Positions 1-64,000 of a stretch of 64,000 bases of DNA are shown here, piece after piece (the first letter of the stretch is position 1; each line of letters begins with the position of its first letter). The notes under the pieces are model-generated. The model saw only the letters and a list, made by a program, of their open reading frames with translations. It did no database searches and was not told the DNA's origin. A program made the position numbers and the translations under genes. Origin of the DNA: Calliopum simillimum (taxonomy: Eukaryota; Arthropoda; Insecta; Diptera; Lauxaniidae); assembly GCA_951812925.1 (NCBI GenBank), contig OX638370.1:77978004-78042003 (forward strand), in the 5' to 3' direction.

Positions 1-39
1 ATTTTTTTTTTTTGCTTGTTTCATATAAAATTATTTAAA

Positions 40-240
40 GTAGAGTAGAACGGGGCAATGTCGTGCACTCAACTTTGACATGCTCGTAAAGCCGTACATC
101 TCAAGCGAATGCGATGAGTAAGCATCCGATCGAAAGATAATTTCGTTGGTTACATCCATGTGTAACAACATTTGTGTAGCGAGAAATTGTGTTTGTGTAA
201 GTGAAGAAAAAAAAAATGTGCACGACATTACCCCCCTCAA
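40..240 (+). mobile_element. Truncated copy of the GTAGAGTAGAACGGGG inverted-repeat element
   Basis: The first 170 bases match the left part of the complete element at 393-944 (start motif GTAGAGTAGAACGGGG, then the same sequence with few changes). The right part is missing. Just after it, at 218-263, a short hairpin pairs TGCACGACATTACCCC with GGGGTATTGTCGTGCA. These are the terminal motifs of the family facing each other, so this may be a collapsed copy. No coding capacity is seen. Confidence 0.75.
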
Positions 241-392
241 AATTTGTGGGGTATTGTCGTGCATTGTTTTCCGAGTATAGTTAAGGTACCAAAATGTGTG
301 AGAAATGATAGGTAGTGGTTCTATTAGAGGAGATTCAGCATTATCATGTATTTATTCATTATTATACAAGTGTGAAGTACATAATATGTTGT

Positions 393-944
393 GTAGAGTA
401 GATTGGGGCAATGTCGTGCACTCAACTTTGACATGCTCGTAAAGCCGTACATCTCAAGCGAATGCAACGAGAAAGCATCCGATCGTAAGATAATTTCATT
501 AGTTACATCCATGTGTAACAACATTTGTGTAGCGAGAAATTGTATTTGTGTAAGTGAATGTGCACGACATTACCCCAATGGTCGTTTTAAAGGTCAACTT
601 CGATAACTCGGTGAAGCCCAAAATTTTTTTCGAAAACCAAATACTTCTTTTCTTTGGCAGGATATTTCGTTTCAGAAAACACTTACCTGGTATATTTTCC
701 CGCAAGGAAAATTATTTTTCTGACCAGATGAAAAAACACTTTTATCGTCCCGAAAGCGTGCGTTTTGAAAAAAAGGTTACACTGTAGAGACGAACTGGTG
801 AAAATTGCTAGTATTATTTGCATAAGCTCAGTAGGTCAGCAGATCCCTACCTTACGAACAGTTGGTATATCATTAAAGTTTTTGGGCTAAAACAGCCAGT
901 GCACGACATTACCCCCTGCACGACATTACCCCGTTCTACTCTAC
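393..944 (+). mobile_element. 552-bp non-autonomous element with 28-bp terminal inverted repeats
   Basis: The left end reads GTAGAGTAGATTGGGG and the right end CCCCGTTCTACTCTAC, which are near-perfect inverted complements over about 28 bases. The terminal motif TGCACGACATTACCCC is present twice in tandem at the right end (900-933). A second copy at 58276-58827 has exactly the same length and is almost identical, so the family has moved recently. No transposase is encoded; the short open frames inside are incidental. The target-site duplication is not resolved because the flanks of the two copies do not agree on one. Superfamily is unknown. Confidence 0.85.
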
Positions 945-1131
945 ATATTTGAATTTTTTGTTTTTTTTTTATTGAATTTTAAAGTAAACTTCAACGCAAT
1001 TTACGGCGGCTCGATATTGATTTTAGACCCATGGTTTCTTGGACAAAGTTTTTTAGAATTTCCATAGATTTTTTTGTTGCTATACTCTTTGCCGCTAAAA
1101 AATTTGACCCGGCCTACTGGATATACATATA

Positions 1132-2355
1132 ATGAGTGAGATCGAAAAAATCTTAACATATGTAAAATTCAATAATTTTTAAACGGTTGTCCTTAGAGTT
1201 TTGATTTGATTTTTATTTAATTGATGTTATTTTACAAATTACAGAAAAATATAACTTTTATAGTTCTTACCACTATTTATGAACTCGTGGACCTTTTTCG
1301 GTAAGCCTTCCATTAGAGTTTTGATAGTTGATACAGACACCTTTTTGGAACAGTTTGCCCATCTCCTTTTAAAATCTTCAATATTTTGGGACACCTTTTT
1401 TGTGCTCTTTAAGTTTCTTTTCACAAGAGCTCAACACCTCTCCACTGGTCTTAGCTCCGGGCAATTTGGAGGATTGGCCTCTCTTGGTACAAAAGCTATG
1501 TTATTACTTTGGTACCACTCCATAGCTTTCTTGCCTTAGGAAGAAGTCTTTTTTTCAAACATTCTTTGATATATATTTCGGTATTTATAGAGCCTACTGT
1601 AACAAATGACTTGCTTCTTTTGCTGCAACTGCATATAGCTTGCCATACAAGGAATTTTTTAGGAAATTTTGTCTGCTTTTGGATTCTAAATTGTTTTTCG
1701 ACATTTCCTCCAGCATCAGCAACATAAAAATTTTGACCCGGAAGCTGCGTAATATCTGCCAGTACATACATTTCGTCGTATATTATACAACATGAATATT
1801 TTTGTATAAAATTCGATTTAAATTTCCGAGCCCTACTTTTGGCATCTAAATTTTTTTCAGCATTCTCGTCGGTAACTTTTTGGACTTTGTATGTTTTCAA
1901 ACCTGCATTGGCTTTAACTTTTCGCACCAAATGTCAGAGCACTGGGCTAACCGGGCAGCTTTTCTGGCAGGTGTGTTTGGAGATCTTTTCAATATGATTT
2001 CAATTTTCTTGTCTTTCCCAATATCATGTGGTCCTTGTTTTTTTTCCCGAACCAGGTTTCCTAACGATGGTCAAATACTCCTGAAACTGTTTAATAACAT
2101 TGGAAACCTTCAATTCTTTGGCCAATTTTTTGTAAAACCAATTTGGATTTTTTTGGAAAATTTGTAATAATTTTAAGTCGTACTTCTTTCTCTTCACTCA
2201 TATTGATCAAACTTACAACAAATCAACATGTTTGTCGTTAAAAATAATAACTGACATATTTTTCAAAGATAACTAGATCAAAGAAATTTTTAAATTTTAC
2301 ACTCAAAAAAAATTATTAGGTAAAACGTGTGTTATGATTTTTTCGATCTCACTCC
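1132..2355 (-). mobile_element. Tc1/mariner-superfamily element of DD37E type, dead copy
   Basis: Inverted ends are visible: GAGTGAGATCGAAAAAATC at 1134 and its complement ending at 2354. Both are flanked by TA (1130-1131 and 2356-2357), as expected for this superfamily. Between them, on the minus strand, lies a broken transposase related to the copies at 5742-7035 and 12518-13281. The length of about 1.2 kb is normal for the family. The DD37E (ITmD37E) assignment is by spacing in the sister copies, because the second catalytic residue is deleted here. Confidence 0.8.
1239..2201 (-). pseudogene. DD37E-type transposase pseudogene
   Basis: Reading from a methionine at 2201 leftward, the protein begins MSEEKEVRLKIITNF and continues through a helix-turn-helix-like N-terminus, with frameshifts near 2110 and 1930. 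The longest clean stretch (1930 to 1496) contains VRKVKANAGLKTYKVQK, the YDEMYVLAD block around the first catalytic Asp, and KFPKKFLVWQAICSC. Near 1500 a short deletion plus frameshift removes the FWPDLA-like block holding the second Asp. The reading resumes as MEWYQSNN, PPNCPELRPVER and then the C-terminus to 1239. An in-frame stop follows the ELRPVER block. It cannot encode an active enzyme. Confidence 0.85.
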
Positions 2356-2357
2356 TA

Positions 2358-4555
2358 ATGACCAATTAAGTGGAGCTACTAAAATTAAAATTTTACTCTT
2401 TTTTGTATTTTTCTCTTGGATAGGTCTACATATTTGAAAAATTTTCTTGTGATTCGAACGATTCGTTTTTATTTTGATTAGTTGGACCAAAATTAGAAAA
2501 AAAAAAATTTTTAATTGTTTTGTTTCGAAAAAAAACTAATTTTTAGGGAATTTTAACTACTTTGTATCGATATCGTCTTGTCCAATTCTTCATAAGAAGA
2601 ATTTGTTAAAGAGGTTATTAAATTACATTCCATTTTTGGTAAAATATTTTTCTTTAAATCCGCATTATTAATACATTTTTAAAATTTTGTCATCGCAAAT
2701 TAATTTAGATATTGTATGACGTGCCAGACATATTCGATTATTTCGGTTTTTTGAGGATAATTTGACGCGAAATTACTTAGTTTGGAAAAAATTGCACGCA
2801 AAAAGTAACATTTTCGCTCAAAATCATTTTATAGACAATTTTATACTTTCGTGCAATATTGCATAACTGCAACTGAATTATTTGGTTACCAAAAGATTTG
2901 AACCACAGTGCAATGGTTACTAGTTTAAGTTCTTTAAGCTTTTTTTTGTTTTTGTCTCAAAGCGTTTTAAAGCGGCGCTGGCGGTTCGGTGGCTTATTAA
3001 GCAATGAAATATAATGTGTTGAGATTTATCACATGCAGCAGGCATGCGCACAGTGCGTTGAGCCCATACAAGCAATGGTCAAAAATAGAAGGAGTGGTTG
3101 GATATCGATGAAATTTGGTACTATAAGTAATTTGGGGTCGCTGAGCTCAAAAATGATCTCAGATTTGTTGTAAACTTTATAGTTTTGCTAAAAACCAGGT
3201 ATTTAGGACGATTTTCTTAAGGTCCACATATAACGATGATGAAAAAGTAATGTTTAATGTTAACAAATGAAATCTACGTAGTAGAAATAATGTTTTTTGT
3301 ACTTGTGAGACCATTTGTGTTCATAAAAACAAAAAAAAAATTTTCAACATAAATTTTATATTTCATACAAATTTTTCGTTTTAAGCATTTTTTAAAAAAA
3401 GAAAAAAAATATTTGTAGGACGAAGTAGGAAAAGTTATTTGCAGTTCTTGATTATATAGAATTTGAACTAGTAGATTAAGAAAAAAAACGGCACTTATTT
3501 TTATAAGATTTGTTTTTTTTTTTTTCATCGAAATTTGTCAATTTCTGAATTTTTCATTTGATAATATCATGTATTAAAATCACTACAATATACATCAAAT
3601 TATATATTTTCCAAAATTTTTTAGTTTTATTTATTTACTCAAATATTATTTATAATATAAAACTTTACTTCGCTTAGTTTAATCAAAAGACAAATTTTTG
3701 ATAATTATTTGTTTAAGAGAACCCAAAACGAAGTGAATAAAACATGATTTTTTTTTGAAAGATATCTCAACTTTGAAGTGTCACAGCGTAGCCAAAACTG
3801 AGTTTTTCCCCTAAATATTTTGTTTTTATTTTATTGATACAATTACCTGTCGATTGATACCAATATTATTAGGTTTCGAGTCACAAAAAATTTTGATTTT
3901 TGCCCACTAGCCAACGCAGTGTGATGCGGCGTGCAACATGCAGCAACATACAACTGCAGCAGCAATGTGTTGTTTTATTTTTGGAGCTAAGTATTCTCGT
4001 ACGTATTGTTGTACCTCCCCACTCCGCCTTCCACAAATTTTTTTTTTTTTTTTTTGCAATGCAACTTTGTTGTCGCTGTTGTTGTTACTTTTCTTGGCGA
4101 CCGCCTACGCAATGAAATATTAATGAAAGTTTGTCTGTAGGGGAGTTCAGACAATTGTTTTCAGAGACATGGGAAGAGCAATTTATGAGAAAAATGAGCA
4201 ACGAAAGTGAAAATCTGCAGTTAATTTGTACTTGAGTTGACTTTTTGTGGAGGGGGGCGATATTTCGTGTGGAAACTTTTTTCATTTATGCACTATCAGA
4301 ATACAAAACAGCTGACTTTCACGTGCTTTTTTAAAACGATTCTTATGGTTTATGCTTATTAACGCACAAACCGAGTTGGTAAGGCATTTACCTCAATGGG
4401 GTTTTTGGGATTTTTATGTTAAATTTAAGTTGGTTTTAAAAGAGTCAGCTAACAAATCAAATAAATGACAACGTTATGTTATCCACTTTTAATCTGAATT
4501 TTAAAAATCCCCTCAATTAAATTATGAAAAGATTTTTGAAGTGAAACTCTTTGGA
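2358..4555. other. AT-rich stretch without recognised gene
   Basis: About 2.2 kb of AT-rich sequence with long A and T runs (for example 3330-3420 and 4036-4055). A short GC-richer patch at 3900-4110 has CAGCAG/GTTGTT triplets typical of fly non-coding DNA. No protein family, tRNA-like module or element end was recognised. Open frames here consist mainly of Phe, Lys and Asn codons and read as chance. Confidence 0.6.
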
Positions 4556-4559
4556 TGCG

Positions 4560-5240
4560 CTAGGTGGACCCATTTTTCGACACATTTTTGGCGACACATT
4601 TTTCGACACTTATTGGTTAAGCATTTTTCGACCCTTTTTGGCGACAAGTTATTTGACACATTTTTTCGCAACACATTTTTTAGCGTCATATTTTTCGATA
4701 CCTTTTAACAACACATTTTTTGGCACGTTTTTGGTGATACATTATTTGACACTTTTTTGGAAAAACATTTTGCCGAAAAATTTTTCGACACTTTTTTGGC
4801 GATTCAATTTATCTACACTTTCTTAGCGACTTATTTTTCGATACTTTTTTGGCGACACACTTTTCGACACCTTTTTCGCCCACACATTTTTCGACACATT
4901 ACCTACCTATTTGAGATTTTTGTGGCGTCACGTTTTTATACACTTTTTTTCACTACAACTTTTTTGACACGTGACATGTGCCACATTATTTAACACTTTT
5001 TTGGTGAAACATTTTTCAACACCTTTTTAGCGACTTATTTTTTGATACTTTTTTGCCGACACATTATTTGACATTTTTTTCGAGATACTTTTTTTGGCGA
5101 AATATTTTTCGACCCTCTTTTGACAATATATTTATCTACACATTTTTAGTGACACGTTTTTTGACACTTTTTTGGCGACACATTTTTCTACACCTTTTTT
5201 GCCAATACATTTTGAGTCACTTTTTTAGCGACACTTTTTT
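4560..5240. repeat. Minisatellite, about 24-26 bp unit, GACACTTTTTTGGCGACAC type
   Basis: A degenerate tandem array of units like ACATTTTTCGACAC plus TTTTTTGGCG fills this interval, with some variants carrying TTATTTGACAC. It resumes after a 1.8-kb interruption at 7041-7125, showing that the material at 5241-7040 was inserted into the array. Translation of the array gives repetitive Phe/Thr/His/Arg strings (FDTFLATH-like). These are a by-product of the repeat and not a protein. Confidence 0.85.
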
Positions 5241-5739
5241 TATACCCTACACCCAACGGACACGCCTATCGCCCATACAAAAAATATATTCAAAATGCAA
5301 CTTTAGGAGTATTTTTCACCACACTTTAAACATAATACACAAAAATACTAAGGTAAGCGCAAGCTCTGAGAAAAAACTGAGAAAATTCGGACAAGTGGGC
5401 GTGGCATCTCCCATAAAAGCAAAAACTACAAAACGCTATACTGAAAGCGTTTTTTGAGATAGTCGAACCAAATTTGACTCAAACACTAAAAACTATAAAT
5501 GTACGCTCTAAGCTAAAACTAGAAGAACTCGGACAAGAGGGCGTGGCAGCTCCTATATAAGCAAAAGTTTCAAAAAGCTATACTGAAAACGTTTTTTGAG
5601 ATAATCCAACCAAATTTCACTCGGACACTAAGAATTATAAATGCAAGCTCTGAGCAATAACTGGTTGAACTCGGACAAAATTTTCAAAATACTGCAGTGT
5701 AAGGTATTTATTTTGTGGCCAGGCCAAAGGTTACACCCT
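5241..5739 (+). repeat. Dispersed TATACCC...GGCCAAAGG repeat, internally deleted copy
   Basis: Starts TATACCCTACACCCA and jumps directly into the internal motif GGACACGCCTA, so about 290 bases of the family's left part are missing. It then carries two degenerate GGGCGTGGCA modules and ends with GCCAGGCCAAAGGTTACACCC. Other copies are at 7334-8210, 34146-35172, 48488-49092, 49880-50632 (minus) and 51317-52060. The layout resembles Drosophila INE-1-like Helitron-derived repeats (start near TATACCC, GATCAGC and TAGCCATGTCCGTCTG motifs), but that kinship is inferred from memory of the motif order and is not proven. Confidence 0.75.
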
Positions 5740-5741
5740 TA

Positions 5742-7035
5742 CTAAGGACTGCCCTAACAAAATTTGTCCCTTTTATTCCTTAAGATTATAATTTACCTGA
5801 TGATCGTCCAGGTCGAAATATGAGTGCTATATCACATGACGATTAAAAAAATATATAACACTTGGCAAACAAACTTCAGACGATAAAGATAAATAGCAAT
5901 CAAGAAAAAAAGAGCAAACTCATTTTGTACACTTGCATGCAAAAACGAGAATTCAAATATTCAGCCATAGCTAAAAAAACAGGTGCATCAAAAATCACTG
6001 TCCAAGGGGTTATTTCGAATTAAAGAAAGAGTCAACTTATTACGCAGAAAAAGAGTTTAGGTAGAAAAGCCAGTATAGATCCACAATTGGTGAAAAAAGT
6101 GAAGCGCCTTTTTAATCAGAATCCCAACACTTCAGAACGAGATATGGCTGCCAGAGCAGGAACCTCAAAATTTTCCATGGACAGACTAAAGAAAAAACTT
6201 AAGCTAAGAACCTACAGAGTTCAAAAAAAACCAAACCGTTCCGATGAAAAGCAGTTAGAGGCTCAAAAACGAGCTCAAAAGTTATATGTCGGTTACCTGA
6301 CTTAATTTGACTGCTGCATAATGGACGATTAAACATACGTTAAGGCAGATTTTAAATAGCTGACAAGACACGAATTTTACACCTGTTCGGAGGAGGGGCA
6401 GATACAGAGCAAATTTAAAGAGAAGAAAATTACAAAATTTCCCAAGCAGTATATGGTTTGGCAGGCCATATGCACCTGCGGTCTGAGGAGCATTTTTTTT
6501 TGTAACACTGGGCACAATTAACTCAAAAATTTATATTGATGAATGCTCTGAAAAACGTTTTTTGCCATTTGTTCGTAAGCACGCAGGTACTGTAATGTTC
6601 TGGCCTGATTTAGCAACCTCTCACTACTCTAAAGCCACCATAAAATGGTACAAAAGCAATAATGTAAATTTTGTTCCCAAAAATGCGAATCCACCTAACT
6701 GCCCACAGCTTCGACCTATTGAGAGATATTGGGCTCTAATGAAATCAGATCTTTATAAGAGTAAATGCACTGCAAAAAATTTAAAAGATTTCAAAAATAA
6801 GTGGCGAAGGTCGTACGGTACTGTCGACGAAACAACTGTACAATACTTAATGAAGGGTCTTAAGAAAAAAGTAAAATATTTTTATATAAAATAAATATTT
6901 GTTAATAGTGAAAGGTTATTTATGTTTGTTATACTACTCACTAATAAATAAAAAAACAAAATTTAATAAAAATTCTTTACGTATTTTTTTGTTAATGAAA
7001 AACAAAGGGACAAATTTTGTTGGGGCAGTCCTTAG
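5742..7035 (+). mobile_element. Tc1/mariner-superfamily DD37E element with 30-bp inverted ends
   Basis: The left end CTAAGGACTGCCCTAACAAA and the complement of the right end match over about 33 bases, with one or two differences. TA precedes the left end (5740-5741); the right flank reads TT, a likely mutation. It inserted exactly at the 3' end of the dispersed repeat at 5241-5739, which itself sits in the minisatellite. So three layers of nesting are visible. The 1294-bp length fits an otherwise complete element. Confidence 0.85.
5937..6894 (+). pseudogene. DD37E-type transposase pseudogene
   Basis: Begins MQKREFKYSAIAKKTGAS, an N-terminal helix-turn-helix. It is then broken by a stop near 6019, one at 6303 and others. 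The first catalytic Asp survives in CIMDD, where a GAA codon has become TAA. Next come KFPKQYMVWQAICTCG and then, in one clean frame from 6562, KRFLPFVRKHAG, FWPDLATSHY and PPNCPQLRPIERYW to the C-terminus at 6894. The spacing from the Asp of FWPD to the Glu of RPIE is exactly 37 residues, which gives the DD37E assignment. The cause of death is stop codons and a frameshift near 6500. Confidence 0.9.
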
Positions 7036-7040
7036 TTTAA

Positions 7041-7125
7041 ACTACACGTTTTTTGACACTTTTTTGGCCACAACTTTTTGCTACACCTTTTTTGCCGATA
7101 CATTTTTTGTCACTTTCGCAGGTGG
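7041..7125. repeat. Right remainder of the interrupted minisatellite
   Basis: About three units of the same GACACTTTTTTGGC array as 4560-5240, continuing after the nested insertions. Beyond 7126 the sequence (to about 7330) is not recognised. Confidence 0.8.
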
Positions 7126-7333
7126 CGAACATAAATACCATACACTTGTCAAAAAGTGGGCGCAATTCATTAAGTGGCACGCATATTCTTCACGAAAAGA
7201 CACTTAAATACGATTAATCTTGAAAGCTGCTCAAACTATTACGATGATGTAAAAATTTTGAATGCGTATGCCGAACATAAAGCAAGCTTAACAGCTGGAA
7301 AGCTGAACTTAAGGCTTTGCTCTGGCTTGTTTT

Positions 7334-8210
7334 TATACCCTACACCCAGTGTATATTCACTTTGTCCTTTCGTTTGTAACGCAGAGAAGGAGGCTGGCAG
7401 GTATAGAAAAGTATATATATATATTCTTGATCAGCGTCACCTCCTGAGTCGATATAGCCATGTCCGTCTGTCTGGCTGTCTGGCTGGATGGCTGGCTGGG
7501 TGTGCGTGAAAATACATTTTTTGGGAAAACTGAGCAACATAATTCAATGAAATTTCGCATTTGCCTTCGTCGTTAGATTTAGCTCGCGGGAGTGAAAATA
7601 AGCGAAATCGGTCAACGTACACGCCTACCGCCCATACAAAAAATATATTCAAAATGCAACAATAAGAGCATTATTTGCAATAACAGAAGCAAAATACACA
7701 AAATAAACATTAATACTAGAGATAGTAAGTACAAGCTCCAAACGAAAATTAAGCGAATTTGGACTGAAGGGCGTGGCACCTCCTATATAAACAAAAGTTT
7801 CAAAACATTATACTGAAAGCGTTTTTTGTGGTAACCCAAATAAATTACACTCAAATACTCAGATTAATAAATGCAAGCTCTGAGAAAAACCTAAGCGAAC
7901 TCGAACAATAGGGCGTGGCACCTCTCATATAAGCAAAAGTTTCAAAATGATACACCGAATGTGTTTTTTGAGATAATCCAACCAAATTTCACCCAAACAC
8001 TAAAAACATTAATTGTAAACTCTGAGCAAAAAGTAGGTGAAATAGGACTAGAGGTCGTGGCACCTCCCATATGAACAAAAGTTTCAAAATGCTATAGTGA
8101 AAGATTTGTTTAAGCAAACCTAATCGAATTGCACTCAATCACTCAGAACAGTAAATTACGCTTAAATAAACTTGTATGTAAGTACAAGAATATTGCATAG
8201 TATTTATCTA
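7334..8210 (+). repeat. Dispersed TATACCC repeat, long copy
   Basis: Carries the family's left part in full: TATACCCTACACCCAGTG, CTTTCGTTTGTAACGCAGAG, ATTCTTGATCAGCGTCACC, a GTCTGTCTGGCTGG tract and CACGCCTACCGCCC. Then come several degenerate modules of about 120 bases, each holding GGCGTGGCACCTCC, AAGCAAAAGTTTCAAA and GCTATACTGAAAG. The module succession is a tandem array inside the repeat. No reading frame is conserved between copies, so it is non-coding. Confidence 0.8.
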
Positions 8211-8214
8211 CCTC

Positions 8215-8525
8215 AGTAAAGAATTGTATAAAAATCGATGCAGCAGTTTAGTACTGTTCGCGTATCATACCATTAGGGGCGTGGCTCCGCCCCTATCTAC
8301 ATTGCTATCTACATTTAAAATTTCATAAAAATCCATACTGTGGCTTAGTCGTGAAAGCGTTTTTCCACTTAGGGGCGTGGCACTGCACAGTTTTTAAAAA
8401 AAAAACCTATGCACTGCTCCTCCTCACCTCCTTTCCAACAAAAAAAAAAATAAATCAAGTAAATCGGTTGAGATTTAGGTATGGAAACAGAACCGATTTC
8501 CTTTGCCCATTTATAAATAATATCG
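8215..8525 (-). repeat. GGGCGGTGCCACGCCCC repeat, minus orientation
   Basis: The reverse complement matches 52080-52400, including AAATCGGTT plus ACCTAAATCTCAACCGAT and GTGCCACGCCCCTAA. Here two GGGGCGTGGC palindromic modules are present (8276 and 8370). It abuts the end of the preceding TATACCC repeat, and in the 51-52 kb copy the two are also joined, but in the same orientation. Confidence 0.75.
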
Positions 8526-8530
8526 TTTTC

Positions 8531-9995
8531 TTTTCTCAAAAAAATGTTACACTTTTTCTGCCCCGTGCGAAGGCTGTCAAAATATTATGTTCTTTTCTAA
8601 AATTTTCTAAAAATTGTTGCCCTCTGAGCAGGCAAAAGTGTAACATTTTCACACTTTTTTCAATCGACGCACAGTGCGAAATTTGGGAAGTTTAGCGGAA
8701 CTTTATTCAATTTTTGAAATACATTAAATGCGTAAGATTATTCATTATTTCAGTAGTTTAATATCCCACCTCAAAAACCTCATACTCAGTTTGGTGAAAA
8801 ACCCTGCCAAACGACTACAAATGCACCTGAAACTTACATTACTTATTCAATCATACTTTTTGCCTATTAAAAGCTTTTCGATTTGTAAAAGTTAAAAGAG
8901 TGGTACATACAAACGGTAAGTCAGTAGGCCGCGAAATTTTTATCATTTATTTTTCAATAAAATTGCCACTTATTGGCATTCAAATAATTGCAAAATCTTT
9001 TCTTACTCGTACGTGATTTGTTTGTGAAAATTGTGCTTTTTAAGAAGTGGATAAGATTTACATTTTTAACTTCATTGGATACTTTAAAAGGTGTTACCAC
9101 AAATTGCCATTTTGAAACGTACAAAATTTGAAAGGTAGGTTTATCCTCTACTGGAAACATAAAACATCTATTGCGATATTTTGCGATCTTCTTTTTAACT
9201 AAACCTTTTCCAGAATGTCTTTGTAAATTTCATATAACACCGAAATTACATGAAAAACCGACATCGGGCGCCATCGTTGGTTTTGTTTTGGAAAAAATAG
9301 GCTCACCAACACTAACATGTGACACTATCCATAGTTTAAAGGTAACTATAATTACGCTAGTTTATAATATACAAAAAAGGTAGGGGGAATCCTCTCGAAA
9401 TTAAGAAGCATTTCTGAAGAAAAATGCAAGAAACAGCAAATACCCCTTGTTTTACCCCCTTCATTTTTTATGGTTTTTTGATAAGAAAATGGTTATATCT
9501 ATCAAGTTTCATAGCGATATCTGGTATGGGAGCAGAAATACAACGTTTTAAGCATTTCCATATATGGGGGGTATAATAACCCCTTGTCTGATCCCCCTTA
9601 ATTTTTGCATAATGTTTTGTCAATTAAATATATATCCAAGTATTAAGTTTCATAACTTTAAGTGCTATATGTGCTGAGATATGAATTAAGTTCCGCTAGA
9701 CTCTGAAAATTTCGCACTGTGCGACGGGGTGAGAATTTTGAGTTTTGATTTTTCACAAACAGATGATATTGAATGTTTTTATTTGGTTTTTTATTTTAAA
9801 ACAATCGATTGAATTTAAATTTATTAAATTAAATAAAAATAAATGTCACAATTGTGAGAGAAAATTCATTTTATGATTTGTATAGAATTTTTTGTTCTAT
9901 TCTTATTAAAAAAAATGTAACATTTTATCAGGGTAGAGTGCAAAACTAAAAAAATTTTACACTTCAAACAGGTAACATTTTTTTTAGAAAAGAAA
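8531..9995. repeat. Possible inverted-repeat element (about 1.45 kb), degraded
   Basis: CGCACAGTGCGAAATTT at 8668 and its complement AAATTTCGCACTGTGCG at 9706 face each other, as do GTTTAGCGGAAC and GTTCCGCTAGAC next to them. Further out, CTTTTCTCAAAAAAATGTTAC at about 8527 pairs imperfectly with the complement of a matching block near 9985. This suggests a long-inverted-repeat element with a 1-kb interior. The interior includes a copy of the GGGGGGTATAATAACCCC-type repeat (9400-9680). No transposase is seen. Boundaries are approximate. Confidence 0.5.
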
Positions 9996-10489
9996 ATGCT
10001 ATAAGATAATATTTCACAACAAAAAATGAGAAATATTTTGTGAAAATTTAAATAAATTTTAAATTCTTCCATCAATTTTCAACAATATCTCTTAACAAAC
10101 ATAATTCAATCCAAATCAAAATGTCAGCAAACCCTAAAATGTAACAAACTCCAGATTAACATCTAAATCCATTTGACTAAATGCTGTGAGAGAATAATTC
10201 GTGATTTTATTTTATGACATTATTTTAACTCCATTCAAATGCTTGTTTACACAGAACCTGACAGATAAAGATCGCAAAAAAACAACTGATCTCGATGGCA
10301 ACAAATAAGCCATTGGTTGGTTATCTACTCCACTGATAGATCCGCTCAGAATAACAATAAAATAAAGAAAAAACGTGACAATCCTAATAAATTGTATTAA
10401 ATATTTTTACGATATTTGAAAATGAATACCCGTAATAAAATAAGAAAAAAAAATAGAGAAAATTTAATAAAAATATATAAAATTGATAG

Positions 10490-10960
10490 ACTAAAGAGGC
10501 ATCGACGTAGTAACGACAGCAGCAGCAGCAGTTGCTTGTGATCTGCAGCATTTAATCGGGGAAAAAAGATCTAAGCAAACTAAGTTAGTAACTAGAAACA
10601 ATATGTATAAAGTATGTCATCAAAACTTGTTGTAAACAAATAAACTTTTGTTGTTGTTGTTAATGTTGCTGTTGTTGTTGCGGCTGCTTGTTAATGTTGG
10701 TCAAAAGTGGAGCAACTTCGTTGTTGTCAGCAGCGCAATAAAGTTAACGCTCTGACAAAGTTGTTAACAAATTCTGGGGCAACCTCAGATGAATACTTAA
10801 ATTTCATAAATTTTGTAATAGTTTTTTGTTGTATTTGTTGTTATTGTTGCCATTACAGATTGAATTACACGCGGTAAATTGATATCTAATCGTCTTATGA
10901 ATTGGTATTGCAGCTAAAGCAACCGGTAGCTCGATTGTTGATGATTATTAATTATGAGCT
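10490..10960. other. Triplet-rich unique sequence
   Basis: CAGCAGCAGCAG at about 10518 and GTTGTTGTTG tracts at 10650-10680 lie in sequence that is slightly richer in G and C than its surroundings. No second copy was noticed in the window. It resembles the single-copy background of fly introns and intergenic DNA. No coding evidence is seen. 9996-10489 and 10961-11070 are AT-rich with nothing recognised. Confidence 0.45.
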
Positions 10961-11072
10961 CAATGTGAAGCTTTTAAGCAACGTCAATTATTTGACATAT
11001 GGTGGTAGATGAGATATTGCGGTGTACACATTATGCATAAATATATATCTACATTAAATAAGGTTGATAAGG

Positions 11073-11565
11073 TTCAAAATCCTTAAAAACTGGTCAAATG
11101 TCCAAAAAAAAGTTGTTTTTAATTAACTTTTTGTGGACTATATTATCTGACTGATATTCATAGGACTCAAAAAGTTGATAAGAAAGATCCAGATATTCCT
11201 ACAACGCTCTTGGAATCTCTTCAAAAGTACGTTGCTCAGGCGCAAAATTCTGTGAGTTGAAAGTAAAAATTAAGTTTTCACTGTAAAAATGATGTGGTTA
11301 CTGTAAAACTGAACCGATTTGAATGTTTAAATACGGAATCTTTTTGTAAAAGAAAGTACTATAGAACCTTTAAGCCCACAACTTGCAAAAGGTTATATTT
11401 TTTTGATAATTGTGATAGACTTAAAAATAAATTATTTCACAAAATTAGTTAGCTGTGGTTACTAAAAAAGCCTAGAACTAAAGTATAGCGCTTTGTACAG
11501 CCAAGATTTTTTTGGTTCAAGAAGATTGAAAACTTTTCTAACATAAAAAGTGTGTCGAAAAAAAC
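11073..11565 (+). repeat. Left part of the CACACTGGTT inverted-repeat element
   Basis: Matches 62556-63005 over about 480 bases with many substitutions: GGTTCAAAATCCTTAAAAAC, GATATTCATAGGACTCAAAA, AAGAAAGATCCAGATATTCC and TGGTTACTGTAAAACTG. The right part, with its inverted end, is missing here. A mariner copy starts 50 bases further on. No reading frame is preserved, and the family appears non-autonomous. Confidence 0.75.
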
Positions 11566-11613
11566 TTATTCACAGTTTTTCAGCCATAAGTTATACTGTG
11601 TCCAGATATTATA

Positions 11614-12480
11614 TTGGGTGTACAACTTAAAAACCGGAATTTGACGGTGGATGTCCGTACTAACAAATATCGTGAAAGCTCGAACTTTATATATATGTCA
11701 TTTTGAAGGTACATTTAACAGCTGTCAAAATCAGTCAACAAAACAATTTTATCTTGAGTACATCATTATTATTTTTCACGACGAATAACTTCGAAAATTG
11801 GAGAAAAAGGCAGCATTTGCGGGGGGGTTCTAGTGGGTCATTTTTTTGCAAAGAAAACAGCTGCCGAAAGTCATCGCATTCTTGTAGAAGTTTATGGGCA
11901 CTATGCTCCAGCTGAATCAAGATGTCGTGAGTGGTTTAAAAGTGGTTATTTTGATGTCGAAGACAAAGAACGTCCTGGTCAGGACCAGCTAGGTGTGATC
12001 CATTATGAGCTGTTGCCAGGTGGCCAAACCATTAATTCTCAATTCTATCGTCTACAATTGATCCAATTGATGCAGAAAATCCAGGCAGAGTGGCCAACGT
12101 ATGCGACCGGACATGAGTCAATCATTTTCCACCACGATAACGCTCGGCCACATATTGCTGCCCCAGTCAAAAATTACCTGGAAAACAACGGATGGGAAAT
12201 CTATACAAATTTTTTCTCACCCGCCTTATAGCCCAGACCTTGCACCATCAGACTACCATTTGTTCCGATCGATGCAGAATGCCCTATCAGGAATACGCTT
12301 CACTTAAGTTCAAGATATCGAAAATTGGCTCGATTCATTTTTGGCCGCCAAGCCGGCGCAATTTTTTTGGGATGGAATTCATAAATTGCCTGAAAGATGG
12401 GGAAATGTTATAGCTTCCAATGGACAATACTTTGAATAAAATATATTTTAACATTTTTCCACAATAAAGCATCAAATTTA
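11614..12480 (+). mobile_element. Mariner (DD34D) relic, internal deletion and no right end
   Basis: The left end TTGGGTGTACAACTTAAAAA is identical to that of the full mariner at 25131 and is preceded by TA (11612-11613). The right 36 bases, including the inverted end, are absent. About 400 bases between the KERPGQ and GVIHYELLPGGQ blocks are deleted. The element is about 20% diverged from the other copy by eye. Confidence 0.9.
11795..12438 (+). pseudogene. Mariner transposase pseudogene
   Basis: Frames change at least three times. Recognisable blocks are FFAKKTAAESHRILVEVYG (from 11842), KERPGQ, GVIHYELLPGGQTINSQF and IIFHHDNARPHIAAPVKNY. In another frame come YSPDLAPSDYHLFRSMQNA and finally FFWDGIHKLPERWGN to the stop at 12436. 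The first catalytic Asp lies in the deleted part. The second (HHDNARPH) and third (APSDYHLF) survive. Unlike the copy at 25298, its T run near 12365 keeps the C-terminal frame intact. Confidence 0.9.
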
Positions 12481-12517
12481 TTCAAATTATTCATTTTCAA
12501 TTGTTATTTCTTTCAAA

Positions 12518-13281
12518 ATGGACAGCGAAATTAAAAGTACATGAAAAAAAGGTTCAACAAATATTGGTAAGGTAAAAGATGTCGAACAACTCTTTCGAAG
12601 AGCTCCGAACACTTCTGTCAGAAAAGCAGCTCATGTAGTTAAATGCTCTGATTCTTTTGTGCGCAGAACCAAAGCTAATGCTGGGCTGATGTCGTATAAA
12701 GTTTCAGATTGCAATGCGGTAAGGAATTTAGAAGCGAAAAAACAAGCTGTGTGATGGATGATGAAACCTATGTTATGGCAGACTTTCCACAACTTCCGGG
12801 TCAAGATTTTTATGTGGCTGATGGTCGAGATATTATTCAGGAACAATACTGAACAAAGAAGCAAACGAAATTCCCTAAGAAGTTTCTTATGTGGTAAGCA
12901 CTTTGCAGCTGTGACAAAAGAAGCCAAGCATTTGTGACATCAATAACGATAAATACAGAAATGTATTGTATATTCCTAAAATAGCACAGAGTGCCTACAT
13001 ATTTCTGGCTCGATTTAGCATCATTCCACTATGGAAAAAAGACCTTTGAGTGGTATGCAAATAATAATGTAAATTTTGTACCACGGGAGGTAAACCCACC
13101 CAACTGTCCAGAACTCCGGCCGATGGAGAGATATTTGGCGCTGGTGAAAAGAGAATTGAAGAACACAAGAAAGTTATCCCAGGACATGTCAAACTTCTAG
13201 CGTAAATGGACCGGCTCCTCCAAAAAGTTAACGGAAACAACTATAAAATCGTTAATGACAGGATTTATAAATTCCGATTAA
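12518..13281 (+). pseudogene. DD37E-type transposase pseudogene (third copy)
   Basis: Starts at a methionine at 12518 and reads VKDVEQLFRRAPNTSVRKAA, then RTKANAGLMSYKV. A deletion follows, then MDDETYVMADFPQLPGQDF with the first catalytic Asp, KFPKKFLMW, ALCSCDKRSQAFVT, FWLDLASFHYGKK and PPNCPELRPMERY. The spacing from FWLD to PMER is 37 residues. Several stops and frameshifts occur. It lies directly beyond the mariner relic at 11614-12480, whose right end is missing. The two could have come together by deletion. Inverted ends of this copy were not found. Confidence 0.85.
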
Positions 13282-14507
13282 TATTCCAATATTCCAATTG
13301 GTCCCTTTTTTTGTATTTTGCTCTTATTTATTAAATATCGGTCCCAAATAAAATTTTAGTGAGACAATTGTGATTTTAACGCTTTTTTCTTAAGTTTTGA
13401 GCATATTTCGTCTTTGGTAACCCCTAGTTAAATTTTTCGCAAAATATTTTTGTAAAATAGATAAGAATATGTTACGCGTGTAATTTCGTCATGATTTTGG
13501 AACACCGAGTTTTATCCAAAATGTATTTTTAGAGTTTCACGTGGAGTAAAATAAGGTATTTTTGTAGATATTAACTAAAATGCAATATGTATATGGTTGC
13601 TGATAAGTTCGAGATATTACTTTTCTATATATGTATGTACCTTGACTCAAGACAAAAAATTTGAGATATCGAACTACTCATTCTGAGCCTTTTTAAACCG
13701 TATTAAAATAAAAATCGTAGCCGTTTTTTGCCAAATCTCGGCTTATTACGATCTCAAAAATGCTCGGAATGAAAAGTTTTGTATCTCAAATATGTACACC
13801 GAAAAAACAGTATGATTATAGGGTAAACTGGGGTACATTTGACACTGGGGCACATTTGACTTTGCCATTTTCGGTGTGAACACGCCTTTCGAAACAAAAA
13901 CCTGAAATGCAGAAACATAACTAATTAGAGTGGAAGCAACGCAATGAACTTTGGCAGTTCTGTTTCAACTCCTCCCGCGCTTATATGTTTTTTTAACATT
14001 TTGTGTTTTTTTTTGTAATTTTCGGCATCTTGTTCATAAGGGTTTTGCAAATAAAATTGTATTGCTTTTTAAAGGTAAGTATGCAAATTTGGTAGCACTA
14101 ACCTTTGTAATTAATAGAATAAAAGTGTTTTTTATCAAGGTCAAATAGTTTGAATTTTAAAATATTTTTAATTCTTCAAGAGATTTTGGGGCACATTTGA
14201 CTTTTGCCGAAGGGGCACATTTGACGTTCTGCAGACATATGTGTTTGTGTATTTTATAAGATTTTCTAGTTTTATCTTTTTAAAGATATGGTATGCCACT
14301 ACAAAATGAAGACGAACGCTGTTTCTAATATCGGAAACCAACGAGAAACCCCGACTTCCGCCGCAGAATCCATTTCATTTGATTTGATATAATTTGTTAC
14401 TTTTGTTTTGTCTACAATACAAGATTTTTGAATAGATGCTTTACAGGACCTTTACCACTTATTTTAATTTGAAAATCTGGATGGGTGAATTGCCAATGTA
14501 AACATTA

Positions 14508-15370
14508 GGGCGTTTCACGAAAACAACTTTTTTGATTTTTTTCAAACCTTAAAGCGGATTTGGGTGTATTATGGGTTAAAAATAACCCATACATTTTTTC
14601 AGATTTTTTATTGGTCATTTAGAGGTCGCGATATCAACTTTTTAAAAAAATGTTTCCAAACTGTAAAAATAAATTGTTTAATACCTGTTTTATTGTTTTT
14701 AAATAACTCTGACTAACTAAATCACTCACTTTTGAGTCGCTTGGACCCGTAGTATACGAAAAAAGTCATGAAGATGAAAAAACTAGCAACGCCCTATTGG
14801 ATAGACCCGTGTATTCAACATAATATCACTGATTTTTTGATATTTTTGTCAATTAATTGCCTAATTTTGGTAAAAAAACCTGTTTATTAATTGTGAAAAA
14901 GAAGCGTCAAAACATATTTAAGAACATATTAAAAGGTAAGTAAATTAGATGAGTCATATTCTAAAACAGACAGGGTAATTTGCCTGGCACAGTGATGTCA
15001 TAAGCTTGAAATTACGATAACTCATGAACGGTGAGTCACACGTTTAAAGTAAAAATATTTGTTCATAGGGAATTACTTGCACTACAACATACATATGACT
15101 TTTTTCAGATGACTTATAGTTTAGCAGATATTTTTATAACAAACCAAAAATTTCGAAACAAACCGTTTTTTCAAAAAATATCCAAAACGGTTAGTCCTAG
15201 AAAAAAACATTTTCTTGCATTTTATAGAACGTTTAATTCCCTATAAAGATCTCTCGAACTGTTTTTTCGTCCGACTTACCGTTCATGAGATATCGCGTCT
15301 TGAAATCATCCAAAATTGAACATTGTACTATGCATTGTACTGTCAAAAAAGTTGTTTTCGTGAAACGCCC
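14508..15370. mobile_element. 863-bp element with GGGCGTTTCACGAAAACAAC inverted ends
   Basis: GGGCGTTTCACGAAAACAAC at 14508 is the perfect inverted complement of the right end at 15351-15370, and TA flanks both sides (14506-14507 and 15371-15372). Removing it rejoins a reading frame of a copia-like fragment across the junction (NCQCKHIDIK), which supports a clean insertion. No transposase is encoded. Confidence 0.88.
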
Positions 15371-15371
15371 T

Positions 15372-15536
15372 AGTAAACATATTGACATCAAAATTCATAA
15401 TGTATGCGAAGTTTTTAATAACAATCAAATCGATTTGAAATACGTCCCATCATGTGAAAGCGCTGCAGATATCTTGACAATAGTGTTACCCAAAATCCAG
15501 ACCAAAGAAATTCCCGACCCAGTTTATCTAATTTAA
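15372..15536 (+). pseudogene. Ty1/copia-type RNase H C-terminal fragment
   Basis: Translates as KHIDIKIHNVCEVFNNNQ, then IDLKYVPSCESAADIL. This matches the pattern KHIDIK(Y/F)H...(V/I)(E/K)Y(V/I)PT...ADI(L/F)TK at the end of copia-type polyproteins, where RNase H tails off. The Lys-His codons continue leftward across the 14508-15370 insertion. Only about 40 residues are recognisable, with no long terminal repeat or other polyprotein domain. It is a fragment caught inside the GGGTAAACTGGGG element or inserted there earlier. Confidence 0.6.
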
Positions 15537-16856
15537 CATTTTATGTTGATGTTTTCATTAAGAGTATTGTTGGAAATTGTACTTTATATTGAAAACTTGT
15601 TTAATGTTTGATGTTTGCCTGACTTTGAGTGCAATAGATTTAAACTACCAACTCGAACAAATCCAGCCTCAACTTCACGTTCACGCACTAAATACGTATT
15701 TGACATCGACTTATATATAAAATAAGTCTTCGTTAATATGAATAAAATATATGTATTAATGTTTTGTTTAATTTTTTTGTGTTATTTTTGTGAGTGTCAA
15801 ATGTGCCCCTTGCAATGTCAAATGTGCCCCGTACCAGGAGCACATTTGACAAAATGGCTTTTTTTGAAAAAATTTAAAAAAGGACTCTTAACGCAATGTT
15901 TTGAAAATTTTTTTTTTCTTGGTTTTAATCTTAAATAATCGATGATTCAGAAACTGTAAAGAGATTAAGATCATGCAATAATTTTCAAAGATACAGGGCT
16001 TTAAAAATTTAGTGTCAAATGTGCCCCAGTCTCCCCTATATATCAAAATTTGGTAATAATTCACAAATAATATATTTGATACAGGCGAATCGAATCAATC
16101 GTATATTTGTTAATAATTACCAAATATATGTTTGAATCTAAAGACTTTTATTATTTTTTATTTAGAGCTTTATCATAATTAATCTTATTATTAATTAGGA
16201 ACTAACATGGCAATATTTGCTAGGATCACGGCGACATCATAAAACATAATATTTGTTATTAATTAAAAAAAAAAACTCTTCTCTGAAACTTAACTGCACT
16301 CGCCAAGTTGCAAAAAAATTAAAAAAAAAAAATGAATCTTGTCTGTTTGGAGATCGAACTTATTTTATTTATTTTGTTCTTTGTTAGATGCTACCATATA
16401 CTTATTTATCAGCTACATTTGTCACCTTGGTTCATTGCAATCGTAAGGAGGAATCCATGTATAGCGAATTGGAACTATGCCGCGCGTATTGAATTCTTTA
16501 AACCTCTGAACGCAATGACCAAATGTACACTATTTTATTTTTTAAGCAACCTGGAGAATGCATACGAATTTTTTTAAGCTGACCCGCACATTCAAATACC
16601 ATCAGACAGATATCAGTTTTGGCACAATCAACAATATTTCAAGGTCCAATTAAAGGCATATTAATATTTACCGAAATTTGGTAATTATTAAGAAATATTT
16701 TATACAATGCTTAATCAAATATATTTCCGTGAAAGAAACATAATCTTTTCTCAGTGTATATGTGAATGCATAATAAAGGACGAAAACCGATTTCTAATGC
16801 AAGTATTCACAATGTCCTAAGCCATCGGTGTATTCAAGTTTAAAATATGTATAATT

Positions 16857-17377
16857 TTGAAAACAGACATCTGTGGTTTTCCTGCTTTACTTTCGGTAGT
16901 TTTAAAATTTAATCATCTCGTAATCCCTAAATATTTTTCATCCATCTTTCGATGTCTTCTTCGATTCGTCTTCTTCTCTTCATACAATAGATCACTTTCA
17001 ACTTTGAACTTTCGACAAATTGAGAACAAGATAAAACTTTTTTTTTTCTTTTGATATTTCTCTTAACCCCAGACTGCCTCTCCGATAGAGTAAACAAATG
17101 CAATTAATCACAGGTAAACGACCATAGAAACAACAACAATAAACACCAGCAGTACATAGCAACAGCAAATGACAACAAAAGCGATAGCAGCAACAACAAC
17201 AAAATTTTAAAGGGAAATTTACATTTTTAAGAAAAAAAAAAGAAAAAAAAAGTGTCGCCGACGTTGTTGTTCAGATTAAAAGCGCGTTGAAAAAGCGACA
17301 ACTGCACTTGGCTGCGCTTAGATAATGCAAATGTATTAGTGAGTGTTTGGTGTAGTACATGTATTTGTTTGTATGTA
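16857..17377. other. AT-rich sequence with CAA/CAG tracts
   Basis: Contains a long T run at 17039-17046 and a CAACAACAA/AGCAGCAACA stretch at 17125-17205, typical of fly single-copy non-coding DNA. Nothing coding is recognised. Confidence 0.45.
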
Positions 17378-17479
17378 CCCAACAGAAAATTTCGATGCGC
17401 ATCCCCAAGATGCAATAGCGATGCGCGTCCTTCTCGCATCCAAAGAGCTGATTTGTATGCGCATATTTTCTGCGCTATA

Positions 17480-17645
17480 GGTAGTGAGAGCGAAGCGCAT
17501 CCAAAGAGCATTTCTGAATGCGAGAGCGATGCGCATCCAAAGAGCATTTCTGGTAGCGAGAGCGATGCGCATCCAAAGAGCATTTCTGGATGCGAGAGCG
17601 ATGCGCATCCAAAGAGCATTTCTGGTAGCGAGAACGATGCGCTTT
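17480..17645. repeat. 36-bp tandem repeat block (block 1 of several)
   Basis: Units alternate between GGTAGCGAGAGCGATGCG and GGATGCGAGAGCGATGCG, each followed by CATCCAAAGAGCATTTCT, giving a 36-bp unit and a 72-bp higher-order period. Further blocks are at 17950-18110, 18335-18430, 18735-18880 and, inverted, 18885-18975 and 19300-19370. Because 36 is a multiple of three, all frames stay open. This explains the long repetitive open frames on both strands, which I do not regard as genes. Confidence 0.9.
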
Positions 17646-17701
17646 CGGTCACGTATTAACGTACAAAACAAAATAAATCAATAAGTCGTCTTCGTAAGAG
17701 C

Positions 17702-17792
17702 GTGATGATAGAGCAGTGGTCTAGCGACTGGCACTGCGATTGAGAGTTGTAGCAACCGTGAGGTCCTCGGTTCAACTCCGGCCCAGACCTAA
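17702..17792 (+). repeat. tRNA-like module (SINE head) 1
   Basis: An A-box-like GAGCAGTGGTCTAG at 17711-17724 and a B-box-like GGTTCAACTCC at 17769-17779 are 45 bases apart, near the usual spacing of an internal RNA polymerase III promoter. It is followed by the body AAAGTTTTCAACTTGCAATT, an AT-rich stretch and ...TAGTCTGATGTGTCTTTG. The arms do not pair well enough for a functional tRNA, so a tRNA-derived SINE head is the best reading. Confidence 0.7.
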
Positions 17793-18484
17793 CATAAAAG
17801 TTTTCAACTTGCAATTTTTCAATTATAATTAATTTAGTAAAATAAAAATAATTATAATTACATAAAAAAAAAAAATAATAGTCTGATGTGTCTTTGTTGA
17901 CGAAAGACGTAAAATTTCAATTAAGAAATAATTTTTTAAATATTTTTATTGTCATCCAAAAAGCATCCAAAGAGCATTTCTGAATGCGAGAGCGATGCGC
18001 ATCCAAAGAGCATTTCTGGTAGCGAGAGCGATGCGCATCCAAAGAGCATTTCTGGATGCGAGAGCGATGCGCATCCAAAGAGCATTTCTGGTAGCGAGAG
18101 CGAAGCGCTTCGTTCCAATGACATGCCAATGTTAATTTCAGCGCTTTTGGCAACGAGAGAGATGCGCTTCACTGCTGCTTTAGAGCGCTTCAGAAGCGCT
18201 ATTGATGCGCTCCATTCCCCAATGGGTACCCACCCAACAGAAAATTTCGATGCGCATCCCCAAGATGCAATAGCGATGCGCGTCCTTCTCGCATCTAAAG
18301 ACCTGATTTGTATGCGCATATTTTCTGCGCTATAGGTAGCGAGAGCGATGCGCATCCAAAGAGCATTTCTGGATGCGAGAGCGATGCGCATCCAAAGAGT
18401 ATTTCTGGTAGCGAGAACGATGCGCTTTCGGTCACGTATTAACGTACAAAACAAAATAAATCAATAAGTCGTCTTCGTAAGAGC

Positions 18485-18574
18485 GTGATGATAGAGCAGT
18501 GGTCTAGCGACTGGCACTGCGATTGAGAGTTGTAGCAACCGTGAGGTCCTCGGTTCAACTCCGGCCCAGACCTA
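18485..18574 (+). repeat. tRNA-like module (SINE head) 2
   Basis: Nearly identical to the module at 17702-17792: A-box-like sequence at 18494-18507 and B-box GGTTCAACTCC at 18552-18562. It lies in the left arm of the palindrome 18233-19482 and points toward its centre. Confidence 0.7.
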
Positions 18575-19140
18575 ACACAAAAGTTTTCAACTTGCAATTT
18601 TTCAATTAGAATTAATTTAGTAAAATAAAAATAATTATAATTACGTAAAAAAAAAAAATAATGGTCTGATGTGTCTTGACGAAAGACGTAAAATTTCAAT
18701 TAAAAATTAATTTTTAAATATTTTTATTGTCATCCAAAAATCATCCAAAGAGCATTTCTGAATGCGAGAGCGATGCGCTTCCAAAGAGCATTTCTGGTAG
18801 CGAGAGCGATGCGCATCCAAACAGCATTTCTGGATGCGAGAGCGACGCGCATCCAAAGAGCACTTCTGGTAGCGATCGCATCCAGAAATGCTATTTGGAT
18901 GCGCATCGCTCTCGCATATAGAAATGCTCTTTCGAAGCGCATCGCTCTCGCATTCAGAAATGCTCTTTGGATGATTTTTGGATGACAATAAAAATATTTA
19001 AAAATTAATTTTTAATTGAAATTTTACGTCTTTCGTCAAGACACATCAGACCATTATTTTTTTTTTTTACGTAATTATAATTATTTTTATTTTACTAAAT
19101 TAATTCTAATTGAAAAATTGCAAGTTGAAAACTTTTGTGT

Positions 19141-19237
19141 TAGGTCTGGGCCGGAGTTGAACCGAGGACCTCACGGTTGCTACAACTCTCAATCGCAGTG
19201 CCAGTCGCTAGACCACTGCTCTATCATCACGCTCTTA
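19141..19237 (-). repeat. tRNA-like module (SINE head) 3, mirrored
   Basis: Reverse-strand counterpart of module 2 in the right arm: B box at 19153-19163 and A-box-like sequence at 19208-19221, again pointing toward the palindrome centre. Modules 2 and 3 are therefore convergent. Confidence 0.7.
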
Positions 19238-19482
19238 CGAAGACGACTTATTGATTTATTTTGTTTTGTGCGTAAGTACGTAACCGAAAGCGCTTCGTTC
19301 TCGCTACCAGAAATGCTTTTTGGATGCGCATCGCTCTCGCATTCAGAAATGCTCTATGGATGCGCTTCACTCTCGCTACCTATAGTGCAGAAAATATGCG
19401 CATGCAAATCAGCTCTTTAGATGCGAGAAGGACGCGCATCGCTATTGCATCTTGGGGTTGCGCATCGAAATTTTCTGTTGGG

Positions 19483-20435
19483 TATGTTTGCATCTGGTGT
19501 GTTCTTATTTCTTGCCTACGCATAAGTCCCCTTGCATTAGTTTTTTTTTTTTTAATTTTATTAATTCAACGCCTCACATTTATCACAACAACAACAAAAA
19601 CAGATAAAAAAATGTTAAACAAAAGCACGCGTCTGCATACAATTAACTAACACACATACACACACTAACTAGGAAATGCATGAAAGCAAACAAAAATTCC
19701 AAATCAACTTTTCCTTTCACTATCAAACTGAATGGATTCCAAATTGATTAATTTAGATAGGAAATTTCCAATGAAATTGTCAATGTTCTTAAAGAATTAT
19801 ATCTATAGCCTGTACAAAGCCTTGGTAAATGAAAACCAATGCAAAATTTCTAATTTTCATACCCAATACCCGGGATGCTGGATCACCTAACTCTTTCCAC
19901 TTTTAAAAACATAATTTTTTCGTAAGATTCCAAATTTGCGTTGCAATTCAAGGAATTGAGTTTGCTACCGCACATTCGCTTCCTATTGCATTGTTATTGC
20001 TAATGGTGGTTCACTAATGGTTTGGTGCTCTTTTTTAGCAGCTGGAATATTACATTTTGTTGAAGGAAGTAAGGGTCAGAAGATGTATTTGCACATTTTA
20101 AGACTAAATTTACAGCAATGCACTTTAGGTCAAATAGCACATTTTTTTGGCCAAAACCTATAACATCCATATTTTCATGGTGACCTACTGCAAATGTAGT
20201 TTTTTTGTTGACTCTAGACTAAAATAAAAATTCTGAGAAAAATCTTAACCCTTGTACTACTGGGTCAAAAATGCTATACTAAATTTTTTAAATTTATAAT
20301 AAGTAGCAGCAAGGTTTTCCTTCCAAGCAGTAGAATTCGAATCCGAGGTCAGAATTGACCCATCACCTCAGGATTTGGAGATATTTGAGGTAAAATACAA
20401 GAAAAATGTTTTTTTTTTTTTGGCTATTTTTGAGG
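19483..20435. other. Unassigned AT-rich sequence
   Basis: Holds a T run (19540-19552), a CAACAACAAC tract at 19588 and a TTAACCCTTGTACTACTGGG motif at 20246. The last looks like the end of a TTAA-target element, but no partner end was found. No gene is recognised. Confidence 0.4.
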
Positions 20436-20439
20436 TTAA

Positions 20440-22548
20440 CCCTTAAATGCATGGGGTCAGCCCCCAATATGGAGACCAAGCTCCCCTTATGTAAAATCGG
20501 CCCCTGAACACGAAATGGATATTCATTTTCCTGGGAAATGCACCGTTTTCCCGAACAATCGGAAAAAGTGTGAATTTCGGTATGGACCAAATATGGTCCA
20601 CCATGCATTGCATATCTTTTTATATATTTGAAATTAAATACATCTTATTTTTGTTTTTTATTAAAAATTAACGAAAATAATTAGTTTATTAAGTTTTTAT
20701 TGCGATTATGAATACAATAATTAATTTTTGGAATGATACTCGACGAAGCAATTACGTTTATCGTTTAAACAAAGGTGCACATTGCACTTGAAAATGGAAC
20801 GATTGTTCAAGTCTTTGCCTCCGCATTTAATTTTTTTTTTTTGGCATTTTTGCACCGAAGACGTCCATCAGCAACAGGTAGGTGGTCAATACCATCCAAA
20901 CGCAAATTCTGGGATGGCTTATGCTCCTCTTTGGCAAGAAGGACTGGCGCAAGTAATTCGGGTCGACCTCTTTTCTGTATGTTATGAGCAGTCATATTTG
21001 TTAACACATTGGATATCTCTAGACGAAACGCTTTTTGTGTCATCGGAAAAGTAGCCATCTAATAAAGTAGCCATCCATTGACCATGCAAAGGTCGAGCAA
21101 ATGGTAAAATATTGTTATGTACCATTTTCTGCTTTTCACGATTATTTTTAGGCGACCCTTAGAGCAATCCATAAGATCTACATACACCGCCCATGGGCAG
21201 GGAATCGTAATAGTCTCGTGTTTCTTTTTATCCCAGCGTTGAACTGTTGGGATTTCGATATCAACGTCATGTTCAGTAATCATGTCATCTTTCCAGGATA
21301 ACGATGTAACTTGGATATCATGAATGTTATCTTTGAACTCTGTCGAAACGCCTCTATTTAACTTCATCATAGCCTTTGGGTCTGGCAGTTTACAAGTTTT
21401 TATTCGGTTTCGATTGATGTTGATGGTTCCAATACTGTGAATACCTTGAGTCCGAAGATAAATCAATAATGGTGTAGATGTGTAATAATTATCCATATGA
21501 TTATGAAATTTTCAAATCGAGGGACTTCACGAGTCATACGTAGAACAATGTCTGCAGAAGCTTTTAAATCTGGTTCCTCTGGCCAAAAGGAGTGGTTTTC
21601 TCTAGTATAAATTTTAAATTTATACATAAAACCGGATGCATCGCAAAGGGCAAAGAATTTAAATCCCCATTTCTTAGGCTTGTTTGGGAGAAACTGTTTC
21701 ATATAGTGTCCAACTTTTGTGCTACACATTTGCTTATCTATCGATAAACGTGACTCCATGGGGATAGATAGGAAACGATCGTTCAGTGAACCGAGCATAG
21801 GCCTTAGTTTGAATAGGCGATCAGGTTTTTCGGCATCATACTCTGCGTTATTCTTTATACGGAGGTATACTCTAATCTTCTCAAACCTGTTGACAATCAT
21901 CACATTACGTACAGCATCAACTCCATGCTGCCAATTCCAGTAATCTCTTACATACGGAAGTTTGTGTTATGACATATAATACATAATGTCACGTTGGCCT
22001 GAATGCATGCAATCCGAAGCCAAACAGCATGCCTGAACTCGTCCATTCATCACACATCATGAATTGACATGATAATCCACGATTTACCCGCAAAAATTGG
22101 AATCCATTTAATTAATAAAAAATATGCTAAAAGGAGGTATTCACATTCTGATTTGGCTCAGATGCATGGTGGACCATATATGGTACACAGAAAAATACGT
22201 AAAAAAACTATTATTGGAGAACAATTTCGATCAAGATTCGACGTAACTAGCTAAAACAAAATCCAATATACTCACCAATATTTTTTTTATCACAAAAAAT
22301 ACGAATTAAATATATTTTATTCACTGTTGAAAAGCACTTTTGAAATTTTTCGTAAAAAACACGTCCGTCTACTTTGGCAGCTTACTGAAAACTGGAAACA
22401 GACGTCGACGTGCCGAAGAGGCATTATTACAAACGCTCTTACTGTAGGCTTCAAGTTAAAATAAAATGCAACGCGATGGAGGTTCATTGGCTAGATTTAA
22501 CCATGATTATGTTCATGAACCATATATGGTCCACTATGCGTTTAAGGG
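20440..22548 (-). mobile_element. piggyBac-type element, dead, with TTAA target duplication
   Basis: TTAA flanks both sides (20436-20439 and 22549-22552). The ends CCCTTAAATGCATGG and, as complement, CCCTTAAACGCATAGTGG are inverted. Subterminal copies of TGGACCAAATATGGTCCACC (20583) and GGTGGACCATATATGG (22167) are further inverted motifs. The 2.1-kb length and the TTAA target are hallmarks of the piggyBac superfamily, confirmed by the transposase remains. Confidence 0.92.
20810..22000 (-). pseudogene. piggyBac-type transposase pseudogene
   Basis: Minus-strand blocks in order: LPYVRDYWNWQHGVDAVRNV (about 21960), then RFEKIRVYLRIKNN and DRLFKLRPMLGSLNDRF. Next are LSIDKQMCSTKVGHYMKQF, carrying the likely first catalytic Asp, and KPKKWGFKFFALCDASGF. 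A frameshift near 21490 follows, then MDNYYTSTPLLIYLR with the second Asp, and WAVYVDLMDCSKGRLK, plausibly around the third. The C-terminus (21058 leftward) has KRGRPELLAPVL and RLRCKNAKKKK, where a cysteine-rich tail would normally follow. The N-terminal part before about 22000 is not recognisable. Stops and frameshifts make it inactive. Confidence 0.88.
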
Positions 22549-22552
22549 TTAA

Positions 22553-23094
22553 GGCATAGAGTACAAATTTTCGTTATATTTTTTCCAAATTTATCACGTT
22601 ATTCTATTCCGTTTCCACAAAATAAGCTTTTAAAATGTGCCATACGATATTTCCTTTTAAAGTTATGAACGATTTAAGATGTGTGCAGTCTACAACTAGC
22701 CTCAATAGTAACAAAAGTCTTTGTCAACCAGACTTCGAATAGATCGAAATTGCTGAAGAATAAGTTACCTGACAAAAATTTTATTAAAAAAAAGGGCACA
22801 ATCAGGCGGTCAAATTTCTAAATAACATTAACAATAGTAACGTCTAACTAATTTGGGTTTCTTAAAAGGAACAAATACGAACAAACATTTTAAAAGCTTT
22901 ACGAAGTTCGAAATTTAAAATAATTTTAAAAATAAGGGGTTTCATTTGAGTCTTAAATTTTCCATAGAAAACCAACATATATTTTAATATTTCACAAAAA
23001 TAAGTTTAGCATGTCTACATGATTTTTTGGATCTTTCTGGATTTTTTATTCGGTCTTTTTGAAGTTTTCTATACATGTGTTGAGTTGACACACT
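22553..23094. other. AT-rich spacer, nothing recognised
   Basis: No reading frame, element end or tRNA-like module was recognised between the piggyBac relic and the repeat at 23095. Confidence 0.5.
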
Positions 23095-23275
23095 TAATTT
23101 TGCGATCCTTACATCATGTCTTCTGAAGACTTATGAAAGATGTTAATGGGAATATTTTTGTGGAAGACTTTAACCCTGCACATCTCCCACAAATGGGTCA
23201 TTTTTGGTCATTTCTCAAAAAAGTACAAAAATGGATGAATATGTACCACAGAAAAAAAAAAGTCGAAAATTTACC
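23095..23275 (+). repeat. Dispersed repeat, ATATTTTTGTGGAA...ACAAATGGGTC family
   Basis: Matches the minus strand of 44235-44400: CATCATGTCTTCTGAAGAC, AATATTTTTGTGGAAGAC, CCCACAAATGGGTC and CATTTCTCAAAAAAGTAC. TTAACCCTGCACATCTCCC sits inside it. No function can be given. A third, more distant relative may lie at 43085-43150. Confidence 0.65.
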
Positions 23276-23916
23276 GCGAAGGCCAAAAAATCGCCAATAT
23301 CAATAAAGACCTCATACATTTCAAGTTAATTAAATTTTTTAAGGTATTAATCTTAAGTTTTAAGCATTTATTGACTTCGGTGAACCATTATAATTGTATC
23401 AATATATTCGAAACACCGGCCCAGGGTCCAGAAATAAATGCTACTGAAATATTTCTTCAAAAAATGAACTGAAAATGATATTCATGGAAGAGTGGGAAAA
23501 AATTTATCCGAGTTATTGTGAAAAACTAATTCAAAGCATGTAAAAAGGTGATTAAAAACAACAAGAAAATGCACATTAAATATTGAACTAAGGAAAAAAT
23601 TATCATTTTGTTAACCCTAAGAATTTTTAAGTGTGTAACTTAATGACATTTTATATATAGAAAATTGATTTTTTAATTGAACTTTTAGTCATATATTTGC
23701 AAAGATCGACTTACATATAAATCTATCAATGCATTTTCTAACACATAATTATGACAAATCAAGGAACGGATTAAAAACACGGCTATAGTGACATATGTTT
23801 CGTCTTTCGCCACAAAGACTCATCAGACTATTTTTGTTGTAATTATAATTATATTTATTTTACTAAATTAATTATAATTGAAAAATTGCAAGTTTGAAAA
23901 CTTTTTGTGTTTTTTG

Positions 23917-24000
23917 GCCTGGGCGTGAGTCGAACCAAGGAACTCGCGGTTGGTAGCAGAAGTCGCTACCACTGCACCAGCCTTGCCCGGCTGCGAAGCC
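23917..24000 (-). repeat. tRNA-like module in left palindrome arm
   Basis: On the minus strand it has TGGTGCAGTGG (A-box-like, 23971-23981) and GGTTCGACTCA (B-box-like, 23928-23938), bounded by GCCGGGCAAGGC and GCCCAGGCC. It reads away from the palindrome centre. Confidence 0.7.
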
Positions 24001-24301
24001 GACTTTTGCCAGTTTTGCTTGTGTGTTAATACGTATTGATATATCATAATTGTTGTTTTGTGTTATTTATTGATATTTGGTATAGTTGTTCCTTTGGAAC
24101 AAATTCAATACCGATTGCAGGTGTTTCCACCTTATCAGGGCGTGTTCTCCCAAATAACTTTAAGAATTTTTAAGTGTGTAACTTAATGACATTTTATATA
24201 TAGAAAATTGATTTTTTAATTGAACTAAATAACACAAAACAACAATTATGATATATCAATACGTATTAACACACAAGCAAAACTGGCAAAAGTCGGCTTC
24301 G

Positions 24302-24380
24302 CAGCCGGGCAAGGCTGGTGCAGTGGTAGCGACTTCTACTACCAACCGCGAGTTCCTTGGTTCGACTCACGCCCAGGCCA
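24302..24380 (+). repeat. tRNA-like module in right palindrome arm
   Basis: Mirror of 23917-24000: A-box-like TGGTGCAGTGG at 24316-24326 and B-box-like GGTTCGACTCA at 24359-24369, reading away from the centre. The T-arm stem does not pair fully, so a functional tRNA is unlikely. Confidence 0.7.
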
Positions 24381-24639
24381 AAAAACACAAAAAGTTTTCA
24401 AACTTGCAATTTTTCAATAATAATTAATTTAGTAAAATAAATATAATTATAATTACAACAAAAATAGTCTGATGAGTCTTTGTGGCGAAAGACGAAACAT
24501 ATGTCACTATAGCCGTGTTTTTAATCCGTTCCTTGATTTGTCATAATTATGTGTTAGAAAATGCATTGATAGATTTATATGTAAGTCGATCTTTGCAAAT
24601 ATATGACTAAAAGTTCAATTAAAAAATCAATTTTGTTAA

Positions 24640-25022
24640 CCCCTTGAGACCGAAGCCCAGGCCATTGTAGATAACGAAAAATTATCTTCGTACTAAGTTT
24701 TGTAGTGTTTAAATTAAGAAAAAAAAGTAGGTCCGGAAAAGACCCTTATAGCCGGAAATGGTGCACTCATATTACACAGCTCAGTAAAAAAAAATCTAAA
24801 AAACTTTTTGAATACTAATCCTGAAAGCACATGATGTTACTAGTAAAACCCTATCTGTGTTTCGCTTGTTTGGCTCCAGGTCAAATTTTATAGTAATATA
24901 AAAAATGCTTCAAAACAGCTTTTTCAATGTTGCCACGGCTATAAGTCGTAAACCGTTTGAGATTTTGTTTTTTTTTTTTTGTTTTGCTTGGGGTCTTATG
25001 TGACCCCATTAGTCTCAAGAGG
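24640..25022. mobile_element. 383-bp TTAA-flanked non-autonomous element
   Basis: TTAA stands at 24636-24639 and 25023-25026. The ends CCCCTTGAGAC and (complement) CCTCTTGAGAC are inverted. No transposase is present. The exact TTAA duplication suggests mobilisation by a piggyBac-type enzyme, though the ends differ from those of the relic at 20440-22548 beyond the CCCTT-like start. Its left TTAA lies 2-5 bases beyond the right arm of the palindrome. Confidence 0.82.
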
Positions 25023-25130
25023 TTAAGGTGTACGAATATGCTTAACTTTTGTAACTTTTTATTTATTTTCAAAAATAATGGAACATTTCAAGTTTGGTTT
25101 TTTGATAAAATTGAAAGATTAAATATACTA

Positions 25131-26416
25131 TTGGGTGTACAACTTAAAAACCGGAATTTGACGGTGGATGTCCGTACTAACAAATATCGTGAAAGCTCGA
25201 ACTTTATACATATGTCATTTTGAAGGTACATTTGACAGCTGTCAAAATCAGTCAACAAAACAATTTTATCTTGTGTGCATCATTATTATTTTTCACGATG
25301 AATAACTTCGAAAATTCGAGAAAAAGACAGCATTTGCGGAAGGTTCTGTTGGGTAATTTTTTTGCAAAGAAAACTGCTGCGGAAAGTCATAGTTTGCTTG
25401 TAGAAGTTTATGGCAACGATGCTTTAGGAAACACACAGTGTTTTGAATGGTTTAAACGCTTCAAAAGTGCCGATTTTGACATCAAAGACAAAGAACGCCC
25501 AGGACAGCCAAAAAAGTATGAAGACTAAGGATTAGAGAAGCTACTCGATGAGGATTCGTGTCAAACACAAGACGAGCTTGCCAAATTGTTGGGAGTGACT
25601 CAGCAAGCCATTTCGAAACGTTTGAAAGCCGCCGGATACATTCAGAAGCAAGGTAATTGGGTCCCCTATGAGTTGAAGCCGAGAGACGTTGAACGGCGCT
25701 TCTGTATGTCTGAAATGCTGCCTAAGCGCCATAAAAACAAATCATTTTTGCATCGGATTGTGACTGGGGATGAAAAATGGATCCATTATGACAATCCCAA
25801 GCGCAAAAAGTCATACGTGAAACCCGGCCAACCAGCCAAATCAACCTCGAAGCCAAATATCCATGGCGCCAAGGTTATGCTGTGAATTTGGTGAGATCAG
25901 AAGGGGCCGTTATATTATGAGTTGTTGAAATCGGGCCAGACAATCACAGGTGACCTGTACCAAACACAATTAATACGTTTGTAGCGTGCCATCATCGAAA
26001 AATGCCCGGAAAATGTGACCAGACACGAAGCAATAATTTTTCATCATGACAACGCTCGGCCGCATGTTGCAAGACCCGTGAAAAACTATTTGGAAAATAG
26101 TGGATGGGAAGTTTTGGCTCACCCGCCTTTTAGTCCGGACCTTGCTCCGTCTGACTTTCATTTATTTCGCTCGATGCAAAACGCCCTCACCGGAATACGC
26201 TTCACATCAGAGCAAGGCATCCGAAATTGGATAGATTCATTTTTGGCCGCCAAGCCGGCGCAATTTTTTGGGATGGAATTCATAAATTGCCTGAAAGATG
26301 GGGAAATGTTGTAGCTTCCAATGGACAATACTTTGAATAAAATATATTGTAACATTTTTCCACAATAAAGCATCAAATTTCGCTAAAAAATTCCGGTTTT
26401 TAAGTTGTACACCCAA
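25131..26416 (+). mobile_element. Full-length mariner (DD34D), 1286 bp
   Basis: The left end TTGGGTGTACAACTTAAAAA and the complement of the right end match as inverted repeats. TA flanks both sides (25129-25130 and 26417-26418). The size is normal for mariner. The family is also present as the relic at 11614-12480. The subfamily is not assigned; the end sequence differs from the irritans-like copy at 57942. Confidence 0.95.
25298..26325 (+). pseudogene. Mariner transposase, complete but with stops
   Basis: Starts MNNFENSRKRQHLRKVLLG. All three catalytic Asp residues are present: VTGDEKWIHYDN, HHDNARPHVARPVKNYL and SPDLAPSDFHLF. The second and third are separated by exactly 34 residues (DD34D). 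It stays in one frame almost throughout but is interrupted by stops at 25526, 25883, 25892 and 25981. Near 26270 one T is missing from a run (the relic at 11614 keeps it), which shifts the C-terminal FFWDGIHKLPERWG block. The few lesions suggest a fairly young copy. Confidence 0.93.
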
Positions 26417-26910
26417 TATGTATTAAAAATTAAATATCTTTCAATTTATTTTTCAATCATCTTTGCTATGTTATATTAGGTAAGAATATGTTCTAAGCTA
26501 CATATGGGTGGTTATACTCACGAAAGAAGGAAAATACGTTAGTATACAAAGGTCACAAACTTTGTTCTCCGATATGTGAAAAAATGGTTTTTTTATTTAA
26601 CTAATCATAATTGCTATTAATGATTTCCACCTCTATGATGCTATCAAAGTTCCATATTATTTCACTCTCTACACAATAACTCTTTGGTCTTTACTGAGGT
26701 AATAAATACATACTAATAACTTACTTAGTTTGCAACACTTTGGCTTTACTGCACTGTAATCAAACGATCAGTGAACTTCCATCTAGCAAAAATACGCTAG
26801 TAAGAAACTCTCTAGATATTCTATGTTTCTGCATTATTCCAAGATTTTTCCAACTTGCAGAAGTTACATAGAATGTGCAACACAGAGCGAAGAAAAAAGC
26901 ATAACTTGCG

Positions 26911-27088
26911 CTAGTGAGTGTTTTAATATGTTTCATTTCTGATTTGGATTTAACAACGCTCCAAGATCATATTTGTCTGGTGCATTGCTAAATCACGCAC
27001 GAACGTTGTTGAAACTTATTTAGCCACGCTGGTTGCCAAGCGTTGTTAAGTCCAAATCAGCAACGAAACGTGGTCAAAACACTCACGA
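26911..27088. repeat. Inverted repeat of about 50 bp
   Basis: TAGTGAGTGTTTTAATATG...GATTTGGATTTAACAACGCT (26911-26970) is mirrored by AAGCGTTGTTAAGTCCAAAT...CACTCACGAA (27039-27088). A further CAACGCTCAAAA motif lies at 27347. It may be the end region of an undefined element. Nothing else is recognised in 26420-26910. Confidence 0.6.
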
Positions 27089-27145
27089 ATGTTGTAGAAG
27101 CTAATTTTGAAACAAATAGACTTTCAGTCAACCTCACAATAATAA

Positions 27146-27290
27146 CGGCAGTGGCTGAGTTTGTTAAAATCCGCATCTATCCTACGACAGGTTCCAGGTT
27201 CAAATCTCCCCAATACTAAACAATAAGATTTATTAAATGCAAAAAATTTAAAATTAAAAAAAAAAAACAATAACAGTTTCATTGTTGTTG
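27146..27290 (+). repeat. tRNA-like SINE fragment
   Basis: GGCAGTGGCTGAGTTTGTTA (A-box-like) and, 30 bases on, CCAGGTTCAAATCTCC (B box GGTTCAAATCT at 27197-27207) are followed by an A-rich tail at about 27240-27270. It differs in sequence from the other tRNA-like modules in the window. The A-B spacing is short, so it may be degraded. Confidence 0.55.
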
Positions 27291-27679
27291 ACAGGAAAAA
27301 ATTAAAATAATAATAAGAAAAATAATTTTTTTTTTATTTTATTTAGCAACGCTCAAAATTTGGGTCACAACGTTGTTATAATAACCACGTTTCTGGCACT
27401 TTTGACAATGTTGTTGGTATATATGAAACTTCTCGTCGATTTCAGGAGTGTAATTTGTTTTAATTCACGTTAGATGCTAAGAAGTTGAGTAAATTCGTGG
27501 ATGAAACTTGGCTGGTCACTGCAGAACTGCGTAAGAACATTCTTAATTTCAAGTTCCTAAATATGGAATTGATATTTGTTTATTCGAAAACTTTTCTATT
27601 ATCTCTTTGAATGCATTATTATTATATATAATTAAAATAATTACATTTACTAAATTTATTATATTTCCCCAAATGTCAA

Positions 27680-28080
27680 TTGATTTTAAAATCTGTGCAT
27701 CATCGAGCAGAGCATCATCACCGCGCACCGCCACTCCTTTTTCAATTTGACGCACGTGAGGAGTCATTTTGTGTTTTAAAATTCAGTTTTGGCTCAAAAG
27801 TTGAAATTAATTTTCATTTCATGTGTGCGGTTGTGCTGAAGCCCCCGCATTTGAGGTCTACGCACCCAAAAAAAAATCAGTGTCGCTGTGACAAAACTTA
27901 AAAGCATCGGTTTTTGCGGCTTTTGTTATTGTAATTGGTGTTGTTGTTGTGATTTTTTAATGATTTCAGCGTAGCTCAGTTAATGACGGCATGAATCACA
28001 CATTCGGAACAACTGAAAGTGAATGCAGAGCGCACAATACAATGGACAGACAGACAGACAGGCGGACAGACAGAAACCGA
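27680..28080. other. GC-richer, apparently single-copy segment
   Basis: Contains CATCATCGAGCAGAGCATCA, CGCACCGCCACTCC and a GACAGACAGACAGGCGGACA microsatellite (28045-28075). No second copy was noticed. It may be a conserved non-coding or untranslated segment, but nothing in the sequence proves it. 28090-29020 is AT-rich with nothing recognised. Confidence 0.35.
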
Positions 28081-29021
28081 ATACAAATACAAAATAATTT
28101 GACATTCAATTGAAAGGAAGTAGGGGAACAAAGCAAATGTACTTAGTCACTTAATGGAGTATTAAAAATTTCTTATCTACATATTTCAATTGATTCAGTT
28201 ATTTAGTTTTAAAAAACAAGTACTGCACTAAAAAGATTTTATAAAAAAACCCCATTAAATGAAAAACGGATCATATCTTTTAAATATCAAAATACTTTTT
28301 TTTTTTTTTTTTGTAAGATATATATATTATTTTGAATAAATTCCTCGATCCCAAGAAAATTCCAAAAAACTAATTGAGTTATCGCATTTTAAATTTATTA
28401 ATAAACCTTAAATCGATTATGTTGCCGATACCGGTATTCCGGACCAAATGTCGATATCAAAAACCAGTAAATATTTTAAAATATAACTCCGATTTACAAA
28501 AAATGAGAAGATTTTATTCGCAACATCAAAATGTTAACTTCACTTCACTATTGTGAAAACATTATTTTAGAGCCTTATAGAGTTTTCGTTTCTCGGCGAA
28601 AAAATCTGCCCTCTAAAGATGCCGAATTTTTTAAATTTTCACCTGAACTCAAAAAATGTTAACCGGATCTAGTTTACGATAGATCAGAAAAAATGCAGAA
28701 TTTTGTTAAATAATGAGATGTTGGCTACACTATGGTTTACTTTCGGTTGTTTTTCGCCAACAAATTATAAACTTCAACAATAGAAGTTGAAACCTTTTAT
28801 TTATTTTTCCAATCTTTTAGTTAATTTACATAAATATATTGCGTTTAAAAGGCAATTAAAATCCTTTTCCCCCTATAATTGGTAACAATTGAATGCAAAA
28901 TTCTTTGCATCGTCGAAATTTACGAGTCTAAATTTTTTGCTATTTGAATGTTACATTTTTTGAAAACGAACCGGTCAGAATTTTTTTTTGGAAACGAACG
29001 AAAAAAGTTCGACATTCGGAA

Positions 29022-30681
29022 AGAGTCTCTAAGGACAGCGTCACGAAGCATAACGCCAGCGAAGACAATAAGTCATACAAGACTTTGTAAACGTACCTCT
29101 TTGGCGATGCGAATGCGAACCTTAAACGGTTATGTTAGAATAAGAACAGTAGAATTAAAAACGTAATAATTTCTATGTATTGGTACTACGTTTTTAGCTC
29201 GCGAAATAGTAACGTTTACGTAACATAAAAGTGGTTCGTTTTTGCTTCGCTAAAATTGGACTTCTTCCGAACTGACTTAAACAAAGATTACATTTGGAAT
29301 TTCATAATAATTTATTTTAAATTGCTTTATTTAACGGGCTTGAGGACCAAATTAATAAAAAACGCTTCTTTGACTTTTTATAATTTATTTAAAATTTCTT
29401 CTTCCAATATTTCGACTACCTTTGATAGTCATCTTCAGGGAACTTGTTAGAAAATAAATAAATAAATTACTTAAAAACAATTTGAAAAAAATATTGCACA
29501 AAACCAAATTTCAATTGTGTTCAGAGTCCGAATGATGAAAAACTTAACAAATGGATCTATTGCGGTTATTGATAGATATTTTAGCTTTTACTTCAAATTA
29601 ATTCATATGTTTTGCGACCATGCGCTTAAAAGTGCTTAACTTAATTAAATTAACGAGACAATCAACTTAAAAGAAAAAGAAAGAAGTGTGTTATTAAATC
29701 ACAAAAAATTTATAAGTAACACAACGTCAAAAAGTGAATTCTTTGAGTGTTGCCATATTAAGCATGAAATGTGAGCGCCCATATTCAACAAATTGTAAAT
29801 AACAACAGCTGATGTTGCCACTGCTCTGTTGTCCACTGCCCGTTAAATAAAGCAATATATATTTCAAAAGGTCGCTAAAATTATCATATTTATATTAAAG
29901 TTTTATCATATTTAACTATTTCATTTATATTACACTCAATTCACAACAATAAAATTTTTTAATATCCATTTCCGTTATACAGTCTGGATTTTCAGAAAAT
30001 TTTTTCAGCTTTATCTCTTAATCTTTGCTGGAAATTTAAAGCACTGGCACTGCTGCTCCCAAGCTGTATTAAGAATCTTCATCACCCAGCCAACGATCCT
30101 TGTACGATGCAGTCCATACTTTCAGATTCGATTGCATCAGAACCGTGGATGATGTTGCGTCCAACCTGGATGCAGCAATCTCCACGCGAAAAATAGCGGG
30201 CCTTGAGTCAGCAGAGTTGCTTGCACCCAACATCAACGTTCAAGCCTTCTCACATCATTTTAACTACCAGGCCAGAACTCATGTAAGTGATCAAAATGGA
30301 CATGAAATGACGAGCAGACAAATCAGAGTAGTGCATCTGAAGTAATTCCTTTGATGCCTAGGTGAATTTCAAAGCTACCAGCTTGAAGCCCTTCTCTTCG
30401 AAGCGTTAGATAATCTTATCAAAAAATCCTCAATGAACGCCATCAAATTTATCATGATAAAAGTACACTCCTTGTTTGCTGCTATGTGATGAAAAAAGTA
30501 ATGCAATTCCTTCATTCCAGAAATTATCAATAAAATACTCAAACTAACAACTGACAAGTAATTTATTTAATAAAATTTGTTTGTTTCCATATTCAATGTA
30601 TGTATGTGTTAGTGAAATCGCAGTTCGTAAGCGATTCGCTTTGGGTACGAAATTAATGAGCCGTTAATTTTTCTTGGAGGG
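29022..30681 (-). mobile_element. Element with shared ends carrying an NDP-kinase pseudogene (copy 1)
   Basis: Both ends match the compact copy at 41956-42362. On the minus strand it starts CCAAGAAAAATTAACGGC, continues TACCCAAAGCGAATCGCTTA and TTCACTAACA, and then enters the kinase-like sequence. It ends with CTTTGGCG-, GTAAACGTAC- and GCGAAGACAATAAGTCATAC-type blocks at 29022-29115. About 950 bases between the kinase part and the right end are absent from the other copy and are likely a later insertion. TA flanks are not clear here. Confidence 0.65.
30069..30485 (-). pseudogene. awd-like: Nucleoside-diphosphate kinase pseudogene (awd-like)
   Basis: The minus strand reads AANKECTFIMI near 30485. 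Nucleotide-level matches to the kinase follow through changing frames: a GKIIERF-like part, GFKLVALKFT and ASKELLQ. Next come HYSDLSAR, MSSGLVV and EGLNV, then GASNSADS and CIQVGRNIIHGSDAIES. A truncated tail WTASYKD ends at a stop at 30069. The His of NIIHGSDA corresponds to the residue that is phosphorylated in active enzymes. At least four frameshifts or stops occur and about 15 codons near the C-terminus are lost. No intron-like gap interrupts the match, consistent with a processed origin. Confidence 0.88.
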
Positions 30682-30831
30682 AGGGCAGAAAAAAATTCAA
30701 TATTTTTTTGAGAAACGGAAACGCTATAAGTTTTAAACGACTAGTCGGATGATCATGATTTAATTTATGTAGATGCCTTGAAAGTAAATTAAATTTTATT
30801 GAAAAATTCGTCATAATACCTTATAGGCGAG

Positions 30832-31522
30832 GAGCCGGCAATACTAAAAGTGCCGTCATCGCGGATTCTGAAATTTTTAATGCAAAATGGTAGTTTACAC
30901 TAAGACGAATAAGAAAAGCTTGGTCAGCATGGTTGTAGCCTGGCAGAAATATTTTTAAATGATTTTTGAATAATTCAATTTTCGGAATGTTTTGCCGTCA
31001 TCGCGGATTTTGATCAATCTTAATATTAATCGATGGTAAATTTCATAACCATTCAGAAAAATCCGGCCGACGAAATTTTTTTTGCCAAAAATGACCGGCA
31101 GACCTATTTTAATGGTGCGACAGTGGGTACTTCCGGAAGTTTCTAAGCTCGCATACCAAGATATTTTTAAATTTGACATTAAAACACGTAAATTAAAAAA
31201 AATAAAAAATTTCCGTGATAACAGAGAAATTGTACCCACCATTAAAATAGGTCTGCCTGTCATTTTCGGCAAAAAAAAATTGGTCGGCCGGATTTTTCTG
31301 AATGGTTATGAAATTTACCATCGATTAATATTAAGATTGGTCAAAATCCGCGATGACGGCAAAACATTCCGAAAATTTAATTATTCAAAAACCATTTAAA
31401 AATATTTCTGCCAGGCTATAACCATGCTGACCAAGCTTTTCTTATTCGTCTTAGTGTAAACTACCATTTTGCATTAAAAATTTCAGAATCCGCGATGACG
31501 GCACTTTTAGTATTGCCGGCTC
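30832..31522. mobile_element. Palindromic (foldback-type) element, arms of about 290 bp
   Basis: GAGCCGGCAATACTAAAAGT at 30832 is mirrored by the complement ending at 31522, and pairing continues inward to about 31131 and 31231, leaving a loop of about 100 bases. Within each arm, GCCGTCATCGCGGATT occurs twice. Arms differ at only a few positions. No transposase is present. The open frames on both strands are products of the palindrome. Confidence 0.88.
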
Positions 31523-32435
31523 CCGGACTATTACAAAAATACGTAAAGATTATTGTAACAAACATTTCGTTTGGAAATGAACGTTTGGAAATTCTTAAAT
31601 TTAAATTGTTTAATAATCGAAATTCATAGTAAGCTTGTCAAAATCATTTGAAAAAGGCTTATTATAATGGTTTTGATACAATATTTTCCAAATGTTTTTA
31701 TATAATATTTTTAAATTGTTTTTAGATTTTTCAATAAACATTTTGTTAGTGTTTTCTAAGTTAGTCTAACAATATTTTCCAAACATTTTTATATTTAACC
31801 AAAAATAAAAATTATATTCACTGAGAACCGAACCTATGATTTGACAAACTTATAAACTGTCCTTAAGTGTCAATTATGATTCAAATGCTTGTGTTTCACT
31901 TAGCTCGATAAGTCATTGAAAAATAAAATTCAAATTTTTTCGTAAGTTTCAAAAACGATTGCTCAAACTTTTGGAAAATAGTATTTTCTAATTGTTGACT
32001 TTAACCTTGCATATCAATTGAAAAATTATAAAAAAACAACATTTTCCAAACGCTAATTTAAATTTGATACTCGTATAAATTTGGTTAATTTTTTTTTTTT
32101 TTAGTTTTTGGAATAAAAGTCCTTAAAGTCCATTTTTAAAGCTATTTTATTTAGAAATAAAACTTGTTTTGTGTAAAAATTTTTATTACTTTAAATTTCA
32201 CGTACAAAACCAAAACGTTGGGGCCACTTTTTTTATATTATTCAGTATTTTTTCCAATGCAATGTATAAGATTTACAAGGAAAATGTAACCTTAAAGACA
32301 TTGATTGATGGTATTTGTTTTGAAACAATTGCAACCAAGATTGTCATTCATTTGTCGACGCTGAAAATACATTTGCTAATCAAGAAATTCAAAATAAATT
32401 GAAGTTTTTTTTCTGCTTTGCAGGCTGCTTAATTG
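31523..32435. other. AT-rich sequence, nothing recognised
   Basis: Repeated ATATTTTCCAAA(T/C)GTTTTTATA phrases (31680-31800) suggest a weak internal duplication. No gene or element end is recognised. Confidence 0.45.
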
Positions 32436-32860
32436 CATTTTGCACCTCCATAGAAGAATCAGCCTTCGCGTAAGATTTCATCACATGTTTCTTTTGTTGC
32501 AAGCGTTATGCAAAAGCAACGCCAGCTACTGCTGCTGCGGCGATACAGGGTGCAAACTGTTTAATTGCTTAATTAATTGTTGCACAGCGATTGAGCAGTG
32601 CGATTGCAGCAGCGGTGGCAAACATTTTGCACACTCGATTGGTGCTGGTGCTCGCTATACCACGCCACACCGCCGAAATCACTGATGGGGCAACACGATA
32701 TGCAATGCAGCGCTTGTACGACACTCCATGACACGGGTTGATTGCGATCGAATGCGATTGATTTGTGTAAAACTGCACGACGCTTAGCGCTTTTGCAACA
32801 AAAGAAAAAAAAACACTGAAAATCGCTGAATACAAAGCGCAGTGAGCGCGCTGCTCAAAC
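32436..32860. other. GC-richer single-copy segment, possible regulatory DNA
   Basis: Base composition rises sharply and the sequence has many CTGCTG/GCAGCAG words, paired TTAATTGCTTAATTAATTG sites and CG-containing motifs. No second copy is seen. No reading frame looks like protein (the longest has scattered Cys). It resembles fly enhancer or promoter-flank sequence, but this is only an impression. A second unusual GC patch at 32935-33080 holds CGTGGCCCGCGGGCC. Confidence 0.3.
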
Positions 32861-33099
32861 GTCTATTTGGGAGGCTATCGGATGAATGGAATCAATTGGT
32901 AATTTACATATGTATGTATGTAGGAGAGCTTGGCATGGGACGTGTTTTTTTTTTCGTGGCCCGCGGGCCTTCACTCTTCGGCGACAGTCTCGGGCCTTGA
33001 AATCGGGTTTAATGCATGCTTCCTGCGAGTCAAGGCCTAACTCCAAAAGCCCATAACGGCCGGTAAGCCATGGCAAGGATGATGCATAAGCTGGAAAAA

Positions 33100-34140
33100 A
33101 ATTCTGTAAAATAAGGCATCAATGTGGCGCCTTAAATGACAATGGAGTAAGTCAAGTCAAACAAATCGTCGTGGATTCGACCAGAAACTCAGATAAGCTA
33201 TTTATAATGTTTGTTTTTCCTCATTTGAAAATTATTGATTTAGTTTCATCAATTAGTTACAGTTCTTTTAAAACATAAAAAAGGGAGAATATGTTATAAT
33301 ATGGTAGTATTGGGCCGTGCCGGGCCTGGGTTTCGACAAAAATTTGCAACAATTTTAAAATGCTTAAATAGGCACTACGAAACCTCTTCAATTTTTTTTA
33401 TCATTATCTTTAAATTCACTATATTACAAAAACTAAAATATGTAAAATTTAAAACAAAAGACTTAAGCAGCGAACTTTCATTAATTTAACACTCGATATT
33501 AGTGTTGAATGATGGGTAGTGTCTGACAAAAACAACAATGCGCATAACTTTAAAGCATTTGCCATTGCTTTATATGTAAAGTAGTTGTTGTTTTTGCAGA
33601 GATTAATAAAATTCCAAAAAAAAAACAAGAAAACTTCCCACAAAACGAATCTCCAATGAAATTGACTACCCGAATTAACAAAAGTTACTGCTTTGATTCC
33701 ACAAGACAAGTTGGCAAATAGACCAATCAGATGAAACCGGCAGTGCTAAGAACATCAGATAGACAGCGATGATGACTAAGGCAACAGTGATACTTAACAT
33801 TTGGCTCAATTCATTCAGACACAAAATTTGCTCTGTAAATAATTGGCCTACTCACTTGTGACTTTTATACGTTTCCCTGAGCGCTATTTATGTATTTACC
33901 TTCCCTTCATAGTATTCAACCAATCTTAAGTTCTCTTTTTTTTTCGTTTCTCACCTGTCTACCAACTGTTTTTCCTGTTTCGTTTTATTTTCTGTATATG
34001 TAGTATGTAGTAAATTTATGTGTGAAAAAATTCATTGTTTTTTATTTTGTAGGCCGAAAGAGGCGTCAGTCAACAAAAAAGCTGATGATTTTTTGCAAAA
34101 AAAAAGATGGTTGTCACTATAGTGGTTCAACATTTTTTCA
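33100..34140. other. Unassigned sequence
   Basis: Includes GGGCCGTGCCGGGCCTGGG at 33313, close in wording to the patch at 32950, and otherwise AT-rich DNA with no recognised gene. Confidence 0.4.
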
Positions 34141-34145
34141 ATTCA

Positions 34146-34402
34146 ATACCCTACACAAAGGGTATATTAAGTTTATAGATACGTTTGCAATGCATGGAAT
34201 TGGGCGTGGCAGAACAGCAATAAAATTTTATTGATGAGCATCACTTCTTGATTTGATCCATTTACCAGTCTGTTCATTAGTATAAATATTAGAAGAGTTA
34301 TATATAGTTCTATAGAGTATATATATTCTTAATCATCGTCACCTCCTGAGTCGATATAGCTATGTCCGTCTGTCTGTCTGGCTGGCTGGCTGGCTGGCTG
34401 GC

Positions 34403-34441
<39 letters not shown>

Positions 34442-35172
34442 GGAAATATTGTTACGGAAAAACTAGCAAAATAATTTTATGAGATTTGGTACAGTAACTT
34501 TGCCGTAAAAGTTAACTCAAGGGATTGAAAATGAGCAAAATCAGTCAACAGACACGCCTACCGCCCATACAAAAAATAAATTCAAAATGCAACTTTAAAA
34601 GTATTTTTCACGACAATGCCACCAGAATACACATAAATACTAGGAATAGTTAGCGCAAGCTCTTATCAATAAGTAGGCGAATTCAGACAAGAGGGCGTGG
34701 CACCTCCCATATAAGCAAAAGTTTCAAAATGCTATACAGAAAGAGTTTTCTGAGATAATCCAACTAAATCTCTCCCAAACACTAAGGACTATAAATGCAC
34801 GCTCTGTGTAAAAACTGGAGAAAAGGGCATGGCACCTTCGATATAAGCAAAAGTTTCAAAATGTTATGCTGAAAGCGTTTTTTGAGATAATCCAAGCGAA
34901 TTTCAGTGAAATACTGGGAACAATAAGTATAGGCTCCCAGTAAAAACAGGGCGAAGTCACCTCCCATATAACCAAAAATATCAAAATGCTATACTGAAAG
35001 AGTTTTTTGAGATAATCCAACTTAATTTCACCCAAACAATAAGTGCTTAGCTCTGAGCACAAACTGGGTAAACTCGGAGAAGAGGGCGTGACACCATCCA
35101 TATAAGCAAAATTTTCAAAATACTGCAGTGTAGGGTATTTAATTTTCAGCCAGGCCAAAGGTATTACCCTTA
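34146..35172 (+). repeat. Dispersed TATACCC repeat, long copy with GTCT/GGCT microsatellite
   Basis: Same order as 7334-8210: TACCCTACACAAAGGGTATA, a GTCACCTCCTGAGTCGATAT region, a pure (CTGG)n/(TGTC)n tract at 34374-34440 and CACGCCTACCGCCC. It then has four modules with GGCGTGGCACCTCC and AGCAAAAGTTTCAAAATG, and the end TGTAGGGTATTTAATTTT followed by GCCAGGCCAAAGG. The long tetranucleotide tract is a likely hot spot of length variation. Confidence 0.8.
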
Positions 35173-35189
35173 ATATTTAAGGTTTACGT

Positions 35190-35262
35190 TCATTAAAATT
35201 TATTCAAAATTAAAAAAAATTTCGTGCGGCGCACAGTGTCTCGGTTGAGTTTGCTAGTTGTG
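35190..35262 (-). repeat. SINE tail fragment
   Basis: TTCATTAAAATTTATTCAAA...AAAAAAAATTTCGTGCGGCG matches 49707-49758, the 3' tail of the tRNA-like repeat at 49745-49822. The tRNA-like head is not preserved here. Confidence 0.6.
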
Positions 35263-35559
35263 GAAAATTCAAAATTAAAATTTTTTGTGCAAAAGTGTTT
35301 GAATGTGTCCACTTATCTTGAAAAAATATATTTTTATGTTCCCTGGTTAACATTTAGTACATATATTTGCACATCAAAGTTGATATTTTAAATATAATAA
35401 AATTTAAAAAATGTTAGTTCCGGAAAGTGCTTCAACTTCAGTAAGTTTTGTGGTAAGCTTTCCAAGTTTTTCTGATTTCGAAATTTATATTTTTGTTGTA
35501 TATTGGACTAAAAAGCTATGAGCACCGCTCCGCACCGGGTAGAGATGGACATTTTAAGA

Positions 35560-35942
35560 AAATTTGTAGTTTTTTGTTGATGACACGTGAGATTTAAATC
35601 CTCGCACTTTCTCGCAAAAAATTTTCGCCATACTATTCTATTCTAAAATTGTACCAGATTTTATAATAATAGCTAAACTAGGTGCAAAGGTAAAATATTG
35701 CAAATGTTTTTTGTGTGGGGGATACAGTTTCCCCTCTTTTAATATTTCCCATGTTACTTAATAGATATCACATACATCCATGTACCAAATTTTATAATGA
35801 AAAGGTACGCAAATAGAGTATTTTAAGTATCTTAGTGTAGGAGTGCAAGGCCCCCATATTTTAACCCCCTCTCTATTTGTTTAGTATTTTGTAAATGAAA
35901 TACACGTTCTCAATATAAAGTTTTGTAGTAATAACTGCTACA
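35560..35942. repeat. Tandem repeat with CCATGTACCAAATTTTATAA and GGGGG...CCCCC words
   Basis: Units of about 160-180 bases contain a TGGGGG...CCCCCTTGTT inverted motif and CATCCATGTACCAA, then ATAATAGCTA. The array continues at 37404-37480 after the hAT insertion, and related arrays are at 9400-9680 and 43395-44135. Related units give the sequence before insertion for the elements at 35943 and 43522. Confidence 0.7.
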
Positions 35943-37403
35943 CAGGGTTCCAAAATATCCGATATTTATTATAAATATCAAAATATCGGATATTTATGAT
36001 ATATATCCGATGTATATCAAAATTTTGATGTATATCCATTTCGTTGAAAGCCATATTATTATTTTATTGTATTACACTGTCCAACGAATTTCAGACTTTT
36101 GATTTTATCTGTGTTCGGACTAAGTAATTATTATTCCTTGCTATTGATGTAGTAGGACTGCACTTAGAAAATTTTTCCATCATGTCTCAGTTTTCAGATA
36201 AAATGACAATTCCAAAATCACGATTTGCAACTGCGCAAAAAATAATTAAAAAATTTTTAGCCGTCAGAGTTTCCAAAAGAAAATGTCAAACGATGCAACT
36301 AATACCAAGAACTCCAAATCCGAAAAAATTTTTAGATTGGTCCGAAAGATTTTTTTATGCCCGTTTTAATGAGAAAATGTACTGAAAAAACTGAAAACCA
36401 CCTTTCTTTAAGTACATAAGTATATCTTGTCTAAAACAATGTAAAATTAAAAATTGTTATTTTATTTTTTGGAACCAAAAAATTAAAGATTGGATCATAA
36501 ATAACAAACTTGAGTCCTTTTAAATAAAAAATTTAAATACAGCAGTTAGACAAAAGCCTTTGAATTGAATAATCTCTGTACTCGTATGTATGTTAGCATT
36601 TCGGTAGCTAAAATGAATTAAAATTTTTCGTTCAAAAGGACTCAAGTTTGTTATTTATGGTCCAATCCTTAAGTTTTTGATGCCAAAATAAAGCTGTGAC
36701 AATTTTGCAGAAAACCATGAAGGGTTTTTCAATTATAAACTGTTTTAAGCAAGACTCATGTAATTACAGATAGGTAGGATAGGACCGATCTAAAAATTTT
36801 TATTGGATTTGAAATTCTTGCTATTTTTTGGATCGTTTGACATTTTCTTTTTGAAATGCTGACGGCAAATCGTATTTTGAATTTGTCATTTTATCTGAAA
36901 ACTAAGACGTGATGGAAAAATTTTACAAATGCAGTCCTACTATATCAATAGCAAGGAGTAATAATTGCATAGTCCGAGCCCAGATATTTTTTTCCCGTTG
37001 AACAGTGTTATTTATGTTTACTATTTGCAAATGTGTAACATAAACATAATGAATTGTCAATTACTTTCTTCGTAAAAAATAATAGAATAAACATAAAAAA
37101 AACTTACTCTTTCGTAACGAAATTTTTCTAACATGACTGACATCATTAAAGCCGGCAGAAGTGTTGCCATTAATGGATTAGATCTTACTATGTATTAGGG
37201 AGTATGTTTTAACTCTACTCCGACGCCATCATTCATTTGGGAAGTAGAAAAACAGTAACAAACGCCAAAAATTACTTAATAACATAAAATTTTTAAAACA
37301 ATTTTATATTGATATATATCATTAAAAATCATTTGATATATATCGGATACATATCGGCTATATATCATGATATATATCCATTGATATATATCCTCGAACC
37401 CTG
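35943..37403. mobile_element. hAT-like non-autonomous element with 8-bp target duplication
   Basis: The ends are CAGGGTTC (35943-35950) and GAACCCTG (37396-37403), the typical hAT terminal pattern. Flanking octamers CTGCTACA (35935-35942) and CTGCTGCA (37404-37411) agree at 7 of 8 positions. Joining the flanks restores the local tandem-repeat unit. Inside the ends lie repeated GATATATATC words. No transposase frame exists. The centre is occupied by the element at 36075-37007. Confidence 0.85.
36075..37007. mobile_element. CACTG-ended palindromic element with TTA target duplication
   Basis: Ends CACTG (36075) and CAGTG (37007) are flanked by TTA on both sides. Arms pair over about 250 bases or more (for example TTGCTATTGATGTAGTAGGA at 36138 with its complement at 36940). 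A second inner pair, AACAAACTTGAGTCCTTTT at 36503, is mirrored at 36640. Three-base target duplications with CACTG-like ends occur in the CMC/EnSpm and PIF/Harbinger groups. I cannot choose between these, and no transposase is present. Confidence 0.8.
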
Positions 37404-37480
37404 CTGCTGCAGGTGCAAAGGAATAGCAATTGATATGTTGTTTGTATGGGGGGTGCAACGCCCCCTTGTTCGAAACATTA

Positions 37481-38765
37481 AAAATAGGAAAATAACGTAG
37501 GAAATAAAGATCTAAGAAAAGGACAAACTAAAGAACAAATGATTTCCGCCTAAACAAAGACAAACAAATGATATCTTCATGCTCATTACTTATGTTATAT
37601 ATTTACATAACAATCTCATCGTCTTATGTACATTAAACAAATGTGATTTTTTGAGGCATTACATAATCCAACATAAAATAGACAAAAACCCCAAATGGCT
37701 TACAGAAATGTTTTTGTATTTAAATTAGTGATGCCAATACATCGGTCAATAGCCAAGTAGGGAATTCTTATGACAAAAACTAAATGTAAATATAACGTAA
37801 AGAAGATGGGAAAAATCGTCATAATTTAATTCAACTCTCATTCATTCATAAGTTTCTCACTCTTTCTCACTCTATTCATCTCTCCTTTTCTATTTGATGC
37901 TGTAAAATATTTGACACCAAAATTAAGGTGTTTTCCAAAATTAGGGCTGAACACATTTAACGGTCACGTGGATCAAAATTTGAATTTTAAAGTCGTAACT
38001 TGAGCTGTCAACTTGGAATTTAAGAGTGAGCTCTTCTTTTTCTTCGCTTTTGCTCTTAGGTGATGATGATGATGATTTGAACTTAGGTATGATTACAGGG
38101 CACATGTGTAGTTTTATTCACACAAGATTTTTTTGTAAAATTCTGTTTTGTTGTTTTATTCTTCATCGTTATTTTAAATTTAGTGCTACCTATAATATAG
38201 ATCGATACTAATTTTGTGGTATTTATGCCCGTAGGTATATACATTTCGAGACACAAACATCAAATGCAAAGGCAACTTAATTTGATCAAAGTTACTTATT
38301 AGTGGCTTACACATTTGTTGCTCTTTTCTTTGCTGTGAATAAGTTGCGATCAGGTTCAAGCCACGTTAAATAGAGTAAGTTTGTATTTAAATTTATTTGA
38401 GATTTTTAATTTCTGCATTGAACTGCTACTGTACAATCAGAGTTGTTTGCTTATCATAATTTTGGGAATTAAATTATTTTAATTACCATCAAGATTTTGA
38501 AATCAGCATTTCCAATTCGATATCAAAATGGTTCATTTGTGAAATCCCTTAACACTTTTCAAAGTCCCACATTTCAAAAATTATAGAGAATCATCAAAAA
38601 GTATAAAAATTATCGAAAAGTAAACGTAAAAAAATTTTTGATTACGGCAAGACAGAGAGAATGGAGTGTAAGGAATGGAAATAAAAATACAAATTTATAT
38701 TTCCTGTTAAATACATTCTTCTGTTACCCTTATACAATTTCTGAACATTTACTTATGAGGCATTA
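37481..38765. other. Unassigned AT-rich sequence
   Basis: Contains a (GAT)n tract at 38059-38075 and CTCTTTCTC-type pyrimidine runs. No gene or element end is recognised. Confidence 0.45.
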
Positions 38766-38769
38766 CACG

Positions 38770-38885
38770 TTAGACCGGGCTGAAATTTAGATTCATTTCG
38801 AAACATTCGGTTTCTAATCTACTAAATAATCTTCATTTCTAATGCACTCTTGGGTATCCATTTCCTAATGAAAAAAAGGGCTTAA
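38770..38885. repeat. Dispersed repeat, GCACTCTTGGGTA family
   Basis: ATAATCTTCATTTCTAATGC plus ACTCTTGGGTATCCATTT matches 61950-62005, and GAAATTTAGATTCAT matches (inverted) 62150-62165. A short CGGAAGAT tandem (9-bp unit, about four copies) follows at 38998-39025. Confidence 0.55.
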
Positions 38886-39427
38886 CGTTAGGTTAGCGAC
38901 TGTTAATATTTTTTTTTTTAACTAGTTTGGTTTGTTAAGCTAGAAAGAATATGTAATCAAAAATATTAGGGCGGATATACTTTCGGAGATATAGCCATCG
39001 GAAGATCGGAAGATCGGAAGATCGGGATAAGTATGTCTTTTATAAAAATCGGTATAAGTTGAGAACGCCTTGATGGATTTTAAAAATATTGATGTCATAT
39101 GAAAGGTATTTTGCCGGACTACATGTTTGCTGCAATTGAGTCATAGTTTTTGAGATAAGACAATTTTTCAAAAATTCACCCTATTTTTTTGCAGAAAAAC
39201 ATTATTTTTCGCAAAAATGTATTATTAACCTATAATTTTAATAACTAAGTTGAGAAGCCCAATTTATTTCCTTTCATTTGATATGCAACACGTATCCGAA
39301 ATACAACGGCACTTACGAAATTTGACTTTCGCACAGAAAAACTAATCATTTGACCTATTGTGGCACCGACGAATGTCTTATATTTCTGTGCCTGCATAGC
39401 CCCTAACATAAAAAATTTTCTAAAACA

Positions 39428-39466
39428 TATATTTTGAATAAACGTCAACGACGAAAAACTTCAGTT
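39428..39466 (+). promoter_or_regulatory. Possible core promoter of the 39593 gene
   Basis: TATATTTT at 39428-39435 stands about 30 bases before an arthropod initiator match TCAGTT at 39461-39466, 127 bases before the start codon. Both motifs are short and AT-rich DNA produces them by chance, so this is only suggestive. Confidence 0.25.
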
Positions 39467-39592
39467 GAAGTGAAATCTTTTAACTTTTTAAATCTTTTTT
39501 ATAATTTTTTATTATTTTTTTTTTTATAACTTTTCTACAATTTCTACATTTTTTATAATAAAACCATTAAAAAAAAAACAAAAGACAACGAA

Positions 39593-40216
39593 ATGTACGC
39601 CCAGAAAAAACCACTCTCCTTAGGGGAAATATATCCCCCAACAAAGTTAACGAATAAGAAAAAACCTACAGTGGGTGGTGGAAACCGTGAACACAAGCAT
39701 TTGTGTTTTGATGAATCCAATATTGATGCAACATACCATCATATACACTGCAGATCATATAGAAAGTTGGATACACAATATCCCAGATTTTCTATAACAG
39801 TTGATGGTACAGATGTGGAAAGGGATATAGTTGGGGCGTCATCAAGTTCTTCAAGTGCTCGCACTAATCAGGATACTTACCCAAAAAGGATAGTAAGTTC
39901 AAGCAGCTCGAATTGCAGCAATGTATCTGAAAGTTTTGAGGAAAAACGAAAAAGGTTTTATCAATCTGAATTTTTATTAACCAGACAGCGACCGCTGGGT
40001 GATGAGTTTCATCCATCTGGAGATTGCAAATTGGATAATGAGATGCAAGACTACGATTTTCGACCATCGTTTGCCAATGCGTTTTTCAGCAACCGGAGAT
40101 CATTGTATGCAAAGGGCTTAGCAAGGACAAATAGTCGCGTAACCTTGACTCAAAGGAACAGCGTAAGGAGCTATGCCTCGACTAAAAGCTCTATATCGAA
40201 AAAACGACCCTCTTGA
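39593..40216 (+). CDS. Unrecognised 207-residue Ser/Arg/Lys-rich protein
   Basis: A single uninterrupted frame starts in a good context (CAACGAAATG) and ends with TGA at 40216. AATAAA signals follow at 40248-40253 and 40257-40262. The protein starts MYAQKKPLSLGEIYPPTK and has Ser runs at residues 83-88 and 102-106. A charged stretch SFEEKRKRFYQSEF spans about 113-126. The C-terminus is basic and Ser/Arg-rich (NRRSLYAKGLARTNSR at 167-182, ending SKKRPS). No signal peptide, membrane segment or known domain is seen; it reads as largely disordered. Composition is balanced and unlike the Phe/Lys/Asn-rich chance frames around it, and the DNA is not in a repeat. An intronless small fly gene, possibly with tissue-restricted expression, is plausible. 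Whether it is expressed cannot be told from sequence. Confidence 0.65.
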   Translation: MYAQKKPLSLGEIYPPTKLTNKKKPTVGGGNREHKHLCFDESNIDATYHHIHCRSYRKLDTQYPRFSITVDGTDVERDIVGASSSSSSARTNQDTYPKRIVSSSSSNCSNVSESFEEKRKRFYQSEFLLTRQRPLGDEFHPSGDCKLDNEMQDYDFRPSFANAFFSNRRSLYAKGLARTNSRVTLTQRNSVRSYASTKSSISKKRPS

Positions 40217-40247
40217 AATATGTTTTATCCTGGACAGAAAAATGCGA

Positions 40248-40262
40248 AATAAAGCTAATAAA
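40248..40262 (+). terminator. Polyadenylation signals
   Basis: Two AATAAA hexamers, 32 and 41 bases after the stop codon of the 207-codon frame, are placed as expected for its 3' end. Confidence 0.5.
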
Positions 40263-40427
40263 AGTCGTGTTTACATGGATAAATCGAGTTTATGATATTA
40301 ATTGGTAGTAAAATACGAAATACGCTTTCTATTTGTAGAGGAGCAGGTATACCAGACTTTCTGAAACTGCGAGATATTCCTATGGAATGCACTGTAATTT
40401 CAACGCGTTTTCGCTTTAGACAGGTAG

Positions 40428-40801
40428 GCGTTAGGATATAATGCCCAATGAAATAACGCCCAAAAACAAAAACGAAATAACGCCCCAACTATTTTCATAT
40501 GAATTTTGGCGATAATCATTTTGGAAATAACGCCCAAAAATTTGGGCTTTATTGTGTTTTTTTTTGGGCATTATTTCGTTTTATTTTTAATAAATGAAAT
40601 AACACCCAAAAAAAAAACACGAAACAACGCCTATTTTTAAAAAATTAAATAACGCCCAAATTATTTTCACACAAATTTGGGCGATAATCATTTTGGAAAT
40701 AACGCCCAAAATTTATTTGTATGAAAATTATTGGGCGTTATTTCGTTTTTGTTTTGGGCTTTATTACGTCATTTTATTTTTTGGGCGTTATTTCCTAACT
40801 C
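40428..40801. mobile_element. Inverted-repeat element built of AATAACGCCCAAA motifs
   Basis: GTTAGGATATAATGCCCAA at 40430 is mirrored by TTGGGCGTTATTTCCTAAC ending at 40799. The inside consists of GAAATAACGCCCAAAA motifs and their complements (TTTTGGGCGTTATTTC), so it folds on itself over most of its length. It is a relative of the element at 41867-42678, which uses GCCAG in place of GCCCA. It begins about 210 bases after the gene at 39593. Confidence 0.75.
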
Positions 40802-41866
40802 CAGATAGGTATATTGGAACAAAGGTATCAGCTCTGTTTCAAAGTATACGTTTGACAATAATCGTTTAGAGTATGTATCTTGCAGAAATATGGAAGGCTT
40901 CATATCTTTTAGTACCCCTAAACAACTTTTTCCTGTCTTTCTTTAGAAGATGTCTACAAAAGACTATTGCGGATAGCTTCTAAAGATGCATTTCAACCAA
41001 GGAAACATCGAATAAAAAGCCGGTAGTAATCATGTCGTCAAAGGAGCACTCTATGGAATTATTACAATATTTTTCCAACATATCTTTAAAATACCTCTCG
41101 CTTTAGTATCCCAAATATTTACAGCAATAGATTTCGTCATAATTTCCACAATTCTCAATACCCCAGCCCATTGAATAACCAATTAAACGGTTCATTGAAA
41201 TGTTCACACAAATCAATTAGTGTGCCAAATTAGAATTTTATAGCTATGAATTATGAAATTTGACACTCTTTCTTTCGTTACTTTGCGTTGAATGTTAGCC
41301 AATTCTGAATCGCTTACCAGTTGCCGTGCCTAGAATAAATAATTCATAGAACAAATAAATATTTCACATGCAAATAAATGCAAATATTTTCAAAATGTTG
41401 CATAAATAAATAAATCATCCTAAATTCAATTTAATTCCACTCAACTCAATTGAATTCACTTTATAATATTTGCATAATTCAACGTTTCCGTTTTATTTCC
41501 ATTCGGGCAATTCCATGAAAACGTAACTTTTTATTTTGTTCCAAACTTTAGTTAAAATGTATCAAATATAACTTGAGTTCCACCTTATGTGCAACAACAT
41601 AAATTGTATCTCTTTGGAACAGTTTGTGTTAGTACATCAACTTTTGTTCATACACCTTTTCTCATCGACATGCAACCAAATCCAATTTTTTGTGGATTAC
41701 AGCAACACTTATCATTTAAGTTGCTTTAAAACTCCCCCGAGTTATGAAGAGATTAAGGCAAAAAGCAGAGAGCAACCAATTTTAAAGTTCTAATCCGGAC
41801 CTAAGTTTGACAGACCATGTGTACGAAGCGATAAGGTGGATTATTTTTTTGAAAAAGTAGGAAATA
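40802..41866. other. Unassigned AT-rich sequence
   Basis: Contains AAATAAATA runs (41335-41420). No gene, tRNA-like module or element end is recognised. Confidence 0.45.
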
Positions 41867-41955
41867 GGGCTCCCTTAAATAACTCCATAGCAAATAAAGC
41901 CAGAAAATTTTTTGAAACTTACGCCAGAAAATATGCATACAAAATTCTGGCGTTA

Positions 41956-42362
41956 CACTCCAAGAAAAATTTACGGTTCGTAAATTGCGTACCCAAAGCG
42001 AATCGCTTACGAACTCTCATTTCACTAACACTCACATTGAATGTGTAAGCAAACAATATTTATATTTTTATTTGTCAGCATTTGGCAGCATTCCAGGAGC
42101 ATGGATTGTTGGTAAGATTATCCAACGAATCAAGGGCAAGGGCTTCAACTTAGTGCTCGTCCTTTTCCAGTAGTTGCAATGATGTTGGAAGGCTTAAACG
42201 TGAAAACTATGTAAGATATTGGGTGAGACCAACCCTGCTGACTCATACTCGGGTCTGATGATGGTTCAAATGAGCAAAACGCCAAAGCGGTACGTTTACG
42301 GAGTCTAGTATGACTTAAAGACTTCGCCGGCGATACGCTTTCGTAACGCTTTTCTTAAAGGG
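41956..42362 (+). mobile_element. TA-flanked 407-bp element carrying an NDP-kinase fragment (copy 2)
   Basis: TA stands at 41954-41955 and 42363-42364. Deleting the segment and one TA recreates the host motif CTGGCGTTATTTCC, which occurs many times nearby, so the boundaries are firm. The ends CACTCCAAGAAAAATTTACG and (complement) CCCTTTAAGAAAAGCGTTACG are imperfect inverted repeats. Inside, from left to right, are TACCCAAAGCGAATCGCTTA, a kinase fragment (42083-42245) and then GTACGTTTACGGAGTC and ACTTCGCCGGCGATACGC. The same non-coding parts frame the pseudogene at 30069-30485. A Tc1/mariner-like mobiliser is inferred from the TA target only. Confidence 0.8.
42083..42245 (+). pseudogene. awd-like: Nucleoside-diphosphate kinase fragment (awd-like), internally deleted
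   Basis: Reads WIVGKIIQRIKGKGFNLV (kinase N-terminal helix). A deletion of about 30 codons follows, with VLVRPF-like remains, then PVVAMMLEGLNV and, after a frameshift, ILGETNPADSYSG. These are in the same order as in the enzyme, but the active-site His region is absent. It is much shorter than the sister fragment at 30069-30485. Confidence 0.82.
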
Positions 42363-42679
42363 TATTTCCATTTTGTTTTAAAAATAAGGCCAAAACTTTT
42401 CTGGCGTTATTTTCTAGTTATTTTTTGGTTTTATTTCCAAAACAAAATGGAAATAACGCCAAAATTTCGTATTGAGGTTTTTCTGGCGTTATTTCCAAAA
42501 AATTTTCTGGCGTTATTTTTTATGGCGTTATTTCCTATGGAATTATTTCCAAAATTTCTGACGTTGTTTCCTAATTAGTTTTTGGCTTCATTTTCAAAAA
42601 TTAATGCCAGATAATTTCTGGCGTTATTTCCAAAAAAATTTCTGGCGTTATTTCCTATGGCGTTATATCCGGGAGCCCG

Positions 42680-43394
42680 AAATAGAAATAATTCACGCCT
42701 TTTAATTCTCAGACGACTTATTTTACCTTCATATACAATATTTTATCAATCCATTAGAGACTCCAAAAGACAGATCGATTTCAATGTCAAGTGACTAAAT
42801 ACAGGACCGTGCAAATGGAGGTTTTGAGGACTCAAACCGCCTTTACCCATATATAACTATACAAATTTAGTGTTTAGAATAAAGGTCCTTCGTTTTTTTT
42901 TATATAAAAAACCCCAATATAAGTAGGTATATCTGATACCTTGCATTAGAGCTATATTGTTTTTTAAGCTAAAATAAGCAAAAGAAATTAATTTTCGATA
43001 TTTCACCATATTGTAAAACTTTAAAACCCCTATTTGGATAAAAGTTGTTGTCCAAAGGTCATAACAAAATCAAATATGGAACAGTTTTTGAACCACATTA
43101 ACCCATTATATCCTGTTTATATGGGTCTGTTTGACTCCTTTTCTCAAAAACTGGATTATAATGTGTTAAAATATTACACAAAATATTCTACGAAAAATTT
43201 TATTGGGGGTCACCGAAGTCGAGAAATGCTTAAAACTTAAGAATAATACCTTGAAAAAATTTATTTAACATGAAATGTGTGAAGTCTTTATTGATATTGA
43301 CGATTTTTTGGCCTTTCCGGTGAATTTTTGACTTTTTAGTGCTCGGCAACTAATAGTGAAATTTTATAGCAAATAGGTACTAGCTGGCCCGGTA
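42680..43394. other. Unassigned AT-rich sequence
   Basis: No gene recognised. 43080-43150 has wording (CCCATTATATCC, TCCTTTTCTCAAAAA) loosely like the repeat at 23160-23230. Confidence 0.4.
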
Positions 43395-44135
43395 GCGACT
43401 TTGCTCGCCCGTTCCCGATGACCTTTCAAAATCCCATCCCTCTCCGTCGTCCATCTTTTCCAACTCCTCAGGTTTTCAAGGTGAAAAGAATATATATTCA
43501 TGTACCAACTTTTATAATAGTCAGGCCTATCACTGAATCCATCGTAGATACGAATTTCGTGAAATCTACGAAATCTATGAATCCGAATTGATACGACGTG
43601 AATTCAAAATTCGTAGATTGGGATCACTTACTCCATCCGAAACTCAAATTTAGTTTTCGACAACCAGATATGACTACCGAAGAAATATCATAATTTTATT
43701 CAAGAAATACTTCAAACTCCACGAATTACGAAGTTACGTTCATAATTTTTTGAAATCAATAATAGCATTTTCGTAGATCTCACGAAGGTCGTATCTACGA
43801 TGAATTCAATGATAGGCCTGAATAGCTACTATAGGCGTACAAATAAAGCATTTTGAGTATTTTTGCTGTACGGGGGGTGCAAATCCCTTTCGTTTAATCC
43901 CTCTTAAGCATTGCATGCTGAATAGTAGACGCAATAAACATCCATGTACCTAGTATCATAATGATAGCTGATATAGGAACACTGATATAGCATTTTGTGT
44001 GTTTTTTTCATATGGGGAGTGAACGTCCCCTCGTTCAATCCCGCTCATGGTTGATAGCAGATACATTATGCATAAGTTCAACAAATTTCATAATCATAGC
44101 TTCTATAACTGCAGAGATATAGCATTTTTTGTATT
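43395..44135. repeat. Tandem repeat array with GGGGGGTGCAA and CATGTACC words
   Basis: Three to four units of the family at 35560-35942: ATTCATGTACCAACTTTTAT, GCTACTATAGGCGTACAAAT, ACGGGGGGTGCAAATCCC and CATCCATGTACCTAGTATCA. The last unit ends in GTATTTTTTTTTTATGTGG. It is interrupted by the element at 43522-43820. Confidence 0.65.
43522..43820. mobile_element. 299-bp element with CAGGCCTATCA inverted ends
   Basis: CAGGCCTATCACTGAATCC is mirrored by the complement of GAATTCAATGATAGGCCTG, and pairing continues through ATCGTAGATACGA...TTCGTGA to about 50 bases. Flanks read AATAGT and AATAGC. The restored site ATAATAGCTACTATAGG fits neighbouring repeat units (35660), so a target duplication of about 6 bases is likely. 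The element is full of TCGTAGAT words. No transposase is present. Confidence 0.82.
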
Positions 44136-44234
44136 TTTTTTTTATGTGGCCGCGTTGTTTCTGCGTCCATAAGCTACACACGAACACCATTTCATTATTA
44201 TATATACATATATAAATTTCTGTGCTACATATTG

Positions 44235-44400
44235 ATCCATTATTCCCCCATTTAAGTTGTAATTTTTGTACCTTTTTGAGAAATGGTCAAAAACTACCCA
44301 TTTGTAGGGGATGTAGAGGGTTAAAGTTTTCCACAAAAATATTCTCCTTAACATCCTCCATATACTTTAGAAGACATGATATACCTCAGATGAAAGAATC
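44235..44400 (-). repeat. Minus-strand copy of the 23095-23275 repeat
   Basis: The complement reads ATGTTAAGGAGAATATTTTT, CATCCCCTACAAATGGGTAG and GACCATTTCTCAAAAAGGTA, matching the plus-strand copy in order. No function is seen. Confidence 0.65.
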
Positions 44401-44819
44401 CACTCAGGAAGGGTATACAAGTTTCGGTACAATAACTACGGAAGTTGGAGGTGGGAAAATATAGGTTTGAGGTACAGAAAACGGAAAAAACCGAAGTAGA
44501 TTGATTCTTGTCGAAAGCTTTTGTTGACCTGATGGTAATTTTCTCTACGACTTATAACTTTGATGGTTTCATTAGACTCATCATAAATGGTAAATAAATT
44601 CCGCTGCAAAAACAAAAAAAACTTCCAAAGTATAAAGTAAATTTTTTACGATACACAGTCAAGAGAAATGCTTTATGAAATTGCCCCTATATAACTTGCT
44701 TAACATTCGCCAAAGCATCAAGATCGATTTCGTTGCTTGTAAAACACCCGATACTTAATTGTGGTCTAAGCTGAGGTTCTTGAACGTGGAATTGCGCTGG
44801 ATATTCATAATTGAAATTT

Positions 44820-45070
44820 ATGATTATTTATTGGGCGCGCTGCTTAAATGCTTCATAATTACATACAAACATTGGCACAACAGTCGCAAGTTGAAGGCAA
44901 CACTGATTTAATCGGAGATATGACAGAGTTCGGCGGAATATGCAATAAAATGGCGCCAAAATGGCAACAATTGCTGCTGCTGGTGGTGTCGCTGCTGTAC
45001 GATATACCAGTCGTTTTGTTGGACTTGGTAAAGTTCGTAGGAGGTGGTTATATATATGTACATGTACTTT
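44820..45070. other. GC-richer single-copy patch
   Basis: Contains GCTGCTGCTGGTGGTGTCGC and ATGGCGCCAAAATGGC. Open frames exist on both strands but neither reads as a protein family. It may be a remnant or a regulatory patch. 45071-45340 is AT-rich without recognised content. Confidence 0.3.
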
Positions 45071-45344
45071 AATGTTTTTTTTTTTTTTTTTTTGTTTTTC
45101 AAACAACTGACGTTCAATGAATACAACGCTGACAATGAGTTGAGGTTATGCACATAGCGCCCTCTTTGTTATTAGAATTATCTTAGTATTTAATTTCTAA
45201 GTCATGTGTTGATTATTAGAACTAAGAAATGTAATAAAAAATCCATTAAATGGAATACATAAATTATTCTGGACATTCTATTACAACAGCTTGGCTACTC
45301 GTAAGTAAAATAATATAGAGCAATGCAAAATGAAATGTTAGCTT

Positions 45345-46230
45345 AAGAAATAGCATTTAATGTGTTTTTCTTTTTTTTTTTTGTATGAGAGGTGGTTCCA
45401 CGCACACCGGCGATATTTTGCCCACTTTCAGGTCGTAGGTGCCTAACAGCAAGAAACCTCCTACAGTGAAATTTAGAAAAAATCTCTTAAGATTTCATTA
45501 AAATTGTTAGAGTCGTTTTCGAGTAATATTGAATCAAAATTTTCAATGGCTAAAAAGGGGGCGTGGCACTTCTTTAATACCGCCCACTTTTGGTTTTTAC
45601 AAGGCATTCATAACCAGTATCTACGTACCGAATTTCATTAAAATACTTTGTAAAATTTGCGAGAAATAGCATTTAACATATTTTGCTTGTATGGGAGGTT
45701 CCACGCGCAACGGCGATATTTCGCCAACTTTCATATCAGAGATGCATAATTGCAAGTAGGATCCTCACAGTTAGTTTCAGAACGTTTGCTTTATTAGTTC
45801 TCTTTTTATATCGTATTATATTTGAGCGGGTGGTGCCATGCCCTTCATCGAGTTTTTGCAATATAACGGCATATCACATATTAATCCTTGTTTGCAGAGG
45901 TAACATTTCCTAAATTTTCCTTAAAATTGTTGGAGCAATATTGAATCATAATTTTCAAAGGCTAAAAAGTGGCCGCGGCACTTCTTTGATCCCGTTCAAG
46001 TTTTGTCTGTTATAAGATATTATTAAGCAGTACCCGCCAACCAAATTTCGTCCAAATACCTTGTATGGTTTGCAAGTTATAACCAAATCAATTTTAAAAT
46101 TTAGGACAGTGCCACGCCCCCTGGTGAGTATATACAAAGTTCAAACATAGCTCATTCTTTATTGTATACTAATATCTAACACTATTTTAAGTCTCATTAA
46201 AATCGCTGCAGCCGTTTTCGAGAAAAAATA
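45345..46230 (+). repeat. Tandem repeat of about 310-410 bp, GAGGTTCCACGC type
   Basis: AGAAATAGCATTTAA..., then GAGGTGGTTCCACGCACACC and GGCGATATTTTGCC, recurs from 45660. GGCTAAAAAGGGGGCGTGGC at 45550 recurs at 45959. The words resemble those of the TATACCC repeat family (GGGCGTGGC), so it may be a distant branch. The element at 46249 starts directly after it. Confidence 0.6.
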
Positions 46231-46992
46231 TTGGCACGGAAATAAGTACACTGAGAAAACAGTATGATTATATACATCAAAATTTGGTAATAATTAACAA
46301 ATAATATATTTGATATAGGCGAATCGAATATTTGATATCATTTAATGAGTGGCATATTTGAGCAATTTTATTGGTTCAATCGTATATTTGTTAATAATTA
46401 CCAAATATGTGTTTGCATATAAAGACATTTATTGTTTTGAATTTAGACCTTTATTATTATTAATCTTTTTATTAATTAGAAACTTATATGACAATATTTG
46501 CTAGGATCACGGCGACATCATAAAATATGATATTTGTTATAAATTAAAAATAAAACTCCTCTCTGAAATTTGAATGCATTTGCCAAGTTGCAAAAAAAAA
46601 AACAAAAAAATAAAAACAAAAAAAAAAAAACACAAAAAAAAAATCATATCTGGGTGGGGATTGAACTCATACCCCCGGGGCATTTTTTGTTCTTTGTTAG
46701 ATGCTACCATATATTTACCAGCTACATTTGTAACCTTGGTTCATTGCAATCGTAAGAGGGAATCCATGTATAGCGAATTGGAACTATGCCGCGCGTATTG
46801 AATTCTTTAAACCTCAGGACGCAATGACCGAATGTAAATTACTGAATCTTACAGCTTAACAATCAGAACTATATTATAACTATAGATGTTCTACATATAC
46901 AAATTGAAATACGAAAAAGTTATATCAAATCAAAAAATCAATCAAAGTGAAGTAAAAAAATAAAATAATTAATTTAAAAAAAAAAAAATTTT

Positions 46993-47066
46993 CTTGTCTG
47001 GGATTCGAACATAGACCCACAGGATATGAGTCAAACGTCTTATACATTGAGCTAACTCTATCTACG
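46993..47066 (-). repeat. tRNA-like module, left of inverted pair
   Basis: The minus strand reads GATAGAGTTAGCTCAATGTA (A-box-like) and GTTCGAATCCCAGACAAG (B box). It is the mirror image of 47241-47314; pairing continues inward (for example AAACAAAAAGTCAAACA with its counterpart near 47225). Confidence 0.7.
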
Positions 47067-47240
47067 TTTGTAGTGATTGTTATTTTGAATTTATTTTAAA
47101 CAAAAAGTCAAACACAAAATTTAACAAGTATTGATTGTTTTTTGTAACTTTTGAAAATAATGTTTTGAAAATAATGTCAGTGTTTTTGAAATTTTTCAAT
47201 ACGTGTTGAATTTTTTGTATGACTTTTTGTTTAGAATTAA

Positions 47241-47314
47241 AGTAGATAGAATTAGCTCAATGTATAAGATGTTTGAGTTATAACCTGGGGGCGTAGGTTC
47301 AAATCCCAGACAAG
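47241..47314 (+). repeat. tRNA-like module, right of inverted pair
   Basis: A-box-like TTAGCTCAATGTATAAGA at 47252-47269 and B box AGGTTCAAATCCC at 47296-47308, about 27 bases apart as in real tRNAs. The overall length of about 74 also fits a tRNA. Stem pairing is incomplete. It reads away from the centre, as does its partner. Confidence 0.7.
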
Positions 47315-47689
47315 AAAGAATTTTTTTTAATTATTTTTTTTTTTTAGAGTGCGTTCGAATCCCAGACAAGGTTTTTTTTTAAGTTAAAGCAAATATTTGA
47401 CATTCCATCAAACAGATATCAGTTTTGGCCCAATCGACAATATTTCAAGGTCCAATTAAAGGCATATTAATATTTACCGAAATTTGTTAATTATTAACAA
47501 ATATTTTCTAAAATGTTCAATCAAATATAATTCTTTGATCGAAACATACTCTTTTCTCAGTGTACAAAAAACAAAAAAAAAACAAACATAGAATTTTGGC
47601 TCGTATAAGAAGAGAAGATATACCATGAGTTAAACAAAACGTACAGTACAAAAACTGTGCACTGCGTGACCCGAAACCACAATTACAAA

Positions 47690-47885
47690 GCTTGGGTGGC
47701 CCCTCAATGTGAACTCGGGCAATAGGGCGTGGCACCTCACATACAAGTAACTTTTTTAAAATGCCAAAATGCAAGCAGTTTGTAAGGATATAGAAATAGT
47801 CGAAGCAAATTCAGAGCAAAAACAACATAGCTTCGGACATAAGGGTGTTTTTCGGTGTAGAGTATTTCAGTACTGTCTGGCCTTT
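47690..47885 (+). repeat. Fragment of the TATACCC repeat, right part
   Basis: GAACTCGGGCAATAGGGCGT and GGCACCTCACATACAAG are followed by GTGTAGAGTATTTCAGTACT and GTCTGGCCTTTCTAG, the family's 3' end in degraded form. Confidence 0.6.
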
Positions 47886-48487
47886 CTAGTTTTTTCTTTT
47901 AAGTTCAAGCAGAACTCTAGTGAGATGAAACGTTAGCTTCTTTTTCATCGCGATAGTTGTCAGTTACGCAACTTAATTCAATCCACATTGGATGTTGCAT
48001 ATCACTGAAGGGGGCAAGAAATTTGTCCTTTTCTTTATTTGGATTTTACGTCACATCACTTAAATCTATTTGTGGGGTGCTCTTATTGCCGCATTTATTT
48101 ATGCAATCCAATGATGTTTCAAAAATGCAGCTGTGTTAATCGCATAAATTCATTTAAATTTGCTGGAATCTAAAATGTCAATTGGTTTTGAGTGTAGGTG
48201 TGATACGGCAACATTCTCGTGTGAAATTCACTTAGCAATTTTTGTTTTGATGGATACAAGGTAATAAAATTGTTTGCTTTAATCAATTATTATTTTATGA
48301 GGCATTGATTTAATTTATAATAGATATTAAGCGCTTTGCAGCATTTTATTAAAACAATTTTAATGGACTTATAATTGCTAAGCACTTAATTGCTGGTGAT
48401 TTAATAGAACTTAGTCATATTCTAACCAAAATTTTATGGGATCGGTATTTAATTAACTTTTCTAAAAAAGTTGCCAATCATTTGTAT
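47886..48487. other. Unassigned sequence
   Basis: No repeat or gene recognised in about 600 bases of AT-rich DNA. Confidence 0.45.
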
Positions 48488-49092
48488 TATACCCTTTCGT
48501 TTGTAACGCAGAGAAGGAGGCGTGGCAGATATATAAAAGTATATATATTCTTGATCAGCATCACCTCGTGAGTTGATATAGCCATGTCCATCTGTCTGGC
48601 TGGCTGTGCGTGGAAAGACATGTGTTGGCAAAACTGAGCAAGATAATTCAATGAAATTTGATACACTGCCTCCGTCGTCAAAATTAGCTCGTGAAATTGA
48701 AAATAAGCGAATGCGGTCAATGGCCACGCCTACCGTCCATACAAAAAATATATTCAAAATGCAACTATATGAGTATTTTTCACGACAATGCAACCAAAAT
48801 ACACATAAATACTACCAACTGTAAGCGCAAGCTATGAGCAAAAACTGGGCGAACTCGGACAAGAGGGTGTGGCACCTCCCATATAAGCAAAAGCTTCAAA
48901 ACGCTATACTGAAAACATTTTTAAGATAACCAAACCAAATTTTATCCAGTAACTAAGAACTATAAATGCACGCTCTGAGCTAAAACTAGACGAACTCGGA
49001 AAAGAGGGCGTGTCACCTTCCATTTAAGCAAAATTTTCAAAATTCTGCAGTGTAGGATATTTAATGTTTGGCAAGGCCAATGGTTACACCCA
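48488..49092 (+). repeat. TATACCC repeat, medium copy
   Basis: TATACCCTTTCGTTTGTAAC, CAGCATCACCTCGTGAGTTG and ATAGCCATGTCCATCTGTC, then CACGCCTACCGTCC and two GGCACCTCC modules. The end is GCAGTGTAGGATATTTAATG and GGCAAGGCCAATGGTTACAC. Confidence 0.8.
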
Positions 49093-49700
49093 TACCAGTT
49101 TTTTTCTTCACAATTCTAGTAGATGATGTCACTGAAAAATCAATCGCTCTATGATATATTTATGTATGTAGCTAGATAGCATCATAGGGTTACTGATCCG
49201 CCACCAAATAAATGTTCACATTGCATGTCAAGGATCTCAAATTTGAGTTTTGTTTATGTTCACGAAGGATTTGATATATGCGGGGAGGGGAGGTCTACAA
49301 TTTTAGAAAAACGTCTTAATTTATGACCCACATAAAAGTTGTCATGGAAAATAGCTCATTCTGAATGTAAAATTGCACTTATTTCATATTTTGAAGAATT
49401 TTTGGAATTTCATGCGAAAATTCCCAAAAAAAGTGTTCCAATTAGAGTGCACATAGTACTTTTGTTCTAAGCAATGCATGTAGCAAAAAATAGAAAATAA
49501 TTTCATAAGTCATATGGTCCAAAATGCTTTCGAAAAAAAATCCGAGAAAAAAACGTTCTTTCTCAAAATATCATTAGATTATAAGAGAAAAGAGAAACAT
49601 AACAAAAAATTACAAAAACACTTGAGGCGCTGCAAACAATGACGCCTTAAGTCGACCTAGGGCGTTTTTGCGCCGATCACTTTTTTGAAAAAGCGTAATT
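49093..49700. other. Unassigned sequence
   Basis: AT-rich with no recognised gene. It includes GACGCCTTAAGTCGACCTAG at 49651, not matched elsewhere in the window. Confidence 0.4.
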
Positions 49701-49706
49701 TTTGCA

Positions 49707-49822
49707 GTTTACATTCAGTAAAATTTATTAAAAATAAAAAAAATTTCGTGCGGCGCTAGCATTGAACTTACGACTTTTGTGTTTGTAGTCGACGCTGTTA
49801 CTACTCAGCTACTGTAGCACTT
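49707..49822 (-). mobile_element. tRNA-derived SINE
   Basis: The minus strand reads GTAGCTGAGTAGTAACAGCG (A-box-like) and AAGTTCAATGCTAG (B-box-like), then the tail GCGCCGCACGAAATTTTTTT and an AT-rich 3' part. The same tail occurs alone at 35190-35262, which supports a dispersed family. It lies next to the end of the TATACCC repeat at 49880. Confidence 0.65.
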
Positions 49823-49879
49823 TCATTTCTATCAATATTTTTCACTGAAATATGCCAACCTTAAACAAGTTTAACTAGT

Positions 49880-50632
49880 AAGGGTGTTACCTTTGGTCTG
49901 GTCAAAAACTAAATACCCTACACTGCAGGACTTTTAAATTTTGTTTGTGGGGTAGGTGTCTGAATTCGTATAGTTTTCGCTCTACCCTGCGCTAACTATT
50001 TCAAGTATTTGTGCAAAATTTGGTTGCATAACCTCAAGTACCTTTATAGCATTACAAAAACTTTGAACGTGTGGGAGGTGCCTCGCCTATTTGTCCAAAT
50101 CAACCAAATTTTTGCACAGAGCTTGCATTTACTATCTTTAGTATCTGTGTGAAATTTGGTTGGATTATCTTAAAAAACACTTTCAGTACAGCATTTTAAA
50201 TCTTTTACTTATATAGGAGGTGCCACGACCTCTTGTCCGAGTTTTTGCCTAAAGCTTACACTCACTATTTCTAGTATTTAAGTTTATTTTGGTTGCTTTA
50301 TCGTGAATAATGTTGAAAAACTTGCGTTTTAAATATATTTTTTGTATTGGCGGTAAGGGTGTTCTTTTACCGATTTCGCTCATTTTCAATCCCGTGAGTT
50401 AACTTTTACAACAAAGACAGTGTACTTAATTTCATTGAATTATCGTACTCCATTTTCTCGTAAAAAATATTTCCACAGACAGACAGCCAGCCAGCTAGAC
50501 TGACGGACATGGCTACATCGACTCAGGAGGTGACGCTGATCAAGAATATGTATACTATCTATATCTCCTACGCCTTCTGCTCTGGATTACAAACGAAAGG
50601 ACAAAGTGAATATACCCTCGGTGTTGGGTATA
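49880..50632 (-). repeat. TATACCC repeat, minus orientation
   Basis: Read on the minus strand it starts TATACCCAACACCGAGGG and follows the family order: GTTTGTAATCCAGAGC, GATCAGCGTCACCTCCTGAG, TAGCCATGTCCGTC, AACTCGGACAA-type modules and finally GCAGTGTAGGGTATTTAG with CCTTACTAGTT. The open frame seen on the plus strand (50509-50724) is a shadow of the repeat. Confidence 0.8.
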
Positions 50633-50853
50633 AAAACTGCAAGGCACAAAATATAACCAACTTATGTATGAAAGTTCTTCTCGCCATGTTTGTGATACTA
50701 ATCACTTCTTCCTACACACCGTGAACATGCACAAACTATCACAAGAACGAAATTCTCGCCTTCGATTATAATATTTTTTTTTTTTTTTTTTGTTTTTTAA
50801 CATCATCGTAGAACAACAGTAAGCAATTTCCATAAAAATTTCTTTATCAAAAC

Positions 50854-51102
50854 ATGGGCGGTACTTTCGCAAAGGAACCCCCAAAATTCAGATATTCGGA
50901 AAGCATAAGGAAAGACAAAATTAAAACAAAGGAGGCTGAAGACAAATTAAAATTTTTTTATTATGTGCTGCCTGAACGTGGCAGAAGTTCAGCTTTTGAT
51001 GGTTTTTATAATTTTCATTTGATGGCCAAAAAAAAAAAAAAAAAAGTAAAGAGAACCAGTGCCACTGTTGCCAGATCGAAAAAAGAATTGTTCTACACAT
51101 AA
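50854..51102 (+). CDS. Possible small basic protein, 82 residues
   Basis: Starts MGGTFAKEPPKFRYSESIRK and continues with a Lys/Glu-rich helix-like stretch KIKTKEAEDKLKFFYYVLPE. A Lys run (AKKKKKKVKRT) near residues 58-68 is encoded by an A tract at 51029-51046, and the frame ends TAA at 51102. The start context (CAAAACATGGG) is good. No domain is recognised and no second copy was noticed, so it is not an obvious repeat by-product. It may be a chance frame. The A tract makes the reading fragile. Confidence 0.35.
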   Translation: MGGTFAKEPPKFRYSESIRKDKIKTKEAEDKLKFFYYVLPERGRSSAFDGFYNFHLMAKKKKKKVKRTSATVARSKKELFYT

Positions 51103-51316
51103 ATGGGTGATCCTACTTATAAAGAAAGGAAAATTAATTTTCGGCACAACATAAGTTCAGACAAGTTGTCTAAGTTCAGCTTAGGTCTTTTTTGTACTTT
51201 TCTTAAACGGGCCGGTGAAAAAAATAAGATGCTCGAATATATGAATATATGACCGTTTCAAAAGAAATGAGCTAAAAGGCTGAGCACCTAAGGACCTGAG
51301 GTTTTTATACATTGCA

Positions 51317-52075
51317 CCCAGGGTATATGACCTTCCGTTTGAAACGCAGAGAAGGAAGCGTGGTAGGTATCGAGTAGTATATCTATTCTAGATCAGCGCG
51401 ACCTCCAGAGTTGATATAGGCATGCACGTCAGTCTGTCTGAATGTCGGTCCGTTAAAATCATTTTAACAAGATAATTCGATGCATTTTGGTACACTGCCT
51501 CCGTCGTCAAAGTTAGCTCGACTTATGGAATTTAAGTGTAAATCGGTCAACGGACACGCCTACCACCCGTACAAAAAGAATATTAAAAAAGCAATATTTA
51601 GAGCAATATTCGCGATAAAGCAACCAAAATACATGTAAATACTAGAAATAGTAAGTTAAGGCTCTGAGCAAAAACAGGATGAATTTGGACAAGAATACGT
51701 GGCACCTCCTATATAAGCAAATGTTTTACTGAAAGTGTTTTTTGAGGTAATTCAACTAAATTTCACTCAGACATTAAGAAAAACAAATATAGGGTCCCAG
51801 TAAAAATAATACGTAATCGAACAAGAGGGCGTGGCACCTTCTATGTAAGCAAAAGTTTCAAAATGCTATGCTGAAAGCATTTCTTGATGTAATCCAACTA
51901 AATTTCACTCAGATACTAAGAATAGTAAATGCAGGCTCTGAGCAAAAACTAGACGAACTCGGACAAGAAGGTGTGGCATATTTCATGCAAGCAAAATTCA
52001 CATAGTTCTGTAGTGAAACCAAATCTCGCACAAGCACAAGATCTGAGCAAAAACTTAGTGAATTTAACTTAATGA
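51317..52075 (+). repeat. TATACCC-type repeat, diverged copy
   Basis: CACCCAGGGTATATGACC, GTTTGAAACGCAGAGAAGG and TCAGCGCGACCTCC, then GGACACGCCTACCACCCG and modules with GGCACCTCCTATATAAGC and GGCGTGGCACCTTC. It continues directly into the next repeat. Confidence 0.75.
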
Positions 52076-52079
52076 TCCA

Positions 52080-52855
52080 AATCTATATATAAATAGGCAA
52101 ACGAAATCGGTTCAGTCCCTGTTTCTGTACCTAAATCTCAACCGATTTGCTTGATTTTTGTTTGTTGGAAAAGTTGTGAAGAGGAGCAGTGTATAGGACT
52201 ATATTTGTTTAAAAAGTGGGCGGTGCCACGCCCCTAAATGGAAAAAATGCTCTCACGGCTACATCGCTGCATCGATTTTAACTAAATTTGGTATATAGTT
52301 AGGGTTAGCACCAAGAAACGATAATATGGCCATTATATTTTTCAGTGGGCGGTGCCACGCCCCTAAATGGAAAAAACGCTCTCACGCTGCATCGATTTTA
52401 ACGAAATTTAATATGGAGATAGGGTTAGCACTAAGGAACGATTATATGACCATTATGTTTTTCAGTAAGCGGTACCACGCCCCTAAATGGAAAAAACGAT
52501 CTCACGGCTAAACCGCTGCATCGATTTTGACGAAATTCGGTATGGTGACATGATTGGCACTAAGGAACGATAACATGACCATTATGTTTTCAATGGGCGT
52601 TACCACGCCCCTAAAATAAAAACACGGGTAAACTACTGCTTACGGTTTTTATGAAATTTGGTATAGATTGGCACGATTGATTTTTATGAATTTCGGTATG
52701 GGCATAAAATGAACGGGACAGAAAGATATCGAAAACTGTTTGCTCTCAATGGAAAGCACGATATTGCAACTTAGCTGCTGCACCGATGCAGATAACCTTA
52801 ACCCTATGGAAGAATATTAAAAGCTTTTTGTGTCTTTTCGACCAAGGAAGGGTAT
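52080..52855 (+). repeat. GGGCGGTGCCACGCCCC repeat with about 125-bp tandem units
   Basis: After ACCTAAATCTCAACCGATTT, four tandem units start at 52216, 52345, 52465 and 52592. Each has GGGCGGTGCCACGCCCCTAA, GGAAAAAACGCTCTCACGGC, CGCTGCATCGATTTTAACG and AGGAACGATAATATGACC. The palindromic GCCACGCCCC core is shared with the minus copy at 8215-8525. It ends GACCAAGGAAGGGTATAAAA. Confidence 0.8.
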
Positions 52856-52876
52856 AAAAACTTTTCGCTTTATTTT

Positions 52877-53155
52877 ATGGTCAAATCGAAATGGTCGAGT
52901 TTCGGCCACAAGGCGAACTCTAGTCCAAATAAAGATCCAATAAAGAAATCTTATTGTGATCATAACACAAATCAATCTGGCAACCTTGTAAGTCACAACT
53001 GTTCAATGTTTAAACGAAGATGCACCGGTGTTAAGTGCAGGGGTGATAAATTTATTGATTACGGTCCATTAAATTTTGCCGATAATTACATTATTATGCA
53101 TCATGAGAGCGCAGTTGCTCGCAAAAAAAAAAAACCAGCCAACACGTGTTGGTAA
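52877..53155 (+). CDS. Possible small Cys/Lys-containing protein, 92 residues
   Basis: Starts MVKSKWSSFGHKANSSPNKD just after the repeat end and has Cys at about residues 27, 42, 49, 54 and 91. It includes FKRRCTGVKCRGDKFIDYG and ends after a Lys run from an A tract (53126-53137). No domain, signal peptide or membrane segment is recognised. Composition is more protein-like than surrounding frames. A short frame of 64 codons follows at 53200-53394 (MKNSKIRKKPTTLICQYFNK). Whether either is real is unclear. Confidence 0.3.
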   Translation: MVKSKWSSFGHKANSSPNKDPIKKSYCDHNTNQSGNLVSHNCSMFKRRCTGVKCRGDKFIDYGPLNFADNYIIMHHESAVARKKKKPANTCW

Positions 53156-53394
53156 CAGTTACGCATAAATTATTCACAAGAATGTGATTCATATTCCAAA
53201 TGAAGAATTCGAAAATAAGAAAAAAACCAACAACACTGATTTGCCAATATTTTAATAAAAGTGCCGATTTTATACAAAACAATAAATTGATTGAAATAAT
53301 TTTGATAGCCAAGAATTTTTTACCAGTTGAGATTCAGTCGACAAATATCACCGTAACCTATAAGATCTATTGTTTAGACTCTGATAAGACATAA

Positions 53395-54805
53395 TTAGAA
53401 ATCATTATATATATTAATATGCACGACAAAAATTTGTCCTCCTTTTTTTACTTTGACAGAAATGGAGTACAACTTTGAATTATACACCATTAGAAAGGTA
53501 TTTGTGTGTAGATGTGTACAAAGTTAAAATTGTAAAGCACAAAGGGAAAAACACAAAGCACAAGCACTGTTGTGTTTTTTATTTTGTTTACGTTTCAGAT
53601 TTGTCCAGGGATGATAAATGAGCTTTTCTTTTTTGTACTAAATAGCAAAAAAAGTACTAAAAGTGTTCAAAAAGTACCAAAATTATTATTACGTTTGTGG
53701 TCGAATTTTGACCATTGGGCGATTCTACTTAGTAGACACAGATTTTTTTTTTTTTTTTTGCAGTGGTTTTTGTTGTTACTTATACTGGTTGACCCAACAC
53801 TAAATGAAGTAATTTAGCTTCTGGACTATTTATGCAATTAACGGTAATGTTCTCGTAAGACTCACATAACATACTTAATTTTAACAACATCTCATGCAGT
53901 TTATGTGATTTAGGTAGCATTTAACTTATTAATTTTACAAATCCATCAGCTCTGCAGCAGCGCCAAGGAAACGATTAATTTCATGTTTGCACACATGGTA
54001 TACGCGCTTCAATGACGCCTCTGGCCACATGACCAAGCACCATTATCATCAACCTGTTAAAAGCGTATAGAAAAAACTATAACGAAAAAAAAAAAAAACA
54101 AAAAATTAAAAATATTTAATAATAAAAGTGGAAAAACATATCCAACTTAAGCGCATACACAAAAAAAAAAAGTCTCCTACTGTGGGAAACAAGAAGAGTT
54201 TCCCATCAAACATTTGCATGAATAATATTCATGAATATCATCTATGTCTCAAATATTTTTACTTCTTGAAAAATTGGAATTCCTCAATGAATTCACCATC
54301 TAAAAAATCTGTATTTAATTGATGATCTATTAAATAGATTTTAATAAATTGCCATAACTTCACATACCGTTATGAAGTTTAAACAAATTAATTAACTCAT
54401 TTCTCAACTGGCTATGAGGACAAAAACGCAAATCAAAACCAAATACTTAGCCACGCTTACAATGAAAATTCGCAGGCAAGCTTTCAATGAAGAATCTTTA
54501 CTTTGTATTTTCAAAAATCGTTACCCTGATCGAAGGGATGAAAATAGACACCACTAAATACTAAATACTACCAACTAAAATGTTAACATTCGCCATCTCT
54601 GAATTCAATCAAAATAAAAAAGATCAATACCCAATATCAAGTTAAGTTTCGAGCAAATGTATGGTCTCCTATCTTACACTAGTGTCAAAAATGTCTCAAC
54701 ACTAATTTTGCATCATTCGAACAAATTTTATTCATGGGGCGTTATAACGTAACCGAATAGCAATTGGCTTTTGCATCTCCTATGTTTTCAAACTTGTTTA
54801 TCTTA
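53395..54805. other. Unassigned AT-rich sequence with one weak frame
   Basis: Includes long T runs (53745-53759) and A runs (54086-54099). A 64-codon frame at 54128-54322 starts MEKHIQLKRIHKKKKSPTVG after an A-rich leader and reads as basic and low in complexity; I do not call it a gene. Nothing else recognised. Confidence 0.35.
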
Positions 54806-54810
54806 TAGTA

Positions 54811-55370
54811 GGGGAAGCTGGTACTGTGGGCACCTTTTGGTTTTCGACTCATAACTTTTGAACAAATGTGTAGTATGCAGTCATAAAAGTATCAGTGGAA
54901 AGCTAGAGACCTTAGCTAACTACTGATGAAAGTTAATTGATTTTGTCAATAGGAAAAATAATATCAAAAAATAGTGACAAAAACAATTTTTGGTTCGGTT
55001 GTGGGCACCCTTAGAAAATCGGCTAAAAATAGGAAAATATGAAGTTAAACGCAATTAAATGCAGAAGAAAGCACAATAAATTTATTTTGGAACCATACAA
55101 CTTCAACAAACTCTGCTCAACGGCTTCAACAAAACAGAGTCACTGAAAACGTTTGAATCGGACGGCCTGTTGCCCTTAAACCAGACTTGTTTGTCTTCGG
55201 CGTCAATACCAGATCAATTGTTTTGCAGACTAAGTCGGCTTGGTGACGTAATTTCTAACCCTTTTTGACATTGCTCTTTTGTCAAGCATGAATTTTTTGT
55301 CCACTTGTCTGGAAACTCAATACCAATATTTTTTGCAAAGTGGTATGCCACCTTACCGCCCACACTTTTT
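54811..55370 (-). mobile_element. Pogo/Jerky-like element fragment with GGGGAAGCTGG end
   Basis: The left end GGGGAAGCTGGTACTGTGGG follows TA (54809-54810) and resembles the GGGTAAACTGGGG end of the 13821-16036 element. GTGGGCACCC recurs at 55002. On the minus strand at 55363-55190 the sequence reads KVAYHFAKNIGIEFPDKWTK and CLTKEQCQKGLEITSPSRL. This resembles the CENP-B-type helix-turn-helix region of pogo/Jerky transposases (the AYxFAxxNxI pattern). The catalytic domain is not recognisable and the right end was not found. Confidence 0.55.
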
Positions 55371-56700
55371 TTCGGCGATATCTTTAAAGAGCCTATTGGT
55401 TCTGTTTATTCCAGTAAAAAAGCGTAAAATGGCATAAAAACCATTTAAATTAGTACTGTTGGCATCCACTACGATATTTTAGTAAAACTCACGCTTTAAT
55501 TAAAAAAAGAGGCTTAGTACTTTGAGTACTTAGTTAATTAAAAAACTGAAAGATTCAAAAACTACATTTTAAAATTTCTTGAAATGCTCATAACTACGCC
55601 AATAAGTAATGGGCTAAATCATGTGATTTGTTTTAAAAAAATTTTTTAAAAAATTTTTTTTTTATGTTTAAAAGACTATTTTTTGAATCGATGGGATCTA
55701 CTTCTTTTAAATTCATTAATTAACAAAAAAGTGAGTGAAAGAGCACTTAAAAACTCCTCGTTGCAGAGAGGGAAAAAATGTTCACCAAGTTCCATTAAAG
55801 TTTCCTCTCCAACATTTCGCCTGAACGTACTGTCCTTCTTTGATATTTCTATCTAAATTTTTACACGAAAATACTCCTTCAGTTAGTATAAAGGAGCAGT
55901 AAAGGTAATCAGTGAATTGCCATGAACAAGGTAGCAGCAGACACGAATAAGGAGCAAAAGTCTCAAAATCGCAAAAAGTGGAGACAGGACTATAGCGCTC
56001 TAAGTCAAGCATAAAAGTTGCACAGAAAATTCAAAAATCTGGTGTATTATTTTTTCATATGTAAACTTTTAAAGGTGTTACCAGCAATATTCAAAAGAAA
56101 GTGTTTTTTTTTTTTTTTTTTTGACAACCCTAATCACGACTCATATACAAAAGAGTGAAATGATTACATTTGTAGCGAAATGCTGTTTATTGCAAATGTT
56201 CATAAAGTTATGGCGATTTCAAATATTGAGATACATATGTATATGGCAAGTGCGCGTGTCATATTCCCATTTTTCAAAAAACTTTAGATGCTACCAATAA
56301 CATCTCAGATATCGAATTTTATAACTGTAGCTCAAATAGTTTGAATGTTATTAATATATGCCCCAAAATGCGTCAAATATTTATGTTAAAAAAAACAAAA
56401 ACAAATGTTAGTAAGCTGTGATTTTTGGATTTCTCGAAATTGGCTGCACTTTAAATTTTCTGTCGAATGGATTTTCCTTGCAGAATTAATCCGACTTCGA
56501 ATTAAATATTTTTAGAAAATACAAGAAATATGCTAAAATCACAACTTCAAGAATTCTGTATATACATACTTTGTATGTATACATAAAATACCGCAATGTT
56601 TCTTAACCACCAAGAATATGTGAAAGCACACACTTTTTTGCAGAAGTCGAAATATTTCAACAAGAAGTCAAACGCTTGCAACCTCTCGAACTGTAAACGT
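55371..56700. other. Unassigned AT-rich sequence
   Basis: Pure T run at 56106-56122 and AT-rich DNA. No gene or element recognised. Confidence 0.45.
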
Positions 56701-57440
56701 CAAGTTTTTAATGTCTGATGCATGGACTCATTCAAGTGCTATAGCAACAACAACAACAAGAACAGGTACTAAAATAGAGTTTATAGGACCAACAGCGATG
56801 ATTCTGCTGGAGGTGCATTTATTTCCATCCTTATCGCTATGCGGTATTTTTATGCCAACAATAACAACAGCAGCAACTATTCATCCATCAATCCATCCAT
56901 TTCAATTGATGTCCGTCCAACTGTTTGTCATTCAAATGTTGCTGCTTTGGCTTCTGCTGCTGCTGCTGTTTCTGTTGCCGTTAACGCCAGCACTCTTTGC
57001 CATGTCCATTTGGAAAACTCTGCCCAACGATCGATTCCTACATTTCATTCATTCATCCGTCCATCCATCCATCCATCCATCCATCCATCTGTGTAAATTC
57101 CAATATCGGAGAGCATTTTCTGATTGATTGTTGCTGTTGTCGTTGCATGTTGAACAAGTTGCATAAGTCCAACAACAACGCCACCAACAACAACAACTGC
57201 AACAACAAATTATATTACTCATGCCGCATGCCACAAACTCGATAATCGGGTACATGATATTCGATGGCTCATGCAAATTAAAGTGCAACTTAAACTGCAA
57301 TGAAAGTGGGTGGAAGGCTGGAAGGGAAGAGGGGGAACAACTGCTGAGAATCTTTATTTTTGTATTTTATTTTAAGATCGTTTGCTTATCAGCAAAACAG
57401 CGAATTTTTGATATATGTAATGACCACTTTTTGGAATAAT
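56701..57440. repeat. Microsatellite-rich single-copy segment
   Basis: Contains CAACAACAACAAGAACA (56745), CTGCTGCTGCTGTT (56955), a (CCAT)n tract 57056-57088, and CAACAACAACAACTGCAACA (57188). A 138-codon frame (56711-57127) and others cross these tracts, but their sequence simply reflects the microsatellites. It may be intronic or untranslated sequence. Confidence 0.5.
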
Positions 57441-57941
57441 ATAACACTCTCTACATAGATATTTAACACAACTGCTATTGCTTCCAATTTACGTAAATTC
57501 TTTTCTTAACTCAAATTTCAACTTTATGTACTCCATGGTTTGCAACATATTGTGATTGGATGTTTTGGCTTCTTAGGATTTTTCCAAACTTTTTTTTTGT
57601 AGTAGGTACCTACCTATTCTTTAAATTTTCAAAGTTGCTTTCAAACCGTAATTAGCACTTGTTGTTCGGCTGCTACTCCTTCACTCCATTTGCAAAATGG
57701 AAAACGTATAATTCAGTAAAGAAATGTTGACCTTTTCTCAATATTTAGTCAAAACATAAAATTAAAAAATACCAAGTTTCAATGCTAGAGAAGTGCATTT
57801 TACTAATACATATGCATTTTTCAATGATTTATGTATGTATGTATGAAATTGGTCATAAAAAGAAACAGAAGAAGCGGCATGAAAAGTACATACATACAGT
57901 GATGAGCAAAAATAAAAAAAAACGTTAATCAACTTAACATA

Positions 57942-58190
57942 CCGGTTGGCAAGTCCGTGGTCTTATGAAGGAAAAACAACATTTTGGACAAAATCGATTT
58001 TATTCATAAACTTTGGCTCATTCAAGAGCGACGTAATCATTCCAGCATTTCTATAACACCTCAAACTCCTTTTTGAGCCAAATCTTTTTCCAGTGAGCAT
58101 TTTTTTAGGTCTGCAAACAGGTAAAAGACGCTGGAAGACAAATCTATATAATATCGTTTACATCGACTTGTGATATAATGAATGGTCTTG
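57942..58190 (-). mobile_element. 3' end of an irritans-like mariner, truncated
   Basis: TA (57940-57941) precedes CCGGTTGGCAAGTCCGTGGT, similar in pattern to irritans-type mariner ends. The minus strand reads FYLFADLKKMLTGKRFGSK, then (after a gap and frameshift) IEMLE and WNDYVALE followed by a stop, which is the usual C-terminal order of that mariner group. The rest of the element is missing. It is distinct from the mariner family at 25131. Confidence 0.7.
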
Positions 58191-58275
58191 AAAAAAACGG
58201 TAAAAGTGGCACTCATTTTGAAAGTAACTTTCGAATGGTCAAATTTTCATGTACATAAATGTTATTTATTTTTGA

Positions 58276-58827
58276 GTAGAGTAGAACGGGGCAATGTCGT
58301 GCACTCAACTTTGACATGCTCGTAAAGCCGTACATCTCAAGCGAATGCAACGAGTAAGCATCCGATCGAAAGATAATTTCATTGGTTACATCCATGTGTA
58401 ACAACATTTGTGTAGCGAGAAATTGTGTTTGTGTAAGTGAATGTGCACGACATTACCCCAATGGTCGTTTTAAAGGTCAACTTCGATAACTCGGTGAAGC
58501 CCAAAATTTTTTTCGAAAACCAAATACTTCTTTTCTTTGGCAGGATATTTCGTTTCAGAAAACACTTACCTGGTATATTTTCCCGCAAGGAAAATTATTT
58601 TTCTGACCCAATGAAAAAACACTTTTATCGTCCGGAAAGCGTGCGTTTTGAAAAAAAGGTTACTCTGTAGAGACGAACTGGTGAAAATTGCTAGTATTAT
58701 ATGCATAAGTTCAGTAGGTCAGCAGGTCCATACCTTACAAACAGTTAGTAAATCATTCAATTCTTTGGGCTAAAACAGCCAGTGCACGACATTACCCCCT
58801 GCACGACATTACCCCGTTCTGCTCTAC
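58276..58827 (+). mobile_element. 552-bp GTAGAGTAGAACGGGG element, second full copy
   Basis: Same length as 393-944, with only scattered substitutions. The left end is GTAGAGTAGAACGGGG and the right end CCCCGTTCTGCTCTAC. The tandem TGCACGACATTACCCC is again at the right end. The two copies are 57.9 kb apart in the same orientation. Confidence 0.9.
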
Positions 58828-60985
58828 TTCAAGCTATTGTGATCTTCAGTTTATTATTTTTTTTTTTTTTGTATTTGACTCATTAGAATCTGAAAGCGTT
58901 TTCGGGAAAAATGCCAGTTATCATTTGAAAATTGCATAAAAACTTTATATTGCTATCTAAAATTTTGTCGACCTTACAAACAAACCAACTGGAAACTTTG
59001 GCGATAAGATCTTTTGATAAAAAAGTTTCGAGAAGAACCACGCATGCATCCGAAATATCACATAGAACTACTTCAAAATTAGATTTCTATTTTTCCTTTT
59101 TTTGTCACAGTGAAAATAGTATTCATTTAATTTTCTTTAAAGTGATACACATTAACATATTTTCTCGTCACTGTACGTGTTGCCTGCATTTGACTGTTCC
59201 TCTGTTGTTTTTTGCATACACTTCGAAATATTTTTTCTTAATTTATATATTTGGTACTGAGTCAGTCATCGTAAATATTTGCCTCAAATTATATGTAGAA
59301 GTATTACAGTGTGTATTATTTCGCACACATTTTCGCATATGAAGACATCCCAAGGGGAAAAATTTGAAGCGCTACATAACCATGCACTCTATTACTCATT
59401 TTGTCAGTGTTAATTGAATAAATTTGTTTTCAAAGGTTTAAATGATGGTTTGCTCTTTGTACAACATTTAGAAACTTTAAATTGAATTATCTCAAAGTGC
59501 CATTCTTTGACTTAGGGCTTTATTGCACGCAACGAAGGCTTCTCGAAGCACTTTTTTTCCCTTTGGGATACTTGTACACACTGACAAACAAGCCAATAAG
59601 GAAAAAAAAAGCAACTAAAAGAACACAAAATAATGCTAGCCAAACTGAACTTACCATTAGCTGTTGATATTTATGGGTTTGAACCTTAGCTATTTTTATG
59701 GATGAGGCTTCATATGATGTATTGCCGCACTACAAGAGATGGGGCAAAGACCAATATGTTTCTGGGTCGAAATACGTATAGAACACATCCAATGGAATGC
59801 CGTTGTTCTGTGGGTGAAGTAGCAAACGGAACACTTCACCTAAATGAAAATGATAATAAAAACTGTTAATGGATTTGTTTAAAATTGACTTCATCCTCTT
59901 TTATGAGTTGAGTTGCCCAAAAAGTAGGTCAAAAAGTCGCTGGAGACTTACTTAGACGATGTGACTTTCTGTGTTCCGTGTACAGCCGCGGTGGGTGATT
60001 GTGATTTTTATTTAATTCGTAAAAGGAAAACATATCACATCCTCTGAAAAGGGCCGAAAGGGGGAAATATTTTAATTTTATTTGCAACTTTCACTTGATG
60101 TCTTATTTTTTTACGTTCGCAGCATGTCTGATCAGCGGGACATTTGGACAAAACTCTTTGGCTGCTGCTCGCTGCTCAATGAATAACAAATCAAAGCTTA
60201 TTTACATGTGCGCAAGCGCACGCGTTCTTCTGCTGCTTCTCCTGCGATCGCATTTATCCTCAGGGGCCCTGATTGATGATTTTTGCGCAGAAGTTACTCG
60301 CTTAAGTCTTTTGTTTTTACATTCTTTTTTGCAGTTACAGCAATTTCGCCCGTTAAAAAACCAAGAAAATTATTTCCTTTCAGCATCGGTTGCATTTGTT
60401 AGAAATCCCTTGGGTAACGTTAGCAACACACAGAATGCAGCACCGTTCGTTCGTTCGTTCATCCATTAGTCCGTCCTTCGTTAACTTAAACGCCATCTCG
60501 TGTAGCCGCTATGTAGGAGGGACATCAATAAATAATTCTTTACAACTCGCGCTATTTTCTATGTATCTATGGCGAAAAAAATGTGTTGACCACTTTATTT
60601 GGTACTCGCGTTAGTTGGCCATGTTAGGGGGCAATGCTGAATTGTTGAATTGTTTTTTTTTTTTTTTTTTTTTTTTTTCTTTTTGTTTATTCATTTTGCA
60701 CATAAGCAACCAGCAGAGTTTTCAATATTTTAGAGTTTATTTGATTTAAGGATGTGACAATTCAACTGCAAAATGTATGGGAAACTTCTCGAATAAATGA
60801 GGCGATTGATGCCAGAGTGAACCATATCCAATACGCCTACAAAAACTACAACTAAAGTTTTTTTTTTTTTGCTAAATGATACAATTATAATTATGAATGA
60901 AATCATATTCAAAAAGAAAAGAGGGTTGGCCCAGTCAAGAATTAACCAAATCATATATAAAAGGTAGCGATTGAAACAAAATACT
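58828..60985. other. Mostly single-copy sequence, no firm gene
   Basis: A GC-richer part (60095-60560) contains TTCGTTCGTTCGTTC and CTGCTGCTCGCTGCTC words. A 124-codon frame there has a Leu-rich stretch but no recognisable domain. T runs at 60653-60679 and elsewhere. The 136-codon frame at 58932-59342 is Phe/Ile-rich and reads as chance. Confidence 0.4.
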
Positions 60986-60989
60986 GGGT

Positions 60990-61284
60990 ATGCACCAATC
61001 TTTAATAAGGAAATACATATGCGTAGGCGTCACTGGAATATGTCTGCCTGTCCGTAGAAATATTATTCACGTAAAACTTAGCAATATAATTTTATCACCA
61101 AAACAGACATAAATACTGAAAATGGTAAGTGCACCTCCCATTTAAGCAAAAGTTTCAAAAAGCTATACTGAAAGCGTTTTTAGAGATAATCCAACCATAT
61201 TTAACTCAGATGCTAAGGAGGGTAAATGCAAGCTCTGAACAAAAACTATTTAATTTTTGGCCAGGCCAAAGGTTACGCCCTTAA
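60990..61284 (+). repeat. TATACCC repeat, right half
   Basis: TGTCTGCCTGTCCGTAGAAA, GTGCACCTCCCATTTAAGC and AAGCTATACTGAAAGCGTTT, then GGCCAGGCCAAAGGTTACGC at the end, in the family's order but with large deletions. Confidence 0.75.
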
Positions 61285-61489
61285 TCGTTCTTTATTATAA
61301 TTGTTTTATTAAAATAATTGCAAACCAAATTTGAATTTCGAGCAAAACCAAAAACTTTATGAGGTGATGCACACACGGTAAGAAAAGCCAAACATAACAC
61401 ACCTCTCCCCACGTGTTTTAAATAAAAAGTGCTTGCACCCAAAATATTTATTTGGGAAAATGTGCAGAATGACCCTCAGATGAAACATA

Positions 61490-62175
61490 CATAGCCCTTT
61501 TTTCAAACTGAACGGCACTTTTTCAAACCAGGAACGAAAAACCCATTTTTTAATAAATAACTCCTAAACGGTAAATTTTTTTTACATATAATGAAAAATA
61601 CTTGTAGAGCATATGACTCTCCATAAAAAAGATCCATGCACTTTTTCTCGTGCGACTCACGGTTCATAAGTTATCGCAATTTCATAAGGCAAAAAATGCT
61701 TAGAACCTTTCAAAATTGTAAAATGTTTCAAAAAGTTCTGAAAAAATTCTAAATTATTTTTTGGACAATTCTAAGCATTTTTTAACATATACACTTTTTT
61801 CGTTAGATGCCTCGGTTTTGAGTAATATGTCGGTTCTTCGGCCGCGTTATTGAAAAACGTAAAAAAATCGATTTTTGAAACCGAATATTATCTTTACCGC
61901 AAAAAAAAATAAAAAAATAATAATTTTTCAACGCCAAAATTTTGTTAAGAACATAATCTTTATTTCTAAAGCACTCTTGGGTAGTCATTTTCCAATAAAA
62001 AAAAAGTTCTGATCAAAAAACATATATTTTTTGCCGAAATAGGCCTTCAGTAGAATCAAAAGTGCTCCATTGGTTTTTCTCAGAATGAAAAGAAAATGAT
62101 GCAGATATCGTTTCAAGAGTCCTTCTAACTTTTGAGTCGGTTTAGGGATGAATCTAAATTTCGACTCGGTTTATT
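61490..62175. repeat. Dispersed repeat, GCACTCTTGGGTA family, longer copy
   Basis: AATCTTTATTTCTAAAGCAC plus TCTTGGGTAGTCATTTTCC matches 38835-38870, and GAATCTAAATTTCGACTCGG matches (inverted) 38775-38795. Elsewhere it holds AT-rich sequence with ATAACTCCTAAACGGTAAAT and GACTCACGGTTCATAAGTTA words. The nature of the repeat is unknown. Confidence 0.5.
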
Positions 62176-62546
62176 ATACAATTGGAATCATGCATTTTAA
62201 CATTATATTGATTGTGATTTCCAAAAGAAGTATATAAAACTTAAAATTGACGATTGAACCATAACATAATATAAGAAGTGAATGATTTTATTCCGTAGGT
62301 AGTTCAAATACACATCTTCATTTTGAATTTTTCAAAATAAATTCGTCCATTACCCATATCGATGGTATCAGCTATATCCGTTTGGTATTGCCATTTGATA
62401 TTTTGATTTAAGCGCACTTGTCGATCTTAAATAATTTTTCAACCGGCGAAGAGTCGAAAAACTTATTTCGTTAGTGCAGGAAGATCCCGGTATTGTCAAT
62501 AAAAGTATGCACCAATGGTTTTCTCGTAAAAATATTTACAGTGTCT

Positions 62547-63550
62547 CACACTGGTTCAAAATCCTAAAAAGCTGGCCAAAAGACGAAAAATAAAGTTTTT
62601 TTAAGTTAACTTTTGTTGGACCGTATTGTCTAACAGATATTCATAGACCTCAAAAAATGTATAAGAAAGATCCAGGTATTCCTACAATGCTTTTGGGATT
62701 CCTCCAAAAGTGCGCTTCTCAGACGAGTTAAAAGTAAACATTTAATGTTCACTGTAAAAATTGTGAGGTTACTGTAAAACTGGACAGATTTTAATGTTAG
62801 AATGTGAAATCTCTTTGTAAAAGAAAATACTATCGAACTTCTATATTCAAAACTTGCAATAATTTATACTTTTGCGGTAATTGTTATATTTCACAAAATC
62901 AGTTTGCAATGGTTATGAAAAAAGTCCACAACCAATTTATACCACGTCATACCACAAAGATTTTTTGGATTTAAGAAGACTAAAACCTTCTCTAAAACTT
63001 ATAAAAAAATTGAGCTGCCTTTTTTTGCCCTTTTTGTTTGACGCGGTTTTTTCTGAAGCATCCAGAGGAAAACTTAACTCATATTGCTTGCCAAGTTTCA
63101 ACAAGTGATGCTTGCCCAAAATGATAAAATTTTTATATTTTTATACAGCTTATACTCCATGATAAAGGAATCAAAAGCACATTCTTATGTTGATCAATTA
63201 AACATTGCACACAACTCTATCAAAGTTAAACTTATGAAATAAATTTTTAAATTGGATATAAAAATTGTGCAAGTGTTATTTTTTTGCCATTTCGAATCCG
63301 CCATTTTGTTTTTTAAAGTTCTAATATCAGATTCGTAATCAGTGACCCCAAAAACCACCGAGTAAATTTTTTTTGTTGGATTTGGTTAAATATTTATGCA
63401 AATCGTCCGCCATTTTGAATCCGCCACTTTCTTTTTTAAAAATCTAACATCAAATTCGTAATCAGCGACCTCTCCCAGGTAAAAAATTTCATCTCGAAAC
63501 TTTAATGATTTCGATTTTTGGCCAGCTTTTAGAGATTTTTAACCAGTGTG
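62547..63550. mobile_element. 1-kb element with CACACTGGTT inverted ends
   Basis: CACACTGGTTCAAAATCCTA at 62547 is mirrored by the complement of the right end (CACACTGGTTAAAAATCTCT) ending at 63550, with pairing through AAAAGCTGGCCAAAA, about 34 bases. Within it a 122-base tandem duplication holds GAATCCGCCA and AATCAG(T/C)GACC words (63287-63355 and 63409-63476). The left 480 bases recur at 11073-11565. No transposase is present and the target duplication is unclear. Confidence 0.8.
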
Positions 63551-64000
63551 CGTCTTTTAAATGATCTTCCTTTCAAATTTCCTCTTCAAAATCATCTTGA
63601 GCTCCAAAGTGGTAAAAAACCGTATCTATTCAGTTTTGAAACGGCTCTTCAAGGACCCCCAGACTTGGTCATAAATTTCAAAATGCATTTTTCGAAAAAA
63701 ATTGTTTAAAAGTTTGAAATAAGTGATTTTCTGCTGCCACCAGAATCGAGAAGCTTTAGAATCTTCCGTTGCCAAGGAGGAACTGGTTCATTTATTTCAA
63801 GCTCATGACTGGCATTTGTACTTTTTTCCCAAATTGTTTCGAATTCGGAATCCCGTGCCGTTTGCAAGCCGAAGGTAACAGCTTCAATTTTTTTACATGA
63901 GTCAATGAGTCAGTGTTTTGCAAATCTTTGTTTAATATTTCTCTCCTCAAAAATTTCTCTCATACATACTTGCCAAGAGAAAAAAAAAACGATTGCTTCT
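63551..64000. other. Unassigned window edge
   Basis: AT-rich sequence with no recognised gene or repeat. Confidence 0.5.

Follow-up and report, generated by a model that had tools for sequence, protein, structure and literature searches.

The window analysed here, a stretch of 64,000 nucleotides from the lauxaniid fly Calliopum simillimum (GenBank assembly GCA_951812925.1, contig OX638370.1), contains a 407 bp segment (positions 41956-42362) in which sequence resembling a host nucleoside-diphosphate kinase (NDPK) lies between inverted ends. This raises the question of whether a mobile element has taken up a piece of a host gene and, if so, by what route. We consider it very likely that the segment is a copy of a non-autonomous cut-and-paste transposon family with a spliced host NDPK cDNA inside. 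The family is marked by a 13 bp terminal inverted repeat (TIR; CCCTCCAAGAAAA), a 2 bp target duplication and an AT-rich target, and the proposal of the earlier note that a non-autonomous DNA element captured a copy of a host kinase and moved with it agrees with the TIRs, the duplications, the many sites occupied and the kinase sequence within.

The segment (copy B, forward strand) lies inside an older foldback element (41867-42679, no strand assigned), which has inverted arms and, by eye, ends in GGGCTCCC/GGGAGCCC with GAAATAG on both sides. Joining the flanks of B, with B and one TA left out, gives CTGGCGTTATTTCC, a motif that, as the earlier note had recognized, is repeated in the surrounding foldback element (three exact occurrences on the forward strand and eight of the core GGCGTTATTT). 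The joined flanks could be aligned without gaps to an inverted arm within 42411-42480 over 50 bases, of which 44 are identical, and with the right cut displaced by 1-6 bases to either side the score fell from 38 to between 36 and 25 in every case. Thus, the boundaries stand where removal of the segment with one TA had placed them. The TA target duplication, read from the flanking letters, occupies 41954-41955 on the left (forward strand) and 42363-42364 on the right. The foldback element has many inverted arms, and the GAAATAG on both sides of it may indicate that it is mobile itself, with a 6-7 bp duplication.

The left transposon end of B (41956-42085, forward strand) includes subterminal palindromes and the TIR CACTCCAAGAAAA, a decayed CCCTCCAAGAAAA. 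Over some 125-130 bp it matches four further NDPK copies at 86-89%, and its first ~75-90 bp are common to NDPK-free relatives at 91-97%. Two pieces of NDPK cargo follow on the same strand. The first (42103-42155; GKIIQRIKGKGFNL) is 79% identical to coding nucleotides 58-110 of the spliced host gene; the second (42167-42278; ARPF-PVVAMMLEGLNV and KILGETNPADS) has internal deletions, matches coding nucleotides 216-298 of the host gene at 82% over 42167-42244, and is up to 92% identical to other element copies, whose match extends to 42278. Kinase-derived sequence in the segment, as previously claimed, is apparent both in DNA (42103-42155 and 42167-42244) and in protein, where the match reaches about 42254. 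The right transposon end with its TIR (42280-42362, forward strand) is 85-89% identical to the right ends of NDPK copies and NDPK-free relatives. The imperfect inverted ends reported earlier exist, as in copies elsewhere, but the letters listed for them derive from CCCTCCAAGAAAA/CCCTCTAAGAAAA by decay. B itself is an old family member that has undergone internal deletion and that landed in the foldback element.

The longer kinase pseudogene said to be framed by the same ends could be recovered as copy A, now placed at 29025-30681 on the reverse strand, a decayed copy with a nested insertion, with provisional boundaries and no matching target duplication. Positions 3-108 of the 407 in B align with A 30679-30570 at 82.7%, and positions 325-405 with A 29106-29027 at 81.5%, so that A stops at the same points as B. 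The left end of A (30552-30681, reverse strand), which matches B at 82.7% over 110 bp, is 90-91% identical to relatives across its initial 86-87 bp, and its right end (29027-29322, reverse strand), of which about 296 bp are common to other copies, is 85.6% identical to that of L022. The NDPK cargo of A (29984-30485, reverse strand) begins at the start codon and extends beyond the poly(A) signal; it is intronless, has several stops and frameshifts, and could be aligned with the spliced host gene at 71% over 564 columns that span the exon junction. A piece of copy A matches Pfam NDK at 8.6e-14, the best solved relative being 1ndl. A and B thus share ends and NDPK, as two copies of one element would, but A is flanked by GA and AG, with TA at neither end. 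The insertion nested in A (29318-29875, no strand assigned) has 22-nt inverted arms at 29318-29339 and 29838-29859, and the alignment of A to L022 breaks there, with a repeated stretch; TTAA within these arms (29318-29859) may mark a piggyBac-like miniature element. Two large inverted repeats elsewhere in the window, at 17376-19484 (95% arms) and 30823-31531 (88% arms), are apparently unrelated foldback elements.

The genome searched for further copies comprises 690 Mb in 334 contigs. With B as query, 451 candidate places were obtained, of which 40 were scored; 40 places were fetched with their flanks (L009-L048, L048 being copy A), giving with B 41 copies for examination. The left-end pattern (29 bases, at most three mismatches) occurs at 236 places and the right-end pattern (27 bases) at 247, counts that include ends outside NDPK copies, and the reversed control of each occurs at none. 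From the aligned copies, the true element ends are CCCTCCAAGAAAA...TTTTCTTAGAGGG, with a TIR of 13 bp. The right end could be located in 30 of the 41 copies, the stretch fetched for the other 11 being without one, and in 28 of these 30 both TIRs match at 9 or more of 13 positions. An exact 2 bp target duplication flanks 23 of the 28 testable copies, against 4.5 expected from re-paired flanks, and a 3 bp duplication flanks none; L015, L018, L025, L046 and copy A lack a matching duplication. An NDPK match by tblastn (E ≤ 0.01) is present in 39 of the 40 fetched copies, the exception being L011.

The duplications are TT in seven copies, AT in five, AA in five, TA in three, and TC, TG and CT in one each. 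A preference for A/T targets is clear and TA specificity is absent. As only three of the 23 are TA, the "TA-flanked" description is an accident of copy B, and of the expectation that many copies would show both ends, TA duplications and a decaying kinase, everything is borne out apart from TA as the target. The same count removes the Tc1/mariner reading, for which the TA duplication is defining. Membership in ISL2EU (PHIS), described in PMC4482050 with an AT target duplication, was likewise rejected, AT accounting for 5 of the 23 only.

The copies lie on several chromosomes with differing flanks, and include same-length groups at separate sites (four of 1032 bp and three of 901-902 bp); groups of copies each have their own internal deletions. 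Five copies of the 1032 bp type (L018, L020, L021, L022 and L027) are 98.8-99.8% identical when gaps, including an extra stretch in L018, are left out, so that movement in that group is recent; the ends of A and B, by comparison, are only about 82% alike.

The host NDPK gene, a housekeeping gene, could be located at C2:3715571-3716135, where an open frame is interrupted by a 76-nt intron after the region encoding residues 17-140. Over these residues the protein is 89.5% identical to a Drosophila NDPK. The NDPK relatives that stand first among the matches listed are dipteran. The surroundings of the gene were searched specifically for the ends of this element family, and neither left nor right ends were found in 3.4 kb around the gene or in 4 kb further upstream. 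NDPK-like matches in the genome number 147. Of the best 30, 25 are loci that have a transposon end (left or right); the five without are the gene itself (L049), L050, L051, L058 and L078. L051 (C308) and L058 (C192) are NDPK-like open frames on small contigs, 47% identical to fly NDPK, and may be other NDPK genes or foreign DNA. The kinase piece found no match among bacterial and archaeal genome contigs. The idea that element positions 76-165 represent a 5' exon belonging to the gene was rejected, as the best match within the 4 kb upstream (E = 4.7e-4) lies in A/T-rich sequence and on the wrong strand.

Alignment of the cargo to the functional gene shows that the 76-nt intron is absent from the cargo. 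Among 42 sequences (the 40 loci, B and L050), 12 cross the exon junction of the spliced reference in one alignment and the other 30 have no alignment there. Weak alignments (69-73%) into the intron were seen in L009, L033 and L041; these are read as over-extended because L033 and L041 also cross the spliced junction, and L009 is unmatched there under stricter alignment. In 32 of the 41 sequences with an alignment, the match to the gene begins 33-16 nt upstream of the ATG. It ends 16-22 nt after the AATAAA of the gene in 24 of 41, falling short of that in 15 and passing beyond it in two. The spliced state of the cargo thus suggests passage through RNA, and its stopping where cleavage is expected, at a poly(A) site placed by prediction rather than from a transcript, favours an mRNA source. 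At the shared cargo junction the aligned copies show neither a poly(A) tract nor a target duplication of retrocopy type, so that the case for reverse transcription is made by intron loss and the 3' end alone; the tract and the cargo's own duplication may have been lost before amplification.

One kinase copy, L050 (C5:90655931-90656287), is spliced, has neither transposon end and keeps part of the 5' leader of the gene, a part lost from the aligned copies. Element positions 76-750 are common to it and copy A, and in a tree without support values it is sister to the element cargoes. We considered it as an untouched donor retrogene; however, the first part of the shared flank is also present in NDPK-free relatives, and L050 therefore more plausibly represents an early copy or a truncated one. 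Two inward-facing left ends surround it, at C5:90640414 (forward) and C5:90662273 (reverse), less than 22 kb apart, a spacing tighter than the genome-wide density of ends suggests. A right end at C5:90644093 forms a pair with the former, and the latter (L081) adjoins an SMC-like coding frame (Pfam AAA_23). A stretch resembling the foldback element that received B is found downstream of L050.

Other origins for this arrangement can be weighed against these data. Independent processed pseudogenes of the kinase, merely lying beside or inside a common transposon, would account for a spliced cargo with its 3' end at the expected poly(A) site and for an intronless copy without transposon ends such as L050. 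We nevertheless hold this to be very improbable, as the aligned copies have common upstream and downstream cargo junctions (38 rows, and 16 rows in a second alignment) and L050, sharing element sequence with copy A, is a relative too, truncated or early. Spread by segmental duplication or in tandem from the true kinase locus has in its favour the kinase sequence in common and nothing more, and can be practically dismissed: the copies sit on several chromosomes, end at the TIR and have differing flanks and short duplications, and the gene has an intron and is without element ends in about 7 kb around it. The outcome that the earlier note had named as fatal to a transposon, namely ends found only beside the true kinase gene or as one segmental duplication, is thus not what the genome contains. 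Subterminal palindromes, by eye ATTTACG-GTT-CGTAAAT and AAGCGA-A-TCGCTT on the left and GCGATACG-CTTT-CGTAACGC on the right, could suggest a rolling-circle element of the Helitron/Helentron type. Helitrons make no target duplication and have TC...CTRR ends; the matched 13 bp TIRs at both ends, the 2 bp duplication in 23 of 28 copies and the absence of both a TC start and a CTRR end make this assignment exceedingly improbable.

A further possibility concerns the cargo, which might be useful to the element or the host, as a selected protein or as the origin of small RNAs that target the gene. It is retained in many copies, including the most uniform group, and differences between the gene and the majority of copies fall unevenly over codon positions (13/130, 10/131 and 30/132), which allows some constraint before amplification. 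However, constraint on the gene's own branch would by itself produce an excess at third positions in this comparison, and heterozygosity among copies is even (0.275, 0.241 and 0.262 for the three codon positions, 3 of 40 loci left out). None of the 40 fetched copies has an intact kinase frame, the longest forward ATG frame being 109 aa. We consider a useful cargo unlikely; the even variation over codon positions argues that the kinase was a passenger during amplification.

The same ends also occur with other contents. A query with the first 75 bases gave 268 candidates, of which 40 were scored, and 17 NDPK-free relatives were fetched, none with NDPK within the stretches examined. In several of these the left 101-135 bp and the final 248-260 bp match NDPK copies at 81-90%, and 9 of the 10 with both ends located have a 2 bp duplication (the exception is L096). 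A PHD/extended-PHD piece is carried by L095, L096, L099 and part of L085: the frame of L096 is closest to peregrin/BRPF1 (5erc, E = 1.1e-11), that of L099 gives a Pfam zf-HC5HC2H_2 match (2.8e-6) slightly above the cut-off, and that of L095 looks like it reads across an unspliced intron, as judged from the frame itself and not from a located parent gene. BRPF-like pieces in the genome amount to 38 matched stretches. The stretch C1:17111291-17111531 was tried as the host BRPF gene and on inspection is another decayed copy. Part of cytochrome bc1 subunit 2 is present in a group related by DNA (L082, L086, L088, L093, L094, L097 and L098), of which L094 and L097 also have the BRPF-like piece. The frame of L093 matches 7o37 at E = 1.2e-5, with 23 of the 26 listed chains being cytochrome bc1 subunit 2 and two named only as the complex; a Pfam search of this frame gave no match.

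A third, young group (L083, L084 and L089) comprises elements of 2327-2328 bp, about 99% identical over the element and without recognisable cargo, whose 13 bp repeats match the consensus at 13 and 12 positions. Stretches of these relatives also match the window at 39013-39288. They were considered as transposase carriers and rejected, their internal frames being at most 71 aa; L084 is accompanied by a 292-aa Tc1/mariner-like frame (by eye), which is outside the element. No transposase frame was seen between both ends among the same-ended elements read. L085 has a Mos1-type HTH frame (Pfam HTH_48, 4.6e-12) and L095 a gag-like frame (3.5e-4), each less than 1.5 kb from a left end with the right end not located. 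Long end-to-end pairs, paired by eye among the first 100 listed of the 236 left and of the 247 right ends, were also considered as autonomous partners. Three were fetched: two proved to be relatives interrupted by LTR retrotransposons (by eye copia-like and BEL/Pao-like, from the first 3.3 kb of each), and one is a repeat-rich relative; a fourth long pair extends from C1:6107045 to 6119756.

Returning to the transposon family with a spliced NDPK cDNA, we hypothesize that kinase mRNA was reverse transcribed and that the cDNA entered an element once, perhaps by retroposition into the element or by copying during repair or replication. A transposase acting in trans would then have mobilised the chimera, and the kinase, as a passenger, probably decayed while the ends stayed. 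The best reading is that of an animal Pack-TIR family in which a gene copy derived from mRNA was captured and then amplified.

Animal Pack-TIRs, as described by Tan et al. 2021 (PMC8277862), likewise have non-TE sequence within TIR ends and a parent elsewhere. That survey reports 370 cases, none in insect reference genomes and four multicopy (1.4%), multicopy cases having differing target duplications, together with one fly case, Ssk-FB4. Its method discarded captures that are intronless against a multi-exon parent. The present family has TIRs at both ends, a target duplication, a host-gene interior and a parent gene without this element's ends, but capture at the DNA level is not what the NDPK cargo shows, as it is without the 76-nt intron; the family therefore works like a Pack-TIR and yet would be screened out of that catalogue. 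It further differs from the catalogued cases in having more than 200 ends in one genome and several cargoes, one of them intronless. Intronless capture has a precedent in the histone H3 of a hAT transposon in Dothideomycete fungi (Dhillon et al. 2019, PMC6710886), where a housekeeping gene, as an intronless transcript or retrocopy, is amplified by a TIR element into hundreds of broken copies. The fungal element has 8 bp duplications, 18 bp TIRs and RIP damage, whereas the present one has 2 bp duplications and no known mutator and resides in an animal. Families of ends bearing host-gene pieces are also seen in plant Pack-MULE/Pack-TYPE elements (PMC8903248), which are of other superfamilies; a word search of that source gave no mention of animals or introns. 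An earlier animal case, Turmoil-1 of C. elegans, similarly has host coding pieces (of rsp-2 and cpg-3), but according to PMC2572040 these sit in the inverted terminal repeats themselves, unlike here. Pack-TIRs and intronless capture are thus each already known; a many-copy insect family with RNA-derived cargo is undescribed in the literature searched, where no title or abstract on such a family was found, within a coverage that takes in few of the subscription journals.

Gene capture by TIR transposons has been described mainly in plants and fungi and rarely in animals. RNA-derived cargo inside amplified TIR ends shows that a retrocopy filter such as that of PMC8277862 can hide a real class, and the many copies per cargo in one genome offer material for working out the route of capture. 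We see an even chance that an insect TIR family repeatedly captures host genes, at least three of them (NDPK, BRPF and cytochrome bc1 subunit 2) and one via RNA, and has amplified them to hundreds of sites; such a family would be an animal counterpart of the plant Pack-MULE engine, driven by a transposase superfamily with degenerate 2 bp duplications not previously tied to gene capture. The family connects retroposition with DNA transposition.
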